A stretch of DNA of 64,000 nucleotides from Cyclobacterium plantarum. Lineage in GTDB: Bacteria; Bacteroidota; Bacteroidia; Cytophagales; Cyclobacteriaceae. Both the position numbers and the translations under genes were made by a program. The notes under the pieces were generated by a model. That model saw only the letters and a program-made list of their open reading frames with translations. It had not been told where the DNA came from and ran no database searches. Location: positions 50,107 through 114,106 of the forward strand of contig NZ_JAANYN010000008.1 of the NCBI RefSeq assembly GCF_011290685.1. The letters run 5' to 3'. This document shows, piece by piece, positions 1-64,000 of this stretch. Numbering within the stretch: the first letter of the stretch is position 1; each line of letters starts with the position of its first letter.

Positions 1-298
1 TCAATTGCCCACTGCTTTAGCTGTGGGCAACCTGGTATTTATGGAAAATTGGCTTTAGCCAAACCCTTTATCCATAACCTTTCAAACCCATATTTTACAA
101 TTTTATCCATTTCGGCTAAAGCCGGGGTAGGAAATTCCATTCCAGGGAATGGGCTATTTCCTATTGAGGAATAATCATTTGGAACAAGGAATTTTTTCCT
201 CAATTGCCCACTGCTTTAGCTGTGGGCAACCTGGTATTTATGGAAAATTGGCTTTAGCCAAACCCTTTATCCATAACCATTCAAATCCAAATTTCACA
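1..298. repeat. Hairpin-rich ~200-bp repeat, cluster 1 (one full unit and a half unit)
   Basis: Unit 1 spans 1-199 and is cut by or begins at the window edge. A second unit starts at 200 and loses similarity near 298. Each unit has three parts. H1 is an 8-bp stem TTGCCCAC/GTGGGCAA (5-12 with 23-30) around a 10-nt loop holding GCTTTAGC. H2 is the inverted pair GGCTTTAGCC (51-60) and GGCTAAAGCC (114-123). H3 is a short GGAA/TTCC hairpin near 146-161. The same unit recurs in clusters 2 and 3 around the transposase gene. Short reading frames here are only translations of the repeat. Confidence 0.9.
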
Positions 299-443
299 CA
301 TGAAAAGGAGGGGGCGCCTGGCCTCTTTTTCATTTGGTTTTACCTGATGCAAAATTCAAGATGAAAATCGGGGGACAATTATTTCCAGGACTTTTCCTGC
401 TTGCGGTATCATTTTTGCCTTGGAATAGAGAAACTGGAAAAAT

Positions 444-1445
444 ATGAATAAGACCATACTTTTGCACAATCGCCCGCAAGGAAAGCCAACCCTTGAAAAT
501 TTTAAAACGGTTGATGAGGAAGTTCCTACCGCAGAGGAAGGGGAGCTTTTGCTGAAAACCGTCTATGTATCCGTTGACCCTTATCTTCGGGGCAGGATGA
601 ATGATGCGAAATCCTATATTCCACCCTTCGAATTAAACAAACCAATTCAGTCTGGAATAATAGCCGAAGTGCTGGACTCCCACCTTCCGGATTTCAAAAA
701 GGGAGATTTTGTCTCCGGTATGTTGGCCTGGAAGGAGTTCCAGACCTCCACAGGCAAAGGGCTGAATAAGGTAGACCCTACGCTGGCAAAACTATCCAGT
801 TATTTGGGTATTTTGGGAATGACCGGGCTTACCGCCTATTTGGGATTGACGGAAATCGGAAAGCCAAAAGAAGGGGAGACCCTGGTGGTTTCCGGTGCTG
901 CCGGAGCCGTAGGAACCGTAGTCGGACAGATCGGGAAATTGCTGGGTTGCAAGGTGGTGGGCATTACCGGCAATGATGAAAAAGTAAAGTTACTTACCTC
1001 GACTTTTCATTTTGATCATGCTATCAATTACAAAACAACCCCGGATATGAAAGAGGCGATCAAAAGCACCTGTCCTGATGGGGTTGATGTTTACTTTGAT
1101 AACGTAGGCGGGGAGATATCAGATGCGGTATTGACAAATATCAATAAGTTTGCCCGATTGCCCGTTTGCGGTGCCATCTCACTCTATAATAAAACAGAGG
1201 TGCCAATGGGCCCCCGGTTGCAGCCCATACTCCTCACCAAAAGTGCCACCATGCGGGGATTTATCATCGGCGATTTTGCTTCCAAATTCCCATCAGCAAC
1301 CCGGCAATTGGCTGCCTGGCTAAAAGACGGAAAGCTACAATCCAGTGAAACCATTGTAGAAGGGTTTGACAATATTCCCCAAGCCTTTCTGGATTTGTTT
1401 GAGGGGAAAAATAAAGGGAAGATGGTTGTCAAGGTAGGAGAATAG
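444..1445 (+). CDS. NADP-dependent medium-chain oxidoreductase (enone/double-bond reductase type)
   Basis: A 333-residue zinc-independent member of the MDR superfamily, in the leukotriene B4 dehydrogenase / curcumin reductase branch. These enzymes reduce the C=C bond of alpha,beta-unsaturated ketones with NADPH in the cytoplasm. The N-terminal catalytic domain carries the family signature VSVDPYLRGRM near residue 44. The Rossmann domain has GAAGAVGT near residue 150, followed by the usual basic and aromatic cofactor-binding segment. The length fits the family. The gene stands alone between repeat cluster 1 and a convergent cupin gene, with 54 bp between the two stop codons. The substrate cannot be told from the sequence; detoxification of reactive enones is the usual role. 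Confidence 0.88.
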   Translation: MNKTILLHNRPQGKPTLENFKTVDEEVPTAEEGELLLKTVYVSVDPYLRGRMNDAKSYIPPFELNKPIQSGIIAEVLDSHLPDFKKGDFVSGMLAWKEFQTSTGKGLNKVDPTLAKLSSYLGILGMTGLTAYLGLTEIGKPKEGETLVVSGAAGAVGTVVGQIGKLLGCKVVGITGNDEKVKLLTSTFHFDHAINYKTTPDMKEAIKSTCPDGVDVYFDNVGGEISDAVLTNINKFARLPVCGAISLYNKTEVPMGPRLQPILLTKSATMRGFIIGDFASKFPSATRQLAAWLKDGKLQSSETIVEGFDNIPQAFLDLFEGKNKGKMVVKVGE

Positions 1446-1499
1446 CTGTAGCTTTTCCTGCCTGATACGGGGATATTTAAATGAGCAATATTAATGCGG

Positions 1500-1799
1500 T
1501 TATTCCCCTTGTGATAAAATACACAAGCTGTCTTCCATTGCCTCCACCGAATGGGTAATTTCAAGGGGAATGTCTACTTCCTCATATTGCTTCAGTTTCA
1601 AAACCCTGTCTTCTTCTTTGTAAATTACCGCCCCTTCCAAAACGGTCAATTTTGATACAGTATGGGCTTTGTGTTCTTTTAAAACCATCCCTTTAAGGAA
1701 CCCCATGACCAGCACCTTGAATCCGGTACCGTGATGGAGTGATTTTGCAATGGGATGATTGGCGGTTTTTAGTTCTTCTTTTATTTCTTTAATGGTCAT
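1500..1799 (-). CDS. Small cupin-domain protein
   Basis: 99 residues when started at the ATG at 1799 (MTIKEIKEEL). The open frame continues upstream to 1952, but that extension does not resemble a cupin. The sequence reads as a single conserved beta-barrel: an AHTVSKLTVLEGAVIY strand pair followed by a LKQYEEVDIPLEITHSVEA segment, the spacing of the two cupin motifs, with few metal-binding histidines. Small cupins of this kind often bind a small molecule or carry out simple isomerase or oxygenase chemistry; no specific reaction can be assigned. It is convergent with the reductase gene and followed upstream by repeat cluster 2. Confidence 0.7.
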   Translation of the reverse strand: MTIKEIKEELKTANHPIAKSLHHGTGFKVLVMGFLKGMVLKEHKAHTVSKLTVLEGAVIYKEEDRVLKLKQYEEVDIPLEITHSVEAMEDSLCILSQGE

Positions 1800-1984
1800 T
1801 GGGCTATGTTTTTTAGGTGTGTTTTTAATATGCTGTTCTTTTTGAATAATGCCAGGCGTTTTCAATTCGTAATACCAAGTTAAGAAAAAACGGCGGGATG
1901 TCTCCATTTTTAAAGTATATGCTATCTGGCCGGAAAAATGGGGGTCTCTCATTTTCGATCACATGCCCTGAATATTTGCCATTC

Positions 1985-2746
1985 CTCCATTTTGGCTAAA
2001 GCCTGGGTTCACAAGGCGCAATTCCAGGGAATGGGCTAAAGCCACATTCCTATTGAGGGTTAATTTTTTGAAACCAGGATTTTTCATCAATTGCCTACTG
2101 CTTTAGCTGTGGGCAACCTGGTATTTAAGGAAAATTGGCTTTAGCCAAACCTTTTATCCATCAACCTATCGAATCCATATTTCGCTATTCTATCCATTTC
2201 GGCTAAAGCCAGGGTACAGGGGGCTCAATTTCAAGGAATGGGCTATTTCCTATTGAGAAATAATCATTTGGAATCAGGATTCTTATAATCAATTGCCCAC
2301 TGCTTTAGCTGTGGGCAACCTGGTATTTAAGGAGAACTGGCTTTAGCCAAACCTTTTATCCATAACCTATCAAATCTAAATTTCGCTATTCTATCCATTT
2401 TGGCTAAAGCCGGGATCCAGGGGACTCGATTTTAAGGAATGGGCTATTTCCTATTGAGGAGTAGCCATTTGGAACCGAGAGTCTTTTAATCAATTGCCTA
2501 CTGCTTTAGCTGTGGGCAACCTGGTATTTAAGGAGAATTGGCTTTAGCCAAAACCTTTATCCATAAACCTATCGAATCCACATTTCGCTTTTTCATCTAT
2601 TTCGGCTAAAGCCAGGGTTCAGGGGGCTCAAATTCAAGGAATGGGCTATTTCCTATTGAAGAATAATCATTTGGAACCAGGATTTTTTACCTCAATTGCC
2701 TAATAGCTGTTGGCAACAAGGATATGTTAACCTCATTGGCTTAAGC
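1985..2746. repeat. Hairpin-rich ~200-bp repeat, cluster 2 (three full units plus partial ends)
   Basis: A partial unit (about 1985-2086) holds only the second half. It is followed by three head-to-tail full units at 2087-2288, 2289-2489 and 2490-2691 (202, 201 and 202 bp). A decayed unit then runs from 2692 to about 2746, shortly before the end of the transposase gene. In the decayed copy the GGCTTTAGCC arm has become the perfect palindrome GGCTTAAGCC. All units share one orientation with clusters 1 and 3. Confidence 0.9.
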
Positions 2747-2795
2747 CAAATCTACCCAAACAGGCAGTAATGATAAGCCAGGCCCCTTGAACACA

Positions 2796-3236
2796 TCATT
2801 TATCTTTAAACTGCTCAAATCCATATTTCTCAGTAAATTCCTCATATTCCTGCTGGAATGTTTTTTTTAGATGGTGCTCTTCCTGATTTCTAATATATGT
2901 TCTGACCATATCCATCCTGGATTCAGAAACAGAAATTGCAAAATATTCATCTTGCCATTCAAATTTCGCTCGCGTAAGTTTGTGTTTATTGATCCAAAAA
3001 GAAGACTCACCTTTGATCAATTGCATCAATTTTTGAATGTTTTGGTCAATACCCATTGATACCAGGCAATGACAATGGTCTGCATATCCGTTGATGTGAT
3101 CAATAAAAATCCCCTTCTTTACTGCGTTTTCCCTGATATGTGACCAAACTTTACTTCTCAAATTTTTTGAGTCAAGGAATGGTATCCGATTTTTGGTGCT
3201 CCAAATAAAATGGATATAAACCTTTACGAATGGCAT
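2796..3236 (-). CDS. REP-associated-type Y1 (IS200-like HUH) transposase
   Basis: A 146-residue single-domain Y1 transposase (Transposase_17 / IS200-like fold). The HUH metal-binding motif is H54-C55-H56 in ADHCHCLV. The catalytic tyrosine is probably Y114 in VRTYIRNQEEHH, a segment typical of REP-associated tyrosine transposases (RAYTs). The N-terminus (FVKVYIHFIWSTKNR) also matches this group. There is no accompanying TnpB gene. The gene is intact and lies between repeat clusters 2 and 3. RAYTs are single-copy domesticated relatives of IS200 transposases that act on dispersed hairpin repeats, so the flanking ~200-bp repeats are its likely substrates; that link is an inference. Confidence 0.85.
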   Translation of the reverse strand: MPFVKVYIHFIWSTKNRIPFLDSKNLRSKVWSHIRENAVKKGIFIDHINGYADHCHCLVSMGIDQNIQKLMQLIKGESSFWINKHKLTRAKFEWQDEYFAISVSESRMDMVRTYIRNQEEHHLKKTFQQEYEEFTEKYGFEQFKDK

Positions 3237-3331
3237 ATTAAAAACAGATGATGGTCATACTAATTTAACAAATCATTCGGAAAATTTGCTAACTCAATCT
3301 AATTAAAAAATCAAAAGCCTTTCATTTCATT

Positions 3332-4505
3332 AATTTTGGCTAAAGCCAGGGTTCACGGAGTTCAATTCCAAGGAATGGGCTATTTCCTATTGAAGAGTAT
3401 CCATTTGGAACCGAGAGTCTTTTAATCAATTGCCTAATAGCAGTAGGCATTTTGGATTTTATAGTCTCATCGGCTTTAGCCAAACCTTTTATCCATAACC
3501 TATCTAATTCCTTTTTTTCTATTTCATTCATTTCGGCTAACGCCTGGGGTAATTCTATTCCAAGGAATGGGCTATTTCCTATTGAAGAATAATCATTTGG
3601 AACCAGGATTTTTTTCCTCAATTGCCCACTGCTTTAGCTGTGGGCAACCTGGTATTTAAGGAGAATTGGCTTTAGCCAAACCTTTTATCCAAAGCCTTTC
3701 AAATCCAAATTTCGCTATTCTATCCATTTTGGCTAAAGCCGGGATCAAGGGGACTCGATTTTAAGGAATGGGCTATTTCCTATTGAGGAGTAGCCATTTG
3801 GAACCGAGAGTCTTTTAATCAATTGCCTACTGGTTTAGCTGTGGGCAACCTGGTATTTAAGGAGAATTGGCTTTAGCCAAAACCTTTATCCATAAACCTA
3901 TCGAATCCACATTTCGCTTTTTCATCTATTTTGGCTAAAGCCTGGGGTAATTCTATTCCAAGGAATGGGCTATTTCCTATTGAAGGCTAATCATTAGGAA
4001 CCAAGATCTTTTTCCTCAATTGCCTAATAGCTGTAGGCAACCAGGATATGCCAGCATAAATGGCTTTAGCCAAAATCTTTATCCATAACCTATCTAATTC
4101 CTTTTTTGCTATTTCATTCATTTCGGCTAAAGCCTGGGGTTTGTGATTTTTCTCTAAGGAATGGGCTATTTCCTATTGAGGAGTAGCCATTTGGAACCGA
4201 GAGTCTTGTAATCAATTGCCTACTGCTTTAGCTGTGGGCAACCTGGTATTTAAGGAAAATTGGCTTTAGCCAAACCCTTTATCCATAACCTATCAAATCT
4301 AAATTTCGCTATTCTATCCATTTTGGCTAAAGCCGGGATCCAGGGGACTCGATTTTAAGGAATGGGCTAAAGCCGCATTCCTATTGAGGAAAAATTATTT
4401 GGGACTAGGATTTTTTTCTCAATTGCCCACTGCTTTAGCTGTAGGCAATTAAGGTATTCAAGAATCAATGGCTTTAACCAAATCATTTATCCATAACCTC
4501 TCAAC
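3332..4505. repeat. Hairpin-rich ~200-bp repeat, cluster 3 (five full units plus partial ends)
   Basis: A partial unit (about 3332-3425) is followed by full units at 3426-3617, 3618-3818, 3819-4015, 4016-4211 and 4212-4418 (192-207 bp). A truncated unit runs from 4419 to about 4505, just before the terminator of the aldehyde dehydrogenase gene. Units differ by substitutions and small indels. The H1 stem is kept by paired changes: some units have CCCA opposite TGGG, others CCTA opposite TAGG. H3 occurs in two forms, one closing with GGAA/TTCC and one with GGAATG/CATTCC (for example near 4357-4383). Confidence 0.9.
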
Positions 4506-4514
4506 CGCCTATTA

Positions 4515-4554
4515 CCACAAAAAAGGCCTTCCATCCTCCGATGAAAAGCCTTTT
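4515..4554 (-). terminator. Rho-independent terminator of the ALS-ALDH operon
   Basis: Stem AAAAGGC (4521-4527) pairs with GCCTTTT (4548-4554). Read on the minus strand the hairpin is followed by a T run. It lies 21 bp past the aldehyde dehydrogenase stop codon, at the edge of repeat cluster 3. Confidence 0.75.
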
Positions 4555-4574
4555 AAATCTAATTTGAACCCTAT

Positions 4575-5978
4575 TTATGGTAACATTTTGCTCCTGAAAA
4601 CCATCAGCTTTTCCCTGGTCATGTCATGCATGGAGTGGGGGATGCCACCCAGGCCTTCTCCTGAGGCATCCCTGCCCCCAAAGGGCATCCAGTCTACCCG
4701 GAAGGCGGTATGGTCGTTGACCATGACGGCCGTGGCGTTCAGCTTTTGTACGGTATCCAGGGCCAGATCGATATCCTTGGTGAAAACGGCGGCCTGGAAA
4801 TGGTATTCCAGGCTATTGGCCAGCTCGATGGCCTTTTCCCTATCGGCATAGGAATAAACACAGACCACAGGGCCAAAGATTTCTTCTTTGGATACGCGGA
4901 CATCATGGGGAGGATTGAGCAATACCGTTGGTTCAAAACAGGTGTCGCCGATGCGCTTGCCACCGCAAAGCAGTTCAGCACCGCCGTCCACGGCTTCCTT
5001 CACCCATTCTTCTACCCGGTCCACTTCTCCGGTGCGGATCAGGGGGCCTACTTCGGTAGCCTCATCCAGGGGATCACCGACCTTTAGTTTTTTGGCCGCA
5101 GTAGCCATGTCCTGCGCCAGCTTTCTGGCAATTTTTTCATGCACAAATACTTTCTGCACCGATACGCAAACCTGTCCGGCATGGTAAAAGCCGCCTTTTA
5201 CCAGCAGGGGCAACATGTCTTCCAGATCTGCATCGTGTTCTACGATCACCGGAGCGGCGCCCCCATGCTCCAGTGCACAGCGGGTGCCAGGGGCCAGTTT
5301 GGATTTCAGGTACCAGCCGATTTTTCCCGAGCCGATAAAGGACAGAAAATTGACTCGCGGATCGGTGGCTAGTTTTTCGGTCTGCTCATTGGTACAAAGC
5401 ACCATTTGCACCCAACCTTCGGGGACGCCGGCCTCTTTTAAAATATCCACCAGTGCCTGGCAGGACAGGGGCGTGGTGCTGGCAGGTTTGATGATCACCG
5501 GACATCCTGCAGCGAAGGCCGTGACGGTCTGATGGACGATAAGGTTCAGCGGATGGTTGAAGGCGGAAATAGAGGTCACTACGCCTATGGGCTCCCGGAT
5601 GGTAAAGGCGATGCGGTTTACAGAGGCTGCGGTAAGCCCCATAGGAACTTGTTCTCCTTTCAGGTGAGAAATCTCTTCAGTGGCAATTTTCACTCCGTTT
5701 ATGGCCCGCATGACTTCTACTTTGGAATCTTTGTAGGGTTTGCCGCCTTCGCGGGCTGCGGTTTTGGTCAATTCTTCTACCTTGCCTTCCATAAGCTGAC
5801 GGGCTTTTTCCAGGATGGCAATTCTTTTGTAGGGCGGAATCCAGCCGGATTGGTCCTGGAATAAGGCATGCGCCTTTTGAATGGTTTTTTCCACCTCAGC
5901 TTCATCCATTAAGGGCAACTCACTGATCAGGCTTTGGTCATAGGGAGATGTTATTTTCAATTTTTTATCGTCACTCAT
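4575..5978 (-). CDS. Aldehyde dehydrogenase family protein
   Basis: A 467-residue NAD(P)-dependent aldehyde dehydrogenase. The oxyanion asparagine is in SAFNHPLN. The cofactor loop is GSGKIG, the general base glutamate is in LEHGG (about residue 236), and the nucleophile cysteine is in GQVCVS (about residue 269). The C-terminal EIFGPVV motif is present. The family oxidises an aldehyde to the acid in the cytoplasm. The start codon overlaps the stop of the upstream TPP enzyme by 4 bp (ATGA), so the two are translationally coupled. The aldehyde is unknown; the partner suggests a product derived from a 2-oxo acid. The gene is visibly richer in G+C than most genes in the window. Confidence 0.88.
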   Translation of the reverse strand: MSDDKKLKITSPYDQSLISELPLMDEAEVEKTIQKAHALFQDQSGWIPPYKRIAILEKARQLMEGKVEELTKTAAREGGKPYKDSKVEVMRAINGVKIATEEISHLKGEQVPMGLTAASVNRIAFTIREPIGVVTSISAFNHPLNLIVHQTVTAFAAGCPVIIKPASTTPLSCQALVDILKEAGVPEGWVQMVLCTNEQTEKLATDPRVNFLSFIGSGKIGWYLKSKLAPGTRCALEHGGAAPVIVEHDADLEDMLPLLVKGGFYHAGQVCVSVQKVFVHEKIARKLAQDMATAAKKLKVGDPLDEATEVGPLIRTGEVDRVEEWVKEAVDGGAELLCGGKRIGDTCFEPTVLLNPPHDVRVSKEEIFGPVVCVYSYADREKAIELANSLEYHFQAAVFTKDIDLALDTVQKLNATAVMVNDHTAFRVDWMPFGGRDASGEGLGGIPHSMHDMTREKLMVFRSKMLP

Positions 5979-7615
5979 AGTTTGGCTGTTTTTTCTTTTA
6001 ACATTACATTTAATATAGGGTGGTTGAGGGAATAATCCACGGGCAGGTCAATGACATGAACGCCGGGGCTATTCAGGCTTTTGTCCAGGATTTCCTGGAA
6101 ACTGGCATCACTTTCCGGCCGGTATCCGTGAGCTCCATAGCTGTTGGCGTACTGGATAAAATCTGGATTGTTAAAGTCCAGACCGTAATTTTTAAATCCC
6201 ATATCTTCCTGTTTCCATTTGATCATGCCGTAGCCATGGTCATTAAGGATGATGACCACCAGATTCAATCCCAGTCTTACAGCGGTTTCCAATTCCTGGG
6301 AATTCATCATAAAACCCCCGTCTCCGACTACGGCGACTACTTTTTTATGGGGGTACAGCAGGTTTACTGCCATGGCCGAAGGCAGCCCGGCCCCCATGGA
6401 AGCCAATGCATTGTCAAGCAACAGGGTATTTGGCTGGTAGCAGGTATAATTGCGGGCAAACCAGATTTTATACACCCCATTGTCCAGGGTGATGACATCT
6501 TGTTCCCCCAAGTTTTTACGGAGCAGGTTGACCAGGCGCTGGGGGAGCATGGGGAAGCGCTCGTCCTGAAAATATTTGGAAAGGTGACCGGCCACTTCTC
6601 CCTTCACTTTTTTATAGTAGGAAAAATCCCAATTTTGCGCCTGGGAGACCTGTTCGGTCAGCTTTTTCACCGAGTGGGTAATGTCCCCGACCAAATTAAG
6701 TTGCGGGAAATAGACCGGATCTACCTCTGCCGGCGAAAAGTTGATATGGATGACTTTTTTGCCACCATGTTTCATAAAAAAGGGTGGTTTCTCGATTACA
6801 TCGTGTCCCACATTGATGATCAGGTCAGCAGCATCCAGGGCTGCATGAAGGAAATCATTGCTGGAAAGGGCTGCCGTACCCAGGTACTGGGGATGGCGTT
6901 CATCGATTACCCCTTTGCCCATTTGGGTGGTGAAGAAATAGATGCCGGTTTCGTCTACGAATTCCGCCAGGGCCTGGCAGGTGACTTTCCGGTTGGCACC
7001 GGCTCCGATCAGCAGCAGGGGCATTTTGGCTGCCTCTATCATTTTTACCGCTGCTTCAATGGCTTTTTCATCGGGATTGGGGATAATATGACCCACCACA
7101 TCAAAAACCGTATCTTCTGTTTCTTCCTGCGCAATGTCTTCGGGTAACTCCAGGTGCACAGCACCAGGCCTTTCCTCTGTAGCCAGTCGGAATGCTTCGC
7201 GGATTTGGGAGGCGATCACATTGCCATTGACAAGCTGTTTGGTGAATTTGGTGATGGGCTGCATCATGTCCACTACATCGATGATCTGGAAGCGGGCCTG
7301 CTTGCTTTTTTTTATGGGCTTTTGACCGGTGATCATCAGCATGGGCATGGCGCCCAGCTGGGCATAGGCTGCCGGTGTGACCAGGTTGGTGGCACCGGGA
7401 CCCAGGGTGGCCAGGCAAACGCCGGGCTTGCCGGTGAGCCTGCCGTAGGTGGCCGCCATAAAGCCGGCGCCTTGCTCATGCCTGGTAAGGATCAATTTGA
7501 TGCTTGAATTACTCAGTGATTCCAATAAATCCAAATTTTCCTCCCCGGGCACGCCGAAAATATATTCCACCCCTTCTTTTTCCAGGGCTTTGACAAATAA
7601 ATCTGATGCTTTCAT
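5975..7615 (-). CDS. Acetolactate synthase large-subunit-like TPP enzyme
   Basis: 546 residues with the three-domain layout of the acetohydroxyacid synthase / pyruvate oxidase family. The TPP-activating glutamate is E47 in TRHEQGAGFM. The TPP/Mg motif begins GDGG at about residue 430 and ends about 28 residues on at ILNDHGYGMI. Acetolactate synthases condense pyruvate into 2-acetolactate. No regulatory small subunit (ilvN) and no other ilv gene is nearby, so it resembles the catabolic, single-subunit type or a relative with another substrate. It is the first gene of a two-gene operon with the aldehyde dehydrogenase and is G+C-rich. Alternatives are a decarboxylase or another carboligase of the same fold. 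Confidence 0.82.
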   Translation of the reverse strand: MKASDLFVKALEKEGVEYIFGVPGEENLDLLESLSNSSIKLILTRHEQGAGFMAATYGRLTGKPGVCLATLGPGATNLVTPAAYAQLGAMPMLMITGQKPIKKSKQARFQIIDVVDMMQPITKFTKQLVNGNVIASQIREAFRLATEERPGAVHLELPEDIAQEETEDTVFDVVGHIIPNPDEKAIEAAVKMIEAAKMPLLLIGAGANRKVTCQALAEFVDETGIYFFTTQMGKGVIDERHPQYLGTAALSSNDFLHAALDAADLIINVGHDVIEKPPFFMKHGGKKVIHINFSPAEVDPVYFPQLNLVGDITHSVKKLTEQVSQAQNWDFSYYKKVKGEVAGHLSKYFQDERFPMLPQRLVNLLRKNLGEQDVITLDNGVYKIWFARNYTCYQPNTLLLDNALASMGAGLPSAMAVNLLYPHKKVVAVVGDGGFMMNSQELETAVRLGLNLVVIILNDHGYGMIKWKQEDMGFKNYGLDFNNPDFIQYANSYGAHGYRPESDASFQEILDKSLNSPGVHVIDLPVDYSLNHPILNVMLKEKTAKL

Positions 7616-8050
7616 AGATAAAAATTGTTGCGGTTTTATTCTTTACAAATTTGATACTAATCTACCTTTTATGAATTTAAATACCGAATTTTTTCGCCAC
7701 AAGGCCTGAATACCTGTAAATTAATCTTAACCTGGGTTCGTTGGAATTTTGGGAGAAAACCGTCATTATGAGGTTTGGCATACAGAAAGTGTCCTAATTA
7801 GGATGAAGTTGTAGATTTTTCAACGTGTTAATTTTCAGGCTTTTTATATGATATTTATAGGTAGCTCAGTGATCTGAACCGGCTGGTAGGCGTAAGTTTA
7901 TCGAACAATAACAGTATCGAAAGGTTGTCTACGTACCCCCTCAGATTGCCACGGGTGCAATGGTCTATTCGATCGAATCCAGGTTTGCACCCTACCGATG
8001 ATTTATTTTATTTTTTTTAACGTGTTGAATTTTAAATAGTTAAAAATAAA
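7616..8050. other. Gene-poor stretch upstream of the ALS-ALDH operon
   Basis: No convincing reading frame is seen. The first ~120 bp must hold the operon promoter, though no clear TTTG/TAnnTTTG pair was found. A degenerate copy of the 8.1-kb repeat (CGTCATTATGAGG) starts at 7761. A short palindrome TCCTAATTAGGA lies at 7792-7803, and a 40-bp inverted repeat, listed separately, is at 7953-7992. Confidence 0.5.
7953..7992. repeat. 40-bp symmetric inverted repeat
   Basis: Outer arms GGGTGCAA (7953-7960) and TTGCACCC (7985-7992) enclose a mismatched 6x6 internal loop. At the centre is the perfect palindrome ATTCGATCGAAT (7967-7978). No T run follows on either strand, so it is not a standard terminator. 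Its role is unknown; a protein-binding site or a mobile-element footprint is possible. Confidence 0.6.
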
Positions 8051-8054
8051 TACA

Positions 8055-8158
8055 GTCATCCCGATTTCTGCATTTTTTAAAATGTTAATTCTCGAAGTGA
8101 CGACACCTACCGTCATTGTGAGACCTAACATTTTTTTAACCACAGAAACCCGGATGAC
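8055..8158. repeat. MITE-like near-palindrome, 48-bp arms
   Basis: The left arm (8055-8102) starts GTCATCCCGATTTCTG. The right arm (8111-8158) ends CAGAAACCCGGATGAC and is its near reverse complement, with an 8-bp spacer. The inner ends are TGACG and CGTCA. Copies of the right half recur at 7761, 8503 and 8593. No protein is encoded, so it fits a non-autonomous terminal-inverted-repeat element or an intergenic hairpin repeat. Confidence 0.6.
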
Positions 8159-8303
8159 GAAGGCGTTTTTGGGATATGTAGTAATTTTGGGATGTTCATT
8201 GTATCAGGATTTAAAATTAGTTATATGGGAAAATATATCTCTCATTGTTAAATGGATAATTGGGAGTTAAAGGTTATTTTTAGTATTTTAACTTGTTTCT
8301 ATT

Positions 8304-8329
8304 GTACTTTTTCCTTGATGAAAAAGTAC
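8304..8329. repeat. Hairpin GTACTTTTT/AAAAAGTAC
   Basis: A perfect 9-bp stem (8304-8312 with 8321-8329) surrounds an 8-nt loop. It lies in noncoding sequence with no adjacent gene end, so it is more likely part of a dispersed intergenic repeat than a gene terminator. Confidence 0.45.
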
Positions 8330-8500
8330 CAAACCCGCCTCCCGGAGGGCAGGAAATCAAGACAAAAAAATCCTTCTCCCCACATACCTCCCGCGCCCCC
8401 GGTTTTTTGTCAGGCCAACCCTCCTTTCGCTATTAAATATCATTCTTCGTGTTTATCAAATTTATTAAGAAGTTCTACTTTCTAAACAACAGTTATATTT

Positions 8501-8700
8501 ACATCATCGGTAGACCTAACATTTTTTTTACCGGAGAAATCGGGATGACGATGTGGTTTTTTAATATGTGGATTTTTAGTGTTTTAACAAACACGTCGTC
8601 GATAGACCTAACATTTCAAAAAACGCAGAAATTGAGATGACGATGTTTGTTTTTAATATGTGATTTACAGGTATTTAACAAATAGGTCATCGGTAGGGTC
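8501..8700. repeat. Tandem ~92-bp repeat related to the 8.1-kb inverted repeat
   Basis: Two full periods, beginning TAGACCTAACATTT at 8511 and again at 8603, are followed by the start of a third (TAGGGTC at 8694), a spacing of 91-92 bp. Each period contains a GAGATGACGATG or GGGATGACGATG segment shared with the right arm of the inverted repeat at 8111-8158, then a T-rich half ending in TTTAACAAA. Confidence 0.65.
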
Positions 8701-8892
8701 ATTGGGAGTATCCGGACTTCGGCAGGCTCAGCTTAAAAAAAAGGGCAATCTGAACTGGGGTGGGGACATAAGGAAAACGAAGAAAGTAAACTGAACTCCC
8801 CTAACCACCGAGGAGTCCTGCTGTTCCATTCCCCCTTACATTCCGATTAAATGGGTAATTGCCTGATGATACCAATAATTTTAGCATCCATA

Positions 8893-8923
8893 CAAAAAAA
8901 AGGAGGAGGTAACCTACCTCCTC
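8893..8923 (-). terminator. Terminator of the zinc metalloprotease gene
   Basis: A perfect 9-bp stem GAGGAGGTA (8903-8911) with TACCTCCTC (8915-8923) has a 3-nt loop. On the minus strand it is followed by eight Ts. It lies 50 bp past the protease stop codon. Confidence 0.85.
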
Positions 8924-8972
8924 TTTTCCTTTCCAACTTATTAAAGATTAAAAAATTAACCCTAGTTAATGG

Positions 8973-11462
8973 TTAGTAATGTTCTGTTTCACAAATAGGG
9001 GATAACCAATTTTCTTCCATCTGACCTATGGGAGCTCCGTCAGGGGCGGGCAAGGGTTTCAGGATCAACATCTCCTTATCTGGATTTTCTTTGAATTGGT
9101 TGATTTGATCCATGCAATACATGTAGTGCGCTTTTTGAGAAAAGTCAGCGGTATTTTGTGATTTCATCCAATCGTTTAATGCCGAGGCTTTCGTCAAAGC
9201 AACAGCCCTTACCTGAGCCGATGTGCCTGAGTTGCTTCCCAACTGCATCAAATGCTGCAGGACCAATTTTTCTACTGATCTCTTGATTTCAGCGGCATAT
9301 CCGGATTCGGCCGGAGCCTTCCAGGTAGCCGCCAATACCTGGTCGATCATTTCATCCAGCCCGATTTGCCGGGGATCCATGGCTTTTTGGTTAATCAACC
9401 GGGAAGCTCTTTCGGGATGAAAGATGAGGGAAAGGCAGTGGTGGGCCGCGATCTCCGCCGGGCTTAAAGGGTCAAATACCAGTCCTGTGGTTCTGTGGAA
9501 AGTTTCTCTTGGATTTGGGTTGTAACCAAATGGTCTGGGAGGCAGGTGGTTCAGGATCTGTTCCGGTAAAGCCAGGTTTTCAGCTTGCAGGATTTCTAAA
9601 ATCTGGGACAAAGCATTTTCCTGCTCCTCTCTGGCAATGGTTTGGTGAAGGACGCTATTATCTCCTTTTACCGCATATTCATAATTCACTCCTCCCAGCA
9701 CCTTGGAGGCGGCCTCTACCTGATACCGGTGGTACATGTAGACAGGAACCAGCAATTCTTCCAGTTTGGCAAGGGGGGTCCCATCGGGTATTTTATGGAG
9801 ACCAAAATCGTTCAGTACCAGTTTTCTGATAGCCAGTGTTTGCTTTAATTCGGCTACCGGGTCCGATCCGTTGTCCCATAAATGGGTTTCGGGATGTGCT
9901 GAACCTGCTGGCCTGGCATCCTGGTCAGACAAAAAGTCCAGCCCATTTTTCTTATATTCAGCTATCCACTGGTTGAGCGCAGCTTGCTCCTCCATTCCAT
10001 CCGGCAGGGCTGAATAAGCCATTTTGATGGCCGCAATATCCCATTCACCAATTCCTTCCCTATAGGCACCAGACAGGTCTATCGCACCATCTTTTATCCT
10101 GATGGTAGGATGGGGATAATCCATGACAGAAGTTCTTCCCTTTGCACTTGCGATATAATTATGTGGTAGTCCAAGTGTATGCCCCACTTCATGAGCAGCC
10201 AATTGTCTCATCCTGGCAAGTGCCAGATTCATGATGGCTTGATCATCCCGGTTTGAGGAATCGAAGTCTCCCGCCAGGGCCTGGGCAATCAGGTAATCCT
10301 GCCTTACCCGCAGCGAGCCTAAAGTTACCTTTCCCTTGATGATTTCTCCGGTGCGGGGATCTGTTACCCCACCTCCATAAGACCATCCGCGTGTAGATCG
10401 GTGTACCCACTGCACCAGGTGATAGCGCACATCCATGGGGTCGGCATCTTCAGGTAGCAATTTAACCTGAAAGGCATCCTTAAAGCCTGCTTTTTCAAAG
10501 GCCTCGGCCCACCAAAGGGTGCCTTCCATAAGTGCCGTTTTTATGGGTTCGGGAGTTCCGGGGTCGATATAATAGATGATTGGATTTTCTACTTCACTCA
10601 AAGCTGCTCCGGGATTCTTTTTTACCAGCCGGTGCCTGCGCATGATCTGCTTTGCTATGGGTTCATTGATTGGGGTAGAATAATCATAATAGCTGACCGC
10701 ATTGACTCCTGCTCTGGGATCGAATTTTCTGATTTCAAATTTATCGTCTGGCAGGGCCACAAAAGAATGGTGCAGTCTCAGGCTGATGGCGTTTGGGTCG
10801 GGTAAAATTTGCCGGATATAATTCCCTGCCTGCTCTCCGGTGAAGGTGATGGTAGCTTCTATTTCCGTGTTTTTGGGGAAGCTTTTTGTTCTGGGTTTAA
10901 AAAGGGCTGATCTGGATAAATCAACCTTGAAATTGCCCTGTCCATTTCTTTTGATGGTTTCTACTACGCCTATGGCGTCCTGAAGGAAAAAATCAGTTCC
11001 ATCCACAAGAATTTGCTTGTTTCCACGGCCGGCAATTTTGAAACCCCAAATAATGGATTTAGCAAAGGACTCTTCCACCGCCGCTTGTTCCAGGGGGTTG
11101 TTTGCTGAGGCCCTGTAGTTGTAATTATTGGCCTGAAGGAGTAATTTTTCACCAACAGGAATAAAACTTACTATCCTTGCTCCGGATATCCTACCCCTGT
11201 CCAAACCGATATCATTGGAGCCCAGCCCAGCAGACAGAGAAGGGTAATACAGCATTTCCGAAGCGGATTCAGGAATGGCCATCCAGATTTTCCCTTTTGA
11301 ATCGTCCCAGTACAGGTCAATTAATCCCGGCATTTTTTCCATGCCCTGGGTTAGGGAATTGATATCCGGAGTTTTTGTTTCCCCGGATTGACCTATTGCC
11401 TCAATTTTACAAATGAAGATAAGGAGTAATACACCAAATAGTTTAAGTTTAAGCAAATACAT
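8973..11462 (-). CDS. Exported zinc-dependent metalloprotease (DUF5117/DUF4953 type)
   Basis: 829 residues with an N-terminal signal peptide (hydrophobic FGVLLLIFICKI, then AIGQ). The zincin signature HEVGHTLGLPH lies at about residues 424-434, giving two zinc-binding histidines, the catalytic glutamate and a third ligand histidine. The methionine turn is SVMDYPHP, about 15 residues later. The upstream region matches the beta-rich DUF5117/DUF5118 segment common in Bacteroidota and Gram-negative marine bacteria. The protein probably acts outside the cytoplasmic membrane; its substrates are unknown. A minus-strand TAnnTTTG-like box (TATTTTTG, 11487-11494) precedes the start but lacks a well-spaced -33 element. 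It is monocistronic, with its own terminator. Confidence 0.85.
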   Translation of the reverse strand: MYLLKLKLFGVLLLIFICKIEAIGQSGETKTPDINSLTQGMEKMPGLIDLYWDDSKGKIWMAIPESASEMLYYPSLSAGLGSNDIGLDRGRISGARIVSFIPVGEKLLLQANNYNYRASANNPLEQAAVEESFAKSIIWGFKIAGRGNKQILVDGTDFFLQDAIGVVETIKRNGQGNFKVDLSRSALFKPRTKSFPKNTEIEATITFTGEQAGNYIRQILPDPNAISLRLHHSFVALPDDKFEIRKFDPRAGVNAVSYYDYSTPINEPIAKQIMRRHRLVKKNPGAALSEVENPIIYYIDPGTPEPIKTALMEGTLWWAEAFEKAGFKDAFQVKLLPEDADPMDVRYHLVQWVHRSTRGWSYGGGVTDPRTGEIIKGKVTLGSLRVRQDYLIAQALAGDFDSSNRDDQAIMNLALARMRQLAAHEVGHTLGLPHNYIASAKGRTSVMDYPHPTIRIKDGAIDLSGAYREGIGEWDIAAIKMAYSALPDGMEEQAALNQWIAEYKKNGLDFLSDQDARPAGSAHPETHLWDNGSDPVAELKQTLAIRKLVLNDFGLHKIPDGTPLAKLEELLVPVYMYHRYQVEAASKVLGGVNYEYAVKGDNSVLHQTIAREEQENALSQILEILQAENLALPEQILNHLPPRPFGYNPNPRETFHRTTGLVFDPLSPAEIAAHHCLSLIFHPERASRLINQKAMDPRQIGLDEMIDQVLAATWKAPAESGYAAEIKRSVEKLVLQHLMQLGSNSGTSAQVRAVALTKASALNDWMKSQNTADFSQKAHYMYCMDQINQFKENPDKEMLILKPLPAPDGAPIGQMEENWLSPICETEHY

Positions 11463-11646
11463 GAGCTAATAGGGTTGGTTTTTTTCCAAAAATAAGGAGG
11501 AATGCATCAACTATCTATTCTGCAGATAGAAAGTCCTGAAATTACTTTTCAAGACTACGGAAATCCCTTTATTGGAAAAAAGCTGAAAAAAATGTGTAAT
11601 GCTGTCGGCTATACCCTTTAACTTCAATCTTCCTGCTTTAAAAATA

Positions 11647-11676
11647 TTTCTTTTTAATAAATTTTTCATAGATTTG
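11647..11676 (+). promoter_or_regulatory. Candidate Bacteroidota promoter for a + strand short transcript
   Basis: TAGATTTG (11669-11676) fits TAnnTTTG. TTTC at 11647-11650 lies 18 bp upstream, one base from the TTTG -33 element. It points at a + strand terminator 35 bp downstream, though both flanking genes are on the minus strand. Confidence 0.35.
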
Positions 11677-11710
11677 AAATGAATTAGTTGTTAGTGGCTA
11701 AGTTCAATCT

Positions 11711-11752
11711 GAGGAGACCCTCGGGCCCTAACCCGGGGTTTCCTCTTTTTTT
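11711..11752 (+). terminator. + strand terminator antisense to the end of the flavoprotein gene
   Basis: A strong stem of 10 bp, a bulged T and 4 more bp pairs GAGGAGACCC(T)CGGG (11711-11725) with CCCGGGGTTTCCTC (11732-11745), loop CCCTAA, then seven Ts (11746-11752). The T run only follows on the + strand and touches the minus-strand stop codon at 11751-11753. No + strand gene lies upstream, so it may end a small RNA or block antisense transcription. Confidence 0.6.
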
Positions 11753-12917
11753 ATCCTTTTAGTTCTTCCATCATGTCTTCCACGGTTGTGAGAAATTTAT
11801 CCTTTACTGCCGGATCAGGAGTGGTATCCCAATTGCCTTCAATATGATTGCCACCCAGCATGATTCCGTCTCTTCTGGGAATAAAATAAACACCGGACAT
11901 GTTTGCCCTGTAAGTCAGCTCCGGCTGGGGTATCAAAAAACACAATTGTCCGGATACGGGTACCAAATCATCATCTCCGAATATTTTTTTTGCACCCAAT
12001 CCGGTGCAATTCACAATACATTTCTCAGGTAGGGCATCCACATCTTCCGGCCTGTTAAATTCCTTGATATCTATTTTACCTCCTGCGAGTAAAAAATCAT
12101 CTTTCAGCATCTTCAGATAGGAGGGGATGTTGAAAATATTCGTGGGGCTTTTGGATACGTTTTTGATTTTGAAAGGGTTTTCCCTACGGGACAAGCTTTC
12201 CCCTTTTGGGTAAAAATCCATTTCCTTCGTTATCAGAAGGTCTTTGATAGAGGCTTCCCCGGGATTGGGCCTTTCCGACCTGTCATCTGTCCGTATGCTG
12301 TAATTGTCCATCCAATCCACTACCTGGTTCAATCCAAGCAGGCGCTGGTAAGTATGGTAGGAATGGTAATAGGCTTTTTTAAATTTTTCCTGAAAAGCTT
12401 CCGTTATCATGCCAGGCTCAATAAGTTTGTGGGAAGGAGACCAGGTTCCTGTAGCCATGGCAGAGGTAATATTGGGGTACAGGTCTTTGGTATAAATCGT
12501 TACTTCATAGCCTTTTTGTTGTAGTGTTCGTGCTGTAGAAAGACCCAATACACCACAACCCATCACACCTACCTTGCTTAATCCTGGCTCTGAGGGCACC
12601 ATTTCGCAAGCCAGCATGGCTGAGCCCCAGGATAGTGACCAACCGCTGCCGCCATGACCATAATTGTGGATCAAAACCTTGTTACCCAGTTCCTGGGACT
12701 CTATTCTGGGCCCGGATCGCCTGAATGGCCTCAAGCCGACGCTTTCCTTGATTACCCTGGAGGAGGATACCTTTACTTTTGGCAACCTTACCCGCTTTCC
12801 AATATAAAATCCAGCATCCTTCTCAACAATACCTGAAAATGCAGGATTACCAATGCATCCGGCGCCCAGTGCTGCTAAACTAACTTTCTTGATAAAGTCC
12901 CTTCTTGGATGAATCAT
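11751..12917 (-). CDS. Tat-exported FAD-dependent D-amino-acid-oxidase-like protein, circularly permuted
   Basis: 388 residues. The N-terminus (RRDFIKK and a following alanine-rich stretch) is a twin-arginine signal, so it is exported folded. The family motifs appear in an unusual order. VGLRPFR (60-66, substrate-carboxylate arginine region) and HNYGHGG...SWG (84-98), which end canonical D-amino-acid oxidases, come first. The Rossmann FAD site GVMGCGVLG (117-125) follows. The chain ends just after the YFIPRRDGIMLGGNHIEGNW segment that normally precedes those motifs. All parts are present, so it is probably active as a D-amino-acid or related amine oxidase. It lies 314 bp downstream of pxpABC, with no terminator seen between. 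The substrate is unknown. Confidence 0.8.
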   Translation of the reverse strand: MIHPRRDFIKKVSLAALGAGCIGNPAFSGIVEKDAGFYIGKRVRLPKVKVSSSRVIKESVGLRPFRRSGPRIESQELGNKVLIHNYGHGGSGWSLSWGSAMLACEMVPSEPGLSKVGVMGCGVLGLSTARTLQQKGYEVTIYTKDLYPNITSAMATGTWSPSHKLIEPGMITEAFQEKFKKAYYHSYHTYQRLLGLNQVVDWMDNYSIRTDDRSERPNPGEASIKDLLITKEMDFYPKGESLSRRENPFKIKNVSKSPTNIFNIPSYLKMLKDDFLLAGGKIDIKEFNRPEDVDALPEKCIVNCTGLGAKKIFGDDDLVPVSGQLCFLIPQPELTYRANMSGVYFIPRRDGIMLGGNHIEGNWDTTPDPAVKDKFLTTVEDMMEELKG

Positions 12918-13231
12918 TTCAATGTGGTTAAAGTGATAATAAGCTTGGGTCAGATTGGGTTCACTGGAAAGTATAGTTGTTTGTGTGGTTTAAATAATAA
13001 CCAATATTATCAAATAATTCATTTAAATTCAAAATAAAGGTGAAAAAAATATGTTATAAAATATTCAATAAATGAAAAAATAGCATTATAGGATGAAAAA
13101 ATAATCGATATTTTGATTACTGATCAATCTAAAAATCAAGATCCTTGTATTGGACACCCTTGTTTTCCAGGTCCTGATGGGTATGGCTGATCGAAAAGTC
13201 CAGGTTAAATAATACTCCGGGTTATGCTCCT
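12918..13231. other. Intergenic stretch with a possible coding remnant
   Basis: The part at 12918-13128 is A+T-rich and presumably holds the promoter of the flavoprotein gene, but no clear TAnnTTTG pair was found. On the minus strand a 30-codon frame without a start (13129-13221) reads LDFSISHTHQDLENKG and ends in TAG; its composition looks protein-like. It may be the tail of a lost gene. This is weak evidence. Confidence 0.3.
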
Positions 13232-14086
13232 TCAGTAGGACAATATTTTAAAGTGAATTTTCCCGGAAGGTCTTAATTGCGCCAATTTCGATAGGGAATT
13301 CCAGGATAATTGCAGGATTCTGGGGTATCCGCCCGTTACTTGTGCATCTTTCATCAAAACAATCAATTTTCCTGAAGGAGTCAATTGAACCGTTCCCGGA
13401 TATACCGGAGCCGAAATCAATTCTTTCAGCTCATGAATCATTTTTTCTTCCAGCTGTATGCCCATTCTGCTTTGGGCCTGAGATAGGGTAAAGGTGTTTT
13501 GACCAAGTTGCCGCCTTTGCTGCTCATTTAACTGTGCAAAGGAGGGCCCGGGATAGGCTTCAAGGCATTGGTATTCAGTAAATATTAGCGGTTTTATTTT
13601 GGCGTGGTCATTGGGTATGTCTTCGCTTTTTGGATAAAAAACAATACGATCATTGTTGGCGAATTTTGCCTTTTGGGTAATACCAGGGTAAAAGGAACGG
13701 CTTCCCAGTACCTGATCAGCAGCAAAATTTCCGTTGATGGCCATATAGGCCCATTGCCCTTTAGCAGGTGGTGCAATGGTCAAAACTTCGCCTTTATGGA
13801 CGTGGATAATTTGGTTGCCTGAAAAAGAGGTGCCCTGGTAGGTTATTTTTCCGACAGCTCCGGTAAAAACCACTTGAGTAGCTGTATCAAAAATCATTTC
13901 CACCCCTCCCATATATAGTTCCAGACAGGCAGCACCCGATGGCCTTCTCATCAGCCGATTGGCCAGCATAAAGGAATCAAGGTCCATCGGGCCGGATTGA
14001 GGCACACCTAAAGCAGCAAATCCGCTCCTGCCGCTGTCCTGTATGGTGCTCATGACACCTGCTTTCTTCAACCTGATGCTAGCCAT
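13232..14086 (-). CDS. pxpC: 5-oxoprolinase subunit C (biotin-carboxyltransferase-like)
   Basis: 284 residues from the ATG at 14086 (MASIRLKKAG); the frame extends to 14116, but the shorter start gives an 8-bp overlap with pxpB and a family-like N-terminus. Motifs STIQDSGRSGF, GVPQSGPMD and GYPRILQL are those of the KipA/PxpC family. With PxpA and PxpB it forms the ATP-dependent prokaryotic 5-oxoprolinase, which opens 5-oxoproline (pyroglutamate) to glutamate and clears this spontaneous damage product. It is the last gene of pxpABC. The fold resembles biotin-dependent carboxyltransferases, but no biotin role is established for it. Confidence 0.9.
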   Translation of the reverse strand: MASIRLKKAGVMSTIQDSGRSGFAALGVPQSGPMDLDSFMLANRLMRRPSGAACLELYMGGVEMIFDTATQVVFTGAVGKITYQGTSFSGNQIIHVHKGEVLTIAPPAKGQWAYMAINGNFAADQVLGSRSFYPGITQKAKFANNDRIVFYPKSEDIPNDHAKIKPLIFTEYQCLEAYPGPSFAQLNEQQRRQLGQNTFTLSQAQSRMGIQLEEKMIHELKELISAPVYPGTVQLTPSGKLIVLMKDAQVTGGYPRILQLSWNSLSKLAQLRPSGKIHFKILSY

Positions 14087-14795
14087 GATAAGTTGTTTTT
14101 TCCCAGTTAAAATCATTCAGAGCAACTATTTCTTCATATGCTTCCCTGGGGATGGCTTCAAACCGGAGCCTGTCGCCCGGCGAGAAGGGAAGTTGTAACT
14201 TTCCATTTTGGAAAAATCCTACCGGGCAGCGGCCCACCACATACCATCCTCCCGGACTATCCATGGGGTAGACCCCAGTTTGGCTTCCCCCAATGGCAAC
14301 AGATCCTTTGACAATTTTTCTCTCTGGGATGGCCTTTCTTGGTACATGCAAGTCCTTATCAAGCCCACCTAAATACATAAAACCTGGCAAGAAGCCATAA
14401 AAGTATAGCAGATAGGAAGGAGCAGTATGTTTTTCGATAAAAGCGGATCGTTTCAAGCCTGATTTTTTTAAATATTCCTCCAGCTCAGGCACCAGGTCCC
14501 TGTCATAGCAAACCGGAAATTTCCATTCTACTGGCAGCAATTCCGGTTTTTTTTTGGAAGATCGCTTCAATTCCCGTAAGATTGGAACGAAGGATTTGGC
14601 ATCAACATCCTCATTCAGTTGGATGCCAAGGACCTGGTAACCATGGTGGATGGAACGTATTTTGTCTTTCCATTTCCGGGATATGCGCGCTTTAAAATCA
14701 AGGATATCCAAAAGTATTTCTTCCTCTATCCTCTCGGGCCAGTGAACTTCAACAATATTAGGGCTTAGGGCAAAAATTTTTACAGGATAATTCAT
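14079..14795 (-). CDS. pxpB: 5-oxoprolinase subunit B
   Basis: 238 residues of the KipI/PxpB family. The C-terminal half shows the conserved GFLPGFMYLGGLD, PRKAIPERKIVKGSVAIGG and TGVYPMDSPGGW segments of the cyclophilin-like domain. It is a subunit of the 5-oxoprolinase complex in the cytoplasm. Its start overlaps the pxpA stop by 4 bp and its stop overlaps the pxpC start by 8 bp, so the three are translated in series. In Bacillus the homologue is also described as an inhibitor of the KinA kinase; no such kinase is seen here. Confidence 0.92.
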   Translation of the reverse strand: MNYPVKIFALSPNIVEVHWPERIEEEILLDILDFKARISRKWKDKIRSIHHGYQVLGIQLNEDVDAKSFVPILRELKRSSKKKPELLPVEWKFPVCYDRDLVPELEEYLKKSGLKRSAFIEKHTAPSYLLYFYGFLPGFMYLGGLDKDLHVPRKAIPERKIVKGSVAIGGSQTGVYPMDSPGGWYVVGRCPVGFFQNGKLQLPFSPGDRLRFEAIPREAYEEIVALNDFNWEKTTYHG

Positions 14796-15529
14796 GAAGG
14801 AGGGTTTGGGGTTTCTGCAAGTTTTGTAGCGACCAGCTTCGCGATTTCCACTGCCCTGGGATGATCACCATGGATACAAATCGTATCGGCCTTAACTTTA
14901 CAAAGACCTCCGTTAGTTGTTTCTACGCTACTTTTCTCCAGCAATAAGGAAACCTGTTCATCAATGTCCTTTATATCCGTCAAAATTGCCCTGGGATCTT
15001 TTCTGGGTAGCAATTGTGTGCCAGAAGCATACCTGCGATCTGCAAAAACCTCATGGCATAGCGGAATACTTGTTCGGGTGGCTGCATTGGCCATACAGGA
15101 CCCGAAGGGGGCATAAAGGGTTTGATTTGGATAATGATGTTTGATAAAAAAGGCCAGTTCAAGGGCTAATTCCTGATTAATCAAACTGTCCAGGTAGAGG
15201 GCTCCATGGAATTTGATATGGTGGAGATCAACCTTTGTCTGTATGGCCATACTTTTTATCTTTTCGATTTGTGACTTAAGGCTTTCTTTTAAAATTTCAA
15301 TACCAAGGTCTAGGGAAATTCTCCCAAAATTATCCTTATCCGGATAGGAGGGGTGGGCCCCGATTTTTACCTGGTGTTTTTTTGCCAGACCTATGGTACG
15401 CTTCATACTGGCATCATCTCCGGCATGGCCTCCGCAGGCGATGTTACAGCTTCCCAAATAGGGCATGATTTTTTGATCAAATGGCATACCTTCCCCCAGG
15501 TCACAGTTAATATCAATTTCTTTTTTCAT
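14792..15529 (-). CDS. pxpA: 5-oxoprolinase subunit A (LamB/YcsF family)
   Basis: 245 residues. The N-terminus IDINCDLGEGMPFD carries the family's signature, followed by SCNIACGGHAGD and KIGAHPSYPD. LamB/YcsF proteins adopt a polysaccharide-deacetylase-like barrel and form the PxpA part of 5-oxoprolinase. It is the first gene of pxpABC, overlapping pxpB by 4 bp. It is divergent from the DUF4136 lipoprotein gene across 137 bp, where a 15-bp palindrome lies at 15596-15610. Scavenging or repair of 5-oxoproline is the expected role. Confidence 0.93.
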   Translation of the reverse strand: MKKEIDINCDLGEGMPFDQKIMPYLGSCNIACGGHAGDDASMKRTIGLAKKHQVKIGAHPSYPDKDNFGRISLDLGIEILKESLKSQIEKIKSMAIQTKVDLHHIKFHGALYLDSLINQELALELAFFIKHHYPNQTLYAPFGSCMANAATRTSIPLCHEVFADRRYASGTQLLPRKDPRAILTDIKDIDEQVSLLLEKSSVETTNGGLCKVKADTICIHGDHPRAVEIAKLVATKLAETPNPPS

Positions 15530-15595
15530 TCTAAAAGGAGCTTATTGACAAAAAATGGAAACTGATACAGCTGCCCTCAGGTCACGAGTTTAACA

Positions 15596-15610
15596 ATTTT
15601 TGTCAAAAAT
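15596..15610. promoter_or_regulatory. Palindrome between divergent genes, possible operator
   Basis: ATTTTTG and CAAAAAT (7-bp arms, one central base) sit in the 137-bp space between pxpA and the DUF4136 gene. The position suits control of either gene, but A/T-rich palindromes are common by chance. Confidence 0.3.
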
Positions 15611-15666
15611 CTTACAACATTCCTTATTTCAATTACGTCTTGAAGGTAAAAATTAAGGAGTAAAAT

Positions 15667-16227
15667 ATGAAATATACACAGCGTATATTAGTAATATCGT
15701 CTATGATTATGTTGGCTTCCTGTAGCCCTGTGAGGGTCTTTTTGGAAAAAAACGAGGTAACAGAGGTAGCCGATTACAAAACATTCTATGTCATCAATCA
15801 ATATTATGATAAAGATGCATTTGAATCGCCTGTTTTGGAGGACAACCTGCAAAACAGTCTCACTGAAGGTATGAAGGGTTTTGGTTTTGAACAGGATATG
15901 GAAATGCCGGACTTGATTGTCAGGTACAATACCAACCTTACCGACAGGCAGAAAGAGGTGAATTCTACTCCCATGATGAATCCTTATATGGGTATGGGTT
16001 GGTACAATCCCTGGATGATGCCCTGGGGATCAAATATGGGTAGTTTCAGGGTGGAAAATTATGACATGGGCGAATTGGTCGTTGATTTTATCGACACCAA
16101 ACAGGATAAGGTAGTCATGCGGATCAGTGCCGTAGGTGAAATCAACAAACCCCAGCAAAAAAGCAGAAACCTGAAAACCTCCGTTGAGAAGATTCTGAAG
16201 ACATTTTCGAAAAAAATCGCCTCCTGA
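15667..16227 (+). CDS. DUF4136 lipoprotein
   Basis: 186 residues. The signal peptide ends in a lipobox (MLASC, Cys20), so it is probably anchored to a membrane facing the periplasm. The remainder fits DUF4136: an opening strand ADYKTFYVI, a middle region rich in Met, Pro, Trp and Gly, and a C-terminal GELVVDFID strand. A clear AAGGAG ribosome binding site (15655-15660) lies 6 bases before the ATG, which is unusual for this genome and supports the start. DUF4136 proteins have no settled function; an outer-membrane or envelope role is likely. It is convergent with maf, with 10 bp between stops. Confidence 0.85.
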   Translation: MKYTQRILVISSMIMLASCSPVRVFLEKNEVTEVADYKTFYVINQYYDKDAFESPVLEDNLQNSLTEGMKGFGFEQDMEMPDLIVRYNTNLTDRQKEVNSTPMMNPYMGMGWYNPWMMPWGSNMGSFRVENYDMGELVVDFIDTKQDKVVMRISAVGEINKPQQKSRNLKTSVEKILKTFSKKIAS

Positions 16228-16237
16228 TTTTTTCCGG

Positions 16238-16876
16238 TCAATACTTCAAATCATAATTCGATTTTAAGTAGGCATAAAGTTTATGCACAGGCAATCCCAT
16301 AACGGTATAATAGGAACCATGGATGCTGTTGATGCCAATCAGCCCTATCCATTCCTGAATACCGTAGCCGCCTGCTTTGTCGAAAGGTTTAAAGGCCTTG
16401 ATGTAATGCTTGATTTCGATAGTATCCAAAGGGGAGAAACTTACCTCTGTGCAATCAGAAAAAAGTAATTGATGTTCCAGGTCCATGATACAGACCCCGG
16501 TGATCACCTTATGACTTTTTCCTTGAATCAACTCCAGCATCTCTATGGCTTCCGTTTCATTCCCAGGTTTATTCAAAATAGCTGACCCAACCAGGACTGT
16601 GGTGTCAGCAGTGATTAACAGATCTTCATCGTATAAGTAAGGCAAAAAAGCTTTGGCCTTTTTTTCAGCCAGATATTCAGCAACCCTGCCCGGGTCCAGG
16701 TCATTTGGGAAGGATTCATCCGTATCCAGAGATTTGGTGGTGAATTGAAGACCTAAATCCCTGAGCAGTTGTTGCCTTCTTGGGGATTTGGAGGCCAGTA
16801 TGATGTTTTTGTCAGGGATTTCCAATTTGGTTTCGTTAGTTGTTTTTTCTTTTTTTCCATTTGGAAGGACTGCCAT
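16238..16876 (-). CDS. Maf-like nucleoside triphosphate pyrophosphatase
   Basis: 212 residues. After a short charged N-terminal extension comes the Maf phosphate-binding motif ASKSPRRQQLL. ITADTTVLVG supplies the catalytic acidic residue, and the C-terminal KAGGYGIQE and GLP segments are standard. Maf proteins hydrolyse non-canonical or canonical nucleoside triphosphates to monophosphates and limit their entry into nucleic acid; they are also linked to septum control. The only in-frame ATG before the motif lies 41 bp inside the upstream biotin carboxylase gene, so the true start may be an alternative codon slightly downstream. It is probably in one operon with that gene. Confidence 0.88.
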   Translation of the reverse strand: MAVLPNGKKEKTTNETKLEIPDKNIILASKSPRRQQLLRDLGLQFTTKSLDTDESFPNDLDPGRVAEYLAEKKAKAFLPYLYDEDLLITADTTVLVGSAILNKPGNETEAIEMLELIQGKSHKVITGVCIMDLEHQLLFSDCTEVSFSPLDTIEIKHYIKAFKPFDKAGGYGIQEWIGLIGINSIHGSYYTVMGLPVHKLYAYLKSNYDLKY

Positions 16877-18326
16877 TTTCTATTTGCTTTATTCCTGATG
16901 CAGAAGGAATGCTCAGAATGTCTGAAACGAAAAAGGCGAGGGCTTCTTTTTCTTCCATACCCGGCTCTTCCTCCAGCATGTCAGGTTTAAAATACTGGTC
17001 TATGAAATGTGTGGTAAAGGTACCGTTTACAAAAGCCTCTTGCTGCATTACCCAACTGCAAAAGCCGAGCGTATTTTTGACCCCATGTATTTTAAATTCA
17101 CCGATAGCTCTTTTCATTTTGTCAATGGTGCTGCTCCTGTCCTCCGCATACACTATTAATTTCCCAATCAGCGGATCATAAAAAATGGGTATTTCCATAC
17201 CTTCTTCGTATCCGATATCTACCCTTATTCCGGGTCCTTCTGGTTTTTTGAAGACCTGCAATGATCCGGTATCAGGTAAGAATTGATTTTTAGGGTCTTC
17301 GGCGTATACCCTTATTTCCATGGCGTTTCCTCTGATTTTCAGGTCATTTTGTGACCATGGCAGTGCTTTTCCTTCAGCAATGTTGATCTGGGCTTTTACC
17401 AAATCAATACCGGTTATGCATTCCGTTACCGGATGCTCTACCTGAAGCCTTGTGTTCATTTCCAGAAAATAAAAATTCTGATCCCTATCTAAGATGAATT
17501 CTACCGTTCCGGCTCCGGTATAGTTACAAGCTTTGGCCACCAATATGGCCGCATCACCCATGGCCTTTCTGGTCGCCGGGCTAATGGAAGGGGATGGCGC
17601 CTCCTCTATTACTTTTTGATGGCGACGTTGCACGGAACATTCCCGGTCGAATAAATGGAGGGTATGCCCTTGCTGGTCAGCCAGTATTTGAATTTCTACA
17701 TGTTTGGGTGATTGGATAAATTTTTCCAAAAAAACGGCAGCATCTCCAAATGCACTTTTGGCTTCTCCCATGGCCCGTGATAATTCTTCCCCTAAATCCG
17801 CCGGATGGTGAACAATGCGCATGCCCTTTCCTCCTCCTCCGGCACTTGCTTTGATCATCAAAGGAAATCCTATTTTGCGGGCAGCTCTATCCGCTTCATC
17901 CAGGTCAGTAACTGAAGCAGTGGTTCCGGGAACCAGAGGGATATCAAATGCTGCTACCGCTTTTTTTGCTGCCAGTTTGTCGCCCATGGTGGCAATGGCC
18001 TGCGGTGTGGGGCCAATAAACAACAAACCTGCTTCGCTTACCCTTTGGGCAAAGGCAGCATTTTCCGATAGAAAACCATATCCCGGATGAATGGCGTCCA
18101 CATCAAACTTTTTTGCAGCCTGGAGGATGGCATCCTGGTTCAGGTAGGATTGGGATGCCGGGGGAGGACCAATACAGACGGCCTGGTCTGCAAACCTGAC
18201 ATGAGGAGCGAAAACATCCGCTTCGCTGAAAATGGCCAGGGTTTTGATTCCCATTTCTTTGGCTGTTCTCATGATACGGAGACTAATTTCACCCCGATTG
18301 GCTACCAAAAGTTTTTTAATTTTCAC
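16836..18326 (-). CDS. Acyl-CoA carboxylase biotin carboxylase subunit
   Basis: 496 residues. The ATP-grasp core shows the KASAGGGGKGMR loop and the EMNTRLQVEHPVTE catalytic motif; the C-terminal carboxylase domain is complete. It carboxylates biotin on a carrier protein with ATP and bicarbonate. The LQVEHPVTE form and the length (AccC is usually about 450) are nearer to propionyl- or methylcrotonyl-CoA carboxylase alpha subunits, but the attached biotin-carrier domain is missing and the tail ends in a lysine-rich stretch. No carrier or carboxyltransferase gene is adjacent. Biotin carboxylase genes near pxpABC are common in other bacteria; the meaning is not known. Confidence 0.85.
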   Translation of the reverse strand: MKIKKLLVANRGEISLRIMRTAKEMGIKTLAIFSEADVFAPHVRFADQAVCIGPPPASQSYLNQDAILQAAKKFDVDAIHPGYGFLSENAAFAQRVSEAGLLFIGPTPQAIATMGDKLAAKKAVAAFDIPLVPGTTASVTDLDEADRAARKIGFPLMIKASAGGGGKGMRIVHHPADLGEELSRAMGEAKSAFGDAAVFLEKFIQSPKHVEIQILADQQGHTLHLFDRECSVQRRHQKVIEEAPSPSISPATRKAMGDAAILVAKACNYTGAGTVEFILDRDQNFYFLEMNTRLQVEHPVTECITGIDLVKAQINIAEGKALPWSQNDLKIRGNAMEIRVYAEDPKNQFLPDTGSLQVFKKPEGPGIRVDIGYEEGMEIPIFYDPLIGKLIVYAEDRSSTIDKMKRAIGEFKIHGVKNTLGFCSWVMQQEAFVNGTFTTHFIDQYFKPDMLEEEPGMEEKEALAFFVSDILSIPSASGIKQIENGSPSKWKKRKNN

Positions 18327-18405
18327 AGGTCAGGTTTTCATGGTGCATCACGAATTAAACAAATATGCACTATAAAAGAAAGGATTTACCAAAAGTCCCT
18401 GTAAT

Positions 18406-18437
18406 TTTGGGGAAGCCGCTTAAAAACATTACTTTTG
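18406..18437 (+). promoter_or_regulatory. Bacteroidota-type promoter
   Basis: TTTG (18406-18409), a 20-bp spacer, then TACTTTTG (18430-18437), an exact match to TTTG-N-TAnnTTTG. It lies 54 bp before the TTG start of the oxoamine synthase gene. Confidence 0.65.
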
Positions 18438-18491
18438 AGGGTTTAAATCATCGATCTAAAGATATTTGTTATACAGTAAAGTCGTTACAAG

Positions 18492-19742
18492 TTGGATATA
18501 TTTGAAAAACTGAACACAAATCTGGGTCCTTTGGGAAAGCATTCCGAATTATCGGAAGGTTATTTTATGTTTCCTAAGCTTGAGGGTGAAATAGCTCCCC
18601 GAATGAAGTTTATGGGAAAAGAAGTACTTACCTGGAGCCTTAATAATTATTTGGGGTTGGGAAACCACCCGGAAGTGAGAAAAGCGGATGAAGAAGCTGC
18701 CAAAAAATGGGGCGCGGCTTATCCCATGGGAGCAAGGATGATGTCCGGGAATACCGACCTCCATGAAAAACTGGAGCATGAACTGGCGGAATTTGTTGGT
18801 AAAGAAAAAGCCTACCTGCTCAACTATGGTTATCAGGGGATCATGAGTGTGATAGATTCTCTGATCGACCGAAAGGATGTGATCGTCTATGATGGAGAAT
18901 GTCATGCCTGTATCATTGATGCACTGAGAATGCATATGGGAAAGCGCTTTGTCTTTCCCCACAATGACATGGAAAGCTTTGGAAAACAACTTGTTAGAGC
19001 GGAAAAACTTACCCGGGTCACAGGAGGTGGAATTCTGGTAATTACCGAAGGTGTATTTGGAATGACCGGAGATATGGGTAACTTGAAGGATATTGTTGCC
19101 TTTAAGGAAAAATTTCAATTCAGGCTATTGGTAGACGATGCACATGGTTTTGGCACCATGGGAAAAACCGGTGCAGGCAGCGGTGAAGAGCAGGGTGTAC
19201 AGGATCAGGTAGATCTATATTTTTCTACTTTTGCCAAATCCATGGCCAGTATTGGCGCATTTATTGCAGGTGATGCAAAAATAGTGCATTACTTAAAATA
19301 TAACATGCGTTCTCAAATATTTGCCAAAGCTTTGCCGTTGATAATGGTGGAAGGTGGCTTGAAGCGCCTGGAGATGCTAAAAAACAGACCTGAATTCAGG
19401 GAAAATCTTTGGAAGATTGTCAATGCATTGCAAAATGGATTAAAGGAAAAAGGTTTCAGTATTGGAAAGACCAATTCACCGGTGACCCCTGTAGTATTGA
19501 ACGGAACGGTAGGAGAGGCGGCAACATTGAGTAAAGACCTTAGAGAAAATTATAATATTTTCTGTTCGGTTGTTATTTATCCTGTAATTCCAAAAGGAAT
19601 GATCATATTGCGATTGATTCCTACAGCAGTGCATTCACTGGCAGATGTGGAAGAAACCATTGCTGCATTTGAGGCAATTAAAGGTAAATTGAGCAGTGGA
19701 TTTTATAAAACCACAGCACTGGCCACTTCATTTGGCGAATAA
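18492..19742 (+). CDS. PLP-dependent alpha-oxoamine synthase (serine palmitoyl- or cysteate acyltransferase-like)
   Basis: 416 residues starting at a TTG codon. The aspartate of DDAHGFG and the Schiff-base lysine in TFAKSMASIGAF mark the alpha-oxoamine synthase family, which condenses an amino acid with an acyl thioester and releases CO2. The opening (GYFMFPKLEGEIAPRM, then WSLNNYLGLGNHPEVRKA) resembles a conserved Bacteroidota group. Members of that group are taken to be serine palmitoyltransferases or the cysteate acyltransferases that make the sulfonolipid capnine. Which amino acid is used cannot be told here. A good promoter lies upstream; the histone H1-like gene follows after 96 bp. Confidence 0.8.
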   Translation: MDIFEKLNTNLGPLGKHSELSEGYFMFPKLEGEIAPRMKFMGKEVLTWSLNNYLGLGNHPEVRKADEEAAKKWGAAYPMGARMMSGNTDLHEKLEHELAEFVGKEKAYLLNYGYQGIMSVIDSLIDRKDVIVYDGECHACIIDALRMHMGKRFVFPHNDMESFGKQLVRAEKLTRVTGGGILVITEGVFGMTGDMGNLKDIVAFKEKFQFRLLVDDAHGFGTMGKTGAGSGEEQGVQDQVDLYFSTFAKSMASIGAFIAGDAKIVHYLKYNMRSQIFAKALPLIMVEGGLKRLEMLKNRPEFRENLWKIVNALQNGLKEKGFSIGKTNSPVTPVVLNGTVGEAATLSKDLRENYNIFCSVVIYPVIPKGMIILRLIPTAVHSLADVEETIAAFEAIKGKLSSGFYKTTALATSFGE

Positions 19743-19838
19743 ATGGAGAAAAAGCTACTATAACTGTAGATTTATAAACATTTTAACTATATTGAATCAA
19801 AAATTAATCTTATCATCAACCTTAATTAACTTTTAATT

Positions 19839-20012
19839 ATGAACAGATTTAGTGAAATCAAAGATCTTATTATGTCGCTGGAAGCTGATTTTGAAAAATT
19901 CTACGACAAGAAGAATCAAGCAGCTGGCACCCGGGTAAGGAAAGGAATGCAAGATTTGAAAAATTTGGCACAGGATATCCGAAAAGAAGTTCAAGACATC
20001 AAGAATACTTAA
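19839..20012 (+). CDS. Histone H1-like protein (Hc1 type), 57 residues
   Basis: A short gene of 57 codons. The sequence has an acidic, helical first half (SLEADFEKFYDKKNQAAG) and a basic RVRKGMQDLKNLAQDIRKE second half, closely matching the small Bacteroidota histone H1-like (Histone_HC1) proteins. It probably binds DNA without sequence preference and helps pack the nucleoid. The start is the ATG at 19839, after an A/T-rich leader. A strong terminator begins 10 bp past the stop. It could be co-transcribed with the upstream oxoamine synthase gene, but the 96-bp gap may hold its own promoter. Confidence 0.85.
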   Translation: MNRFSEIKDLIMSLEADFEKFYDKKNQAAGTRVRKGMQDLKNLAQDIRKEVQDIKNT

Positions 20013-20021
20013 GATTTAAAT

Positions 20022-20060
20022 AAAAAAAGAGGGCTGTATTTAAACAGCCCTCTTTTTTTT
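20022..20060. terminator. Bidirectional terminator between the histone-like gene and dapA
   Basis: A perfect 10-bp stem AGAGGGCTGT (20028-20037) pairs with ACAGCCCTCT (20044-20053), loop of 6. It is flanked by an A run on the left and a T run on the right, so it can stop transcripts from both convergent genes. The T run reaches the dapA stop codon. Confidence 0.9.
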
Positions 20061-20953
20061 CACTCCAGGTGTGGAGAGTAAAATTGTTTGGTATTGACTT
20101 TTTCCGCTGCCGTTTTTATTCTCTGGCTTAAATCAGGAGATGCTTTTAGCAAGGGCAACCTCACATGATCCTCACAAATGCCCAAATGCTTCATCAAACA
20201 TTTCACACCTACAGGATTACTTTCCTCATACATCAGCGGGTTAATTTCCAATAAGCTGAATGTTCCTTTTTTAGAGTAGGTAGCATTGCCATGAATAATG
20301 GAACCCATTATTTCAGGATAGGCATTGGCAATGACCGAAATTACTCCTTCTGCTCCAATACTGCGCATTAAGGTGGTGATCATATCATCTCCTGAAATCA
20401 ACAAAAAGTCATCTGGCTTATCCTTGGCTATGCGCATACATTGTTCCAGGTTTCCGCTGGCCTCTTTTACGCCAACAATATTCGGATGTTGGGCCAGTTT
20501 CAGACTGGTTTGGTAAGTCAGGTTTGAAGCGGTTCTTCCGGGAACATTATAAAGGATTACCGGAACGGGACAGTGATCTGCGATTTTGCTGTAATGAGCA
20601 ATGATTCCAGGCTGACTGGGTTTATTGTAGTAGGGACTTACCGACAAGATGGCATCTATGTCCGAGAAATCGATTTTTTCCATCTCATTCAGGACATTTT
20701 GGGTATTGTTTCCACCGAGTCCGTAAACAATTGGTAGTCGTGATCGATTTACCTTTTTGGTGAATGCCAGTACCTGCATTTTCTCGGTTTCGGATAGGGT
20801 GGCAGATTCTCCGGTGGTACCTTGAACTACCAGGTAATCCACATTGCCGTGAATTACATGTTCAATTACTTTTTCCAAAGCCGGAAAATCAATAGTTCCG
20901 TCTTCATAAAAAGGCGTTACCAATGCTACACCGGTACCTTTGAATTTTTCCAT
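20060..20953 (-). CDS. dapA: 4-hydroxy-tetrahydrodipicolinate synthase
   Basis: 297 residues. The Schiff-base lysine is in IVGVKEASGNLEQ, the catalytic tyrosine in ILYNVPGRT, and the N-terminal GTTGESATLS motif is complete. DapA condenses pyruvate with aspartate semialdehyde in the first committed step of lysine and diaminopimelate synthesis. It is the last gene of a ligA-DUF6913-dapA operon: the upstream gene ends only 4 bp before its start. The length is that of the family (about 290-300). Confidence 0.95.
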   Translation of the reverse strand: MEKFKGTGVALVTPFYEDGTIDFPALEKVIEHVIHGNVDYLVVQGTTGESATLSETEKMQVLAFTKKVNRSRLPIVYGLGGNNTQNVLNEMEKIDFSDIDAILSVSPYYNKPSQPGIIAHYSKIADHCPVPVILYNVPGRTASNLTYQTSLKLAQHPNIVGVKEASGNLEQCMRIAKDKPDDFLLISGDDMITTLMRSIGAEGVISVIANAYPEIMGSIIHGNATYSKKGTFSLLEINPLMYEESNPVGVKCLMKHLGICEDHVRLPLLKASPDLSQRIKTAAEKVNTKQFYSPHLE

Positions 20954-20957
20954 TGTA

Positions 20958-21452
20958 TTAATTGATCTGCTTTAAATATTTTATCAATAATGCCGTACCT
21001 GACTGGATATCTTTTTCTTCCTTGTTTAACATCAGGTCCAAATAGGGCTTTAACTCATCACTGAAAAACCCCATGCTATAAGACGCAGACTGTAACTGTA
21101 GCAGATAGAGGGTGAAGTAATTCAGTTTCTCAGAAGTAAAAATAATCAAATCTGGTTTAAGGGAAAGTAATTGATTTAGTTTTTCTCCTGGTTTACCAAA
21201 TAAAGTAAAATCTTTATAGGAAAATGCCTGTTCATCTACAGAATTTTCATCATAATAATTTCCCAAGACCTTTATATCTTTGTTCAGGTGTTCGTGAATT
21301 ATTGCTGTTATTTTTTCTATTTCTTCTTTGTTGTTGGCTAGAATTCCAATGGTTTTGATATTTTCTATGTGAAGTAAGATGGACTTTTGGGTCTTCTTTT
21401 TCTTTGGTTTTTCCAAAGCATTTTTAACAAAATATTCCCTTACCCATTTCAT
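20958..21452 (-). CDS. DUF6913-like protein
   Basis: 164 residues, cytoplasmic, lysine-rich at the N-terminus (KNALEKPKKKKTQKS). The middle has alternating strands and helices (ENIKTIGILANNKEE, then LKPDLIIFTSEKLNYFTLYL). This layout fits a small Bacteroidota family found next to dapA, which I recognise as DUF6913 with moderate confidence. No catalytic motif is seen and no function is known. It lies between ligA (19-bp gap) and dapA (4-bp gap), so it is surely expressed with them. Confidence 0.65.
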   Translation of the reverse strand: MKWVREYFVKNALEKPKKKKTQKSILLHIENIKTIGILANNKEEIEKITAIIHEHLNKDIKVLGNYYDENSVDEQAFSYKDFTLFGKPGEKLNQLLSLKPDLIIFTSEKLNYFTLYLLQLQSASYSMGFFSDELKPYLDLMLNKEEKDIQSGTALLIKYLKQIN

Positions 21453-21471
21453 TGTTTGTCTATTTATTAAT

Positions 21472-23940
21472 CTATTTGGTTGAACACATTTTAAGGAATT
21501 CTTCTTCGCTTATCAAAGGAATCCCTAATTTTACTGCCTTTTCTTTCTTGCTTGGTCCCATCTCTTCGCCTTCAATGATGAAATCCAGATTTTTGGAAAC
21601 CGATTTGCTGTATGACCCACCGTGGGCTTCAATAAAATCTATGATTTCATCTCTTTTAAAATGGTTCAATTTTCCGGAGGCAAGTATTTTTTTACCGGCT
21701 AGCCGTTGGCTTTCATTTTTTCTTTCTTCTTCGATTAACTCAAACCGAAGTCCTTTTTCTTTCAAATGCCTGATGATGTGCTGATTTCTTTTATTCGAGA
21801 AAAATGTCCTGATGCTGTGCACCAAGGTTTCTCCTACACCATTGATTTGCAATAGGGCATCATCCGTTGCATTTTCAAGTTCATCTATATGCCTAAAATG
21901 CCTGGCCAACAAGATAGCTGTATTTTCACCAATATTTCTTATCCCCAGGGCAAACAGCACTTTTGGAAATGGCTGGGAAAGAGAAAGTCTGATGCCTTCC
22001 ATCATGTTTTTAATCACACCTTCCTGAAAAGTGCTTCCTTTCAGCTTATTGATTGCTTCTTCGGCATGCTCTGGTACATTCAGTTTGCCATGGATGATCA
22101 GGTCATGGAGGCTGCTTTTATTTTTGGATATTTTCAACATTTCTTCCACGCTGATATCGGACGAAGGCATCAAAACGAATAGTACAAAAGCAAGGGGTAC
22201 AAAATCATCTATATTATCCAAGCTCTGGTTGTGGATCAATTCAAGCAGGTTTTTGAGGCGTTGTTCGCTTTCTTGGGATTTTCTTCCCTTGTTTTGATGG
22301 CTATCTAAAAATAAACTGATTTTTTCTTCCTGACTGCTCGTTTCGTGAAACTGTAGAAATTCTTCTATTTCCTTTAAGGTGACCTGATGGGTCAGGGCAT
22401 ACAAGGTTTTTTTAAGGCTCACGTACAAATGTCCGTCACTGTTCTTGGTATACTGGTCATCTGAGATTTCCAGCCCCAGCAAATCATCTTTTTTACCGGG
22501 TAAATCATAGAGATCAGAGGGGTCTTTTACATATCCCTGCTCCACAAGTGCGCGCAATCTTTCGGTGCCCAGCGAATCGATATCCATGGCCCTTTTGGAA
22601 ACAAAATGTTCGATCCTTCCTAAGACTTGTGGAGGGCAACCGGATTCATTAGGGCAAAAATGTTTGGCTTCTCCTTCTTTTCTTTCCAGAGGTGTACCAC
22701 ATTCAGGGCAAGCATCAATGTAAATGATGGGTTTACTGTTTTTTGCCCTGCTTTCGGTAACGACCTGCGTAATTTTTGGAATAATTTCTCCTCCTTTTTC
22801 CACCAGCACCGTGTCGCCTTCATGCAGGCCAAGTCTTTCAATTTCATTGGCATTGTGCAGGGAAGCCCTTTTGACGGTGGTCCCTGCTAAAGAGACAGGT
22901 GATAAATTGGCCACTGGGGTGATGGCGCCGGTTCTGCCAACCTGATAAGTAATGGAAAGTAAAGTTGCGGCAGCGCTTTCTGCCTGGTACTTGTAGGCAA
23001 TGGCCCACTTTGGGATTTTGGCCGTAAAGCCAAGTTCCTCCTGCTGGTGGTAATCATTTACCTTGAGCACCACTCCATCAGTTTCTACAGGCAAATCATG
23101 TCTTTTGTCCCGCCATTCATCGATATAGGCCATAACTTCATCCAGGCTTTGGCAGTTTCGGAAAGTAGGAGAAACGTTGAAGCCCCAATGTTGTAGTTTT
23201 TCTATGGCCTCATGCTGTTTGGACATGGACAAATCATCCGCTATCAACTGGTATACGTAACAATTTAGTCTTCTTTTTGCCACCACGGAGGAGTCTTGCA
23301 TTTTCAAAGTGCCGGATGCGGCATTTCTTGGATTGGCCAGCAAATTTTCTCCCCTGCGCTTTCGTTCCTGGTTGATTTTTTCAAAACCTTTTTTAGGTAA
23401 AAATATTTCACCCCTTACTTCTAAATAAGGTGGAAGGCTTTTTTGATCCTTTATGCTTAATGGAACCGTGCGAATCGTTTTTACATTTGCTGTCACCACA
23501 TCTCCTTTATACCCATCACCTCTGGTGACCGCCCGGATAAGCTGCCCCTGATCATACACCAGGCTAATCGCCACTCCATCAAATTTTAATTCGCAAAAGT
23601 ACTCATAGTCCCTGTGTCCCAAACCCTTTGCAACCCGCTCATCAAAGGCCATCAATTCTTCTTTGGAGTAGGTGTTTCCGAGTGAAAGCATACGTACAGC
23701 GTGTGTTGCCGTTTCAAAATTTTTGGTGATGCTTCCTCCAACCCGCTGCGTGGGACTATCTGTTTTTTTAAGTTCCGGATATTGATTTTCCAGCTTGATC
23801 AACTCCGCTAAAAGTTGATCGAATTCATAATCACTGACAATAGACCGATCTTCCTGGTAATACAGGTGATTGTGGTAATTGATGGTTTGCGTCAAATCAA
23901 CCATCCGTTTTTCTGCTTCTTCCCTGCTTGGTTTATTCAT
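21472..23940 (-). CDS. ligA: NAD-dependent DNA ligase with a large insertion
   Basis: 822 residues against a usual 660-700. In order: the Ia domain, the nucleotidyltransferase core with the AMP-accepting lysine K119 in CELKFDGVAIS, the OB domain, the four-cysteine zinc finger (CPECG and a second pair near residue 425), the helix-hairpin-helix domain and a C-terminal BRCT domain (GKKILASGKL). About 144 residues (492-635) are inserted between LLGLE and STFQEGVIKNMMEGI at the start of the HhH domain. The core is otherwise complete, so activity is expected. A minus-strand TACATTTG box (23966-23973) lies 26 bp upstream, without a clear -33 element. It is the first gene of the operon. Confidence 0.95.
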   Translation of the reverse strand: MNKPSREEAEKRMVDLTQTINYHNHLYYQEDRSIVSDYEFDQLLAELIKLENQYPELKKTDSPTQRVGGSITKNFETATHAVRMLSLGNTYSKEELMAFDERVAKGLGHRDYEYFCELKFDGVAISLVYDQGQLIRAVTRGDGYKGDVVTANVKTIRTVPLSIKDQKSLPPYLEVRGEIFLPKKGFEKINQERKRRGENLLANPRNAASGTLKMQDSSVVAKRRLNCYVYQLIADDLSMSKQHEAIEKLQHWGFNVSPTFRNCQSLDEVMAYIDEWRDKRHDLPVETDGVVLKVNDYHQQEELGFTAKIPKWAIAYKYQAESAAATLLSITYQVGRTGAITPVANLSPVSLAGTTVKRASLHNANEIERLGLHEGDTVLVEKGGEIIPKITQVVTESRAKNSKPIIYIDACPECGTPLERKEGEAKHFCPNESGCPPQVLGRIEHFVSKRAMDIDSLGTERLRALVEQGYVKDPSDLYDLPGKKDDLLGLEISDDQYTKNSDGHLYVSLKKTLYALTHQVTLKEIEEFLQFHETSSQEEKISLFLDSHQNKGRKSQESEQRLKNLLELIHNQSLDNIDDFVPLAFVLFVLMPSSDISVEEMLKISKNKSSLHDLIIHGKLNVPEHAEEAINKLKGSTFQEGVIKNMMEGIRLSLSQPFPKVLFALGIRNIGENTAILLARHFRHIDELENATDDALLQINGVGETLVHSIRTFFSNKRNQHIIRHLKEKGLRFELIEEERKNESQRLAGKKILASGKLNHFKRDEIIDFIEAHGGSYSKSVSKNLDFIIEGEEMGPSKKEKAVKLGIPLISEEEFLKMCSTK

Positions 23941-24056
23941 TAAAAAAGATATAACTATCTACTTTCAAATGTACAGTTTTTGCCCAAAATAACCTGATGG
24001 CATTTTGAAATTAGATCAATGTTTTCAAGTTTTTATTTCGATGGTATAACAATCAT

Positions 24057-24260
24057 TTAGTCCTCATCCAAAAATGCCTGTTTGATTTCCTCTTCTGTCA
24101 TCTTTAATTTCTTCTTACATACTTTTACCAGCTGACTGGCTTCTTTTACCAATTGCGTCAGTTCATCCATCCCCTGATCTTCTTCTTCCAGTTTAGCTAC
24201 AATCATTTCCAATCTCTTCAGGGCTTCATCGTAGCCTGGCTCATCCTTCTTTTTATTCAT
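24057..24260 (-). CDS. xseB: Exodeoxyribonuclease VII small subunit
   Basis: 67 residues, typical of XseB: an all-helical protein with YDEALKRLEMIVAKLEEED and a later EASQLVKVCKKKLKMTEEEI. It binds the large subunit to form the nuclease that cuts single-stranded DNA to acid-soluble oligonucleotides. Its start overlaps the xseA stop by 4 bp (ATGA), so translation is coupled. Confidence 0.93.
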   Translation of the reverse strand: MNKKKDEPGYDEALKRLEMIVAKLEEEDQGMDELTQLVKEASQLVKVCKKKLKMTEEEIKQAFLDED

Positions 24261-25561
24261 TTTTGCTCTAATTTTTTGATAATAGATGTGATTTTCCTTT
24301 TTTGGCTAAAGGTTACCAATTCATCCCCTTCCTGAAGGCTCAGAAACTGAATGGGCATGCCATCCTTTTCAGTTTTGGTGTACCCTCTTGATAACAGATA
24401 ATCCGGATTCAACCTGTTCAGGTTTTTTTCCAGCTGGTTCAATTTATCGTGGGCTTTGATGGTGCAGGACTGGGTTGCTTTATGCAGGTATTTTTGATTA
24501 TTGTCAACCTTAATTTTGTCTTTTTCAACTTTATGCAATGCCGCACGCATGGATTGTTGGGACAGGCGGTCTAAAAAAAGGGTTTTCTCATTCACTTTAC
24601 TTTGAAATAGATTCTTCAAGAGATGTGTTTTGTCCATTATGCCTTCTGACTCCTGTTTTATCCTACTTTGGACAAATCTTTCGATGCTGATCAGTTTGTG
24701 TTGAAGGTTTTCTTCAAATTCCCGGAATCCGGATAAAATAAAGCTGGCAACGGCCGTCGGGGTTTTAAGCTGGGTATGTGCTACCAGATCAGCTATAGAC
24801 TCATCCCTTTCATGTCCGATGCCGGTTACTACAGGCAGGGCTGCATTGGCGATGGCTTTGGCCAATTCATATTCGTCAAAGCAGTCAAAATCCGTCTGTG
24901 CACCTCCGCCGCGGATCAATACCAATAGATCGAAGGCAGGACTTGCCGTTTCAATTTGTTGGATGGCAGCAGTGATTTCTGCGGCTGCTGACTTGCCCTG
25001 CATAGCAGCCTGATATAACTGATAATGAACCTTATAACCATGATGGTTTTGGTCCAATTGATTGATAAAATCTCCATAACCAGCAGCTGTAACCGAACTG
25101 ATAATGGCAATTTTCTGGCTTACTGCCGGCAAGACAAATTGTCTGTTCAGATCAATTAAACTTTCTGATTTTAACCGGTCAATTACCTCCTGTCTCTTTC
25201 TTGCTCTTTCTCCAAGGGTGAAATTGGGATCAATATCTTTGATAACCAGACTGATGCCGTAAAGTTCGTGAAACTGAACATTGACCAGTGCAAGGATATT
25301 CATGCCACTTTTTAATGGCTGGCCCGTAGTGCCCTGAAACTTGTTTTTTATGGCTTGATAGGTGTAGGCCCATATATTCCCTCTCATTTTTGCCCGAATC
25401 TCGCCATCTGTTTTTTCCACCAGGTCCAAATAGGCATGCCCCCTGACAGCTTCTCTCAGTTCGCCAATTTCCGCAATGACCCAATAAGTAGGAGAGAGCT
25501 GTTTGTCCAGGCATTCCTTAATGATGGTATTCAGGGAAAATAATGTAATGGCTTGCTGCAT
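24257..25561 (-). CDS. xseA: Exodeoxyribonuclease VII large subunit
   Basis: 434 residues from the ATG at 25561 (MQQAITLFSLN), which gives a normal XseA N-terminus; an ATG five codons upstream is also possible. The N-terminal OB domain (VIAEIGELREAVRGHAYLDL) is followed by the catalytic domain with LLVLIRGGGAQTDFDCFDEY and GIGHERDESIADLVA. A long helical region rich in Lys and Gln comes next, then a C-terminal segment with SRGYTKTEKDG. The enzyme degrades single-stranded DNA from either end in repair and recombination. It is coupled to xseB. Confidence 0.94.
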   Translation of the reverse strand: MQQAITLFSLNTIIKECLDKQLSPTYWVIAEIGELREAVRGHAYLDLVEKTDGEIRAKMRGNIWAYTYQAIKNKFQGTTGQPLKSGMNILALVNVQFHELYGISLVIKDIDPNFTLGERARKRQEVIDRLKSESLIDLNRQFVLPAVSQKIAIISSVTAAGYGDFINQLDQNHHGYKVHYQLYQAAMQGKSAAAEITAAIQQIETASPAFDLLVLIRGGGAQTDFDCFDEYELAKAIANAALPVVTGIGHERDESIADLVAHTQLKTPTAVASFILSGFREFEENLQHKLISIERFVQSRIKQESEGIMDKTHLLKNLFQSKVNEKTLFLDRLSQQSMRAALHKVEKDKIKVDNNQKYLHKATQSCTIKAHDKLNQLEKNLNRLNPDYLLSRGYTKTEKDGMPIQFLSLQEGDELVTFSQKRKITSIIKKLEQK

Positions 25562-25674
25562 GCCACAAATAAACAAAAAAAATAAGGATTGGAAATCAAA
25601 AAGGCAGACCTAAGACAGGTATTTTACATGATGCCAGGTAGGGAAAACAAAATAATCAATTTATTTCAAGCTGT

Positions 25675-26130
25675 TCAGTCCTCGTTGTCCCGGTCTCTGG
25701 AACCCCTTTCCCGCCTTTGCATTCTATAGATATGCCTCGTAAAATCCCGGTTCGCCTCATTCAATCTCAAAGATTGCACTGGAGATAAGGTTTCGGAAAC
25801 CTTTTCCAGAAAATTTTTTTCAGCGTTTAAGAGTTTCATTTGAATATCAAATCTTGCCTGTATCAGCTCCCTGGCTTCTTCATTGCTGATTTCACCTTCA
25901 CTTTTCTTGGAAATATTGCGCATTTCCCTCATCATGGACATCCTGGCTTGCTCGTGTTCGTTAAACAATGGCCAGAATTTCTCCGCCTGTTCGGGCGTAA
26001 TCGAAAGCCTGTTGGTAATAAAACCAACCCGGGCTGCATTGAGCTTTTCCCGATCAATATTGTTATCCCTTTGGCCAAAAGCTGTAAGGGTAATGCCCAT
26101 CATCAGCAAGACCATGATCCAGTTTTTCAT
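25675..26130 (-). CDS. Exported Spy/CpxP-like protein of a sigma-factor operon
   Basis: 151 residues from the ATG at 26130 (MKNWIMVLLMMGITL), one base after the stop of the upstream gene; the longer frame to 26154 would run into that gene. A signal peptide ends near AFGQ. The mature part is helical and charged, with LSITPEQAEKFWPLFNEHE near the start and ETLSPVQSLRLNEANRDF near the end, the paired LTxxQ-like pattern of Spy/CpxP proteins. These act as periplasmic sensors or chaperones under envelope stress. Its position behind an ECF sigma and a membrane anti-sigma candidate suggests it feeds back on that system. Confidence 0.72.
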   Translation of the reverse strand: MKNWIMVLLMMGITLTAFGQRDNNIDREKLNAARVGFITNRLSITPEQAEKFWPLFNEHEQARMSMMREMRNISKKSEGEISNEEARELIQARFDIQMKLLNAEKNFLEKVSETLSPVQSLRLNEANRDFTRHIYRMQRRERGSRDRDNED

Positions 26131-26131
26131 A

Positions 26132-26503
26132 TCAATACCAAATTTCTGTGTCATAATATTCTACTTCATCCCATTCCTGACTGCTCCATTCCTCCTCTGC
26201 GATAAGATCCAATAAATCATTCGGATGCTCTGCAAGAAGTAATACTTCCTCATCATCCCATACACCAGTAGTTATGTAATACTCTACGTCGTCATTGATC
26301 TGGGTCTGAAGATCCACTTCATCAATGGCTGTAAAGTCAATGGCTAATATCATAAAGCCAATCAGCAAAACAGCCGCTGCAGCGATTCCGCTAATATAAT
26401 AGTGTTTTATCCGCTGCTTTCTCTTATTAAGGATGATATCCGGAAGATTTTCAAAGTAATTTTCCGGAGCCTTAAATATATTCTCTTTTGGAAATTTATT
26501 CAT
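26132..26503 (-). CDS. Single-pass membrane protein, probable anti-sigma factor
   Basis: 123 residues. An N-terminal cytoplasmic part of about 33 residues (KENIFKAPENYFENLPD) is followed by one transmembrane helix (ISGIAAAAVLLIGFMILAI, about residues 38-56) and an acidic periplasmic tail rich in Asp, Glu and Trp. The PENYFENLPD segment before a basic stretch and a TM helix is common in Bacteroidota proteins encoded next to ECF sigma factors. It lies 34 bp after the sigma gene and 1 bp before the CpxP-like gene. The role is inferred from layout; no zinc-binding anti-sigma motif is seen. Confidence 0.6.
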   Translation of the reverse strand: MNKFPKENIFKAPENYFENLPDIILNKRKQRIKHYYISGIAAAAVLLIGFMILAIDFTAIDEVDLQTQINDDVEYYITTGVWDDEEVLLLAEHPNDLLDLIAEEEWSSQEWDEVEYYDTEIWY

Positions 26504-26537
26504 ATACTTCTTTTAGACTGTTTATCCTCCCCAAGGT

Positions 26538-27086
26538 TTATTCCCGCTTCAGAATTTCTTCAATTTTTTTTACGGCATGGTGGTAACTGGCCTTAAGGCC
26601 ACCTACACTTGTATCGGTCATCTTACTTATTTCTTCATAGGACAATTCCTCAAAATATTTAAGGTTAAAAACCAGTCTTTGTTTTTCAGGTAGCTTCAAA
26701 ATGGCTTTTTGCAGTTGTCTTTGGATCTCATTACCATCCACCAGAGGCGATTCTTCGACATAGGCTTTCATGACTTCATGGTGGTCTTCCATAGAAAAAA
26801 AGTTACGCCTCTTTTTCTTTTCCAGAAAATTCAGACTTTCGTTTACAGCTATCCGATAGATCCATGTAAACAAGGTCGATTTGTGGTTGAACTGATGAAT
26901 GTTTCTAAAGGCCTTGATAAAGGTGTTCTGAACCACATCATCGGCATCATCATGGATGACGACCATTTTTCTGACCATGCCATAGACCCTCTTTTGATAA
27001 GTTTCAACTAATATCCTGAAGCCCTGATCCCTGGTTTGTGGATCATTGATCAATTCCAAAAGTTTTACATCGATTAAGGGAACCAT
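26538..27086 (-). CDS. ECF RNA polymerase sigma factor
   Basis: 182 residues from the ATG at 27086 (MVPLIDVKLLELI). An in-frame ATG at 27209 would add 41 residues that do not look like sigma. Region 2 is YGMVRKMVVIHDDADDVVQ followed by FIKAFRNIHQFNHKSTLFTW. Region 4 is KLPEKQRLVFNLKYFEELSY with EISKMTDTSVGGLKASYHHA as the helix-turn-helix. It directs RNA polymerase to a stress or surface-signal regulon, very likely including its own operon with the membrane anti-sigma candidate and the CpxP-like protein. Confidence 0.9.
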   Translation of the reverse strand: MVPLIDVKLLELINDPQTRDQGFRILVETYQKRVYGMVRKMVVIHDDADDVVQNTFIKAFRNIHQFNHKSTLFTWIYRIAVNESLNFLEKKKRRNFFSMEDHHEVMKAYVEESPLVDGNEIQRQLQKAILKLPEKQRLVFNLKYFEELSYEEISKMTDTSVGGLKASYHHAVKKIEEILKRE

Positions 27087-27234
27087 TAGTTGTTTAGACT
27101 GGAAAAGGCCATCTGGGTTTAATGAAGTAGTTGAAAAGAACCGAATAAATGGAAAATTTTTGTGATTCCCCTTTTCAATCGGATTAATAAGCCCTTTGTA
27201 ATCGCCCAATTCCGGGCCGTCCTAAATCAATTCA

Positions 27235-28161
27235 TTATGAAAGTGAATTTCCCCGTAAATAATCCTGCACTTCCATCTTTCTTTTCCCTTCAAGCTGTAG
27301 TTCCAAAATGGACAATGCTCCATTTCCGGTCTGGAAATGGATATAAGATTTGTTATCTGTTTTATATTCCCCGAGATTTAAGCCAGCGGGTTCATGGTCC
27401 AGGACCTCGGTTCGGAGTACCTTACAGGACTTTCCATTCAAAATACACCTGGCCCCTGGATAGGGCGAAAGCCCCCGTACCAGATGGTGTATGGCGGCGG
27501 CAGATTTGCTCCAATCAATTTCACAAGTTTCCCTGTAAATTTTCGGTGCCGGATGAAGGGCTTTGCTGTGGTCTTGCTTTTGGGGCCGGACATTATCTGT
27601 AGCAATTGCTTCTACAGTTTTCACAACCAGATTTGCGCCCCTTTGCATCAATCGCTCGTAAAGGCTACCTACATTATCATCAGGATGAATGGGCTCTTCT
27701 TCCTGAAAAAGGATATTTCCCGTATCAATTTCCTGCTGAAGAAGAAAAGTGGTGACTCCGGTTTTCGTTTCCCCATTGATCAGCACCCAATTGATGGGAG
27801 CTGCACCCCTGTAATCTGGCAAAAGCGAGGCATGCAGATTGAAAGTGCCTTTTGGGGGCATGGACCATACCAGCTCCGGAAGCATTCTAAAGGCCACTAC
27901 TACCTGTAAATCTGCCCGGTAGGATTTTAATTCGGCCAGGAATGACTCATTTTTCAGATTTGGTGGTTGCAACACAGGGATGTCATGACGCTGTGCAAAG
28001 TCCTTTACAGGGGAAGGTTTTGCTTTTCTGCCTCTTCCCTGAGGCTTATCCACCGCGGTAATCACAGCCACCACGTTCCAGCCATTCTTCAGCAAGGACT
28101 CCAGAGGAGCAACTGCAAACTCTGGTGTTCCCATAAATATTATCCTGAGATCCTTTTCCAT
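27235..28161 (-). CDS. fmt: Methionyl-tRNA formyltransferase
   Basis: 308 residues. The formyl-transfer motif HASLLPDYRGAAPINW and the N-terminal FMGTPEFAV are diagnostic. A C-terminal OB-like domain begins near residue 205 (RETCEIDWSKSAAAIHHLVRGLSPYPGA). The enzyme formylates initiator methionyl-tRNA with 10-formyl-tetrahydrofolate. It starts 6 bp after the NamZ stop, so the two form an operon, an unusual pairing since fmt more often sits with def. Confidence 0.95.
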   Translation of the reverse strand: MEKDLRIIFMGTPEFAVAPLESLLKNGWNVVAVITAVDKPQGRGRKAKPSPVKDFAQRHDIPVLQPPNLKNESFLAELKSYRADLQVVVAFRMLPELVWSMPPKGTFNLHASLLPDYRGAAPINWVLINGETKTGVTTFLLQQEIDTGNILFQEEEPIHPDDNVGSLYERLMQRGANLVVKTVEAIATDNVRPQKQDHSKALHPAPKIYRETCEIDWSKSAAAIHHLVRGLSPYPGARCILNGKSCKVLRTEVLDHEPAGLNLGEYKTDNKSYIHFQTGNGALSILELQLEGKRKMEVQDYLRGNSLS

Positions 28162-28167
28162 GGTACA

Positions 28168-29385
28168 TTATTCGTAAATCAAATATTTCGCTCTGATTCT
28201 GTTATAGGCTTTCAAATCTTCCTGCCAGGATTCCCTTATAGTTGCCTCGCCCTTACCGTCCAGAATGGCTTTTCTCAATTGATCTGATCCTGCCAGTTTA
28301 TCAAAAAAGTTATTGAAAAAATTCGGTCCATTATTGGCAATTCTGTATGCTTCCAACAAATGTGACAAGGTAAACCTGTGGGTGAGGGGCTCGTTTCTAA
28401 GATCTTTTCCATAACAAACCTTATTTTCCTGAGGGGGGGTTTTGGACATGCCTTCAATGCTGACAGGGGTAAAAGTGAAATCACCGAATTTTGGATCAGG
28501 ATAGCCATATACCTGAAATGGAAAAAGGGTTCCTCTACCCAGGCTGATATTTGTCCCTTCAAAAAAACACAGGGAGGGATACAGCCTGATCGATACATCA
28601 TTGGGCAGGTTTGGAGAAGGTTTGACAGGCAGGGAATAATGGGATGAATGATCCCACTGTGCCACCGGAATGATATCGATTTCGGCCTTCACCTTATTTT
28701 CCAACCAACCCTCGCCATTGATCATTTGAGCCAACTCGCCCACGGTAAGCCCATGGACTACGGGAATGGGATGCATGCCCACAAAACTTTCATATCCAGG
28801 TTGCAGAACAGGTCCGTCTACATAGTCTCCATTTGGATTGGGGCGATCCATGATCATTAGTTTTTTACCTTGTTCTGCACAGGCCTCCATCAAATAATGG
28901 AGGGTACTGATAAAGGTATAAAACCTAACCCCAACGTCCTGAATATCAAAAATAATGATATCCACATCCTGCAGTGCAGCTTTGGATGGCTTTTTGGAGT
29001 CCCCATAAAGTGAGACCAGGGGTAAGCCTGTTTTTGGGTCGACCTGGTTTTCAACCTTTTCGCCTGCATCGGCATCACCCCTGAATCCATGCTCCGGAAC
29101 AAAAACCTTTTTTACCTCAATCCCTTCCTGCAACAAAAAATCGACCAAATGAATGTTGTCACTTTGAGTCAATACGCTGGTTTGGTTAACCGCAAGGGCC
29201 ACCCGTTTGCCGGCTAATTTAGGCAAATACAACTCAGGTCGGTCAGCACCGGGTATCGCTTTCCTGGAAAGGACTTCATTATCTGGCTGTCTGGTAATTT
29301 CTGCCCGGTTTTCTGAGCTTTGTTTGCAAAATGTCAGGTTTCCAAACAAAAAAGCCAGGATAAGTATTAATTTTAGGTGCTTCAT
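28168..29385 (-). CDS. NamZ-family (DUF1343) exo-beta-N-acetylmuramidase, lipoprotein
   Basis: 405 residues from the ATG at 29385 (MKHLKLILILAF); an in-frame ATG at 29424 would add 13 residues before the signal peptide. The lipobox is LTFC at about residue 20. The conserved DUF1343 segments include ALAVNQTSVL, FVPEHGFRGDADAGE, DVGVRFYTFISTLHYLMEAC and MDRPNPNG. Characterised members (NamZ) remove terminal N-acetylmuramic acid from peptidoglycan fragments, so a role in cell-wall turnover or recycling at the envelope is expected. It is divergent from the Lol-type permease gene with only 38 bp between starts. Confidence 0.86.
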   Translation of the reverse strand: MKHLKLILILAFLFGNLTFCKQSSENRAEITRQPDNEVLSRKAIPGADRPELYLPKLAGKRVALAVNQTSVLTQSDNIHLVDFLLQEGIEVKKVFVPEHGFRGDADAGEKVENQVDPKTGLPLVSLYGDSKKPSKAALQDVDIIIFDIQDVGVRFYTFISTLHYLMEACAEQGKKLMIMDRPNPNGDYVDGPVLQPGYESFVGMHPIPVVHGLTVGELAQMINGEGWLENKVKAEIDIIPVAQWDHSSHYSLPVKPSPNLPNDVSIRLYPSLCFFEGTNISLGRGTLFPFQVYGYPDPKFGDFTFTPVSIEGMSKTPPQENKVCYGKDLRNEPLTHRFTLSHLLEAYRIANNGPNFFNNFFDKLAGSDQLRKAILDGKGEATIRESWQEDLKAYNRIRAKYLIYE

Positions 29386-29423
29386 ATTAATTTGCGTTTC
29401 GGTTAACAAAATAAACGACTTCA

Positions 29424-30644
29424 TTGAACCTTTCCTACTTCATTGCAAAAAGAATCAGTTTTAAAAAGACAGGAGGTTTCACCGGAACCATTCACAGGAT
29501 AGCGGTAGCCAGCATTGCATTGGGGCTTTCTATCATGATCATTTCCTTTCTGATTCTGGGAGGTTTCCAGGAGGTGATTTCCAATAAGGTTTTTTCCTTC
29601 ACCGGGCATTATCAGGTCAACCGTTTTGTCATGAGTCAATCTCTGGATGATTCACCGACGAGCACTGAAAGTAATTTTTATACCAATTATACCGATCTGG
29701 ACAAAATCCGACATGTTCAGGTGTATGCCAACAAGCCGGGCTTAATCAAGGGTGAGGAAGAAGTAGAGGGGGTTATGATGAAAGGAGTGGGGCCGGGGTT
29801 TGATTCCCTTTCTTTTAAATCTTCACTGATAAAGGGCCGATTTATTCAATTCAACGAAGATGGTTCTGCTGCCAATGAGATCATTATCAGCACTAAAATT
29901 GCCCGCAAAATGCTGCTCGATGTCGGTGACAGGGTTACCATGTATTTCGTTCAGGACCCGCCAAGGTTTAGGAGAATGGAGGTGGTTGGACTCTATGAAA
30001 CCTTTCTGGAGGATTTTGATGACAAGATTGTGCTGGGGGATATAAAGGTCATTCGGGTGCTCAATGACTGGGATAAATCGCAGGTAGGTGGTTTCGAAGT
30101 TTTTTTGAATGATCCACAGGATATTGATAGCTACGAGGAATCCTTGTATGATTTTTTAGATTATGATTTAAGGCTGGTTAAGGTTACTGATAAATTCATT
30201 CAGATTTTTGATTGGTTGGAATTGTTGAATAACAATGTGTATGTGTTTCTGGCACTTATTCTTTTTGTCGCTGCCTTTAATATGGTGTCGATTCTTTTTA
30301 TCCTGATCATGGAACGAACACCTATGATCGGTCTATTAAAGGCAATGGGGGCGAAAAACAGGCAAATAAGGAATATTTTTATTTGGAATGGTGTCCGGAT
30401 TATTGGCAGAGGCATGGTATTGGGAAATATTATTGGCCTGGGCTTTGGTTGGATACAGGAGTATACCCAGTTGATCAAACTCAATCCTGAAAATTATTAC
30501 ATGAGTTTTGTCCCGGTATTTTGGAATTGGCCGATAATCATTGGCCTGAATATTCTGATTCTTCTGATCACCACCGCCGTGTTGTTTATTCCTGCCATGA
30601 TTACCAGCAATGTCAATCCAATCAAGTCTATTAAGTTTGATTGA
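29424..30644 (+). CDS. LolC/E-type ABC transporter permease (FtsX-like)
   Basis: 406 residues, starting at TTG (LNLSYFIAKRIS). One N-terminal transmembrane helix (IAVASIALGLSIMIISFLI) is followed by a periplasmic MacB-like domain of about 200 residues and three C-terminal helices of the FtsX domain (VYVFLALILFVAAFNMVSIL, a middle helix near IIGRGMVLGNIIGL, and WPIIIGLNILILLITTAVLF). Family members extract lipoproteins from the inner membrane or power mechanical envelope work with an ATPase subunit. No ATPase gene is next to it. Its 3' end overlaps the convergent mannosyltransferase gene by 14 bp. Confidence 0.86.
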   Translation: MNLSYFIAKRISFKKTGGFTGTIHRIAVASIALGLSIMIISFLILGGFQEVISNKVFSFTGHYQVNRFVMSQSLDDSPTSTESNFYTNYTDLDKIRHVQVYANKPGLIKGEEEVEGVMMKGVGPGFDSLSFKSSLIKGRFIQFNEDGSAANEIIISTKIARKMLLDVGDRVTMYFVQDPPRFRRMEVVGLYETFLEDFDDKIVLGDIKVIRVLNDWDKSQVGGFEVFLNDPQDIDSYEESLYDFLDYDLRLVKVTDKFIQIFDWLELLNNNVYVFLALILFVAAFNMVSILFILIMERTPMIGLLKAMGAKNRQIRNIFIWNGVRIIGRGMVLGNIIGLGFGWIQEYTQLIKLNPENYYMSFVPVFWNWPIIIGLNILILLITTAVLFIPAMITSNVNPIKSIKFD

Positions 30645-31377
30645 CCGCCTTGTACCCGAAAAAAATACTTTTCAGTTTCATATAAATTACACCAAATATG
30701 GCTTCCCTGAAAATGTGCTTGGACATTTTCGAAGAACCTCTGGTTCTGTCTGTAAAGATGATTGGCAATTCCACGATGTCAAAGCCAAGTTTCCAGGCAG
30801 TGAATTTCATTTCGATCTGAAAAGCGTATCCAATAAACCTGATTTTTTCCAGGTTGATCGCTTCCAGAACCTTTCTATGATAGCATATAAATCCAGCTGT
30901 GGTATCCTTTATGGGAATACCTGTGATGAGCTGCACATATTTGCTGGCAAAAAATGACATCAATACCCTACCCATCGGCCAATTGACTACATTCACACCA
31001 GATACATACCGAGAGCCAATCACCATGTCATGTCCTTCTTCAAACGCCTTGAGATACAGCCTGCTAAGGTCTTTGGGATCATGTGAAAAATCAGCATCCA
31101 TTTCAAAAATATATTCGTAACCATTGTTCAGCGCATAGGCGAAACCTTCCAGATAAGCCGTCCCCAAACCCAGCTTTCCTTTTCGTTCAATCAAATGGAC
31201 CCTGTTGGAAAAATCAAATTGCAGGGCTTTTACCAGTGTGGCTGTGCCATCAGGAGATCCGTCGTCAATTACCAATACTTCAAATCCTTCAGGAAGGTCC
31301 AGCACTGCCGTAACGATATCCTGGATATTCTCCTTTTCGTTGTAAGTTGGTATGATGACTAATTTTTTGCTATTCAT
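30631..31377 (-). CDS. Polyprenol monophosphomannose synthase (GT2, DPM1-like)
   Basis: 248 residues. The GT2 fold shows IIPTYNEKENI, VIDDGSPDGTA, and the DxD-like EMDADFSHDP, followed by the long SRYVSGVNVVNWP motif of the dolichol-phosphate mannose synthase group. There is no C-terminal membrane domain, so it is the short type. It transfers a sugar, usually mannose from GDP-mannose, to a polyprenyl phosphate for later use by membrane mannosyltransferases. A minus-strand TACTTTTG box (31389-31396) lies just upstream of the start. Confidence 0.87.
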   Translation of the reverse strand: MNSKKLVIIPTYNEKENIQDIVTAVLDLPEGFEVLVIDDGSPDGTATLVKALQFDFSNRVHLIERKGKLGLGTAYLEGFAYALNNGYEYIFEMDADFSHDPKDLSRLYLKAFEEGHDMVIGSRYVSGVNVVNWPMGRVLMSFFASKYVQLITGIPIKDTTAGFICYHRKVLEAINLEKIRFIGYAFQIEMKFTAWKLGFDIVELPIIFTDRTRGSSKMSKHIFREAIFGVIYMKLKSIFFGYKAVNQT

Positions 31378-31483
31378 ATTTCAAAGTACAAAAGTAGAAT
31401 ATATAAACGTTTATTCTTTGAAAACGGAAAAAAATTCGGTTTTTGAAAAGTTAAAAATCTTTAAATAAACAATTTTGTGAGGC

Positions 31484-32296
31484 TTATGGGTTGCCGTTGC
31501 AGCGTTTCATGTTGGATTTAGCAAGTAAATTACCGTTTAATGCTGCCGTTTCCAAATCAAGACAAGCCTGTCGTGGATTTTTATCGATCAGGCAAAGCGC
31601 TCTTCGTGCCAATGCCTCGTAATGTTTTGGATTTTTATCCAATACCTCATCGAAATCTTCAATGGCCCACTCTTTGTAACCCAGTTTCATCAAGGCAAAG
31701 CCCCTGTTATAATGTGCGCTCAGGTTGTCGGGTTCAATTTCCAGATATTTGTTAAAAGAAACGATGACCCCAAGACCATCACCTGAATAAGCCTGGGCAA
31801 TGCCTTTATAATAGTGTGGCATGGCTTCCTCTGGTTTCAGCCGGATGGCTTCATCCAGAAATTCCACGGAACTTTTAAAGCGTCCGTTTTTAATCATGGA
31901 CCTGGAGAGAAAAATCAGGATGTCATAATCCTTGGGGTCGTGCATGGCTGCCAATAAAAAATTTTTTTCCGCATCTTTCATGTCATCTTCTTCCCAGGCG
32001 ATTTTCCCAATTCCTGCATAGGCCTGGGCATAGGTTGGATCAAGACTCAGGATTCTGCGGTAATCCTGGATGGCTTTGTCATACATCTGCAACTCCTCAT
32101 AAGATCTGGCTCTTAAATGTAAAGTCTTTAAATCCGTTGAGCTGACAAATAATACCCTATTAAACTCTTGAATAGCTTCTTCATATCTGCCATTTTGATA
32201 CAGGGCTTCCGCATCCCTGAAACTGCCTATGCATTGACTAAAAAGCAATGAAACAAAAAAGCAGACTAGTAGGTTAATGGTCAATGAAATTCTCAT
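31484..32296 (-). CDS. TPR-repeat lipoprotein
   Basis: 270 residues. The signal peptide ends in a lipobox (LLFSQC, Cys22), so the protein is lipid-anchored in the envelope. The rest is a run of about six tetratricopeptide repeats (for example DAEALYQNGRYEEAIQEFNR and AQAYAGIGKIAWEEDDMKDA). TPR lipoproteins act as scaffolds for protein complexes; the partner is not visible here. It is separated from the his operon by 257 bp and probably has its own promoter. Confidence 0.85.
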   Translation of the reverse strand: MRISLTINLLVCFFVSLLFSQCIGSFRDAEALYQNGRYEEAIQEFNRVLFVSSTDLKTLHLRARSYEELQMYDKAIQDYRRILSLDPTYAQAYAGIGKIAWEEDDMKDAEKNFLLAAMHDPKDYDILIFLSRSMIKNGRFKSSVEFLDEAIRLKPEEAMPHYYKGIAQAYSGDGLGVIVSFNKYLEIEPDNLSAHYNRGFALMKLGYKEWAIEDFDEVLDKNPKHYEALARRALCLIDKNPRQACLDLETAALNGNLLAKSNMKRCNGNP

Positions 32297-32522
32297 ATAT
32301 TAATAGATTAGTTTTAAATATACAGGAATTTCTTTTTTATTACAAAAAAACGGATATCATTTCAATCCAAAGGTGCAGAATACATCGTAAATGTATCTTA
32401 TATTGTACGATTAGAAATTAAAAAAATGATTTACAACCGATTACAGGAAGTAAATCTTTTTTGATTTCCGAAAGATATCATCAGCACTTGCAATAAGATA
32501 AAAAATCAGTTATTTTTTTATA

Positions 32523-32555
32523 GGCTATCCTACACGGCAGGATAGCCTTTTTTTT
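32523..32555 (+). terminator. + strand hairpin terminator abutting the hisB stop
   Basis: A perfect 9-bp stem GGCTATCCT (32523-32531) with AGGATAGCC (32539-32547), loop of 7, then eight Ts (32548-32555). The T run lies on the + strand and reaches into the minus-strand hisB stop codon (32554-32556). Both flanking genes are on the minus strand, so in its own direction it has no known gene to serve. It may still act as a 3'-end hairpin for hisB. Confidence 0.6.
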
Positions 32556-33654
32556 ATAATTTCCCTTTTGTACTTGGCAACTGATCCAGGCCATGAGGAT
32601 CTTTTTTTACTGCCATTTTGATGGCTCTTGCCAATCCCTTGAAAATGGCTTCAATTTTATGGTGTTCGTTTTCTCCTGAAGCCTGAATATTCAGATTACA
32701 TTTTGCGGTATCACTGAAAGATTTGAAAAAGTGAAAAAACATTTCCGTCGGCATATCACCGATTTTTTCACGTTTAAAATCGGCATTCCAAACCAGCCAA
32801 GGTCTTCCTCCAAAATCTACTGCCACCTGTGCAAGGCAATCATCCATAGGCAAAAGGAAACCGTATCGGTAAATTCCCTTTTTGTCACCCAGGGCCTTAA
32901 GGTATGCTTCACCCAATGCCAATCCTGTGTCTTCAATGGTATGGTGCTCATCTATATGCAAATCGCCCTTGACTTTTATTTCCAAATCAGTGCCTCCATG
33001 TCTCGCCAGTTGATCCAACATGTGATCAAAAAAAGGAATGCCCGTGTGGATATCACTTTTACCGGTTCCATCCAGGTTCAACCGAATTGAAATCTGGGTC
33101 TCTGAAGTTGATCTGTCCAGGCTTGACATTCTGGGAGGTAACTTCAAAAAACTGTAAATATCGTCCCAGGAGTTGACACAAAGCTCAGCTCCGGAAACTT
33201 CTTCCGACCCAAAATAGATGGCCCGGGCTCCCAGGTTTTTTGCCAGCTGAACGTCTGTATTCCTGTCACCGATCACGTACGAATTTTCAAGGTCAACATC
33301 CCCATTCATGTATTCTTGTAGCAAGCCCGTACCGGGTTTGCGTGTAGGGGCATTTTCATGCGGGAAGGTTTTGTCTATGTGTATGGCTTTGAATATCACT
33401 CCTTCCTGCTCCAGGGTTTTAAGCATCTTGTATTGCGCAGGCCAAAAGGAATCTTCCGGAAAGGATGAGGTTCCCAGACCATCCTGATTGGTAACCATCA
33501 CCAGGTCAAAATCATTGTCTTCCGATAACTTGCTCAGGTTGGTAATGGCCCTGGGGATAAATTCTAACTTTTCGAGGCTATCTACCTGAAAATCTGTAGG
33601 TGGTTCCTTGATGATTGTACCGTCCCTATCAATAAATAAAACCTTTCTCTTCAT
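32554..33654 (-). CDS. hisB: Bifunctional histidinol-phosphatase / imidazoleglycerol-phosphate dehydratase
   Basis: 366 residues in two domains. The N-terminal HAD phosphatase has the nucleophile in FIDRDGTII and later [11 protein letters not shown] and YVIGDRNTD. The C-terminal dehydratase (from about residue 180) has [19 protein letters not shown] and [14 protein letters not shown] with the metal-binding histidines. The two activities are steps 6 and 8 of histidine synthesis. This is the fused form found in enterobacteria and many Bacteroidota. It is the last gene of hisG-D-C-B, 20 bp after hisC. Confidence 0.95.
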
Positions 33655-33674
33655 CTTAATCGTAATTTGGGGAT

Positions 33675-34742
33675 TTAGTCGTTTGCCTGAGCTTCCAATA
33701 CTTCATTCAAGGCTTGTAACATTCGTTTGTTTTCACCTTCCGTGCCTACCGTTATTCTCAAACAATCGTCACAATGCTGAACTTTGGACCGGTCCCTGAC
33801 TATTATTTTTTTGCCAATCAGTTGCTGATAAACCTTGTGGGCATCTGGTACTTTGACCAACAAAAAGTTTGACTGCGAGGGAAAGACTTTTTCTACCCTG
33901 GAAATTTTCCCCAGATCCTTTATCAGTTTCTCTTTTTGCTTTAAAATATCCTGTACCATCCCACCGAGCTTGTCCATATTGCCCATTGCCTGCAGTACGG
34001 TTTGCTGGGTAAGTCCGCTCACATTGTAGGGGGGTTTGATTTTATTGAGAATCGCAATGATTTCTCTAGATGCATAGGCCATTCCCAATCTCAATGCAGC
34101 AAGCCCCCATGCTTTGGATAAGGTTTGCAAGACCAAAAGATTTGGAAATCGGTCCAGTTCTTCGCAAAAGCTAGGCTCATCACTAAAATCAATATAGGCT
34201 TCATCTACTACCAGCAGTCCATCGAAACCCTTTAGGATTTTATAGATGGCATCCCTATGCAGTTTGTTCCCACTGGGATTATTGGGCGAACAAATAAAGA
34301 TGATTTTGGTATGGGCATCCACGGCTTGAAGGACTTCATCTTCCCGTATTTGAAAATCGGTACTTAGGGGAACCTTCACGACCCTGGTATCATTAATGCC
34401 CGCACTGACTTCATACATGCCGTAAGTAGGAGGGAGGATGATGACATTATCCATTCCTGGCCTGCAAAAAGCCCTGAAGAGCAAATCAATCGCCTCATCG
34501 CTGCCGTTTCCCAAAAACATGTTTTCTGCAGGCACTTTCTTGATCTGGGAAAGCCTTGTTTTGAGTGCCATCTGATAGGGGTCAGGGTAACGGTTGAAAG
34601 CCTCTCTGGTGATTGACCCCAGTGGGTTTTCATTGGCATCCAGAAAAACGCCCTCCTTTCCCGTGTATTCATCCCTGGCAGAGGAATAAGGCTTAAGAGC
34701 GGCAATGTGTGGCCGCAACAACTTTGATAGATCAAATGCCAT
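33675..34742 (-). CDS. hisC: Histidinol-phosphate aminotransferase
   Basis: 355 residues from the ATG at 34742 ([13 protein letters not shown]), one base past the hisD stop; an ATG at 34751 would give an 8-bp overlap instead. PLP-enzyme motifs are [30 protein letters not shown], the Schiff-base lysine in [13 protein letters not shown], and the C-terminal LRITVGT arginine that binds the substrate phosphate. It makes histidinol phosphate from imidazole acetol phosphate and glutamate. Confidence 0.95.
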
Positions 34743-34743
34743 A

Positions 34744-36036
34744 TTATTCATTTTTGGAGAGGTACTTTAAACGAACGCTTACTGCATTTTTGTGGGCCTG
34801 CAAATTTTCATTTTCTGCCATGATCTCTATGGTTGGTCCCAATGCTTTAATCCCTGCTGCAGTGATTTTCTGATAGGTGATCTTTTTTACAAAACTATCC
34901 AGTGATACTCCCGAATAGCTCCTGGCATAGCCATTGGTAGGCAAGGTGTGGTTGGTTCCTGAAGCATAGTCCCCTGCGGACTCTGGGGTATAATTTCCAA
35001 TAAAAACAGACCCTGCATTAACAACCCGGGAAACAGCCTTTTCCTCATCTTTTACTGAAATGATCAGGTGCTCCGGAGCATAAGCGTTGATCAGGTCCAT
35101 GGCTTTGTCAGGATTAGCCATGACCACAGCCACACTGTTTTCCAGTGCTTTTTTGGCTATTTTGTGACGAGGAAGATTTTCCAGCTGTATTTCCACACAT
35201 TTAATGACTTTTTTTACAAATTTCTCTGTAGGGCAAACCAAAACCACCTGACTATCTATTCCATGTTCTGCCTGGGATAGCAGGTCAGCCGCCACGAATT
35301 CAGGAATGGCAGTTTCATCGGCATAAACCAGCACTTCTGAAGGTCCTGCCGGCATATCTATAGCCACACCCTGTTTTGTTGCCAATTGTTTGGCTGCGGT
35401 AACATACTGGTTACCTGGCCCAAATATCTTGTCCACTCTGGGTACGGATGCAGTTCCATAAGTCATGGCTGCTATTGCTTGTGCCCCACCAGCCTTTATA
35501 ATCTTGTCAATGCCTATCATTTTTGCAGTAAACAAAATAGCGGGGTGGATTTCCCCCCTGGTATCCGGTGGAGTGCATAAAACAATTTCCTGACAGCCGG
35601 CTAATTTAGCTGGTACCCCCAGCATCAAAACGGTGGAAAACAAAGGAGCAGTACCCCCTGGAATGTATAAACCTACTTTTTGGATGGGGACACTCCTTCT
35701 CATACAAGTCACCCCGTCCATGATTTCAGAACTAAGGGGCGGTGCTTCCTGAAGTTTATGAAATTTCTCTATGTTGATTTTTGCCGTTTGAATGGCATCT
35801 TTTAAACCGGCATTTATTTTTTGCCCTGCAGTATCCAAAGCTTCCCTGTCTACCAAAAGACTTTCAATTTCTACATGGTCATATTCCAAAGCAAATTTTT
35901 TCAAAGCCTTATCGCCCTGACGCTTTACTTTTTTCATGATCGGCTTTACGATCTTTTCAATATCCTTCATTTTTTGAACCGGCCTGGCCAGTTCTTTACT
36001 CCAGGTATTGATGTCAGGATTAACCAGGATTTTCAT
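34744..36036 (-). CDS. hisD: Histidinol dehydrogenase
   Basis: 430 residues. The family signature runs through [23 protein letters not shown] (metal-binding Gln and His) and APEHLI (catalytic Glu/His). It carries out the last two steps of the pathway, histidinol to histidine, with two NAD and zinc. It is followed directly by hisC and hisB and preceded by hisG after an unusually long 318-bp gap. Confidence 0.96.
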
Positions 36037-36354
36037 CTGTTTATATTTTGATTTTTAGCTGTCAGATGGAATCTCGCAATGATAATCATCCCACTGTGTG
36101 ACGATTTCGTCATGCTCGATTTCATAGGTTTATAATTGTTTCTTAGATGTCATATGCCTGCCTGTCGGCAGACAGGGAATCTTTGACGAATAAAATAATC
36201 ATTGCCCTGTGGGTTTAATGACGCTCTTAATCGTGTCGATTTCATGTTATATCAGGTTGTTTTCAGCCCCACAATGTATTACAGGGAAAGTTTTGAAATC
36301 AACTGAACCCCGAAAAAGCCTTACAGACTTTGCTCGCTTCAGTTTACCGCTGCT
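36037..36354. other. 318-bp gap inside the his gene cluster
   Basis: The stretch holds hairpins rather than genes: TGACGA/TCGTCA near 36098-36111 and CCTGTC/GACAGG around GGCA near 36160-36175, both resembling dispersed intergenic repeats. No promoter pair or T-run terminator was found. A 76-codon + strand frame from 36209 runs into hisG antisense and does not look like a protein. The gap may separate hisG expression from hisDCB or be an insertion of repeat sequence. Confidence 0.45.
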
Positions 36355-37215
36355 TTATATTACCATTTTCTCTATGGGTACTACGAGGATTCCCTGTGCA
36401 CCAGCAGCCCTTAATTCCTCTATATTTTCCCAAAATTGATCCTCGCTGATAACAGAATGCACCGATGACCAGCCCTTCTCGGCCAATGGTAAAATTGTTG
36501 GGCTGCGCATGCCGGGAATCAGGGAAACAATGCGTTCCAAAGATTCATTTGGTGCATTTAAAAGGACATATTTGTTTTTCTTGCCTTTTTGAACTGCATC
36601 CATTCTGAAGAGCAACTTTTCAACGGTTTGTTGCTTTTCAACTGAAATGCCCTTATGGCATATCAGAACAGCTTCCGACTGGAAAATTTCTTCTACTTCT
36701 TTAAGGCCATTCATCATCAAAGTAGACCCCGAGCTTACAATATCGCAAATACCTTCTGCCAATCCTATGCTGGGAGCAATCTCTACGGAGCCACTGATTT
36801 CATGTATATCAGCCTTTATTTGCCGGGATTCCAGGTAGTCGCCTAGTATTTTCGGATAAGACGTTGCGATGCTTTTGCCTTCAAAATAACCTACCCCGGA
36901 ATAGCTTTCTCCCTTAGGGATGGCAAGCGACAACCTGCATTTGGAAAAACCCAGTTTTTTAAGGACATCAATGGCCTTGTCTTTTTCAACTACCTCGTTT
37001 TCTCCGACAATGCCCAGGTCAGCTACTCCATCTGCCACATAACCGGGAATATCATCATCCCTTAAAAACAAAAATTCGATGGGGAAGTTGGTGGAAGTAG
37101 ACTTTAATTTACCTGTTCCATTGTAAAATTTTATGCCACATTCTTTTATTAATTTCAGCGATTCCTCACTTAATCTTCCGCTTTTTTGAACAGCAATTCT
37201 GATTGTATTTTCCAT
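36355..37215 (-). CDS. hisG: ATP phosphoribosyltransferase, long form
   Basis: 286 residues, the length of the HisG long form, which has a C-terminal ACT-like regulatory domain (about residues 210-286, ending GAQGILVVPIEKMV) and needs no HisZ. The catalytic part has IAVQKSGRLSEES, VADLGIVGENEV and DIVSSGSTL (the PRPP-binding loop). It starts histidine synthesis from ATP and PRPP and is usually inhibited by histidine through the C-terminal domain. It is the first his gene here, 318 bp before hisD. Confidence 0.95.
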   Translation of the reverse strand: MENTIRIAVQKSGRLSEESLKLIKECGIKFYNGTGKLKSTSTNFPIEFLFLRDDDIPGYVADGVADLGIVGENEVVEKDKAIDVLKKLGFSKCRLSLAIPKGESYSGVGYFEGKSIATSYPKILGDYLESRQIKADIHEISGSVEIAPSIGLAEGICDIVSSGSTLMMNGLKEVEEIFQSEAVLICHKGISVEKQQTVEKLLFRMDAVQKGKKNKYVLLNAPNESLERIVSLIPGMRSPTILPLAEKGWSSVHSVISEDQFWENIEELRAAGAQGILVVPIEKMVI

Positions 37216-37440
37216 GTAATTCGGTTACAAAATGACTTTTATTAAATCGTATTCATTTTTGATTGAAAAAGTGCTTTCGGATTCTAAGCTACTTTTTGGA
37301 ACTGATATGATTTTCATGATGCCTGAGGACATTTGAAGGAGGAAAAATTATGGAGTTAAGATATGTGTTCTGTATGGTCATCATGAGAAGGCAAATTTAA
37401 GGAGCTATTGCCAACATACAAAATAAATGCCGCTATACGA
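37216..37440. other. Intergenic stretch between hisG and the terminator of the next gene
   Basis: No gene is seen. It should contain the hisG promoter, but no convincing TTTG/TAnnTTTG pair or T-box-like or leader-peptide (His-rich) structure was found. Confidence 0.4.
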
Positions 37441-37443
37441 CAC

Positions 37444-37469
37444 AAAAAAGAGGCTCCCGCGGGAGCCTC
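37444..37469 (-). terminator. Terminator of the GluTR-like gene
   Basis: The perfect 20-bp palindrome GAGGCTCCCGCGGGAGCCTC (37450-37469) is followed on the minus strand by TTTTTT. It lies 75 bp past the stop of the GluTR-like gene. Confidence 0.85.
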
Positions 37470-37543
37470 CAAAACAATAAACCAACTTAACCAAAAAACC
37501 TTTTAACCAAATTATCGAATCTGCTAAAAATAAAGTTCAAAAA

Positions 37544-38788
37544 TTAATTATATAAATAAAATTCATTCACTATTCTTTCGTAATTGACAATGTCTTTATA
37601 AGGAGATTTGCTGCTGATTTGCTCTATAGACCGTTTTAAGAGCAATTTATTCACAAGGCTGGTGCTCATGACATTTTTAACCTTGAGGCTATCACTACTT
37701 AAGACTTTCGTGAAATATTGGCCCCCAAAAGGATTTTTCATCAACAACTCATTCGCTTGATTCAACATATCCAATCCTTTTTTTTTATCCATCCAATCAA
37801 AAAAAGTGGCATTTTTACGTGCAATCAGGGGTTTCGCCTTTTTTAACCATTTTTTGTTGATTTCCATCTTGTTTTCAATGATCTGATAGATGTCTGCCAG
37901 CTCGAAGGAAATGACCAGCTCGTGATGGTTTAGCCAATTCAGAAATTCTCCTTTTATGGAAAGGTCAATGAGTACTTTAGGAGCGGTAAGTTCCGGGCTT
38001 TCCGGATCTTGAGACAATACCGACTCCAAATCTTCCAGTGTTGATATCAAAATGTCATTTTCCTGCAGTACGTTTTTGATTTGGTCGAATGGTTCAAAAA
38101 TGAAGTTTTTCAATTCCCTGCCTTTTAGGCTTGAAAAGGATTTTATGCTGCTCTCCACAATAGATATATTCGTGAAACCTTTTTCCGTCAGACTCTGGTA
38201 AATCCTTCTGCCCAATGCGTTGAAACCAATAATGGCGATTTTGGGAGTTTTTACTTTCCGGATCAACTCGGTTACCATGTCTGATACCGTGTAAGAGATC
38301 GAAAAATTCGGGAATTGAAAACTCACTTCGTTTTTGATTTCTTTATTCGTACTTATCAGGTGGCTCCACCACTGTTCGAGTAGCTCACCTGTCATCCCAA
38401 ACTGGGAAGCGATAGAAAATGCCGTTATAAATTGAGGGAAAAGGGGAACCGATCCATAAGTTGAAGCCTGCACTCCAAAACAAAGTTCAGTTAAATGTGC
38501 GAGTGCCATTTCTTCATTACAGGAATGCTGAAATAGGTTGGCTTCGGGAAAATCGTCCTGTGCCTTGATGCTAACAATGGCAGCATATATGGCATCGTCC
38601 ATTGCTTCCGAGCTGAAATAAAGAATTTCTGTTCTTTCCGGAATGGACAAAACAAATGCCTCCTTAATGGCAGGCAGAGTCTTTAACTGAACCAATAATT
38701 TTTTGGTTTCTTCCAGGCCCAGGTGGAAATTTAAACCTTCCTTGTTTGTTACCTCCGCACTAAAACTTAATAATCTGAACTGTCCCAT
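37544..38788 (-). CDS. Glutamyl-tRNA-reductase-like protein lacking the catalytic cysteine
   Basis: 414 residues, the length of HemA. The N-terminal domain follows GluTR strand by strand, but the active-site TCNRTE is replaced by IPERTE (P50 at the nucleophile position). The GES...GxxQI region is changed to GVQASTYGSVPLFPQF. A Rossmann segment IAIIGFNALGRRIYQSL (about residues 183-199) is kept, though the second glycine of the usual GxGxxG is altered. The helical C-terminal part is present. A GluTR reaction through a cysteine thioester is therefore not possible. It may be a regulatory paralogue in haem synthesis or bind another partner. It is monocistronic with its own terminator. Confidence 0.68.
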   Translation of the reverse strand: MGQFRLLSFSAEVTNKEGLNFHLGLEETKKLLVQLKTLPAIKEAFVLSIPERTEILYFSSEAMDDAIYAAIVSIKAQDDFPEANLFQHSCNEEMALAHLTELCFGVQASTYGSVPLFPQFITAFSIASQFGMTGELLEQWWSHLISTNKEIKNEVSFQFPNFSISYTVSDMVTELIRKVKTPKIAIIGFNALGRRIYQSLTEKGFTNISIVESSIKSFSSLKGRELKNFIFEPFDQIKNVLQENDILISTLEDLESVLSQDPESPELTAPKVLIDLSIKGEFLNWLNHHELVISFELADIYQIIENKMEINKKWLKKAKPLIARKNATFFDWMDKKKGLDMLNQANELLMKNPFGGQYFTKVLSSDSLKVKNVMSTSLVNKLLLKRSIEQISSKSPYKDIVNYERIVNEFYLYN

Positions 38789-38981
38789 TTTCTACTGTTT
38801 TTTGCTGTTTATTTTTGGAGGTACTTACGCACTTCCAAACTTTACCGGATTGGCCGGTAGTAAAAATTTGATGGTATGAAGGTAATAGCAATTTTTATTT
38901 ACCTGGAAAGAATTCGTTCAACTGTGAAAAGTAGTCGGTAAACTTCTGCTATCTGGGGTTAAAAATATCTGTTGGAAGTGG

Positions 38982-39019
38982 TAAAAAAAAATCCGGAAGC
39001 TTAGCCCCCGGATTTTTTT
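38982..39019 (-). terminator. Terminator overlapping the SUI1 stop codon
   Basis: Stem AAAAAAATCCGG (38985-38996) with CCGGATTTTTTT (39008-39019), loop of 11 that contains the SUI1 stop codon (39001-39003). On the minus strand it is followed by Ts. The hairpin uses the last codons of the gene. Confidence 0.75.
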
Positions 39020-39357
39020 GCTTTGTAACCTTCTTGCATTAAATGTTCCAAAACCTTATCTCTTTGATCCCCTTGGATGATTATTTCTCCATCTTTGGTG
39101 TTGCCACCTACACCACATTTGGTTTTGAGGGCTTTTCCTAAAGATTTTAAATCATCCTCATTACCAATAAATCCGGTAACAAGGGTCACTTGTTTTCCGC
39201 CTCTGGATTTTTTATCCAGCATCACTTTTAAATGCTGTTGTTTGGGAGGAAGAGTTTCGGTTGACTCCTGTTCGCCTTCATCGAAGTCAAAATTATCCGC
39301 TGTAGAATACACTACTCCATCTCTTTTTTTCCAGTCATTGTCCCTTTTTCTACCCAT
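39001..39357 (-). CDS. SUI1/eIF1-family translation factor (YciH-like)
   Basis: 118 residues. A charged N-terminal tail is followed by the SUI1 domain with KSRGGKQVTLVTGF, LKSLGKALKTKCGVGG and GEIIIQGDQRDKVLEHLMQEG, all standard. The bacterial homologues influence the accuracy of start-site choice on the ribosome; they are not essential. It lies 10 bp after the Usp gene, so they are one transcript. Its terminator hairpin overlaps its stop codon. Confidence 0.92.
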   Translation of the reverse strand: MGRKRDNDWKKRDGVVYSTADNFDFDEGEQESTETLPPKQQHLKVMLDKKSRGGKQVTLVTGFIGNEDDLKSLGKALKTKCGVGGNTKDGEIIIQGDQRDKVLEHLMQEGYKAKKSGG

Positions 39358-39367
39358 AAATCAGCTG

Positions 39368-40219
39368 TTATTTTTTAAATTTCATGGTCCATACAGGCCT
39401 TTTGGCACTGTTGACCACGTCTTCTGCAATGCTCCCGCTGAGCAGGTGTAAAAAACCGGTCCTGCCATGAGTGGCCATGGCTATCAGGTCGGCATTTATC
39501 TCATCTGCAAATTCAATGATTCCCTCTTCTTCTGTATCCGCATTGTAAATGTCAATCTGAACATTTGTCAGTATATTGGCCTTTACAAAACCATTGATTT
39601 TTTCAAATGAAACTTTTGATTTTTCGAATGAATTTGGTGTATTGATTTTGACTAATCTGATTTCAGCATCCAGAAGCTCTTGAAAATTTTTCAAATGTTT
39701 CATTACCTTCTTGCTGTCTTCGCTAAAATCACTGGCAAAAACGATCACCTTTAGATCCTCAGCTTTCAGCGCGCTTTTTACGGTTATAACAGGACACTTG
39801 GAATGCCGGACAACCTTTTCTGTATTCGAACCAATCAACAGTTCCTCCAATCCGCTTGAGCCCTTTGACCCCATAATAACCAAATCCGCTTTTACTTCAG
39901 TTATTTCGCTGGATATACCGGCGTATGGATTCCCGAATAAAAGATTGGTGCTGAATTGGTATGGTTTTACGGCATGCTTTTCTTCCAGTTCTTTAAACTG
40001 TTTCTTCCTTTTTTCTACCAAATCAACCATATATATCCTGTCAATAAAATTATCCTCCATGTTGATTTCGCCCATAGTATTAAAATGTTGGGCAGTGGGA
40101 ATTTCAATCACATGAATTAATTTTAATTTACAGGCTGCCTTGGTGGCCAATTCCTGAGCCAGCTGGAAGGCATTTTCCGCTTCTTCCGAAAAATCATAAG
40201 GTACTAAAATGCTTTTCAT
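39368..40219 (-). CDS. Two-domain universal stress protein
   Basis: 283 residues in two Usp domains. The first ends with VIMGSKGSSGLEELLIGSNTE and VVRHSKCPVITVK, a complete ATP-binding GxxG..GS motif. The second ends with MATHGRTGFLHLLSGSIAED and VVNSAKRPVWTMK. It opens SILVPYDFSEEAENAFQLA. Such proteins bind ATP and support survival in stress or stationary phase. It precedes the SUI1 gene by 10 bp. Confidence 0.92.
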   Translation of the reverse strand: MKSILVPYDFSEEAENAFQLAQELATKAACKLKLIHVIEIPTAQHFNTMGEINMEDNFIDRIYMVDLVEKRKKQFKELEEKHAVKPYQFSTNLLFGNPYAGISSEITEVKADLVIMGSKGSSGLEELLIGSNTEKVVRHSKCPVITVKSALKAEDLKVIVFASDFSEDSKKVMKHLKNFQELLDAEIRLVKINTPNSFEKSKVSFEKINGFVKANILTNVQIDIYNADTEEEGIIEFADEINADLIAMATHGRTGFLHLLSGSIAEDVVNSAKRPVWTMKFKK

Positions 40220-40304
40220 CTTCGCTTCGAGATATTTAAGTTTATGATGGAGGTAAACTACAAAAATCTACCCAAAATAGGTAGTAAATTGCCAAATTGT
40301 TTGT

Positions 40305-41210
40305 TTAAAAAATCAGCCAGCCCAATCCAAAAAATAAAACACAGAGAAAGGTTGAAATGGCCATTACTTTCAAATAGGGGTCCAGCTTCTCCGGGGAATC
40401 AAATTTCTCCAGTGCCCAACCTGTTTTTAAAATAAATGGTGTGGCCAGCAAATAAAAGAGTCCTCCCCATGCCTTTTCAATCAGAATGAAGACAATTAAT
40501 AAAAGTAAAGCGGTGGTTAATAATGTCCAATGGTAATTTGTTGCAGCATTTTTACCGATTCTTACAGGTACAGAGCGTTTTCCTGCAGCTTTATCAGATT
40601 GTATGTCCCTGATATTGTTGATATTGAGCACTGCTGTACTCAGCAATCCTACAGCAGAAGCCGGCAGCCAAAGGGAAGAATCAAAAGACTGGGTATGGAG
40701 GTAAAAGGTACCCATAACACCAAGCCATCCAAAAAAAACAAACACGGCAATATCGCCAAGTCCCGCATATCCGTAAGGCTTGCTGCCTGAAGTATAGGTG
40801 ATGGCGGCCAAAATAGCCAGGATTCCCATTCCGAAAAATAACAGAAACTTAAAAAGGTCTTCTAAAGCGATATACAATAGCCAAACACCACTGAATAATG
40901 ATAAAATGGCAAAAATAATCATTGCAGACTTCATTTCAGTAAGGGAAATAATGCCTGATTGAACAGCCCTTACCGGGCCTTTCCTGCCTACGTGGTCTGC
41001 TCCGTTGATGCTGTCCCCATAATCATTGGCAAGATTTGATAAAATCTGCAACAAAATAGTGGTAAGGGCAGCAAGCAAAAAAACCGGCCATTTGAGACCG
41101 GAGGTTTGGAATGCAATGAAACTACCCATCAAAATACTTGATAGGGCCAAAGGCAAAGTTCTTAATCTCATGGCATGAATCCATGCCTGTCTTTTATTTT
41201 GCACAGTCAA
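40305..41210 (-). CDS. menA: 1,4-dihydroxy-2-naphthoate polyprenyltransferase
   Basis: 301 residues, an integral membrane UbiA-family prenyltransferase with about eight transmembrane helices. The first Asp-rich motif is NLANDYGDSINGADHVGRKGPVR-like (near residues 61-83, key Asn, Asp, Asp); the second is INNIRDIQSDKAAGKRS (near residues 190-206). It attaches the polyprenyl tail to DHNA in menaquinone synthesis, consistent with a menaquinone-based respiratory chain in Bacteroidota. Other men genes are not in the window. Confidence 0.92.
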   Translation of the reverse strand: MTVQNKRQAWIHAMRLRTLPLALSSILMGSFIAFQTSGLKWPVFLLAALTTILLQILSNLANDYGDSINGADHVGRKGPVRAVQSGIISLTEMKSAMIIFAILSLFSGVWLLYIALEDLFKFLLFFGMGILAILAAITYTSGSKPYGYAGLGDIAVFVFFGWLGVMGTFYLHTQSFDSSLWLPASAVGLLSTAVLNINNIRDIQSDKAAGKRSVPVRIGKNAATNYHWTLLTTALLLLIVFILIEKAWGGLFYLLATPFILKTGWALEKFDSPEKLDPYLKVMAISTFLCVLFFGLGWLIF

Positions 41211-41233
41211 GTGTTAAAACATAAATTTAAAGG

Positions 41234-41276
41234 TAAAAAAAAATCAGGCAAATTCCCCTGAAAGGGGATTCGCCTG
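41234..41276 (-). terminator. Terminator of the argS-gpx operon
   Basis: An imperfect but strong hairpin: CAGGC (41245-41249) with GCCTG (41272-41276), and an inner TCCCCT/AGGGGA stem. On the minus strand it is followed by eight Ts. It ends the transcript 34 bp past the gpx stop. Confidence 0.8.
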
Positions 41277-41309
41277 TAATTTGGTGTTTTCCAAATCAAG
41301 ATACTGTTA

Positions 41310-41915
41310 CTAAGCTTTGATTAAGGCAATTATTTCTTCATCCATCGGTTTTACGGAAGAAGGGAAGAATTTAACCAATTCACCTTTTTCATTGATGAAA
41401 TATTTGCAAAAATTCCAGGATGGTTCTGTATTGTTCCATCCATTAAGGTTTTTGTCTGAAAGCCAGCGGTACAAAGGATGTTTATCAACTCCTTTGACAG
41501 AAATTTTTTCAAACATGGGAAAAGTAACCCCATAATTTTCGGAACAAAATGTTTTGATGTCTTCATTAGTGCCCGGTTCCTGACCTCCAAAGTTATTTGC
41601 CGGGAAAGCTAAAATGGTCATTTGATCCTTGTATGCCTCGTAAAGTTCCTGTAGCTCTGCGTACTGTGGCGTATATCCGCATTTTGAGGCCACATTGACA
41701 ATCAAAAGCTTTTTCCCCTTGTACGCAGAAAAATCCACAGGATTACCATCAATATCGTTCATGGTAAAATCATAAAAATTTTCTTGCACATTCATGTTAT
41801 TTAAGTTTGAAGCCAATCTAATACCACTGTCCGATGGCGTGTACTTTGTCTGACTGGACTGAGGAAACTGGAAAGCCAGTAAAGCTAAAGCGATCAAGTT
41901 GAATAAAGTTTTCAT
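41310..41915 (-). CDS. Exported glutathione peroxidase family protein (Cys type)
   Basis: 201 residues, longer than the usual 160 owing to an N-terminal signal peptide and linker (MKTLFNLIALALLAF). The peroxidatic cysteine is in NVASKCGYTPQYAEL, where animal enzymes have selenocysteine. The other active-site parts are FPANNFGGQEPG (Gln) and SWNFCKYFI (Trp, Asn). Bacterial members usually take electrons from thioredoxin-like partners rather than glutathione. It starts 2 bp after the argS stop, so it depends on the argS transcript. Confidence 0.92.
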   Translation of the reverse strand: MKTLFNLIALALLAFQFPQSSQTKYTPSDSGIRLASNLNNMNVQENFYDFTMNDIDGNPVDFSAYKGKKLLIVNVASKCGYTPQYAELQELYEAYKDQMTILAFPANNFGGQEPGTNEDIKTFCSENYGVTFPMFEKISVKGVDKHPLYRWLSDKNLNGWNNTEPSWNFCKYFINEKGELVKFFPSSVKPMDEEIIALIKA

Positions 41916-41917
41916 AG

Positions 41918-43708
41918 TTACATTTTTTGGGGTACATCTATACCAAGTAAACCCATGCCCGACTTAATTGTTTTGGCTACCTGAGCGGATAGGCCTACTC
42001 TAAAAGCCTGCACTTCGGCTTTGGTTTCGCTAAATATAGGAAGTTCTGCATAAAACCGGTTATATTCCTTGGCCAAATCAAATAAATATTGTGTAATAAC
42101 TGCCGGTGAAAGTTCCTCAGCCGCCAAAGCGATTTTATTTTCATAATCGGCCAATAGAAATACCAGGCTTTGCTCGGTTTTTTCCAGCTGTTTATAGGCC
42201 TGAAACTGGTTAGCGGAATAGTCCAGATCAATTTGGGCCGCTTTCCTCAGGATAGCGGCAATCCGTGCATGGGTATATTGGATAAAAGGTCCTGTGTTGC
42301 CCTGAAACTCTATGGATTCCTGGGGGTTGAACAGCATCCGTTTTTTTGGATCTACCTTGAGCAGGAAATATTTTAATGCTCCCAATGCCAGCATTTGATA
42401 AAGGGCTTCCGCTTCTTCATGACTGAACCCTTCAATTTTCCCCAGTTCCTGAGTATGCTCCCTGGCTGTGTCCACCATTTCTGCGATGAGGTCATCTGCG
42501 TCTACAACTGTGCCTTCCCGGGATTTCATTTTTCCGGAAGGAAGATCTACCATGCCATAGGACAGATGGTATAATCCGTTGCCATATGGTCTGCCCAGCT
42601 TACGCAGGATCTTAAACAATACCTCAAAATGATAATCCTGCTCATTTCCTACCACATAAACAGATTTTTCAATCCTATGGTCCTTGTATTTAAGGTCTGC
42701 TGTACCCATATCCTGGGTCATGTAAACGGATGTGCCATCAGCCCTTAAAACCAATTTTTCATCCAGTCCCTCATCACTGAGATCAGCCCAGACAGAGCCA
42801 TTTTCTTTTTTAAAGAATACGCCTTTATCCAAGCCCTCCGCCACGATGTCCTTCCCCAAAAGGTAGGTGTCGGACTCGTAATAGTACTGATCAAAATCGA
42901 CTCCCATTTTGCGATAGGTCTCTTCAAAGCCCTGATAAACCCAACCATTCAATTTCTTCCACAAATCAATGGTAGTTTGATCCCCGGCTTCCCAACGTAC
43001 CAGCATTTCCTGGGCTTCCTTCATCCAGGGAGCCGTCTTTTTCGCCGCTTCCTGTTCCATTCCGGATGAAGTAAGCTCCTTGATCTGTTTTTTGTATTCC
43101 TGGTCAAAAAGCACATAATATTTTCCCACCAGATGATCCCCTTTCAAACCAGATGATTCCGGTGTCTCTCCATTGCCCAATTTTTCATAGGCTACCATGG
43201 ATTTACAAATGTGTATGCCCCGGTCATTGACCAGATTGGATTTGATCACCTCATACCCATAAGCTTCCAATATCCGCGCAACAGCAAATCCCAGGAAGTT
43301 ATTTCTAAGGTGGCCCAGGTGAAGCGGCTTGTTGGTATTGGGGGAACTGTATTCGACCATTACCTTCCTGTTTTTAGGTGGGAATTTGCCATGGTCCTCT
43401 TTGGTAGCCAATTCTTGAAACAAGTCCAGCCAATAGGTATCCGAAAGAGAGATATTTAAAAATCCTTTCACCACATTGAATGAGCTGACTACGGAAAGAT
43501 TTTCCTGCAAATAAGCCCCTATTTTTTCACCACTGGCCTCAGGGGAGCTTTTTGTGATTTTCAAAAAAGGAAACATTACAAAGGTATAGGTTCCTTCAAA
43601 CTCTTTTCGGGTTGCTTGCAGGCTTAGGCTATCCGGATCCACAGAATGATCAAAAAGGGCCTGAAATGCACTTGCTATGGCATTTGTAATGGTTTGCTGG
43701 ATATCCAT
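41918..43708 (-). CDS. argS: Arginyl-tRNA synthetase
   Basis: 596 residues. The N-terminal Arg-tRNA-synthetase domain is followed by the class I core with YSSPNTNKPLHLGHLRNN (HIGH form HLGH) and the KMSKS-like KMKSREG. A DALR anticodon-binding domain forms the C-terminus (NTGPFIQYTHARI onwards). It charges tRNA-Arg with arginine. The gpx gene follows after 2 bp. Confidence 0.96.
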   Translation of the reverse strand: MDIQQTITNAIASAFQALFDHSVDPDSLSLQATRKEFEGTYTFVMFPFLKITKSSPEASGEKIGAYLQENLSVVSSFNVVKGFLNISLSDTYWLDLFQELATKEDHGKFPPKNRKVMVEYSSPNTNKPLHLGHLRNNFLGFAVARILEAYGYEVIKSNLVNDRGIHICKSMVAYEKLGNGETPESSGLKGDHLVGKYYVLFDQEYKKQIKELTSSGMEQEAAKKTAPWMKEAQEMLVRWEAGDQTTIDLWKKLNGWVYQGFEETYRKMGVDFDQYYYESDTYLLGKDIVAEGLDKGVFFKKENGSVWADLSDEGLDEKLVLRADGTSVYMTQDMGTADLKYKDHRIEKSVYVVGNEQDYHFEVLFKILRKLGRPYGNGLYHLSYGMVDLPSGKMKSREGTVVDADDLIAEMVDTAREHTQELGKIEGFSHEEAEALYQMLALGALKYFLLKVDPKKRMLFNPQESIEFQGNTGPFIQYTHARIAAILRKAAQIDLDYSANQFQAYKQLEKTEQSLVFLLADYENKIALAAEELSPAVITQYLFDLAKEYNRFYAELPIFSETKAEVQAFRVGLSAQVAKTIKSGMGLLGIDVPQKM

Positions 43709-44301
43709 AATGAGCGTTTTTATTGGAGCGCAAATATAGAACTTTCCAAGGAAAGACGGGAAGGCTCCTGCATTAATTCTGTTGTCGACTGGTAGTTTAC
43801 AAAAGGCTTTCTATTTTATATTAGATGTGGGTGAATGTAGACGTTCGTCGGGAAGAGGTACATACCAGGTAAGTTTGATGGTGTGTGTTTGGTTTCTGCA
43901 CGAATGGCAAGAGGGCTTGTCCTTATTGATTGAGTGCTGTATGCCGCTTTCCAGTCAAATATATATTTGGCCTTCTATCCATGATATTTGCTGGTATACA
44001 AGAAAACACTTATTTTTTACAAAATTTTTAATATCAAATTTATCAATCTTTTGTCTGCAATCCTTTACATATTGGGGTGCTTGATCCACACAATGCTGTA
44101 TACGCTAAATGAGTTGTAATTTTTTCAAAATTGATCAAATTTTTAAAATACCAGTTTTAAAGGTATTTAAAGCCCTGTTTTTTATAAGAAAAATACTTTA
44201 AAATTATTTGGCACACCATTTGGGTAAGTATAATTGAAAATAATATATAAATAGTATTGTTTTCAACCAACTATTATTTAACACTATAAATTTAAAACGT
44301 T
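43709..44301. other. 593-bp intergenic stretch between argS and a divergent small gene
   Basis: No gene is supported; the + strand frame from 43782 has no recognisable protein content. A TATATTTG box (43962-43969) matches TAnnTTTG but has no good -33 partner. The last 200 bp are strongly A/T-rich and presumably hold the promoter of the small exported protein at 44302. Confidence 0.4.
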
Positions 44302-44622
44302 ATGAAAAAGTTAATGTTATCTCTTGCCGCAATGAGCGTATTGGCTTTTGCAGGCATCAATGCCCAGACAGTGAAATCTGCAGATCAGGAATTGGTTCAG
44401 GAAACTACAAAAATCGATCCTGAAAGTCTTCCGGAAAAGGTAAAAGAAGCCATTCAAAATGATGAGGCTGTAAAAGATCTCAAAATCAAGGAAGCCCATC
44501 AGGTCATGGAAGAAGCATCAGTATTTTACCTGGTAAAATTCGAAGGCGATACTCCTGAAGGAGAAGTAGAGAAGAAGTATGATAACATGGGTAAAGAGGT
44601 GAAAGAAGAACCTGCTAAATAA
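44302..44622 (+). CDS. Small exported acidic protein of unknown function
   Basis: 106 residues. A signal peptide (MKKLMLSLAAMSVLAFAGINA) is cut near NAQ. The mature part is mostly charged: IDPESLPEKVKEAIQNDEAV, a central YLVKFEGDTPEGEVEKKYDN strand segment, then a Lys/Glu tail. The PEKVKEAI...FYLVKF pattern is like one PepSY-type repeat of small periplasmic proteins found in Bacteroidota; that is only a suggestion. It has its own terminator and stands alone. Confidence 0.75.
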   Translation: MKKLMLSLAAMSVLAFAGINAQTVKSADQELVQETTKIDPESLPEKVKEAIQNDEAVKDLKIKEAHQVMEEASVFYLVKFEGDTPEGEVEKKYDNMGKEVKEEPAK

Positions 44623-44659
44623 GCATAGAAACCCAATTTTTGAAACAATTAACCAACTT

Positions 44660-44691
44660 AAAGGCAATGGTCCGTGACCATTGCCTTTTTT
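44660..44691 (+). terminator. Terminator of the small exported protein gene
   Basis: A 13-bp stem AAAGGCAATGGTC (44660-44672) with GACCATTGCCTTT (44676-44688), loop of 3, running into a T run on the + strand, 38 bp past the stop. Confidence 0.88.
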
Positions 44692-44826
44692 GATAGTACT
44701 GACCGAGCCCTACGTTAAAATAGACTTCACTGGATTTTTAATGAATAGAAAATGAATTAAACCATCTTTTCAAAATAAGGAATTTCAAAAATGAATTATT
44801 ATCTCAGCATATTCTGCAAAAAGTGA

Positions 44827-45507
44827 TTAATTCTCATCATTTAAAAGGATGGGATGGGAATAATCAAACAGCCCGTCACTCGAAATTCCATCCAGGGAAT
44901 CCAGCTTTTGATCAGGTGCTAAAACAGGTTGCCCATTCATGGCTTGCAAATACAAGACTCCTTCAGTTTTGACTTTTCCTGGTATTAGCCTTTTGGAAAA
45001 AAACGAAGTAAATAGCCGGAGATGCCTGGCATGAACCCCGTTATTTATTGATCTTGCTGAACATCTTTTTTCCAAAATCTGGTTATTTATGATTTTACCG
45101 CCGGGATTAATACATGGTATCAAAGTATCCGTTAACTGCTGAAAGGAAAAAATCCCAATCTCTGAAAAAGAAGTAAGCTTCTTCCATAGGGCGGTGGGGA
45201 TACCGTTTTCCGGAATATTTGGTAAGAGGGAATTATTGAACAATATATCAAGGCCTCCAAATCTTTCCAGTATCATTTCTTTAATACTACGGCAATACTC
45301 AGCACTTTGAATATCACCGATAAGGAGCTGGCAGGAATTGTTTTCTTTTTCAATATTATATTTGTTCCACTTACATCTCTCATCCATTTTCTGTGCACAA
45401 AGCAAAATACTGGCCCCCTTACCAGCCAATTCACTTGCCAATTTTCCAGAAAACAGTGATTCTCCACGCGTTATTAGAATTACGGGGGAGTTGTCTGTGA
45501 CATTCAT
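44827..45507 (-). CDS. Degenerate short-chain dehydrogenase-like protein
   Basis: 226 residues with an SDR-like Rossmann outline: VILITRGESLFSGKLASELA at the cofactor end, LLIGDIQSAEYCRSIKEMI, and FGGLDILFNNSLLP at the NNAG position. The glycine-rich TGxxxGxG motif, the NNAG glycine and the YxxxK catalytic pair are all lost (the equivalent stretch reads NNGVHARHLRL). A normal SDR oxidoreduction is unlikely. It may bind a ligand or protein, or be decaying. An 8-bp-arm palindrome lies 10 bp upstream of the start. No operon partner is seen. Confidence 0.6.
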   Translation of the reverse strand: MNVTDNSPVILITRGESLFSGKLASELAGKGASILLCAQKMDERCKWNKYNIEKENNSCQLLIGDIQSAEYCRSIKEMILERFGGLDILFNNSLLPNIPENGIPTALWKKLTSFSEIGIFSFQQLTDTLIPCINPGGKIINNQILEKRCSARSINNGVHARHLRLFTSFFSKRLIPGKVKTEGVLYLQAMNGQPVLAPDQKLDSLDGISSDGLFDYSHPILLNDEN

Positions 45508-45516
45508 ATTGTAGTT

Positions 45517-45538
45517 TGATTGATTTACACATCAATCA
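45517..45538 (-). promoter_or_regulatory. Operator-like palindrome upstream of the degenerate SDR gene
   Basis: TGATTGAT (45517-45524) and ATCAATCA (45531-45538) are perfect 8-bp arms around a 6-bp spacer, ending 10 bp before the ATG. The size and placing suit a dimeric repressor such as a TetR- or MarR-type protein; no such regulator gene is adjacent. Confidence 0.45.
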
Positions 45539-45691
45539 TGGGCCAATATTATACCAAAATAAAAATTATTCTTTAAAGTGTTGATTATTATTTGTTTAAA
45601 AAAAAAAAGGGTTTTGGGATTGGTATGGCTGAATCCTCATGCTGATGCAAAAAGGTAACAACAGCTACCTGAAACGGCTTGAATCAAAAAT

Positions 45692-46630
45692 TCAGGGTTG
45701 ATTTTTGAAAATTCTATACTGATTTACGATTTCTTGATTACCCAGACCCTGATGTACCAATAATTGATTTTTGAACCTTAAGTAGGGTGATTTATTACTC
45801 AATAACATGGCTTCTCTGCCCGGGAAAGCCATGTTTTGCATGCTGTTTTCCGATCTCAAAATCCAACCCTGGTAGGAGGGAAGCCTGTCAGGTTCTCCCA
45901 TGATGACCACGCCAGGATCTTCAGCTTTTTCCCTGGTAACATTGATCCATGGACCTGCCTGGACAGCCAGGTCCTGTGGTACCACCGCTCCGTTTTCATC
46001 ATAAAAACCCACATTTTCGGCCAATTTGATTCTGGGCGAAAAGCCTCCATAGCCCTTTGGGTCTTCAGAACCACCCAACCTTACCTCCCTGACAAGTGGC
46101 TTTAGGGTAATATCAAAAACAAGCTTATAGGCACTGGAAGAAATTCGTTGATAGCTGATAATCAATGTTTCTTCGACAATATTTTTTTTAATTGGACCTG
46201 TCCCTTTCCATAGTACTTTTGCTTCCAGGTTTGCGGCGCCATTGGGATGAATGCTGGTTTTTACCCTTTTAACTTCCCAGATGATGTTTTCACAGACCCA
46301 GGGATCTGCAGCCCTTTGGTCCCTGACCCACAATTGGTGCCACGTCCAGAATATTCCACGGTGATGGGGGTGGTCGGCTGGAAAATCCTCCGTTACTACC
46401 TCACCGTCTGTATCGTATAAAGGATGAATGTAATTTGCCCTGGGGTATTTTCCATCAAGGGATTTGGTCGCTGCTTGGTAAAAATAACGGGGCTTCCCAT
46501 CGTCAAGCAACAGCCAGCCTTCATCCTGCTCTTCAAAAGTCAGGGTTTGGGCTTCAAGGTCCATTATGAACATGACCAGTATAAAAAGTGAAAACAGCAC
46601 TTTCGAAAATGAAAACCAGGAGATTTGCAT
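45692..46630 (-). CDS. DUF6807 (PmoA-like) exported protein
   Basis: 312 residues. An N-terminal signal or anchor (KVLFSLFILVMFIMDLEAQ) precedes the domain. The family signature is YIHPLYDTDGEVVTEDFP followed by ADHPHHRGIFWTWHQL with clustered histidines, then KGYGGFSPRIKL and GWILRSENSMQNM. DUF6807 proteins (also called PmoA family, although not methane oxygenases) are common in Bacteroidota and Planctomycetota near sugar-degrading genes and probably act on a carbohydrate. It is a single gene here. Confidence 0.82.
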   Translation of the reverse strand: MQISWFSFSKVLFSLFILVMFIMDLEAQTLTFEEQDEGWLLLDDGKPRYFYQAATKSLDGKYPRANYIHPLYDTDGEVVTEDFPADHPHHRGIFWTWHQLWVRDQRAADPWVCENIIWEVKRVKTSIHPNGAANLEAKVLWKGTGPIKKNIVEETLIISYQRISSSAYKLVFDITLKPLVREVRLGGSEDPKGYGGFSPRIKLAENVGFYDENGAVVPQDLAVQAGPWINVTREKAEDPGVVIMGEPDRLPSYQGWILRSENSMQNMAFPGREAMLLSNKSPYLRFKNQLLVHQGLGNQEIVNQYRIFKNQP

Positions 46631-46700
46631 GCTATGTGGCTAAGGGAGTTTAGTTAAAAATAGTAGTTTCCTGTATATTAACCTAATTTATGTTTCCATA

Positions 46701-46735
46701 AAAAAAGCGGAAAAAGTTCTCTCTTTCCGCTTTTT
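46701..46735 (-). terminator. Terminator of the FAH-M23-bcp-transketolase operon
   Basis: A 12-bp stem AAAAAGCGGAAA (46702-46713) with TTTCCGCTTTTT (46724-46735), loop of 10. It is symmetric enough to work both ways. It lies 19 bp past the tktC stop, and upstream of the DUF6807 gene. Confidence 0.8.
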
Positions 46736-46753
46736 GTGTTAGGCTAATCCCTT

Positions 46754-47722
46754 TTATTTCCTGGAAATAGCTTTCTTTACCGCTTTTACAATGTTTTCGG
46801 CATTCAATCCATATTTTTCCAGCAGGTCCACTGGTTTTCCGGATTCACCGAAGGAATCATCAACGCCGACAAATTCCTGGGGTGCCGGATTGTTTCGGAT
46901 CAGTGTTTGGGCAATACTATCACCCAATCCACCATTAAGCTGGTGCTCTTCGGCCGTCACTGCACAACCGGTTTTGGCAACGGAGGCGAGCACTGCTTCT
47001 GTGTCCAGAGGTTTGATGGTGTGGATGTTGATCAATTCCACGGAAATGCCTTCCTCTCTCAGCATGGCTTCAGCTACTACAGCTTCCCAGACCAGATGCC
47101 CGGTAGCAAAAAGGCTGACATCCTTTCCCTCAATCATTTTCCAGGCTTTGCCTATTTCGAATTTCTGGTCGGAAGGAGTGAAAATAGGCCAACTGGGCCT
47201 GCCAAAGCGCAGGTATACCGGACCCTCGTGGTCAGCTATGGCCATGGTAGCCGCTTTGGTCTGGTTATAATCACATGGATTGATTACAGTCATATTAGGC
47301 AGCATCTTCATCATGCCTACGTCCTCCAAAATCTGGTGTGTGGCACCGTCTTCTCCAAGGGTAAGTCCCGCATGGGAAGCACAGATTTTTACATTTTTCT
47401 CAGAGTAGGCAATAGATTGCCGGATTTGGTCATAGACCCTACCTGTGGAAAAGTTGGCAAAGGTACCGGTGAAAGGTATTTTGCCTCCTATGGTCATTCC
47501 AGCCGCCAGGCCCATCATGTTGGCTTCTGAAATTCCCACCTGAAAGAAACGCTCAGGGAATTCTTTCTGAAATGCGCCCATTTTGAGTGAGCCGATGAGG
47601 TCAGCACAAAGGCCGACCACATTTTTATTTTTTCTACCCAATTCAAGAAATCCGTCCCCAAATCCCGAACGGGTATCTTTTTTTTCTGTGTAAGTATATT
47701 TGGTATCGAGTGTTTTTTCCAT
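46754..47722 (-). CDS. Transketolase, C-terminal subunit
   Basis: 322 residues covering the pyrimidine-binding and C-terminal domains of transketolase. The TPP-activating region is FQVGISEANMMGLAAGM with its conserved glutamate; the C-terminal domain begins near SLFATGHLVWEAV. It works only with the separate N-terminal subunit encoded 35 bp upstream. Together they move two-carbon units between sugar phosphates in the pentose phosphate pathway. Confidence 0.92.
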   Translation of the reverse strand: MEKTLDTKYTYTEKKDTRSGFGDGFLELGRKNKNVVGLCADLIGSLKMGAFQKEFPERFFQVGISEANMMGLAAGMTIGGKIPFTGTFANFSTGRVYDQIRQSIAYSEKNVKICASHAGLTLGEDGATHQILEDVGMMKMLPNMTVINPCDYNQTKAATMAIADHEGPVYLRFGRPSWPIFTPSDQKFEIGKAWKMIEGKDVSLFATGHLVWEAVVAEAMLREEGISVELINIHTIKPLDTEAVLASVAKTGCAVTAEEHQLNGGLGDSIAQTLIRNNPAPQEFVGVDDSFGESGKPVDLLEKYGLNAENIVKAVKKAISRK

Positions 47723-47757
47723 TATTCAAACCATTTAAAGATCAAAATTGATCGCAT

Positions 47758-48609
47758 TTAATAATCCCCCAGTGTTTCTTCCAATTGGCCCAGGGCATTT
47801 TCCAATTGTTCGTCATTTGGTGCCACTCCATGCCATTTGTGCGTGCCTACCATAAAATCCACTCCAAAACCCATGTCTGTGTGGAGCAGGTTCAGCACCG
47901 GTTTTCCTTTTCCCAGCAAGCTTTTGGCCTTTTCCAGGGACTGGATCACCTCAGTGATTTCATTGCCATTTTTTGTAACGATGACCTCCCAGCCAAAAGC
48001 TTCCCATTTTGCCTTTAAATCCCGCAGGTTCATGATTTCTTTGGTAGGGCCATCGATCTGCTGACCGTTGACGTCTATGGAAGCGATTAAATTATCCACA
48101 TTGTGGTGTGGGGCGCACATGGCAGCCTCCCAAATCTGTCCTTCCTGCTGTTCTCCATCCCCCATAAGGGCATAGACAGTTTGCTTGTCCCCATTCATTT
48201 TTTTGGTTAGTGCTGCTCCAATGGCAACAGAAAGCCCCTGCCCAAGTGAGCCGGAAGCCACCCGGATGCCGGGAAGCCCCTCTTCAGTAGCCGGATGACC
48301 CTGGAGCCTGCTATTGATTTTCCTGAAAGTTGCCAATTCTTTGGTATCAAAGTAACCACTCCTTGAAAGCACGCTATACCATACCGGGGAAATGTGGCCA
48401 TTGGAAAGGAAAAAAAGATCTTCCCCTATCCCATCAGGATTGAAATTTTTATTGTGCTTCATTTGGTCAAAATACAGGGCCACGAAAAATTCCGTACAGC
48501 CCAAAGAGGCTCCGGGATGGCCTGATTGACAGGCATGCACCATCCTTAAAATGTCTCTCCTAACCTGAGAGCAAATTGATTTTAATTGTTCTGTTGAATG
48601 TTTTTCCAT
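47758..48609 (-). CDS. Transketolase, N-terminal subunit
   Basis: 283 residues forming the PP-binding domain. Key segments are GHPGASLGCTEFFVALYF, RLQGHPATEEGLPGIRVASG and the TPP/Mg motif ALMGDGEQQEGQIWEAAM with Asn about 28 residues later (SIDVNGQQIDGPT). The tail GFGVDFMVGTHKWHG closes the domain. It is the partner of the downstream C-terminal subunit. It starts 10 bp after the bcp stop and belongs to a five-gene operon. Confidence 0.93.
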   Translation of the reverse strand: MEKHSTEQLKSICSQVRRDILRMVHACQSGHPGASLGCTEFFVALYFDQMKHNKNFNPDGIGEDLFFLSNGHISPVWYSVLSRSGYFDTKELATFRKINSRLQGHPATEEGLPGIRVASGSLGQGLSVAIGAALTKKMNGDKQTVYALMGDGEQQEGQIWEAAMCAPHHNVDNLIASIDVNGQQIDGPTKEIMNLRDLKAKWEAFGWEVIVTKNGNEITEVIQSLEKAKSLLGKGKPVLNLLHTDMGFGVDFMVGTHKWHGVAPNDEQLENALGQLEETLGDY

Positions 48610-48619
48610 TGATTTGGAA

Positions 48620-49069
48620 TTATTTAATAATTTGATTGGTGTGTTCTTTGGTCTTTACCTTTGAAATTATTTCTTCGATTACTCCTTTTTCATCTATGAC
48701 AAAGGTGGTCCTGGCGGTACCCATGTACTTTCTGCCATACATGTTTTTTTCTACCCAGGTACCATACTTTTCATGAACGCTTTTATCCTCATCGGCAATC
48801 AGCGTAAAAGGCAATTCATGCTTTTCTATAAATTTTTTGTGAGATTTTCCGGAATCAGAACTGATGCCCAATACCACGTACCCTGCTTTTTGGAGGGCCT
48901 CATAATTATCTCTCAGGTTACAAGCCTGGGCGGTACAGCCGGGAGTATTGTCTTTGGGGTAAAAATACAATACCACCTTTTTGCCTTTAAAATCTGAAAG
49001 ACTGATGGGGTTTCCATCCTGATCGATTGAATTAAAATCAGGTGCTGCCTGGCCTACTTCTAGTGACAT
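48620..49069 (-). CDS. bcp: Thioredoxin-dependent thiol peroxidase (Bcp/PrxQ)
   Basis: 149 residues. Peroxidatic cysteine in YPKDNTPGCTAQACNLRD; a second cysteine five residues later (CTAQAC) is the resolving cysteine position typical of PrxQ-type Bcp. The arginine in GTARTTFVID is conserved. It reduces hydrogen peroxide and organic peroxides with thioredoxin. It sits between the M23 peptidase gene (56-bp gap) and tktN (10-bp gap). Confidence 0.95.
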   Translation of the reverse strand: MSLEVGQAAPDFNSIDQDGNPISLSDFKGKKVVLYFYPKDNTPGCTAQACNLRDNYEALQKAGYVVLGISSDSGKSHKKFIEKHELPFTLIADEDKSVHEKYGTWVEKNMYGRKYMGTARTTFVIDEKGVIEEIISKVKTKEHTNQIIK

Positions 49070-49125
49070 GATTTTTTTATTTATGGATTGGTGAATTGAT
49101 TTGAGGCCTTAAATATCGTAATAAA

Positions 49126-50994
49126 TTAAATCTTTCCCCTATAAATGGACTCGTTATTTGCCTGATCCCATACTTTTAAAACTACTTCTCCCTCAAGGGT
49201 CTTACCGGAAGGTGGATCAGACCATATCACTGCCTGTTTGTGTTCGTACCTCATCTGTATCCATTCCCCGGCTACACGAAGTTCAAAATCCCGGATTCCG
49301 GACAAACCATCCCTGATGACGAACCGCAATTGATTGCGGTTGATCCGTATAGGACGAATGCCGGGAGGAACCGAATCTGTGACCAGCACAAATTTCCCGA
49401 AATTTCTGGTGGCAAAACGGATGCTATTGCCCTCCCAGTTGCCACCCTGAAAATTTTTGTATCCATTGTCATACAACAGATACATGTGTGTTTTGGATTT
49501 ATCTCCCGGAAAGTCCGGTGCATGATAGGAGACGCTCATGCTGTTCCACAAGTATTCGTACGGATCGTTGATAGCGATGCCCTGCAATGACTTCTCCTGT
49601 ATGTCACTTGATCTAAGGTACAGGTCATTCAAAAGCGTTTCCTTACCGAAAGTTATCGCCACCCGGTCATCAGCATATTGGACTTCCTTATTTGAGGGAA
49701 TGACTGCATTTACCTCGGGAAAAAAAGTTTCGGTACAAACATCTACAGAGTCTGGAACGCCTAAACGCATGTCCCAAAGATAGGTCCTCTTATTGGTTCC
49801 CTCATAGGCATAAGGTATTTCCATGCTGTAGCCATGGACATAAAATTTGGCCAGACTGCCATTATCGGACTTTGGTGCATTGATAATCAGGTGGTTTTCA
49901 TCATAGTCAAGGCTATTATTGCCAGAGGTATAATTGAAATTCCTCAGCAGGGTAGGGGCTTCTTCTCCGTAAAAATCAAGTACAAGGTCCGTTTCATTGC
50001 CGTAGGCATCTTTCAGTTTTACCAGGATCTCTTTATTCTCTCCGGGTTTGGCACTTATGGCTCCGCTGAATGCCGAATCCGGTTCATAAAAATCAAATCG
50101 ATTGTTGGGCTTTTTGTAAAGTCGGGTATAGCGGTTGCGGTAGGTATGGACCAGAATGAACCTGCCCAGGCGAAAATCCACTTCATTCACTTCCGATTTG
50201 AAGATCCGCTTTTTCTGATCATAAATTTCGTAAATGGGAAATCCATTTTGGTTGTACATCTCATCCAACTGGTCATAGGCAAGAATTTCTATGCCTACCT
50301 TTCCGCTGATGTTGATGGTAGGAGGTACCCTGAAAGCCCCGCCGCTATAAACCAGGTAAAACTCCTGGCGGCGAAACATACCATTTACCCTGCTATTCTG
50401 ATCCAATGGAGTGATGGCTACCCTTCTGACTATAGGAGAGGTAGTATCCTTTATTTCAGAAAACCCAGCGTGCAAAGGGTCTATGGCCCTGTTTAAGGAA
50501 TCCCTGATTTCAAAATGCAAATGTGGCCCGCCGGAGCTGCCTGTGTTGCCTGATAAAGCGATGACATCTCCCTTTTTGACAGTAACTTCGCCTGGTTCCG
50601 GGAAATATTCCAGTTCATTTTGCTCAGCATCATAAATTTTGGATTTCATGTAGCTGGCAATGGGTTCTTCGAATTCCCGTAGGTGGGCATACACGGTAGA
50701 ACTGCCATTGGGATGCTTGATGTAAAGGACATTTCCATAGCCGAATGATGAGATTTTGATGCGGGACAGGTATCCGTCTGCAGCAGCATATACGGGAAGG
50801 CCCTGCCTTCCTTCGGTTTTGATGTCCAGTCCGGTATGGAAGTGGTTGGGCCTAATTTCCGCCATGTTTCCGGCTAAAAAGTTTTGTTTTCCGGGTTTAA
50901 TGGGAAAAAGATAATAGTCCTTCGCTGTTTGTGAGAGCAGCATTAGGATAAGCAGGGAAGACAAAAGGAGATAATGGGATTTATTTAACTTCAA
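49126..50994 (-). CDS. M23-family metallopeptidase with a long C-terminal region
   Basis: About 622 residues if started at the TTG at 50994, which gives a normal signal peptide (KLNKSHYLLLSSLLILMLL) and overlaps the upstream gene by 14 bp; the nearest ATG (51039) lies 59 bp inside that gene and adds a Trp/Lys-rich stretch. The M23 domain comes first: zinc ligands in PNHFHTGLDIK and GGPHLHFEIRD, with YAHL between. About 440 residues of beta-rich sequence follow, with no known motif. Lysostaphin-type enzymes cut peptide crosslinks in peptidoglycan; this one likely works in the periplasm in wall remodelling. Confidence 0.86.
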   Translation of the reverse strand: MKLNKSHYLLLSSLLILMLLSQTAKDYYLFPIKPGKQNFLAGNMAEIRPNHFHTGLDIKTEGRQGLPVYAAADGYLSRIKISSFGYGNVLYIKHPNGSSTVYAHLREFEEPIASYMKSKIYDAEQNELEYFPEPGEVTVKKGDVIALSGNTGSSGGPHLHFEIRDSLNRAIDPLHAGFSEIKDTTSPIVRRVAITPLDQNSRVNGMFRRQEFYLVYSGGAFRVPPTINISGKVGIEILAYDQLDEMYNQNGFPIYEIYDQKKRIFKSEVNEVDFRLGRFILVHTYRNRYTRLYKKPNNRFDFYEPDSAFSGAISAKPGENKEILVKLKDAYGNETDLVLDFYGEEAPTLLRNFNYTSGNNSLDYDENHLIINAPKSDNGSLAKFYVHGYSMEIPYAYEGTNKRTYLWDMRLGVPDSVDVCTETFFPEVNAVIPSNKEVQYADDRVAITFGKETLLNDLYLRSSDIQEKSLQGIAINDPYEYLWNSMSVSYHAPDFPGDKSKTHMYLLYDNGYKNFQGGNWEGNSIRFATRNFGKFVLVTDSVPPGIRPIRINRNQLRFVIRDGLSGIRDFELRVAGEWIQMRYEHKQAVIWSDPPSGKTLEGEVVLKVWDQANNESIYRGKI

Positions 50995-51592
50995 AATCCA
51001 GCAATTTTTCGTCTTCCACATAAGCTTCCAGCCGGTCACCGATATTTACTTTCCCCACTCCCGCCGGGGTGCCTGTAAAAATCAGGTCACCGGTTTTAAG
51101 CGTAAAAAACTGTGACACATATGCGACGATCACATCAAATGGGAAAAGCAGGAGGGAGGTATTTCCTGTTTGCCTGCGTTCACCGTTGATATCCAGGTGA
51201 AAATTGATATTGTTCATTGCCGGGTAATTGGATACAGGCCGGAATTCTCCCAGAGGGGCCGATCCATTGAAAGCCTTAGCGATTTCCCATGGCAAGCCTT
51301 TGGTTTTACATTTTTGCTGCAGGTCCCTGGCGGTGAAATCTATGCCAATACCTATCTCATCAAAATATTTATGGGCAAACTCTTGCTGAATGTATTTGCC
51401 TTCTCTACTGATTTTGAGGACCAGTTCTACTTCATGGTGGATATTATCGGAGAACTCCGGATGGTAGAATGGCTCGTTGTTTTTCAGCAGGGCGGTATCC
51501 GGCTTCATAAATACTACCGGTTCATCAGGTCTTTCATTTTCCAATTCCTGGATGTGTTCCCCATAATTCCGCCCAATGGCAATGATTTTCAT
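50981..51592 (-). CDS. Fumarylacetoacetate hydrolase family protein
   Basis: 203 residues from the ATG at 51592 (MKIIAIGRNYGEH), the usual N-terminus of this group; the frame extends nine codons further. Conserved parts are KPDTALL, HHEVELVLKI (metal-binding Glu), the IGIDFTARDLQ segment and LIFTGTPAGVG. The small FAH family includes acylpyruvases and oxaloacetate decarboxylases such as FAHD1; the substrate here cannot be fixed. It is the first gene of an operon that runs through M23, bcp and split transketolase to the terminator at 46.7 kb. Confidence 0.88.
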   Translation of the reverse strand: MKIIAIGRNYGEHIQELENERPDEPVVFMKPDTALLKNNEPFYHPEFSDNIHHEVELVLKISREGKYIQQEFAHKYFDEIGIGIDFTARDLQQKCKTKGLPWEIAKAFNGSAPLGEFRPVSNYPAMNNINFHLDINGERRQTGNTSLLLFPFDVIVAYVSQFFTLKTGDLIFTGTPAGVGKVNIGDRLEAYVEDEKLLDFEVK

Positions 51593-51892
51593 GCTGTTCT
51601 GGTTAAATATAAAATGCAAAGAAAGGCATTTACCGCTGATTTCAAAAGTGACTTTTTATATTAGGTACAGTCGGATAAATAAAGTTTCCCGAAACCCTTT
51701 CCGGTTGATCTGAGGAATGGCACGCTCAATTCGCTTTTCTCAGGCAAATTCAGGGTGTTTTTAAAGGGACTTTTCTTCAGACTGATAAATATTGCAGTGG
51801 TAGTGGGTAGCTATTTTGTTATTGAGGTACAGGAGCTTAACTTTTGAAGTTGGATTTTAGGGCAATTTCAGCCATTATTTGGTGGTTTGTTG
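51593..51892. other. Noncoding stretch before the tRNA promoter
   Basis: About 300 bp without a supported gene. It should hold the promoter of the FAH operon on the minus strand, though no exact TAnnTTTG box was found. Nothing else was recognised. Confidence 0.4.
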
Positions 51893-51924
51893 TTGTTAAA
51901 ATGGAAAATAATCGATTATATTTG
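51893..51924 (+). promoter_or_regulatory. Promoter of the serine tRNA gene
   Basis: TTG at 51893-51895, a 21-bp spacer, then TATATTTG (51917-51924), a match to the Bacteroidota TTTG/TAnnTTTG pattern. The tRNA begins 80 bp downstream, so a leader of about 70 nt would be trimmed. Confidence 0.5.
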
Positions 51925-52003
51925 CATCCAAATAGGGCATAGCCTGACAAGCCTTTGTGATGGGGATTTGTTCTAAAATATGTCAAATTGTTGAATTACA
52001 ATC

Positions 52004-52092
52004 AGAGAGTTGGGTGAGTGGCTTAAACCAGCAGTTTGCTAAACTGTCGTACGTCTAATAGCGTACCGGGGGTTCGAATCCCCCACTCTCTA
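52004..52092 (+). tRNA. tRNA-Ser (anticodon GCT)
   Basis: The acceptor stem AGAGAGT/ACTCTCT pairs fully (52004-52010 with 52085-52091). The anticodon stem GCAGT/ACTGT carries loop TTGCTAA, anticodon GCT. A long variable arm with stem GTACG/CGTAC marks a class II tRNA. The T stem is GGGGG/CCCCC around TTCGAAT. No CCA is encoded. Two oddities: the first pair is A-T, and the discriminator base is A, where serine tRNAs usually have G73. A strong terminator follows. Confidence 0.92.
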
Positions 52093-52097
52093 CATAT

Positions 52098-52141
52098 AAA
52101 AACCCTAAATTACTTTTAGTGAGTAGTTTAGGGTTTTTGTT
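52098..52141 (+). terminator. Terminator of the serine tRNA gene
   Basis: A perfect 12-bp stem AAAAACCCTAAA (52098-52109) with TTTAGGGTTTTT (52127-52138), starting 6 bp after the tRNA, and followed by more Ts. Confidence 0.88.
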
Positions 52142-52362
52142 TTTTAATTGGGGCTGAGTAGGCAGTTCTGATGATCGGGTAAAAGATATCGAATGGCCGG
52201 AGTTGATCGTGGCCATGGCGTAATAAATGAAGTGTTTGTTTTTTTCTAAAATCGAGCATAAGTTAATTCCCAATGTGAAAGTTCAAGAGGTTTTCGTTTC
52301 TTTTTGAATTTAATCCTGAACGTACAGGACGCTCAAGTTTGGAAATAGAGCCTACTACTGGA

Positions 52363-54894
52363 TTAATCCAAAATTGTCTGAAAGTCTTTGATAAAGTCTT
52401 CGTTATAAATATTCTTGTATTCTTTCCTGAAGTTATCGAAGACTTTTTTTGCCAGGGAATGCTTTCCCAGGTGTACCAGGGCTTTGCATTTTAACATCAT
52501 TGCCTCCTCATTGACCAGGTCAAAATAAGAGATGTAATTGGCAATTTCTATCATAAATTCAGGATCTTCTGCAATGTCCATGGAATTGGCAAAATGAATG
52601 TATATATCAATAACCTCATTACTGATTTCAGCCTTAAAGCTATCCAACCACTCATGTTCAAGATTGGAGAGAAAACCTCCCCGGTGGACAATTGCGATTA
52701 GCTCCTGAATGATACTTTTGTTCAGGGTGTTTTTGTCCTGTACGATATGATGGTATTTCAGGTAATCCACTCTGATTTTGGTGGGGTCCGTGTTTACCTT
52801 CCAATATCCCGTTTCTTTAGAGATATGGCAGCCATCTACTTTGGCGAGAATTGCTTTTAGTTTTGCGATGTTGACCGATCGGTTGTTTCTTGCACTCTCT
52901 GCCGGTTTGTCAAACCAGAGCAAATCTTTGAGCTTTTCCGAGCTGATGCCCCTTTCCCACCTGATGGTAAAAAGCAACATGACCAGGAATAATTCCCGTA
53001 TAAGCGGGGTAAAATTTTTGGTGATGTCATTTCCTTCACTGTCAAACATTTGGAATACACCAAACAAGTAAATGATATTTTTACGGTCTTGTATAACCCC
53101 TTCATCCGGGCTGGATATATGTGAATTGGGAATTGATTCTATCGAGGGAGCCTGACCGATACTTAATTTCTTTCTGCTGATGTATAGGATTACGCCAACC
53201 AAAGCAACCAGTCCGGCAACAACCAGTAAAATGTAATTCAACCCATAATTCCAGAAAGGTTCCCCCTCCTGTGCCAATGGAAGTGGTGGGTTGGCGATGG
53301 AATATATCGATACCTCCGTTTGGTTGTCTGTATTGTGAAATAGGGTAACCGCAAAAAACCGGTCCAGATTGGGGGAATAAAATAGGTCGGCAAAGGCGTT
53401 GATATCATAAAACTTATAAGGAATTTTATTTCCTACCAGGGAATAATCTGCAGAATCGAGAGAACCTTTTATAAGACGCAGATTTGAATTGAACAGGTGT
53501 TTGGAAAAAGTCAGCCCGTAATAGGTGCGCGTCTTTTCCTGAATAATCAGTGAATTCGCAAAAACAAATTCCTCGTTTTTAATTTTCAATTCAGTAATTT
53601 TCTCAAAGGTTGTGTCTTTCACATTAAAATATAAAAGGTCATAAAGATTCGTTGGATTATGGATCTGCTGTCCGGTTTCGGTCCCATAACCCCCCAGAAT
53701 GTAGGCTCCGCTATCCACCTGACCCAATGCAGAAAGATACCTGGGCACAAAGGAATCAGAAGGAGGCATTATTGAATCCCATGTTGCGGTTGGGATGTGA
53801 TATCGTTTCACCTTATTTTTGTATATAAAATGTCCATAGCCGCCTAAAAGGTAAATAGAACTATCCTGTCTGGAATAGAATTTATTGAATTGCCAATTAT
53901 CCGTTATACGCTCAGGAGGGTCAAAATTTTTGTCCCATGTACGGGTTTTTTCATCAAAAACTGCTATTTTTTGCTGATCCGGATAAATGGTGTAAAGCTG
54001 CCCTGTATACTGATTGAATAATGACTGGTTGCCTCGTGATAGGTGAAGTCTTCCCGATTCGTAGGGAGTATGTATCATTTGGTTATTGGCGCAGGAAAAG
54101 CTGATCAAAGAATCTAACCCGACAAAATGTATCAGTTCCTCACTTTCCTCAAAAGCTACACTAATCGGCCCTTCTACGGAAAAACTTTTGAGCAACTTCC
54201 ATTCCATTCGCATTTTTTTTACCCACAAGGGATTTTCCACCTGCCCATCCTGGCCCTCAATTTTTTCCTTTGCCACTTTCCCGGAATATTCATCCAAAAG
54301 CCACTCGTATCTAAGATAATCCCCCTCATGTATGGTTATATTCCTGATATTCATCGGCGGAACATCAGTAGTTTTAAATTTGGGATAGTCATTGGACCCG
54401 AACAATATTTTAAAACAGCTGTTTTTTTCAAAAGATAAAGGTTCGGTTTTTTTTATGCCTAAAAAGGAATAGGTGAGCAGCCGATTCTCTAAATCAAAAT
54501 CAAAGGTAAACTTAGCCCATTGGTTAAAGATTCCTGTATTTTCTAAATCAAAGGAATGGGGGGCAGCATTACCCTGGTTTATAATTACAAATTGACTGCC
54601 ATTTGGGGAGGTAAGGTTACTGATTAAATCGAAATTTTGGTTTCTTTGATTGATAATGCGGAAGATATAACCAAAATACTCCAATTGGTCAGGTTGAAAG
54701 GAGACGTCAAAAGACAACTGAAAATTATTGTCAAAACACAGGGTCTTACCTGGGCTTAGGTCCAATCCGGTTCGCAAGTCCTGAATGGCCTCGCTACTTG
54801 CAAATGATAAACCATAATATTGGCCTGAAATGGGGCCTGAAAAACTAAAAACTATAAAAATTGGTAAAAGATACTTTTGGAAGCAGGATTTCAT
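52363..54894 (-). CDS. Membrane-spanning sensor-regulator: Kelch-type periplasmic domain, TM helix, SARP/BTAD-like DNA-binding domain
   Basis: 843 residues from the ATG at 54894 (MKSCFQKYLLPIFI, a signal peptide); an ATG seven codons upstream is also in frame. The periplasmic part has a lectin-like beta-sandwich (NNFQLSFDVSFQPDQLEYFG) and then Kelch/beta-propeller repeats (SSIYLLGGYGHFIY, GAYILGGYGTETG). One TM helix (YILLVVAGLVALVGVILYI) lies at about residues 548-571. The cytoplasmic part has a winged-helix domain (LFGVFQMFDSEG to HISKETGYWKVNTD) and a helical BTAD-like C-terminus, the layout of SARP-type regulators. It is probably a one-component sensor. It is divergent from the dehydratase-PQQ operon, its likely target. 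Confidence 0.72.
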   Translation of the reverse strand: MKSCFQKYLLPIFIVFSFSGPISGQYYGLSFASSEAIQDLRTGLDLSPGKTLCFDNNFQLSFDVSFQPDQLEYFGYIFRIINQRNQNFDLISNLTSPNGSQFVIINQGNAAPHSFDLENTGIFNQWAKFTFDFDLENRLLTYSFLGIKKTEPLSFEKNSCFKILFGSNDYPKFKTTDVPPMNIRNITIHEGDYLRYEWLLDEYSGKVAKEKIEGQDGQVENPLWVKKMRMEWKLLKSFSVEGPISVAFEESEELIHFVGLDSLISFSCANNQMIHTPYESGRLHLSRGNQSLFNQYTGQLYTIYPDQQKIAVFDEKTRTWDKNFDPPERITDNWQFNKFYSRQDSSIYLLGGYGHFIYKNKVKRYHIPTATWDSIMPPSDSFVPRYLSALGQVDSGAYILGGYGTETGQQIHNPTNLYDLLYFNVKDTTFEKITELKIKNEEFVFANSLIIQEKTRTYYGLTFSKHLFNSNLRLIKGSLDSADYSLVGNKIPYKFYDINAFADLFYSPNLDRFFAVTLFHNTDNQTEVSIYSIANPPLPLAQEGEPFWNYGLNYILLVVAGLVALVGVILYISRKKLSIGQAPSIESIPNSHISSPDEGVIQDRKNIIYLFGVFQMFDSEGNDITKNFTPLIRELFLVMLLFTIRWERGISSEKLKDLLWFDKPAESARNNRSVNIAKLKAILAKVDGCHISKETGYWKVNTDPTKIRVDYLKYHHIVQDKNTLNKSIIQELIAIVHRGGFLSNLEHEWLDSFKAEISNEVIDIYIHFANSMDIAEDPEFMIEIANYISYFDLVNEEAMMLKCKALVHLGKHSLAKKVFDNFRKEYKNIYNEDFIKDFQTILD

Positions 54895-55577
54895 TTTGTA
54901 GGTCAATTGAATCACAAGACTAGCCAGCCTGAGTCCTGTCTTATTATTTGCTTTTGCATGGTGTCATGTTAAGCCTTAATCTATGTTAATCCAGTGCGTC
55001 TTTTGAGCTATTTCAACGTTCCCAAAAGCATATATATCCAGGGCTATGCTCGTTAATCCAACTCAAAATCCAATACCGCATTGCAGGTCATTCTAGCGTT
55101 GTCATGACACCAGTTTATTTTCAATGACAATAAGGTACCATTCCTCTTGTCTGATTACTTTTTATTAAGTTAATTACTATATGGCATTCCAGCAGCATTT
55201 GATCCGGTAATTGGGAAAATTTAATGGTTGAATCTGCATTTTATCCTCATCCTGGTACCCTTTGTTAACAAGCTGCAGAGGATAGCACTATGGCGAAAGT
55301 TAATAAAATTCTAATTTCAACCTTGTTATTTTTTGGTGTCATCACCGAACAATTTTCTCTTAATAATTGGTAGTCAACGGGATACTTTTAATTCTTTTTT
55401 TAAAAGAATTAGCGTATAATCGGCTATTCACTCAACCATTAATATTCCATTAATCTTTTTTTAACCTGCTTATTTTTAATTGCAGCAGTTAAATGCCCTG
55501 CTTTTCTCTAAGGAGTTTTTGGGCTTTGATTTGTCTTACAAACCCAAAAAAAATATTAACCTAAAAAAACCTCTAAA
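54895..55577. other. 683-bp control region between the sensor-regulator and the oxidative operon
   Basis: It separates two divergent transcripts and should hold both promoters, but no convincing TTTG/TAnnTTTG pair was found. A palindrome TGTCATGACA lies at 55100-55109; the related TGTCATGTTA occurs near 54962. A 27-codon + strand frame at 55290-55373 is listed separately. The last 150 bp are A/T-rich. Confidence 0.45.
55290..55373 (+). CDS. Possible 27-residue hydrophobic peptide
   Basis: ATG at 55290 preceded by AGAGGA 8-13 bases upstream. The peptide (KVNKILISTLLFFGVITEQF) looks like a signal or membrane segment and then ends in TAG. It could be a leader peptide for the downstream operon, a small membrane protein, or the start of a lost gene. 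Evidence is thin. Confidence 0.25.
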   Translation: MAKVNKILISTLLFFGVITEQFSLNNW

Positions 55578-56942
55578 ATGAAAACACAAAATTTCACTCT
55601 CCCTTCAAATCGGCGAAATGTTCTAAAAATGCTGGCAATGGGTTCAACGGCTGGCTTGTTTGGACTTATGGATAGTGCTGAAGCAAGGGCGTCCACCTAT
55701 GAAACACCGGCCTATCAAAAAGGAGCAGCACCTGTCACCATTACCCGGGTCAGGGCAATCACCACAGCACCAGGTGGATCAAATCTGGTAATAGTAAAAG
55801 TGGAAACTTCCGAACCGGGCTTATACGGTTTGGGCTGTGCCACCTTTACCCAGCGGGCGGCGGTGGTAGTTCCGGCAATTGATATTTATCTCAATGATTT
55901 TTGTTCCGGAAGGGACGTAGACAATATTGAAGATCTGTGGATGTCTGCCTATGTAAGTTCCTATTGGAGGAATGGCCCTGTTTTAAATAATGCGCTATCA
56001 GGTTTGGATCAAGCCTTATGGGATATAAAAGGAAAACGAGCCAAAATGCCCGTTTATCAGTTGTTGGGTGGAAGAAGCAGAATTAATGTAGATACCTATA
56101 TCCATGCCAGTGGTAAAACTGTCGAAGAAATAGCGGACGAAGTTCAGAAATATATGGATCAGGGCTGGAGGCACGTACGTATACAGCAGGGAGGATATGG
56201 AGGTACCGGGACATTTGGAAAAGTTGTTCCAGATTTTAAAGCAGCAGGTTATGCAAGGGAAACAGATGGATATTCTGACCAGGGTGAATATTTGAGACGC
56301 GTACCAAAAATGTTTGAATACGTCCGCAAGACTTGTGGTGAAAAAGTGGAACTTTTGCATGACATGCACGAACAGGTGGAACCGATACAAGCCATCAATA
56401 TGATCAAGGAATTGGAGGATTATCGCCCTTTCTTTATAGAAGATCCATTTTCTCCTGAGAATATGGGCTGGTTTAAGCAACTTAGGACCACTACCAGCGT
56501 TCCGCTGGCGATGGGGGAATTGTTTAACAACATCAACGAATTCAGAGACCCAATGGTCAATCAGCTCTTTGACTTTATTCGTTGTCATATTTCCCAGATC
56601 GGAGGCATTACCCCAGCCATGAAAGTAGCACGTTTGGGTGAATGGTTTAATGTAAGAACGGCCTGGCACGGTCCAGGAGATACTTCCCCGGTTGGCCACC
56701 AGGCCAACAACCACATTAATCTGGCAGTATACAATTTTGGAATACAGGAAGGGCAGTTTTTCAATGCCCGTGTTCAGGAAGTATTTCCCGGAACACCTCT
56801 TATGGAAAACGGCTATTTTACCGTAACTGAAAAATATGGTTTGGGAATTGACATCAATGAAACTGAAGCGGCAAAATACCCTATCAGACATAATGGCATG
56901 GGTACCTTGCGCAAGGGAGATGGGACCATCATTAAGCCTTAA
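55578..56942 (+). CDS. Tat-exported mandelate-racemase/enolase-superfamily protein (mannonate-dehydratase/RspA-like)
   Basis: 454 residues. A twin-arginine signal (NRRNVLKMLAMGSTAGLFGL) exports the folded protein. The enolase-superfamily N-terminal cap is followed by the barrel. Metal ligands are expected from ELLHDMHEQ, FFIEDPF and MGELFNN, and a catalytic histidine from AWHGPGDTSPVGH. The GLDQALWDIKGKRAKMPVYQLLGG segment is that of the ManD/RspA subgroup, which dehydrates aldonic acids such as mannonate or gluconate to 2-keto-3-deoxy acids; many members are weak or inactive. It is the first gene of an operon with a PQQ dehydrogenase (105-bp gap), which would supply an aldonic acid in the periplasm. 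Confidence 0.82.
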   Translation: MKTQNFTLPSNRRNVLKMLAMGSTAGLFGLMDSAEARASTYETPAYQKGAAPVTITRVRAITTAPGGSNLVIVKVETSEPGLYGLGCATFTQRAAVVVPAIDIYLNDFCSGRDVDNIEDLWMSAYVSSYWRNGPVLNNALSGLDQALWDIKGKRAKMPVYQLLGGRSRINVDTYIHASGKTVEEIADEVQKYMDQGWRHVRIQQGGYGGTGTFGKVVPDFKAAGYARETDGYSDQGEYLRRVPKMFEYVRKTCGEKVELLHDMHEQVEPIQAINMIKELEDYRPFFIEDPFSPENMGWFKQLRTTTSVPLAMGELFNNINEFRDPMVNQLFDFIRCHISQIGGITPAMKVARLGEWFNVRTAWHGPGDTSPVGHQANNHINLAVYNFGIQEGQFFNARVQEVFPGTPLMENGYFTVTEKYGLGIDINETEAAKYPIRHNGMGTLRKGDGTIIKP

Positions 56943-57047
56943 CAACTGTACTTAACTGACACCAGGTTTCCAAAGCTTACTGGTTAGGTCATCCGGTCGG
57001 CCCGATTGAAAAAAAGCGACCACTACTTAAATTAACAGATTCTACCC

Positions 57048-59219
57048 ATGAGAAAAAGAATAATTTGGATGACAAGCATCCTGTTTATTGGTTGTTGCCT
57101 GTTATATTTCTGGCCTGATCAACCTGATGCACTGATTGCAGGGACAGATTGGCCCACATATGGGGGAAATAAACAAGGGAACAGGTATTCTCCTCTAGAC
57201 CAGATTAATACGGAAAATGTACATAACCTGGAAATAGCCTGGATGTACAACGCCGCTGTCACCAGGGAGGGGGCTATCCAGTGCCAACCCATCGTCATCG
57301 ACGGAATCTTGTATGGCACGACTCCAGAATTAAATCTGTTTGCCCTGCACGCAGATACGGGGGAAGAGATCTGGAAATTCCTACCCGAAAAAAAGGACCG
57401 ACCCCACCAAAGCAGGGGATTGATGTATTGGGAAAATGGAGAAGATCAGCGCATTCTTTATACCGTTGGTGCCGGATTGTACGCGGTAGATGCAAAGAAT
57501 GGCAAAGCAGTGCAGGATTTCGGGAAAAATGGAAGAGCTAACCTCAAAGAAGGCCTTCAAACAAATATGGATCATGATGTCAGCAAACTGTCTGTCAATG
57601 CGACCAGTCCCGGTGTAATTTATCAAAATACACTAATAATTGGGTCCGCTACATCAGAAGGCGGAAATGCCGCACCCGGACATATCAGGGCTTTTGACGT
57701 ACTCAGCGGAGAATTGGTATGGGTTTTCCATACCATTCCGCAACCAGGGGAGTTTGGCTACGATACATGGCCAAAAGATGCTTATAAAAAAATCGGGGCA
57801 GCAAACAGTTGGAGTGGCATGACGCTGGATGAAGAGCGGGGAATCGTGTTTTTTGGAACCGGTTCACCCGCTTCGGATTTCTACGGTGCAGACCGGCAGG
57901 GGGCTAACCTGTTTGCCAACTGTATCCTGGCATTGGATGCGCTGACAGGAGAAATGAAATGGTATTATCAAACCATTCATCACGATCTTTGGGACCGGGA
58001 TCATGCCTGTCCACCCAATCTTGCTACAGTAAAACACTATGGTAAAAATGTCGATGTGGTCGTACAGGCGACCAAAGATGGTCTGATCTATGTGCTTGAC
58101 AGGGAAAATGGCACCTCCCTGTTTCCGGTCGAGGAACGGGCGGTTCCAACAAATGGACTTCCAGGTGAACACCCGTATCCCACACAGAAATACCCGCTAA
58201 AACCTGCCCCTTTTGCCAGGCAGGTATTTACGGAAGATGATATTACGGACCTTTCTCCCGAAGCCCATGCGTTTGTAAAGGAAAGATTTCTCCAAATTAA
58301 GACAGACAATAAGTTTGCCCCTCCCAGTACCGATGGAACATTACTGTTTGGATATAGCGGCGGTGCCCAGTGGGGAGGCAATGCCATTGATCCAAATGGG
58401 GTCTTGTACCAAAATTCCAATGAAGAACCCTGGGAGCTGGTAATGTATGAAAGGAATACTATTGTAGCAAACAAAGGACAAAGTCGACCAATAACTCAGG
58501 GAAATGCTTTATATTTAACACATTGCGCCTCCTGCCATGGAAAAGACCGCAAAGGAAGCGGTCCCGAATTGCCATCGCTCATTGACATCAACAAAAAAAT
58601 GCCTCTGGAGGAAATAAAAAATCTGATACAGAAAGGGGGAAGCAGAATGCCTTCATTCCATTACCTCTCGGAGAAAGAAAGGGACAGTATCCTTGGATTC
58701 ATTACCCAATCCTCCGCAGATACCATCATGGTAGTGACCCAGCCGGTGGCAAAAGGGCTCGATGAACCTGATTCTGCCAATGGATTTCCATACATTCCTG
58801 CCTATGTCAGTAACCCCTGGAAGCGGTTTACAGATCAGGACGGCTATCCGGGAGTAAAGCCACCCTGGGGCACATTGAATGCGATTGACCTGAATACCGG
58901 TGAATACTTGTGGCGTGTTCCGCTGGGCGAATACCCTGAACTTGCCGATAAAGGTATACCCATCACAGGAACCACCTCTTATGGAGGTCCGATAGTTACG
59001 GCCGGAGGCCTGGTTATTATTGCAGGCACCAAAGACGAAAAAATAAGGGCTTTTGATAAAAGTTCCGGTAAAATACTTTGGGAATTCCAGCTTCCTGCCG
59101 GAGGCTTTGCCACACCCATTACTTACGAAGTAGATGGCAGACAATATATCGTAATCGCAGCAGGAGGGGGGAGAGAGCAGAAATTGGGTGGCAGTTATAT
59201 CGCATTTACATTAAAGTAA
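57048..59219 (+). CDS. PQQ-dependent (quinoprotein) sugar/alcohol dehydrogenase with an internal cytochrome c domain
   Basis: 723 residues with an N-terminal signal or anchor. The beta-propeller opens DWPTYGGNKQGNRYSPLDQI and carries repeated W-motifs; it resumes at PPWGTLNAIDLNTGEYLWRV and ends at GGGREQKLGGSYIAFTLK, the pattern of glucose/polyol dehydrogenases. Between the two parts lies a small cytochrome c domain: haem motif C493-A-S-C496-H497 and probable axial Met near residue 534 (SRMPSF). Oxidation occurs in the periplasm, with electrons passed from PQQ through the haem to the respiratory chain. No PQQ synthesis genes are nearby. It is the middle gene of the operon. Confidence 0.87.
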   Translation: MRKRIIWMTSILFIGCCLLYFWPDQPDALIAGTDWPTYGGNKQGNRYSPLDQINTENVHNLEIAWMYNAAVTREGAIQCQPIVIDGILYGTTPELNLFALHADTGEEIWKFLPEKKDRPHQSRGLMYWENGEDQRILYTVGAGLYAVDAKNGKAVQDFGKNGRANLKEGLQTNMDHDVSKLSVNATSPGVIYQNTLIIGSATSEGGNAAPGHIRAFDVLSGELVWVFHTIPQPGEFGYDTWPKDAYKKIGAANSWSGMTLDEERGIVFFGTGSPASDFYGADRQGANLFANCILALDALTGEMKWYYQTIHHDLWDRDHACPPNLATVKHYGKNVDVVVQATKDGLIYVLDRENGTSLFPVEERAVPTNGLPGEHPYPTQKYPLKPAPFARQVFTEDDITDLSPEAHAFVKERFLQIKTDNKFAPPSTDGTLLFGYSGGAQWGGNAIDPNGVLYQNSNEEPWELVMYERNTIVANKGQSRPITQGNALYLTHCASCHGKDRKGSGPELPSLIDINKKMPLEEIKNLIQKGGSRMPSFHYLSEKERDSILGFITQSSADTIMVVTQPVAKGLDEPDSANGFPYIPAYVSNPWKRFTDQDGYPGVKPPWGTLNAIDLNTGEYLWRVPLGEYPELADKGIPITGTTSYGGPIVTAGGLVIIAGTKDEKIRAFDKSSGKILWEFQLPAGGFATPITYEVDGRQYIVIAAGGGREQKLGGSYIAFTLK

Positions 59220-59238
59220 GCATTAAATCTTCCGTGAA

Positions 59239-60249
59239 ATGGGCAATAAAATTAAAATCAGACATTTCTCCTTCCTCATTTTTGTGGTGTGGACTGGTAT
59301 TGCAGTAAATACCAAACCTCCTGAAGTAAAAATTTCTAACGGACTTCTGACTGCCCACCTCTATCTTCCGGACCCTGAAACCGGATATTACCGGGCCTCT
59401 CGATTTGACTGGTCAGGAGTCATTTCAAGTTTGCAATTCGACGGTCATGAATATTTTGGCCAATGGTTTGAAAAATACGACCCTAAAATCAATGATGCAA
59501 TCATGGGACCGGTCGATGAATTTGGCCCCTTGGGTTATGAAGAAGCCGACCCTGGAGAAACTTTCATAAAAATAGGAGTCGGTGGCCTGCGTAAAGTGGA
59601 GGAGGATGGATACAGATTTATGTTTACCTATGACATAACCAACCCGGGGAAATGGACGGTTACCCCTTATAAAGACCGGGTAGAATTTACCCATAACCTT
59701 CAAGACGAAACCGGCTATGGTTATCAGTACACTAAAACAGTAAAGTTGGTAAATGGAAAACCAAAAATGCTGCTTACGTATAGTTTAAAAAACACTGGCA
59801 AGAAACCCATTAATACTACAGCCTACAACCATCATTTCTTTGTATTGGATGGGGAACCCACTGGGCCTGACATTAAATTTACATTTCCTTATCATATCAC
59901 TGCCCCTGACCAAGGGGATGGCATTACCCGGGGCTTTGGCACATTGGCAAATATCAAAGGAGGGGAGATCAGGTTTGAAAGAAGCTTATTCAAAGGCGAA
60001 CAGGTATACAGCAGCGGCTTGCGGGGATTTGGGCGTGGTGCCGCAGATCACCAATTTTCCCTGGAAAATAGTAAAACCGGAGCCGGTGTAATGGTGAAGG
60101 GGGATAGGCCATTGGAGAAATTGGTTTTTTGGGCCAATCCATCCGCTTACTGCGCTGAGCCTTATATTAGGATAAAACTCTTACCCGGAGAAACAGTGTA
60201 TTATCAAAATGAATATACATTTTACTCGTTTGAACCGGGTAAGAATTAA
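59239..60249 (+). CDS. Exported protein of the galactose-mutarotase-like fold
   Basis: 336 residues. An N-terminal hydrophobic stretch (FSFLIFVVWTGIAV) suggests export. The body is beta-rich, with PDPETGYYRASRFDWSGVIS, YNHHFFVLDG and FANP-type segments (LVFWANPSAYCAEPYIRIKL) resembling aldose 1-epimerase-like proteins. If it is an active mutarotase it would interconvert sugar anomers; the beta form is the usual substrate of PQQ glucose dehydrogenases. It begins 19 bp after that gene, the third of the operon, and converges on the GH71/99-like gene with only 4 bp between stops. Confidence 0.68.
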   Translation: MGNKIKIRHFSFLIFVVWTGIAVNTKPPEVKISNGLLTAHLYLPDPETGYYRASRFDWSGVISSLQFDGHEYFGQWFEKYDPKINDAIMGPVDEFGPLGYEEADPGETFIKIGVGGLRKVEEDGYRFMFTYDITNPGKWTVTPYKDRVEFTHNLQDETGYGYQYTKTVKLVNGKPKMLLTYSLKNTGKKPINTTAYNHHFFVLDGEPTGPDIKFTFPYHITAPDQGDGITRGFGTLANIKGGEIRFERSLFKGEQVYSSGLRGFGRGAADHQFSLENSKTGAGVMVKGDRPLEKLVFWANPSAYCAEPYIRIKLLPGETVYYQNEYTFYSFEPGKN

Positions 60250-60253
60250 TCTA

Positions 60254-61582
60254 CTAATGTCTTATTGGTTTTTGGGGACCAAAACCGCCTTCCCCATGAA
60301 ACCATCGGGTAGCCTGACCTGTGAGCCAGAGATAATAATCTGAATCCAGGCTTTCTTCAATACCCATAAATTTGCCGCTTCCATTTAGTGGAACCTCACC
60401 TTTTTTGAGGCATTTGAAAATGGCCGTACCTTCATCTACTTCATCAAACATGGCCACATACAAAGAGCTGGCCCCGGCTTGTTTTGCTCCGGCTACCTGC
60501 TTCCACAGAAATTCACCCTCATTCCGTGGAATCTGATCGTACAAGTCAGGATCTGACCTCAAATTCCCCCAGGTAAAACCGGGAAAAGCCAAAGGAATGT
60601 AATCCACATTGTTGTTTTTACACCATTGCATATCCGCAGATAAAACACCTCCTGCAGTGTTGGCATAACTTTCACTGTTGTATCTGCCCACTGCCCAGGG
60701 CATGATTACATCCACTTTTTTGATCAGGTCATGCAAAGCCGTGGAAGGTGTGGTATCTCTGTTCAAAGTTCTCCAATAATAAGGTACACCTAGCATGATG
60801 GACACCTTATTTTCCGGACCTTTCAGCTGCTCCACCAAGCGGCCTACATCTTCAATCGTATACTTTCTATTGTCATTAAACCCTACACCCCAGATGGTCA
60901 CCAATGGTTTTCCATTGTGTCTTACATAGGTGGGGTTTTCTTCATTGTCAAACAGGTTGAACTCAGCTTGCAATGCTTCCCAATCTTGTTTCAGGTAGGC
61001 CACATCTTCAGGAGTACTACCACTAAGATCGTACATAACACTAATTGCACGGTCGTATTTTTTAGCTGCTTTTAGGGCATTGGAAAGTACTTTGTTGAAG
61101 TGGCGCTTCCCTTTTGCATTCCCTTCTTTGATTTCAACCACAAAACGTTGCACGTGCACGCCGTCGATTCCGTAGTCTTTCATCCATTTAAAATGAAGGT
61201 CCACGCTCTCTTCGTCATAGGGACTGTAGACAAATGCAGGAGAACCATCCTGGTGTCGAAAGGCAGTCTCATATGTTTGTGAGTACTCTTTTACTTCAGG
61301 CCAAAAATCTATCGTAGAAAAACCGGGTTCAAATTTCCCTGCACGCTGGTAATGGTACCAGCCCCTGTCTGAACCATCACCCTCTGCGGCAAACCATCCC
61401 TGGTATCCGGCCATAACCAGTTGATCCAAAGAGGTGTAAAGTAAGCCTGTTTCATCATAAACGATCTCAGTCACCTCAGCAGGTTCATCTGGGTCCTGGG
61501 GCACTGATGCTGCCTGATTGTCGATGCAGCCTGCTGAAAATATACAAAGGAGCGTTAAAATATCAAATGGATTTCTAATCAT
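60254..61582 (-). CDS. GH71/99-like glycoside hydrolase, lipoprotein
   Basis: 442 residues. The signal peptide ends in a lipobox (FSAGC, Cys19), placing the protein on an outer or inner membrane surface. The body fits the GH71/99-like barrel: VMAGYQGWFAAEGDGSDRGW, DGVHVQRFVVE, AISVMYDLSG, PLVTIWGVGF and LYVAMFDEVDEGTAI. GH71 enzymes cut alpha-1,3-glucan and GH99 enzymes alpha-mannans; which applies cannot be read here. It is downstream of SusD and DUF3823 genes, separated by a terminator, so it may have its own promoter while belonging to the same locus. Confidence 0.83.
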   Translation of the reverse strand: MIRNPFDILTLLCIFSAGCIDNQAASVPQDPDEPAEVTEIVYDETGLLYTSLDQLVMAGYQGWFAAEGDGSDRGWYHYQRAGKFEPGFSTIDFWPEVKEYSQTYETAFRHQDGSPAFVYSPYDEESVDLHFKWMKDYGIDGVHVQRFVVEIKEGNAKGKRHFNKVLSNALKAAKKYDRAISVMYDLSGSTPEDVAYLKQDWEALQAEFNLFDNEENPTYVRHNGKPLVTIWGVGFNDNRKYTIEDVGRLVEQLKGPENKVSIMLGVPYYWRTLNRDTTPSTALHDLIKKVDVIMPWAVGRYNSESYANTAGGVLSADMQWCKNNNVDYIPLAFPGFTWGNLRSDPDLYDQIPRNEGEFLWKQVAGAKQAGASSLYVAMFDEVDEGTAIFKCLKKGEVPLNGSGKFMGIEESLDSDYYLWLTGQATRWFHGEGGFGPQKPIRH

Positions 61583-61606
61583 ATTTTTTCAAATGTTTTC
61601 TGGGTT

Positions 61607-61650
61607 GAAAAAACAATTCCCACCGTTTACAAAGTGGAGGTGGGAATTGT
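61607..61650 (-). terminator. Terminator of the SusD-DUF3823 operon
   Basis: A perfect 12-bp stem ACAATTCCCACC (61613-61624) with GGTGGGAATTGT (61639-61650), loop of 14. On the minus strand it is followed by six Ts. It lies just past the DUF3823 stop and before the GH71/99-like gene. Confidence 0.85.
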
Positions 61651-61658
61651 ACAGGAAA

Positions 61659-62360
61659 TCAAATGGTAAATCTCACTGCTGGGCCATAGTTATATTTGGC
61701 TGAGCCGGCGCTACTCACTGCACCGATTCTGAAATAATATGGATTTCCCTGCAACAAGGTACTGGAATTTGCATCCAGGTCAATGCTAAGAGAGAACGTT
61801 TCTGATGGATCAGTAAGCCGGTTGATATTGCTTTCCACTCTGGAGGTAAGCGTCATTGGGTTACCGACATTTGGATTGGGGTGAACATAAAGGCCAATTC
61901 TGGATACTTCCTGCGTAGAAGTCTGTTCGATCCTAAAGGTGGCCGTAACCGTAGAACCAACCCTTTCAATCACCGGATCAATAATCCTCAGGTATGGGGT
62001 AACCAGGAAATTCAATTCAGTCCTACCCTTGATCTCCATTGACTCTATGGGAGGAATATCATGGAAATTCCCTCTCACGGCACGTACGAGATATTCTCCT
62101 GAAAAGATCTGACTGTTTTGATAGGTTCCGTCACCTTTGCTTACTAAGGTTTGTGTAACATTGGTCTGGTCTTCTACCCAGCCCTGTTCGATTAGCTCAA
62201 TCACAGTTCCGTTGATAATGTCCTGGGCCAGGGGCTCATTGGTACCTTCATCTATAAATGTACCGTAAAGTTCTGCATTTGGCTGGTCATAATTATCTAT
62301 TTCGCAGGATGTTGCCATCACCAGCACGGCAAAATATAGGATATGTTTTATCTGTTTCAT
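61659..62360 (-). CDS. DUF3823 lipoprotein of a SusCD locus
   Basis: 233 residues from the ATG at 62360 (MKQIKHILYFAVLVMATSC); an ATG five codons upstream is also in frame. The lipobox Cys is followed by EIDNYDQPNAELYGTFIDEG, characteristic of DUF3823. Two beta-sandwich domains are likely, with the C-terminal SGSAKYNYGPAVRF. DUF3823 proteins are found almost only next to SusC/SusD genes and are thought to be surface glycan-binding accessories. It follows the SusD gene by about 50 bp. Confidence 0.86.
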   Translation of the reverse strand: MKQIKHILYFAVLVMATSCEIDNYDQPNAELYGTFIDEGTNEPLAQDIINGTVIELIEQGWVEDQTNVTQTLVSKGDGTYQNSQIFSGEYLVRAVRGNFHDIPPIESMEIKGRTELNFLVTPYLRIIDPVIERVGSTVTATFRIEQTSTQEVSRIGLYVHPNPNVGNPMTLTSRVESNINRLTDPSETFSLSIDLDANSSTLLQGNPYYFRIGAVSSAGSAKYNYGPAVRFTI

Positions 62361-62411
62361 CATGATTATTTTCAAAATTTTACTAGTTATATACCACTCG
62401 ATAATACTAAA

Positions 62412-64000
62412 TTAACCTGTTGGGTTTTGAATCACACCACTGGCACCAACCCCGGGAATAGATAGGTAGTAGTCCCTGATCAAAAAGGTCCTGGGATTCA
62501 TATTGTGCACATTGGCACGAATAAAAATATATTGAGGTGGGCTCACCCTTAGGTCCAGTACCGGCTGGAGTGCATGGGATATCTGCGCTTCAAATAGCTC
62601 ATGCCTTTCTCTTCTTCTGATCAGGTCCCACCACCTTTTATTTTCAAAGGCAAGTTCTACGGTTCTTTCCCGCATCACATTGGCAATGGTTAGGGGTATT
62701 TCAGTGGTATGCCCTGCACGTCTTCGGATATCATTCATGACTTCGGCTGCCCTTGCCTCATCCCCAAGACCGCTCTCTGTAACCGCTTCAGCATAATTCA
62801 ATAAAATTTCTGCATACCTGAATTCCACCCAGTCCGTAGTGCTCTGATTCCATCCGGGAGTAACAGGATCATCACTAAGGAATTTTCTAAATGAAAAACC
62901 GGTCTTTGTATTGTTTCCTCCAAAACCGTCAAATCCGGAATAATCATTGGTGGTGGGACCCCCATAATTGTAATAGGTGACGCCGTCTACTTCGACTGAT
63001 CCTCCTGTTCGGATTCGGGGCGTTCCATCCGGTAATATAAAGCCAGCCTGAATGACTATTTCCTCTCCTTTCATGGTGCTTCCTGGAATAACGACAGTGG
63101 CATGTAACCGGGCATCCTTATCCTCAAAAGGAGTCCTGGGATCGTCAAAATGCAGGTAATTTTTGCTCGCATCGTAGCCATTGTAATCGTCAATGTCTCC
63201 CTCGGATGTCGTGACGATCGGTGCTTCTTCTCCGGGGTTGGTGTACGTTTCGTACTTGTCCACCAGATCCAGAGTAGGGTTCATCCGACCCGGATGTGGC
63301 CAGCCGTTAGCCAACTGGGCAGGAGTAAACCATATATCATAATTATGGCCTCTTCTGTTTCCTGGAATCGTATGGCCTTTAATAAAAATGGCTTCGTTCA
63401 ACGCAATGTTTGGATCCTGAAACATCCTCCTGTAATTCTCTGCCGCTTCCGCGGGAGTCGCAGGCGTGGGCTGAAAAAGGGAAAATACCCCAGAATCCAT
63501 AATTTCGGCTGAAGCATCAATACATTCTGCATAATACGTATCTGCATCGCTGGCCGACATTCCTACATAGCCCATATCAACTGCATCGCCTGTTAGGGGC
63601 GCTTTATCCCAGAATTTCGCCAATGAAGCAGCATGGAGGGCAGCGCGGGATTTTAATGCCAATGCTACCCATTTGGTTGCCCTTCGCTCCCCATCCCAGG
63701 ATTCCGGGAGTTTGGAGATGGCAATGTCCAGCTCAGATAGAATATAATCATAAGTTTCCTTTTCAGTACTTCTCTGAACTTTCAGTGATTCCGCATCGCC
63801 AAGGTATTCCTGACTTTCCTTGATCAAGGGCAATCCACCATAGCGTATGGCAATGCCGAAATAGGCAAATGCCCGAACGAAGGCCGCTTCTCCACTCAAC
63901 TTTTCTCTTTCATCTTCAGGAATGTTGAGGGTTGGAATGGCATCAATCAGCAAATTCACATCCCGGATCAGGGAATAACCTGCAATCCAGTAATTATTCA
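62412..64000 (-). CDS. SusD/RagB-family nutrient-binding lipoprotein (N-terminus beyond the window)
   Basis: The frame is open to the window edge, so about 529 residues of the C-terminal part are visible and the signal/lipobox is missing. SusD features are FVRAFAYFGIAIRYGGLPLI, the TPR-like helices around TEKETYDYILSELDIAI and KWVALALKSRAALHAA, the WVEFRYAEILLNYAEA segment and ELAFENKRWWDLIRRR near the end. SusD proteins lid the SusC outer-membrane transporter and bind the sugar or peptide ligand. The SusC gene should lie just beyond the right edge. Confidence 0.93.
   Translation of the reverse strand, partial: NNYWIAGYSLIRDVNLLIDAIPTLNIPEDEREKLSGEAAFVRAFAYFGIAIRYGGLPLIKESQEYLGDAESLKVQRSTEKETYDYILSELDIAISKLPESWDGERRATKWVALALKSRAALHAASLAKFWDKAPLTGDAVDMGYVGMSASDADTYYAECIDASAEIMDSGVFSLFQPTPATPAEAAENYRRMFQDPNIALNEAIFIKGHTIPGNRRGHNYDIWFTPAQLANGWPHPGRMNPTLDLVDKYETYTNPGEEAPIVTTSEGDIDDYNGYDASKNYLHFDDPRTPFEDKDARLHATVVIPGSTMKGEEIVIQAGFILPDGTPRIRTGGSVEVDGVTYYNYGGPTTNDYSGFDGFGGNNTKTGFSFRKFLSDDPVTPGWNQSTTDWVEFRYAEILLNYAEAVTESGLGDEARAAEVMNDIRRRAGHTTEIPLTIANVMRERTVELAFENKRWWDLIRRRERHELFEAQISHALQPVLDLRVSPPQYIFIRANVHNMNPRTFLIRDYYLSIPGVGASGVIQNPTG

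Follow-up and report, generated by a model that had tools for sequence, protein, structure and literature searches.

Introduction

IS200/IS605 insertion sequences such as IS608 and ISDra2 carry same-strand hairpins at both ends and occur as multicopy, near-identical elements. A survey of TnpA transposases, reportedly by Quentin et al., appeared in BMC Genomics in 2018. PMC8266576 and PMC6006769 describe REPINs or BIMEs of E. coli and Pseudomonas, in which a REP and an inverted REP form tandem or dispersed elements and the RAYT (TnpAREP, class 2) is encoded by a single conserved HUH-Y1 gene. The class 2 tyrosine motif is given as Y-x3-NP in PMC6006769, which also attributes "atypical secondary structures" to the class 2.6 TnpAREP of Bacteroidetes. 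For subclass 1.2, with the signature Y-x3-Q-x2-HH, that survey records neither a REP nor, in general, terminal IS200 structures (BMC Genomics 2018 19:475, PMC6006769).

The window studied here is the whole 64,000-nucleotide stretch of Cyclobacterium plantarum DNA. Our main reading, to which we assign a probability of about 0.72, is that its repeats are non-autonomous REPIN-like elements and that their cognate enzyme is the subclass 1.2 TnpA encoded among them. The original prediction had proposed a Bacteroidota counterpart of the REP/RAYT system; that view is supported by the paired inverted hairpins, by copies that are both in tandem and dispersed and by the single flanked gene, but membership of the RAYT family does not stand. 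As in REPIN/BIME systems with RAYTs, REP/inverted-REP dimers are both dispersed and in tandem, and the gene is flanked by recurring pairs. Unlike RAYT systems, the enzyme belongs to class 1 (Y-x3-Q-x2-HH), the foot is T[C/G]AAT[T/A]G versus GT[A/G]G, and window-type ends have two hairpins each in a unit of about 130-180 bp. Class 2.6 TnpAREP, as portrayed in PMC6006769, resembles the present system in phylum and in structures without GT[A/G]G, but is a different protein subclass (Y-x3-NP).

The hairpin ends common to transposase and repeats, and the recurrence of this pairing in many Bacteroidota, suggest a home-grown mobile-repeat system attached to an enzyme family without previously reported repeats. 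An orphan HUH enzyme subclass would thus gain a probable substrate, and a class of intergenic hairpins in many Bacteroidota a possible origin. Class 1 (IS200-side) enzymes would have a REP-like system of their own, distinct from that of the class 2 RAYTs in its foot and in having two hairpins per end; such a second, separate case would make the domestication of transposases into repeat-keeping enzymes testable. Our searches of open-licence literature brought up no paper describing a subclass 1.2 REP, and the match of GGGCTTTAGCCC in PMC2817692 belongs to a REP from Haemophilus whose foot is GTAG.

Repeat units in the window

Nine full and five partial copies of a three-hairpin repeat, all in one orientation, had been predicted. 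The counts and the single orientation were confirmed. Each unit proved to contain two hairpins followed by two inverted ones, four in all, and every partial copy is one half of a unit, either the left or the right. The features are as follows.

1-167, plus strand: four-hairpin unit
200-295, plus strand: left half H1-H2, ahead of the oxidoreductase gene
444-1952: host genes, with an H1-H2 half on one side and an H3-H4 half on the other
444-1445, plus strand: zinc-type oxidoreductase gene
1500-1952, minus strand: 150-aa ORF
1990-2056, plus strand: right half H3-H4, long H4 form, after ORF 1500-1952
2087-2256, plus strand: four-hairpin unit
2289-2457, plus strand: four-hairpin unit
2490-2659, plus strand: four-hairpin unit
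2692-3393, minus strand: long form of the element, made up of H1-H2 (2692-2747), transposase and H3-H4 (3334-3393)
2692-2747: left half H1-H2, one end of the transposase-bearing long form
2796-3236, minus strand: Y1/HUH transposase, TnpA subclass 1.2 type, 146 aa (Pfam, NCBIfam)
3334-3393: right half H3-H4, other end of the transposase-bearing long form
3426-3585, plus strand: four-hairpin unit, H1 of TAATAGC type, H3 with one change
3618-3786, plus strand: four-hairpin unit
3819-3983, plus strand: four-hairpin unit
4016-4179, plus strand: four-hairpin unit, H1 of TAATAGC type
4212-4387, plus strand: four-hairpin unit, long H4 form
4419-4500, plus strand: left half H1-H2, right end of the array

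Each unit consists, in order, of a foot TCAAT, outer hairpin H1, inner hairpins H2 and H3, outer hairpin H4 and a foot ATTGA, and its right half repeats the left in inverted form (REP/inverted REP). All nine complete copies start with TCAATTGCC and end with CCTATTGA; they are 160-176 bp long, have an H2-H3 gap of 53-54 nt and, within arrays, recur with a start-to-start period of 192-208. More generally, an end comprises the foot T[C/G]AAT[T/A]G, an outer hairpin whose loop is TTYA, a stretch of about 20-25 nt and the inner hairpin GGCTTYAGCC, and the opposite end is the same kind of double hairpin, inverted. The long form holds the transposase gene between these ends, and the short form has a gap of about 13 to 54 nt between its inner hairpins. 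Chance is excluded as a source of the motifs, since GGCTTTAGCC and GGCTAAAGCC occur 10 and 12 times in the 64 kb, always within 1-4374, and TTTGGCTAAAGCC occurs 71 times genome-wide compared with 0 for its reversed control.

Could the hairpins instead be immobile RNA elements, serving as terminators or stabilizing mRNA? Positions 1-4600 contain 17 terminator-like matches against 6.1 in shuffled sequence, and 10 of the 17 are H2; it is chiefly the inner hairpins that resemble terminators. An Rfam scan of 1-5000 returned nothing at gathering thresholds, the units stand in tandem and adjoin genes of either strand, and dispersed copies are bounded on either side by inverted feet. We therefore give the RNA explanation almost no weight.

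The transposase

The single Y1/HUH transposase gene predicted among the repeats is present and intact (2796-3236, minus strand; Pfam PF01797, 96 bits). It is flanked by the same two halves that make up the short units, and so lies inside a long form of the repeat element. Its 146-aa product contains the HUH motif H54-C-H56 and Y114-x3-Q118-x2-H121-H122 (YIRNQEEHH). H54, H56, Y114, Q118, H121 and H122 are invariant among 14 aligned sequences (19 proteins were offered for alignment; L143 and L148, each with a stop, and L145, L146 and L150 were left out). Among four Cyclobacterium orthologues, dN/dS is 0.06-0.24.

Judged by the signature Y-x3-Q-x2-HH, the window protein is a TnpA of subclass 1.2 and not a true RAYT, an assignment that takes the signature from PMC6006769 and is independent of the tree published there. 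Short length (about 146-148 aa in that source), low copy number and occurrence in Bacteroidetes also agree with this subclass; in contrast to its 2018 description there, flank hairpins and repeats are present here. The predicted membership of the RAYT family is ruled out by the tyrosine motif, which lacks Y-x3-NP, by the foot, which departs from the canonical GT[A/G]G, and by the NCBIfam RAYT model REP_Tyr_transpos (29.5 bits, cut-off 80); the IS200 model is passed at 63.7 bits (cut-off 55). The AlphaFold model, with a pLDDT of 48 (poor) from the single sequence and 87 with 14 alignment rows, is closest to ISDra2/IS608 TnpA and next to the REP-associated transposase 4er8.

Flanks of related transposase genes

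The double-hairpin geometry recurs around many relatives of the gene. Relatives were sampled as 58 non-redundant genes of at least 50% identity, 16 of 106 Y1 loci having been dropped from the flank survey for lack of the signature, short flanks or near-duplication. GGCTTYAGCC was present in the 150 nt upstream of 36/58 relatives versus 21/436 control ORFs (p 6e-25), and GGCTRAAGCC downstream of 37/58 versus 39/436 (p 4e-20); these comparisons are conservative because the control ORFs come from loci fetched for repeats or transposases. The inner motif is missing upstream in 22/58 and downstream in 21/58, which counts against the REPIN-like reading. Where it was present, an outer hairpin lay within 75 nt in 20/37 cases downstream and 23/37 upstream, and 40 of these 43 outer hairpins were 19-29 nt away. 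Loops toward the gene were TTYA in 49 cases and TRAA in 11 (p 8e-7), compared with 20 and 25 for 434 control ORFs. Among 32 more distant relatives the inner motif was not the rule and the loops (4 versus 3) had no bias. The distribution of flank motifs agrees with the protein tree, at 9 changes versus 29.6 in shuffles, a figure to which near-copies contribute.

These motif, outer-hairpin and loop counts replaced a test of the best hairpin in each flank against shuffles, which gave no signal for the window's relatives (window gene p 0.73 and 0.42) because their stems hold a mismatch. Covariation in the H1 stem amounted to 28 double-change cells versus 11.7 shuffled; counted by pair, 4 H1 pairs had a double change versus 3.4 in shuffles, which is no excess, as 220 of 500 shuffles were as high. 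H2 and H3 are invariant in the covariation alignment (A1) by choice of rows. Removal of near-copies kept 29 of 35 units, and 24 of the 29 entered a later alignment; the remainder, namely L124, two of L126, L130 and one reading of L208, belong for the most part to diverged subfamilies.

Dispersed elements and empty sites

Other genera also contain scattered short four-hairpin elements, about 130-180 bp long and bounded by inverted feet. In five genomes of a second genus, which we take to be Flavobacterium, 18 dispersed elements, picked from a listing and not a random draw, had the foot in 12/18 cases on the left and 13/17 on the right (background 0.004). Sequence conservation ends at the foot in this genus, and the ten elements with both feet measure 128-133 bp.

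Two kinds of empty site were observed. One was found by BLAST for a short element; the resolved insertion is 286 bp, larger than the four-hairpin core, which counts against the REPIN-like reading, and it sits within another repeat family, itself a possible cause. The other concerns F. hydrocarbonoxydans (L135), where a transposase gene has exactly inverted outer hairpins and the locus is empty in other species. Taken together, the two suggest that the elements are mobile.

The transposase-bearing site would also suit an ordinary IS200-like insertion sequence that moves with its ends, the short units being internally deleted, MITE-type relics without any domestication. The fold, the IS200 model score and the subterminal hairpins resemble IS200/IS605 elements (IS608, ISDra2) and their MITE/PATE derivatives. 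In addition, within the window's genus the gene occupies one locus in G000, G003 and G008 but lies elsewhere in G002 and in G010, and weak relics of its 3′ end occur at L037:11443-11508 and L043:6994-7068. Against this, the ends are inverted, unlike those of IS608/ISDra2, and consist of double hairpins, and the element contains no second gene. A multicopy expansion of recent date is also lacking: 27 of 30 family genomes have one transposase match (E 1e-30), without runs of near-identical copies. Finally, inspection of four second-genus genomes placed the gene at the same site in each, adjoining cobT- and cobS-like genes, as would be expected of a vertically kept gene. On balance, we regard the IS200 account as unlikely.

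Copy number and gene presence

Repeat copies were expected to accompany the transposase across relatives. This was so in the window's family, whose members with a close transposase have more copies of the inner motif (p 3e-6; p 1.2e-5 for genomes of at least 4.5 Mb), and was weak in the second genus after size matching (medians 26 with the gene versus 17 without at 4.5 Mb or above, p 0.07; 3 versus 1 in smaller genomes, p 0.06). Several genomes without the transposase hold many inner-motif copies. Counting against the REPIN-like reading, five family genomes possess the gene but not a single exact copy of the tested motif, and 9 of 171 lacking the gene have at least four copies.

In the window's own genome, the arrays extend left beyond the window to about 43.8 kb on contig C36, and C22, C37 and C31 carry additional clusters; the genome has 48 matches. 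An intact close transposase is found in the window's cluster only (one copy in G000), and the other three of the four main clusters are without it; in the same genus, G006 and G007 have 17 and 21 repeat matches and no close gene. Both observations speak against the REPIN-like reading, as do the conserved inter-unit spacers, which are expected from tandem duplication. They would suit an incidental transposase, caught in a repeat-rich region whose arrays spread by recombination, gene conversion or another enzyme, and the size-matched outcome points the same way. Flank geometry, loop polarity and the association of motif with clade, however, hold in many genomes away from the window locus, and we consider an incidental gene quite improbable. 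The genome also contains two NP-type transposase genes (C22, C31); the window repeat is absent from the 14-15 kb fetched around them.

Proposed mechanism

Under the REPIN-like reading, the double-hairpin-ended system is probably mobilized in trans. We infer binding, cutting, the strand, the intermediate and trans action as follows. When the region becomes single-stranded, as on the lagging strand, TnpA would bind the hairpins, and its tyrosine would cut at or near the feet. The freed unit could be moved or copied to other sites, or beside an existing unit, which would produce head-to-tail arrays of one orientation; unequal recombination may afterwards lengthen and shorten them. The enzyme, acting in trans, would be kept as a mostly single, conserved gene, as RAYTs are.

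Genes between repeat halves

The host genes at 444-1952 could be cargo of the element. By extension, subclass 1.2 TnpAs might be general REPIN-type enzymes of Bacteroidota with clade-specific double-hairpin ends (GGCTTYAGCC or GGTTTAAACC-type), the Cyclobacterium ends also enclosing host genes so that arrays act as single-strand gene cassettes; we offer this as a speculative and rather doubtful generalization.

Hairpins in one orientation, with inter-block genes that vary in content and order between species, also recall integrons, in which the hairpin blocks would be recombination sites between gene cassettes moved by a site-specific recombinase. Integron attC core sites are RYYYAAC and GTTRRRY. 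Such a pair occurred in 0/9 window units, a test with little power by itself because the shuffled mean is only 0.03 of 9. An integron-like origin seems to us very improbable.

The pattern GGCTTTAGCCAAAN{20,45}GGCTAAAGCC was found at two places on C31, each read on both strands, and missed the window units because their gap is longer. Across 11 array loci, uninterrupted H4-H1 junctions contained genes in 0/67 cases and H2-H3 gaps in 7/40, the independent gene-bearing gaps being fewer than seven because several are orthologues of each other.

Anatomy of the repeat and the enclosed transposase

Our close reading of the window confirmed nine complete copies of the repeat in a single orientation and in three clusters within positions 1-4505, as the original prediction had it. 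The three-hairpin unit it described was not borne out, since each unit holds four hairpins, and its five partial copies are left or right halves of that unit. From left to right, the unit consists of a TCAAT foot (the short terminal sequence), outer hairpin H1 (for example, TTGCCCAC-TGCTTTAGCT-GTGGGCAA), ~20 nt, inner hairpins H2 (TTGGCTTTAGCCAAA) and H3 (TTTTGGCTAAAGCC, H2 in reverse complement), ~22-25 nt, outer hairpin H4 (GGAATG-GGCTAAAGCC-CATTCC; where shorter, GGAATGGGCTATTTCC) and TATTGA. Based on the feet and hairpin sequences, with H3 complementing H2, the second half repeats the layout of the first in inverted form. The core-to-core H2-H3 gap is 53-54 nt in all nine complete units. 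The transposase gene occupies the position held by this short middle in other units, and a second stretch is enclosed in the same way:

2692-2747, left half of a unit
2796-3236, minus strand, transposase gene
3334-3393, right half of a unit
444-1952, oxidoreductase gene and 150-aa ORF, with a left half on one side and a right half on the other

The transposase matches the Pfam Y1_Tnp model (96 bits) and the NCBIfam IS200 model (63.7 bits, above the cut-off of 55). Its predicted membership in the RAYTs did not hold, as the NCBIfam RAYT model gave 29.5 bits, below the cut-off of 80; all 14 proteins of a family alignment match both the IS200 and RAYT models at E <= 0.001. The protein carries Y-x3-Q-x2-HH, given as the signature of TnpA subclass 1.2 (PMC6006769). 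The structures closest to its AlphaFold model (pLDDT 87) are the TnpA proteins of ISDra2 and IS608 (E about 1e-8), with the REP-associated transposase 4er8 at E 1.4e-5. Among four orthologues dN/dS is 0.06-0.24.

Shared ends across the phylum

Of 395 genomes sampled across the phylum, 137 had relatives of the transposase (E <= 1e-20). A flank survey of 106 Y1 loci yielded 90 non-redundant loci with the signature and full flanks; 58 of these, the closer relatives, share 50% identity or more with the window's protein, and 32 are more distant. The inner motif GGCTTYAGCC was found <=150 nt upstream in 36/58 closer relatives (control ORFs, 21/436), and its complement, GGCTRAAGCC, downstream in 37/58 (controls, 39/436). 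Strong hairpins on both sides accompanied 20/58 closer and 10/32 distant relatives, compared with 8/436 controls. An outer hairpin lay beyond the inner motif in 20/37 loci on the downstream side and 23/37 on the upstream side, at a distance of 19-29 nt in 40 of 43; the stems differ and the feet are similar, 23 of 43 fitting [T/C][C/G/T]AAT (background 0.10). Loops on the gene-pointing strand were TTYA in 49 cases and TRAA in 11 (control ORFs, 20 versus 25), a bias not found in the 32 more distant relatives (4 versus 3), which bear other hairpins, several of GGTTTAAACC type. Mapped onto a protein tree of 90 rows and two outgroup rows, the motif label requires 9 changes versus 29.6 when shuffled, a contrast to which near-copies contribute.

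Given the anatomy, the ends common to transposase and repeats, and the geometry seen in many relatives, it is likely that subclass-1.2 TnpA and the four-hairpin elements form one system that operates like RAYT and REPINs. We infer binding, cutting and movement by TnpA. The proposed counterpart of the REP/RAYT system is supported in part, as a new variant whose enzyme is of another subclass. The foot also differs, and there are two hairpins per end.

Long hairpins of CATAGCCCACGGTTTAAACCGTGGGCTATG type were also seen beside several more distant subclass-1.2 genes (flanks of loci L204, L205 and L207; intergenic in L257) and are possibly a second cognate family.

Dispersed elements and copy number

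Two further genera of the family (genomes G406 and G484; G566, G520, G467 and G586) carry the four-hairpin element, as solitary copies and as short arrays. A compact form is present in the genus of G354, which we take to be Flavobacterium from DNA matches to locus L135 (F. hydrocarbonoxydans). Of 18 dispersed copies picked non-randomly from the listing for five genomes (G628, G593, G637, G602, G636), 12 bear T[C/G]AAT[T/A]G as the left foot, and in 13/17 the right foot is its complement (background for each, 0.004 per 22-nt window). Conservation ends at the foot on both sides, and the ten copies with both feet measure 128-133 bp. In 24 units from several genera the H1 stem co-varies, with 28 cells changed on both sides versus 11.7 shuffled and a score of 0.133 versus 0.058; pairs with a double change (four) did not exceed shuffles (3.4). 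H2 and H3 are invariant in this alignment because its rows were selected by them.

The original prediction also expected copies to be rarer in relatives lacking the transposase. Exact TTTGGCTAAAGCC motifs were counted in 196 family genomes, five with only distant gene relatives (E 1e-30) being scored as lacking the gene. Counts averaged 11.8 in the 25 genomes with a close gene (median 3; >=4 copies in 12/25) and 1.4 in the 171 without (median 1; >=4 copies in 9/171). With phylogeny ignored, p was 3e-6 (1.6e-4 minus the window's genus; 1.2e-5 for genomes >=4.5 Mb), and exceptions occur both ways. Across 150 genomes of the putative Flavobacterium, medians were 24 with the gene (n=20) and 2 without (n=130; p 1e-7), again ignoring phylogeny, as do the size-matched medians of 26 (n=15) versus 17 (n=18; p 0.07) at >=4.5 Mb and 3 (n=5) versus 1 (n=112; p 0.06) below it. 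Owing to the exceptions, this weak size-matched trend and the neglect of phylogeny, the expectation was borne out only in part.

Probable mobility and gene content of arrays

In G566, a 286-bp stretch with four hairpins (L216:1362-1647) is missing at the matching G520 site, where both flanks join at one base. Among the three other genomes of the genus, G586 and G547 hold other DNA between the flanks, and for G467 only one flank is among the matches listed. The insert is a candidate mobile unit only, since it has tails beyond the hairpins and the adjoining DNA is a high-copy repeat. This repeat of the genus (GTCATTCTGAG ... CAGAGTGAC) adjoins the short element (L216:1220-1340).

The outer hairpins around the L135 transposase are exactly inverted, and the flanking genes are close neighbours without a transposase in other species: both flanks were found in five of seven inspected loci, 64 to about 300 nt apart, and lie 993-1032 nt apart in L135. 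In four other genomes of that genus (G595, G697, G354 and G233) the transposase lies between a 416-aa gene and a 261-283-aa gene, cobT- and cobS-like (Pfam run on one of the four genomes), a constant neighbourhood that favours vertical keeping of the transposase. In G165 the gene is directly ahead of cas1 and cas2 (L153:1501-3316).

In 11 Cyclobacterium array loci, genes occupied 7/40 H2-H3 gaps, several of the seven being orthologues, and 0/67 uninterrupted H4-H1 junctions, 0/61 H1-H2 gaps and 0/55 H3-H4 gaps; by the same scan, 18 other gene-bearing gaps lacked one or more hairpins. This placement fits cargo between element ends. Array gene content and order vary between Cyclobacterium species, but homologous recombination between repeats would also shuffle array genes. 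Two array genes alike by eye (L037:11765-12229 on contig C36 and L039:6452-6916 on C22; Pfam PIN match in the second only) are possibly toxin-antitoxin cargo. Several Cyclobacterium genomes (L040 on C37; L123-L125, L127, L129) show a diverged form of the repeat in alternation with genes of 370-415 aa, and one of three tested L040 genes matches DUF4221.

The window spans C36:50107-114106 of its genome. Across this genome a 201-bp unit gave 48 matches, some of them isolated and the rest in these clusters:

C36, 43.8-54.6 kb
C22, 59-61 kb
C37, 27-34 kb
C31, 413-423 kb

Two of its six Y1_Tnp genes carry Y-x3-NP, and the inner motif is absent from their fetched surroundings (C22:895183 and C31:548357); the other four carry Y-x3-Q-x2-HH, and only the window's sits in an array. 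Weak remnants of the 3' end of the window's gene occur at two places, L037:11443-11508 inside an array (22 aa, 68%) and the isolated L043:6994-7068 (25 aa, 76%). Assignment of the genome to Cyclobacterium is based on matches to Cyclobacterium sp. SYSU L10401 (95%), C. lianum (93%) and C. jeungdonense (83%).
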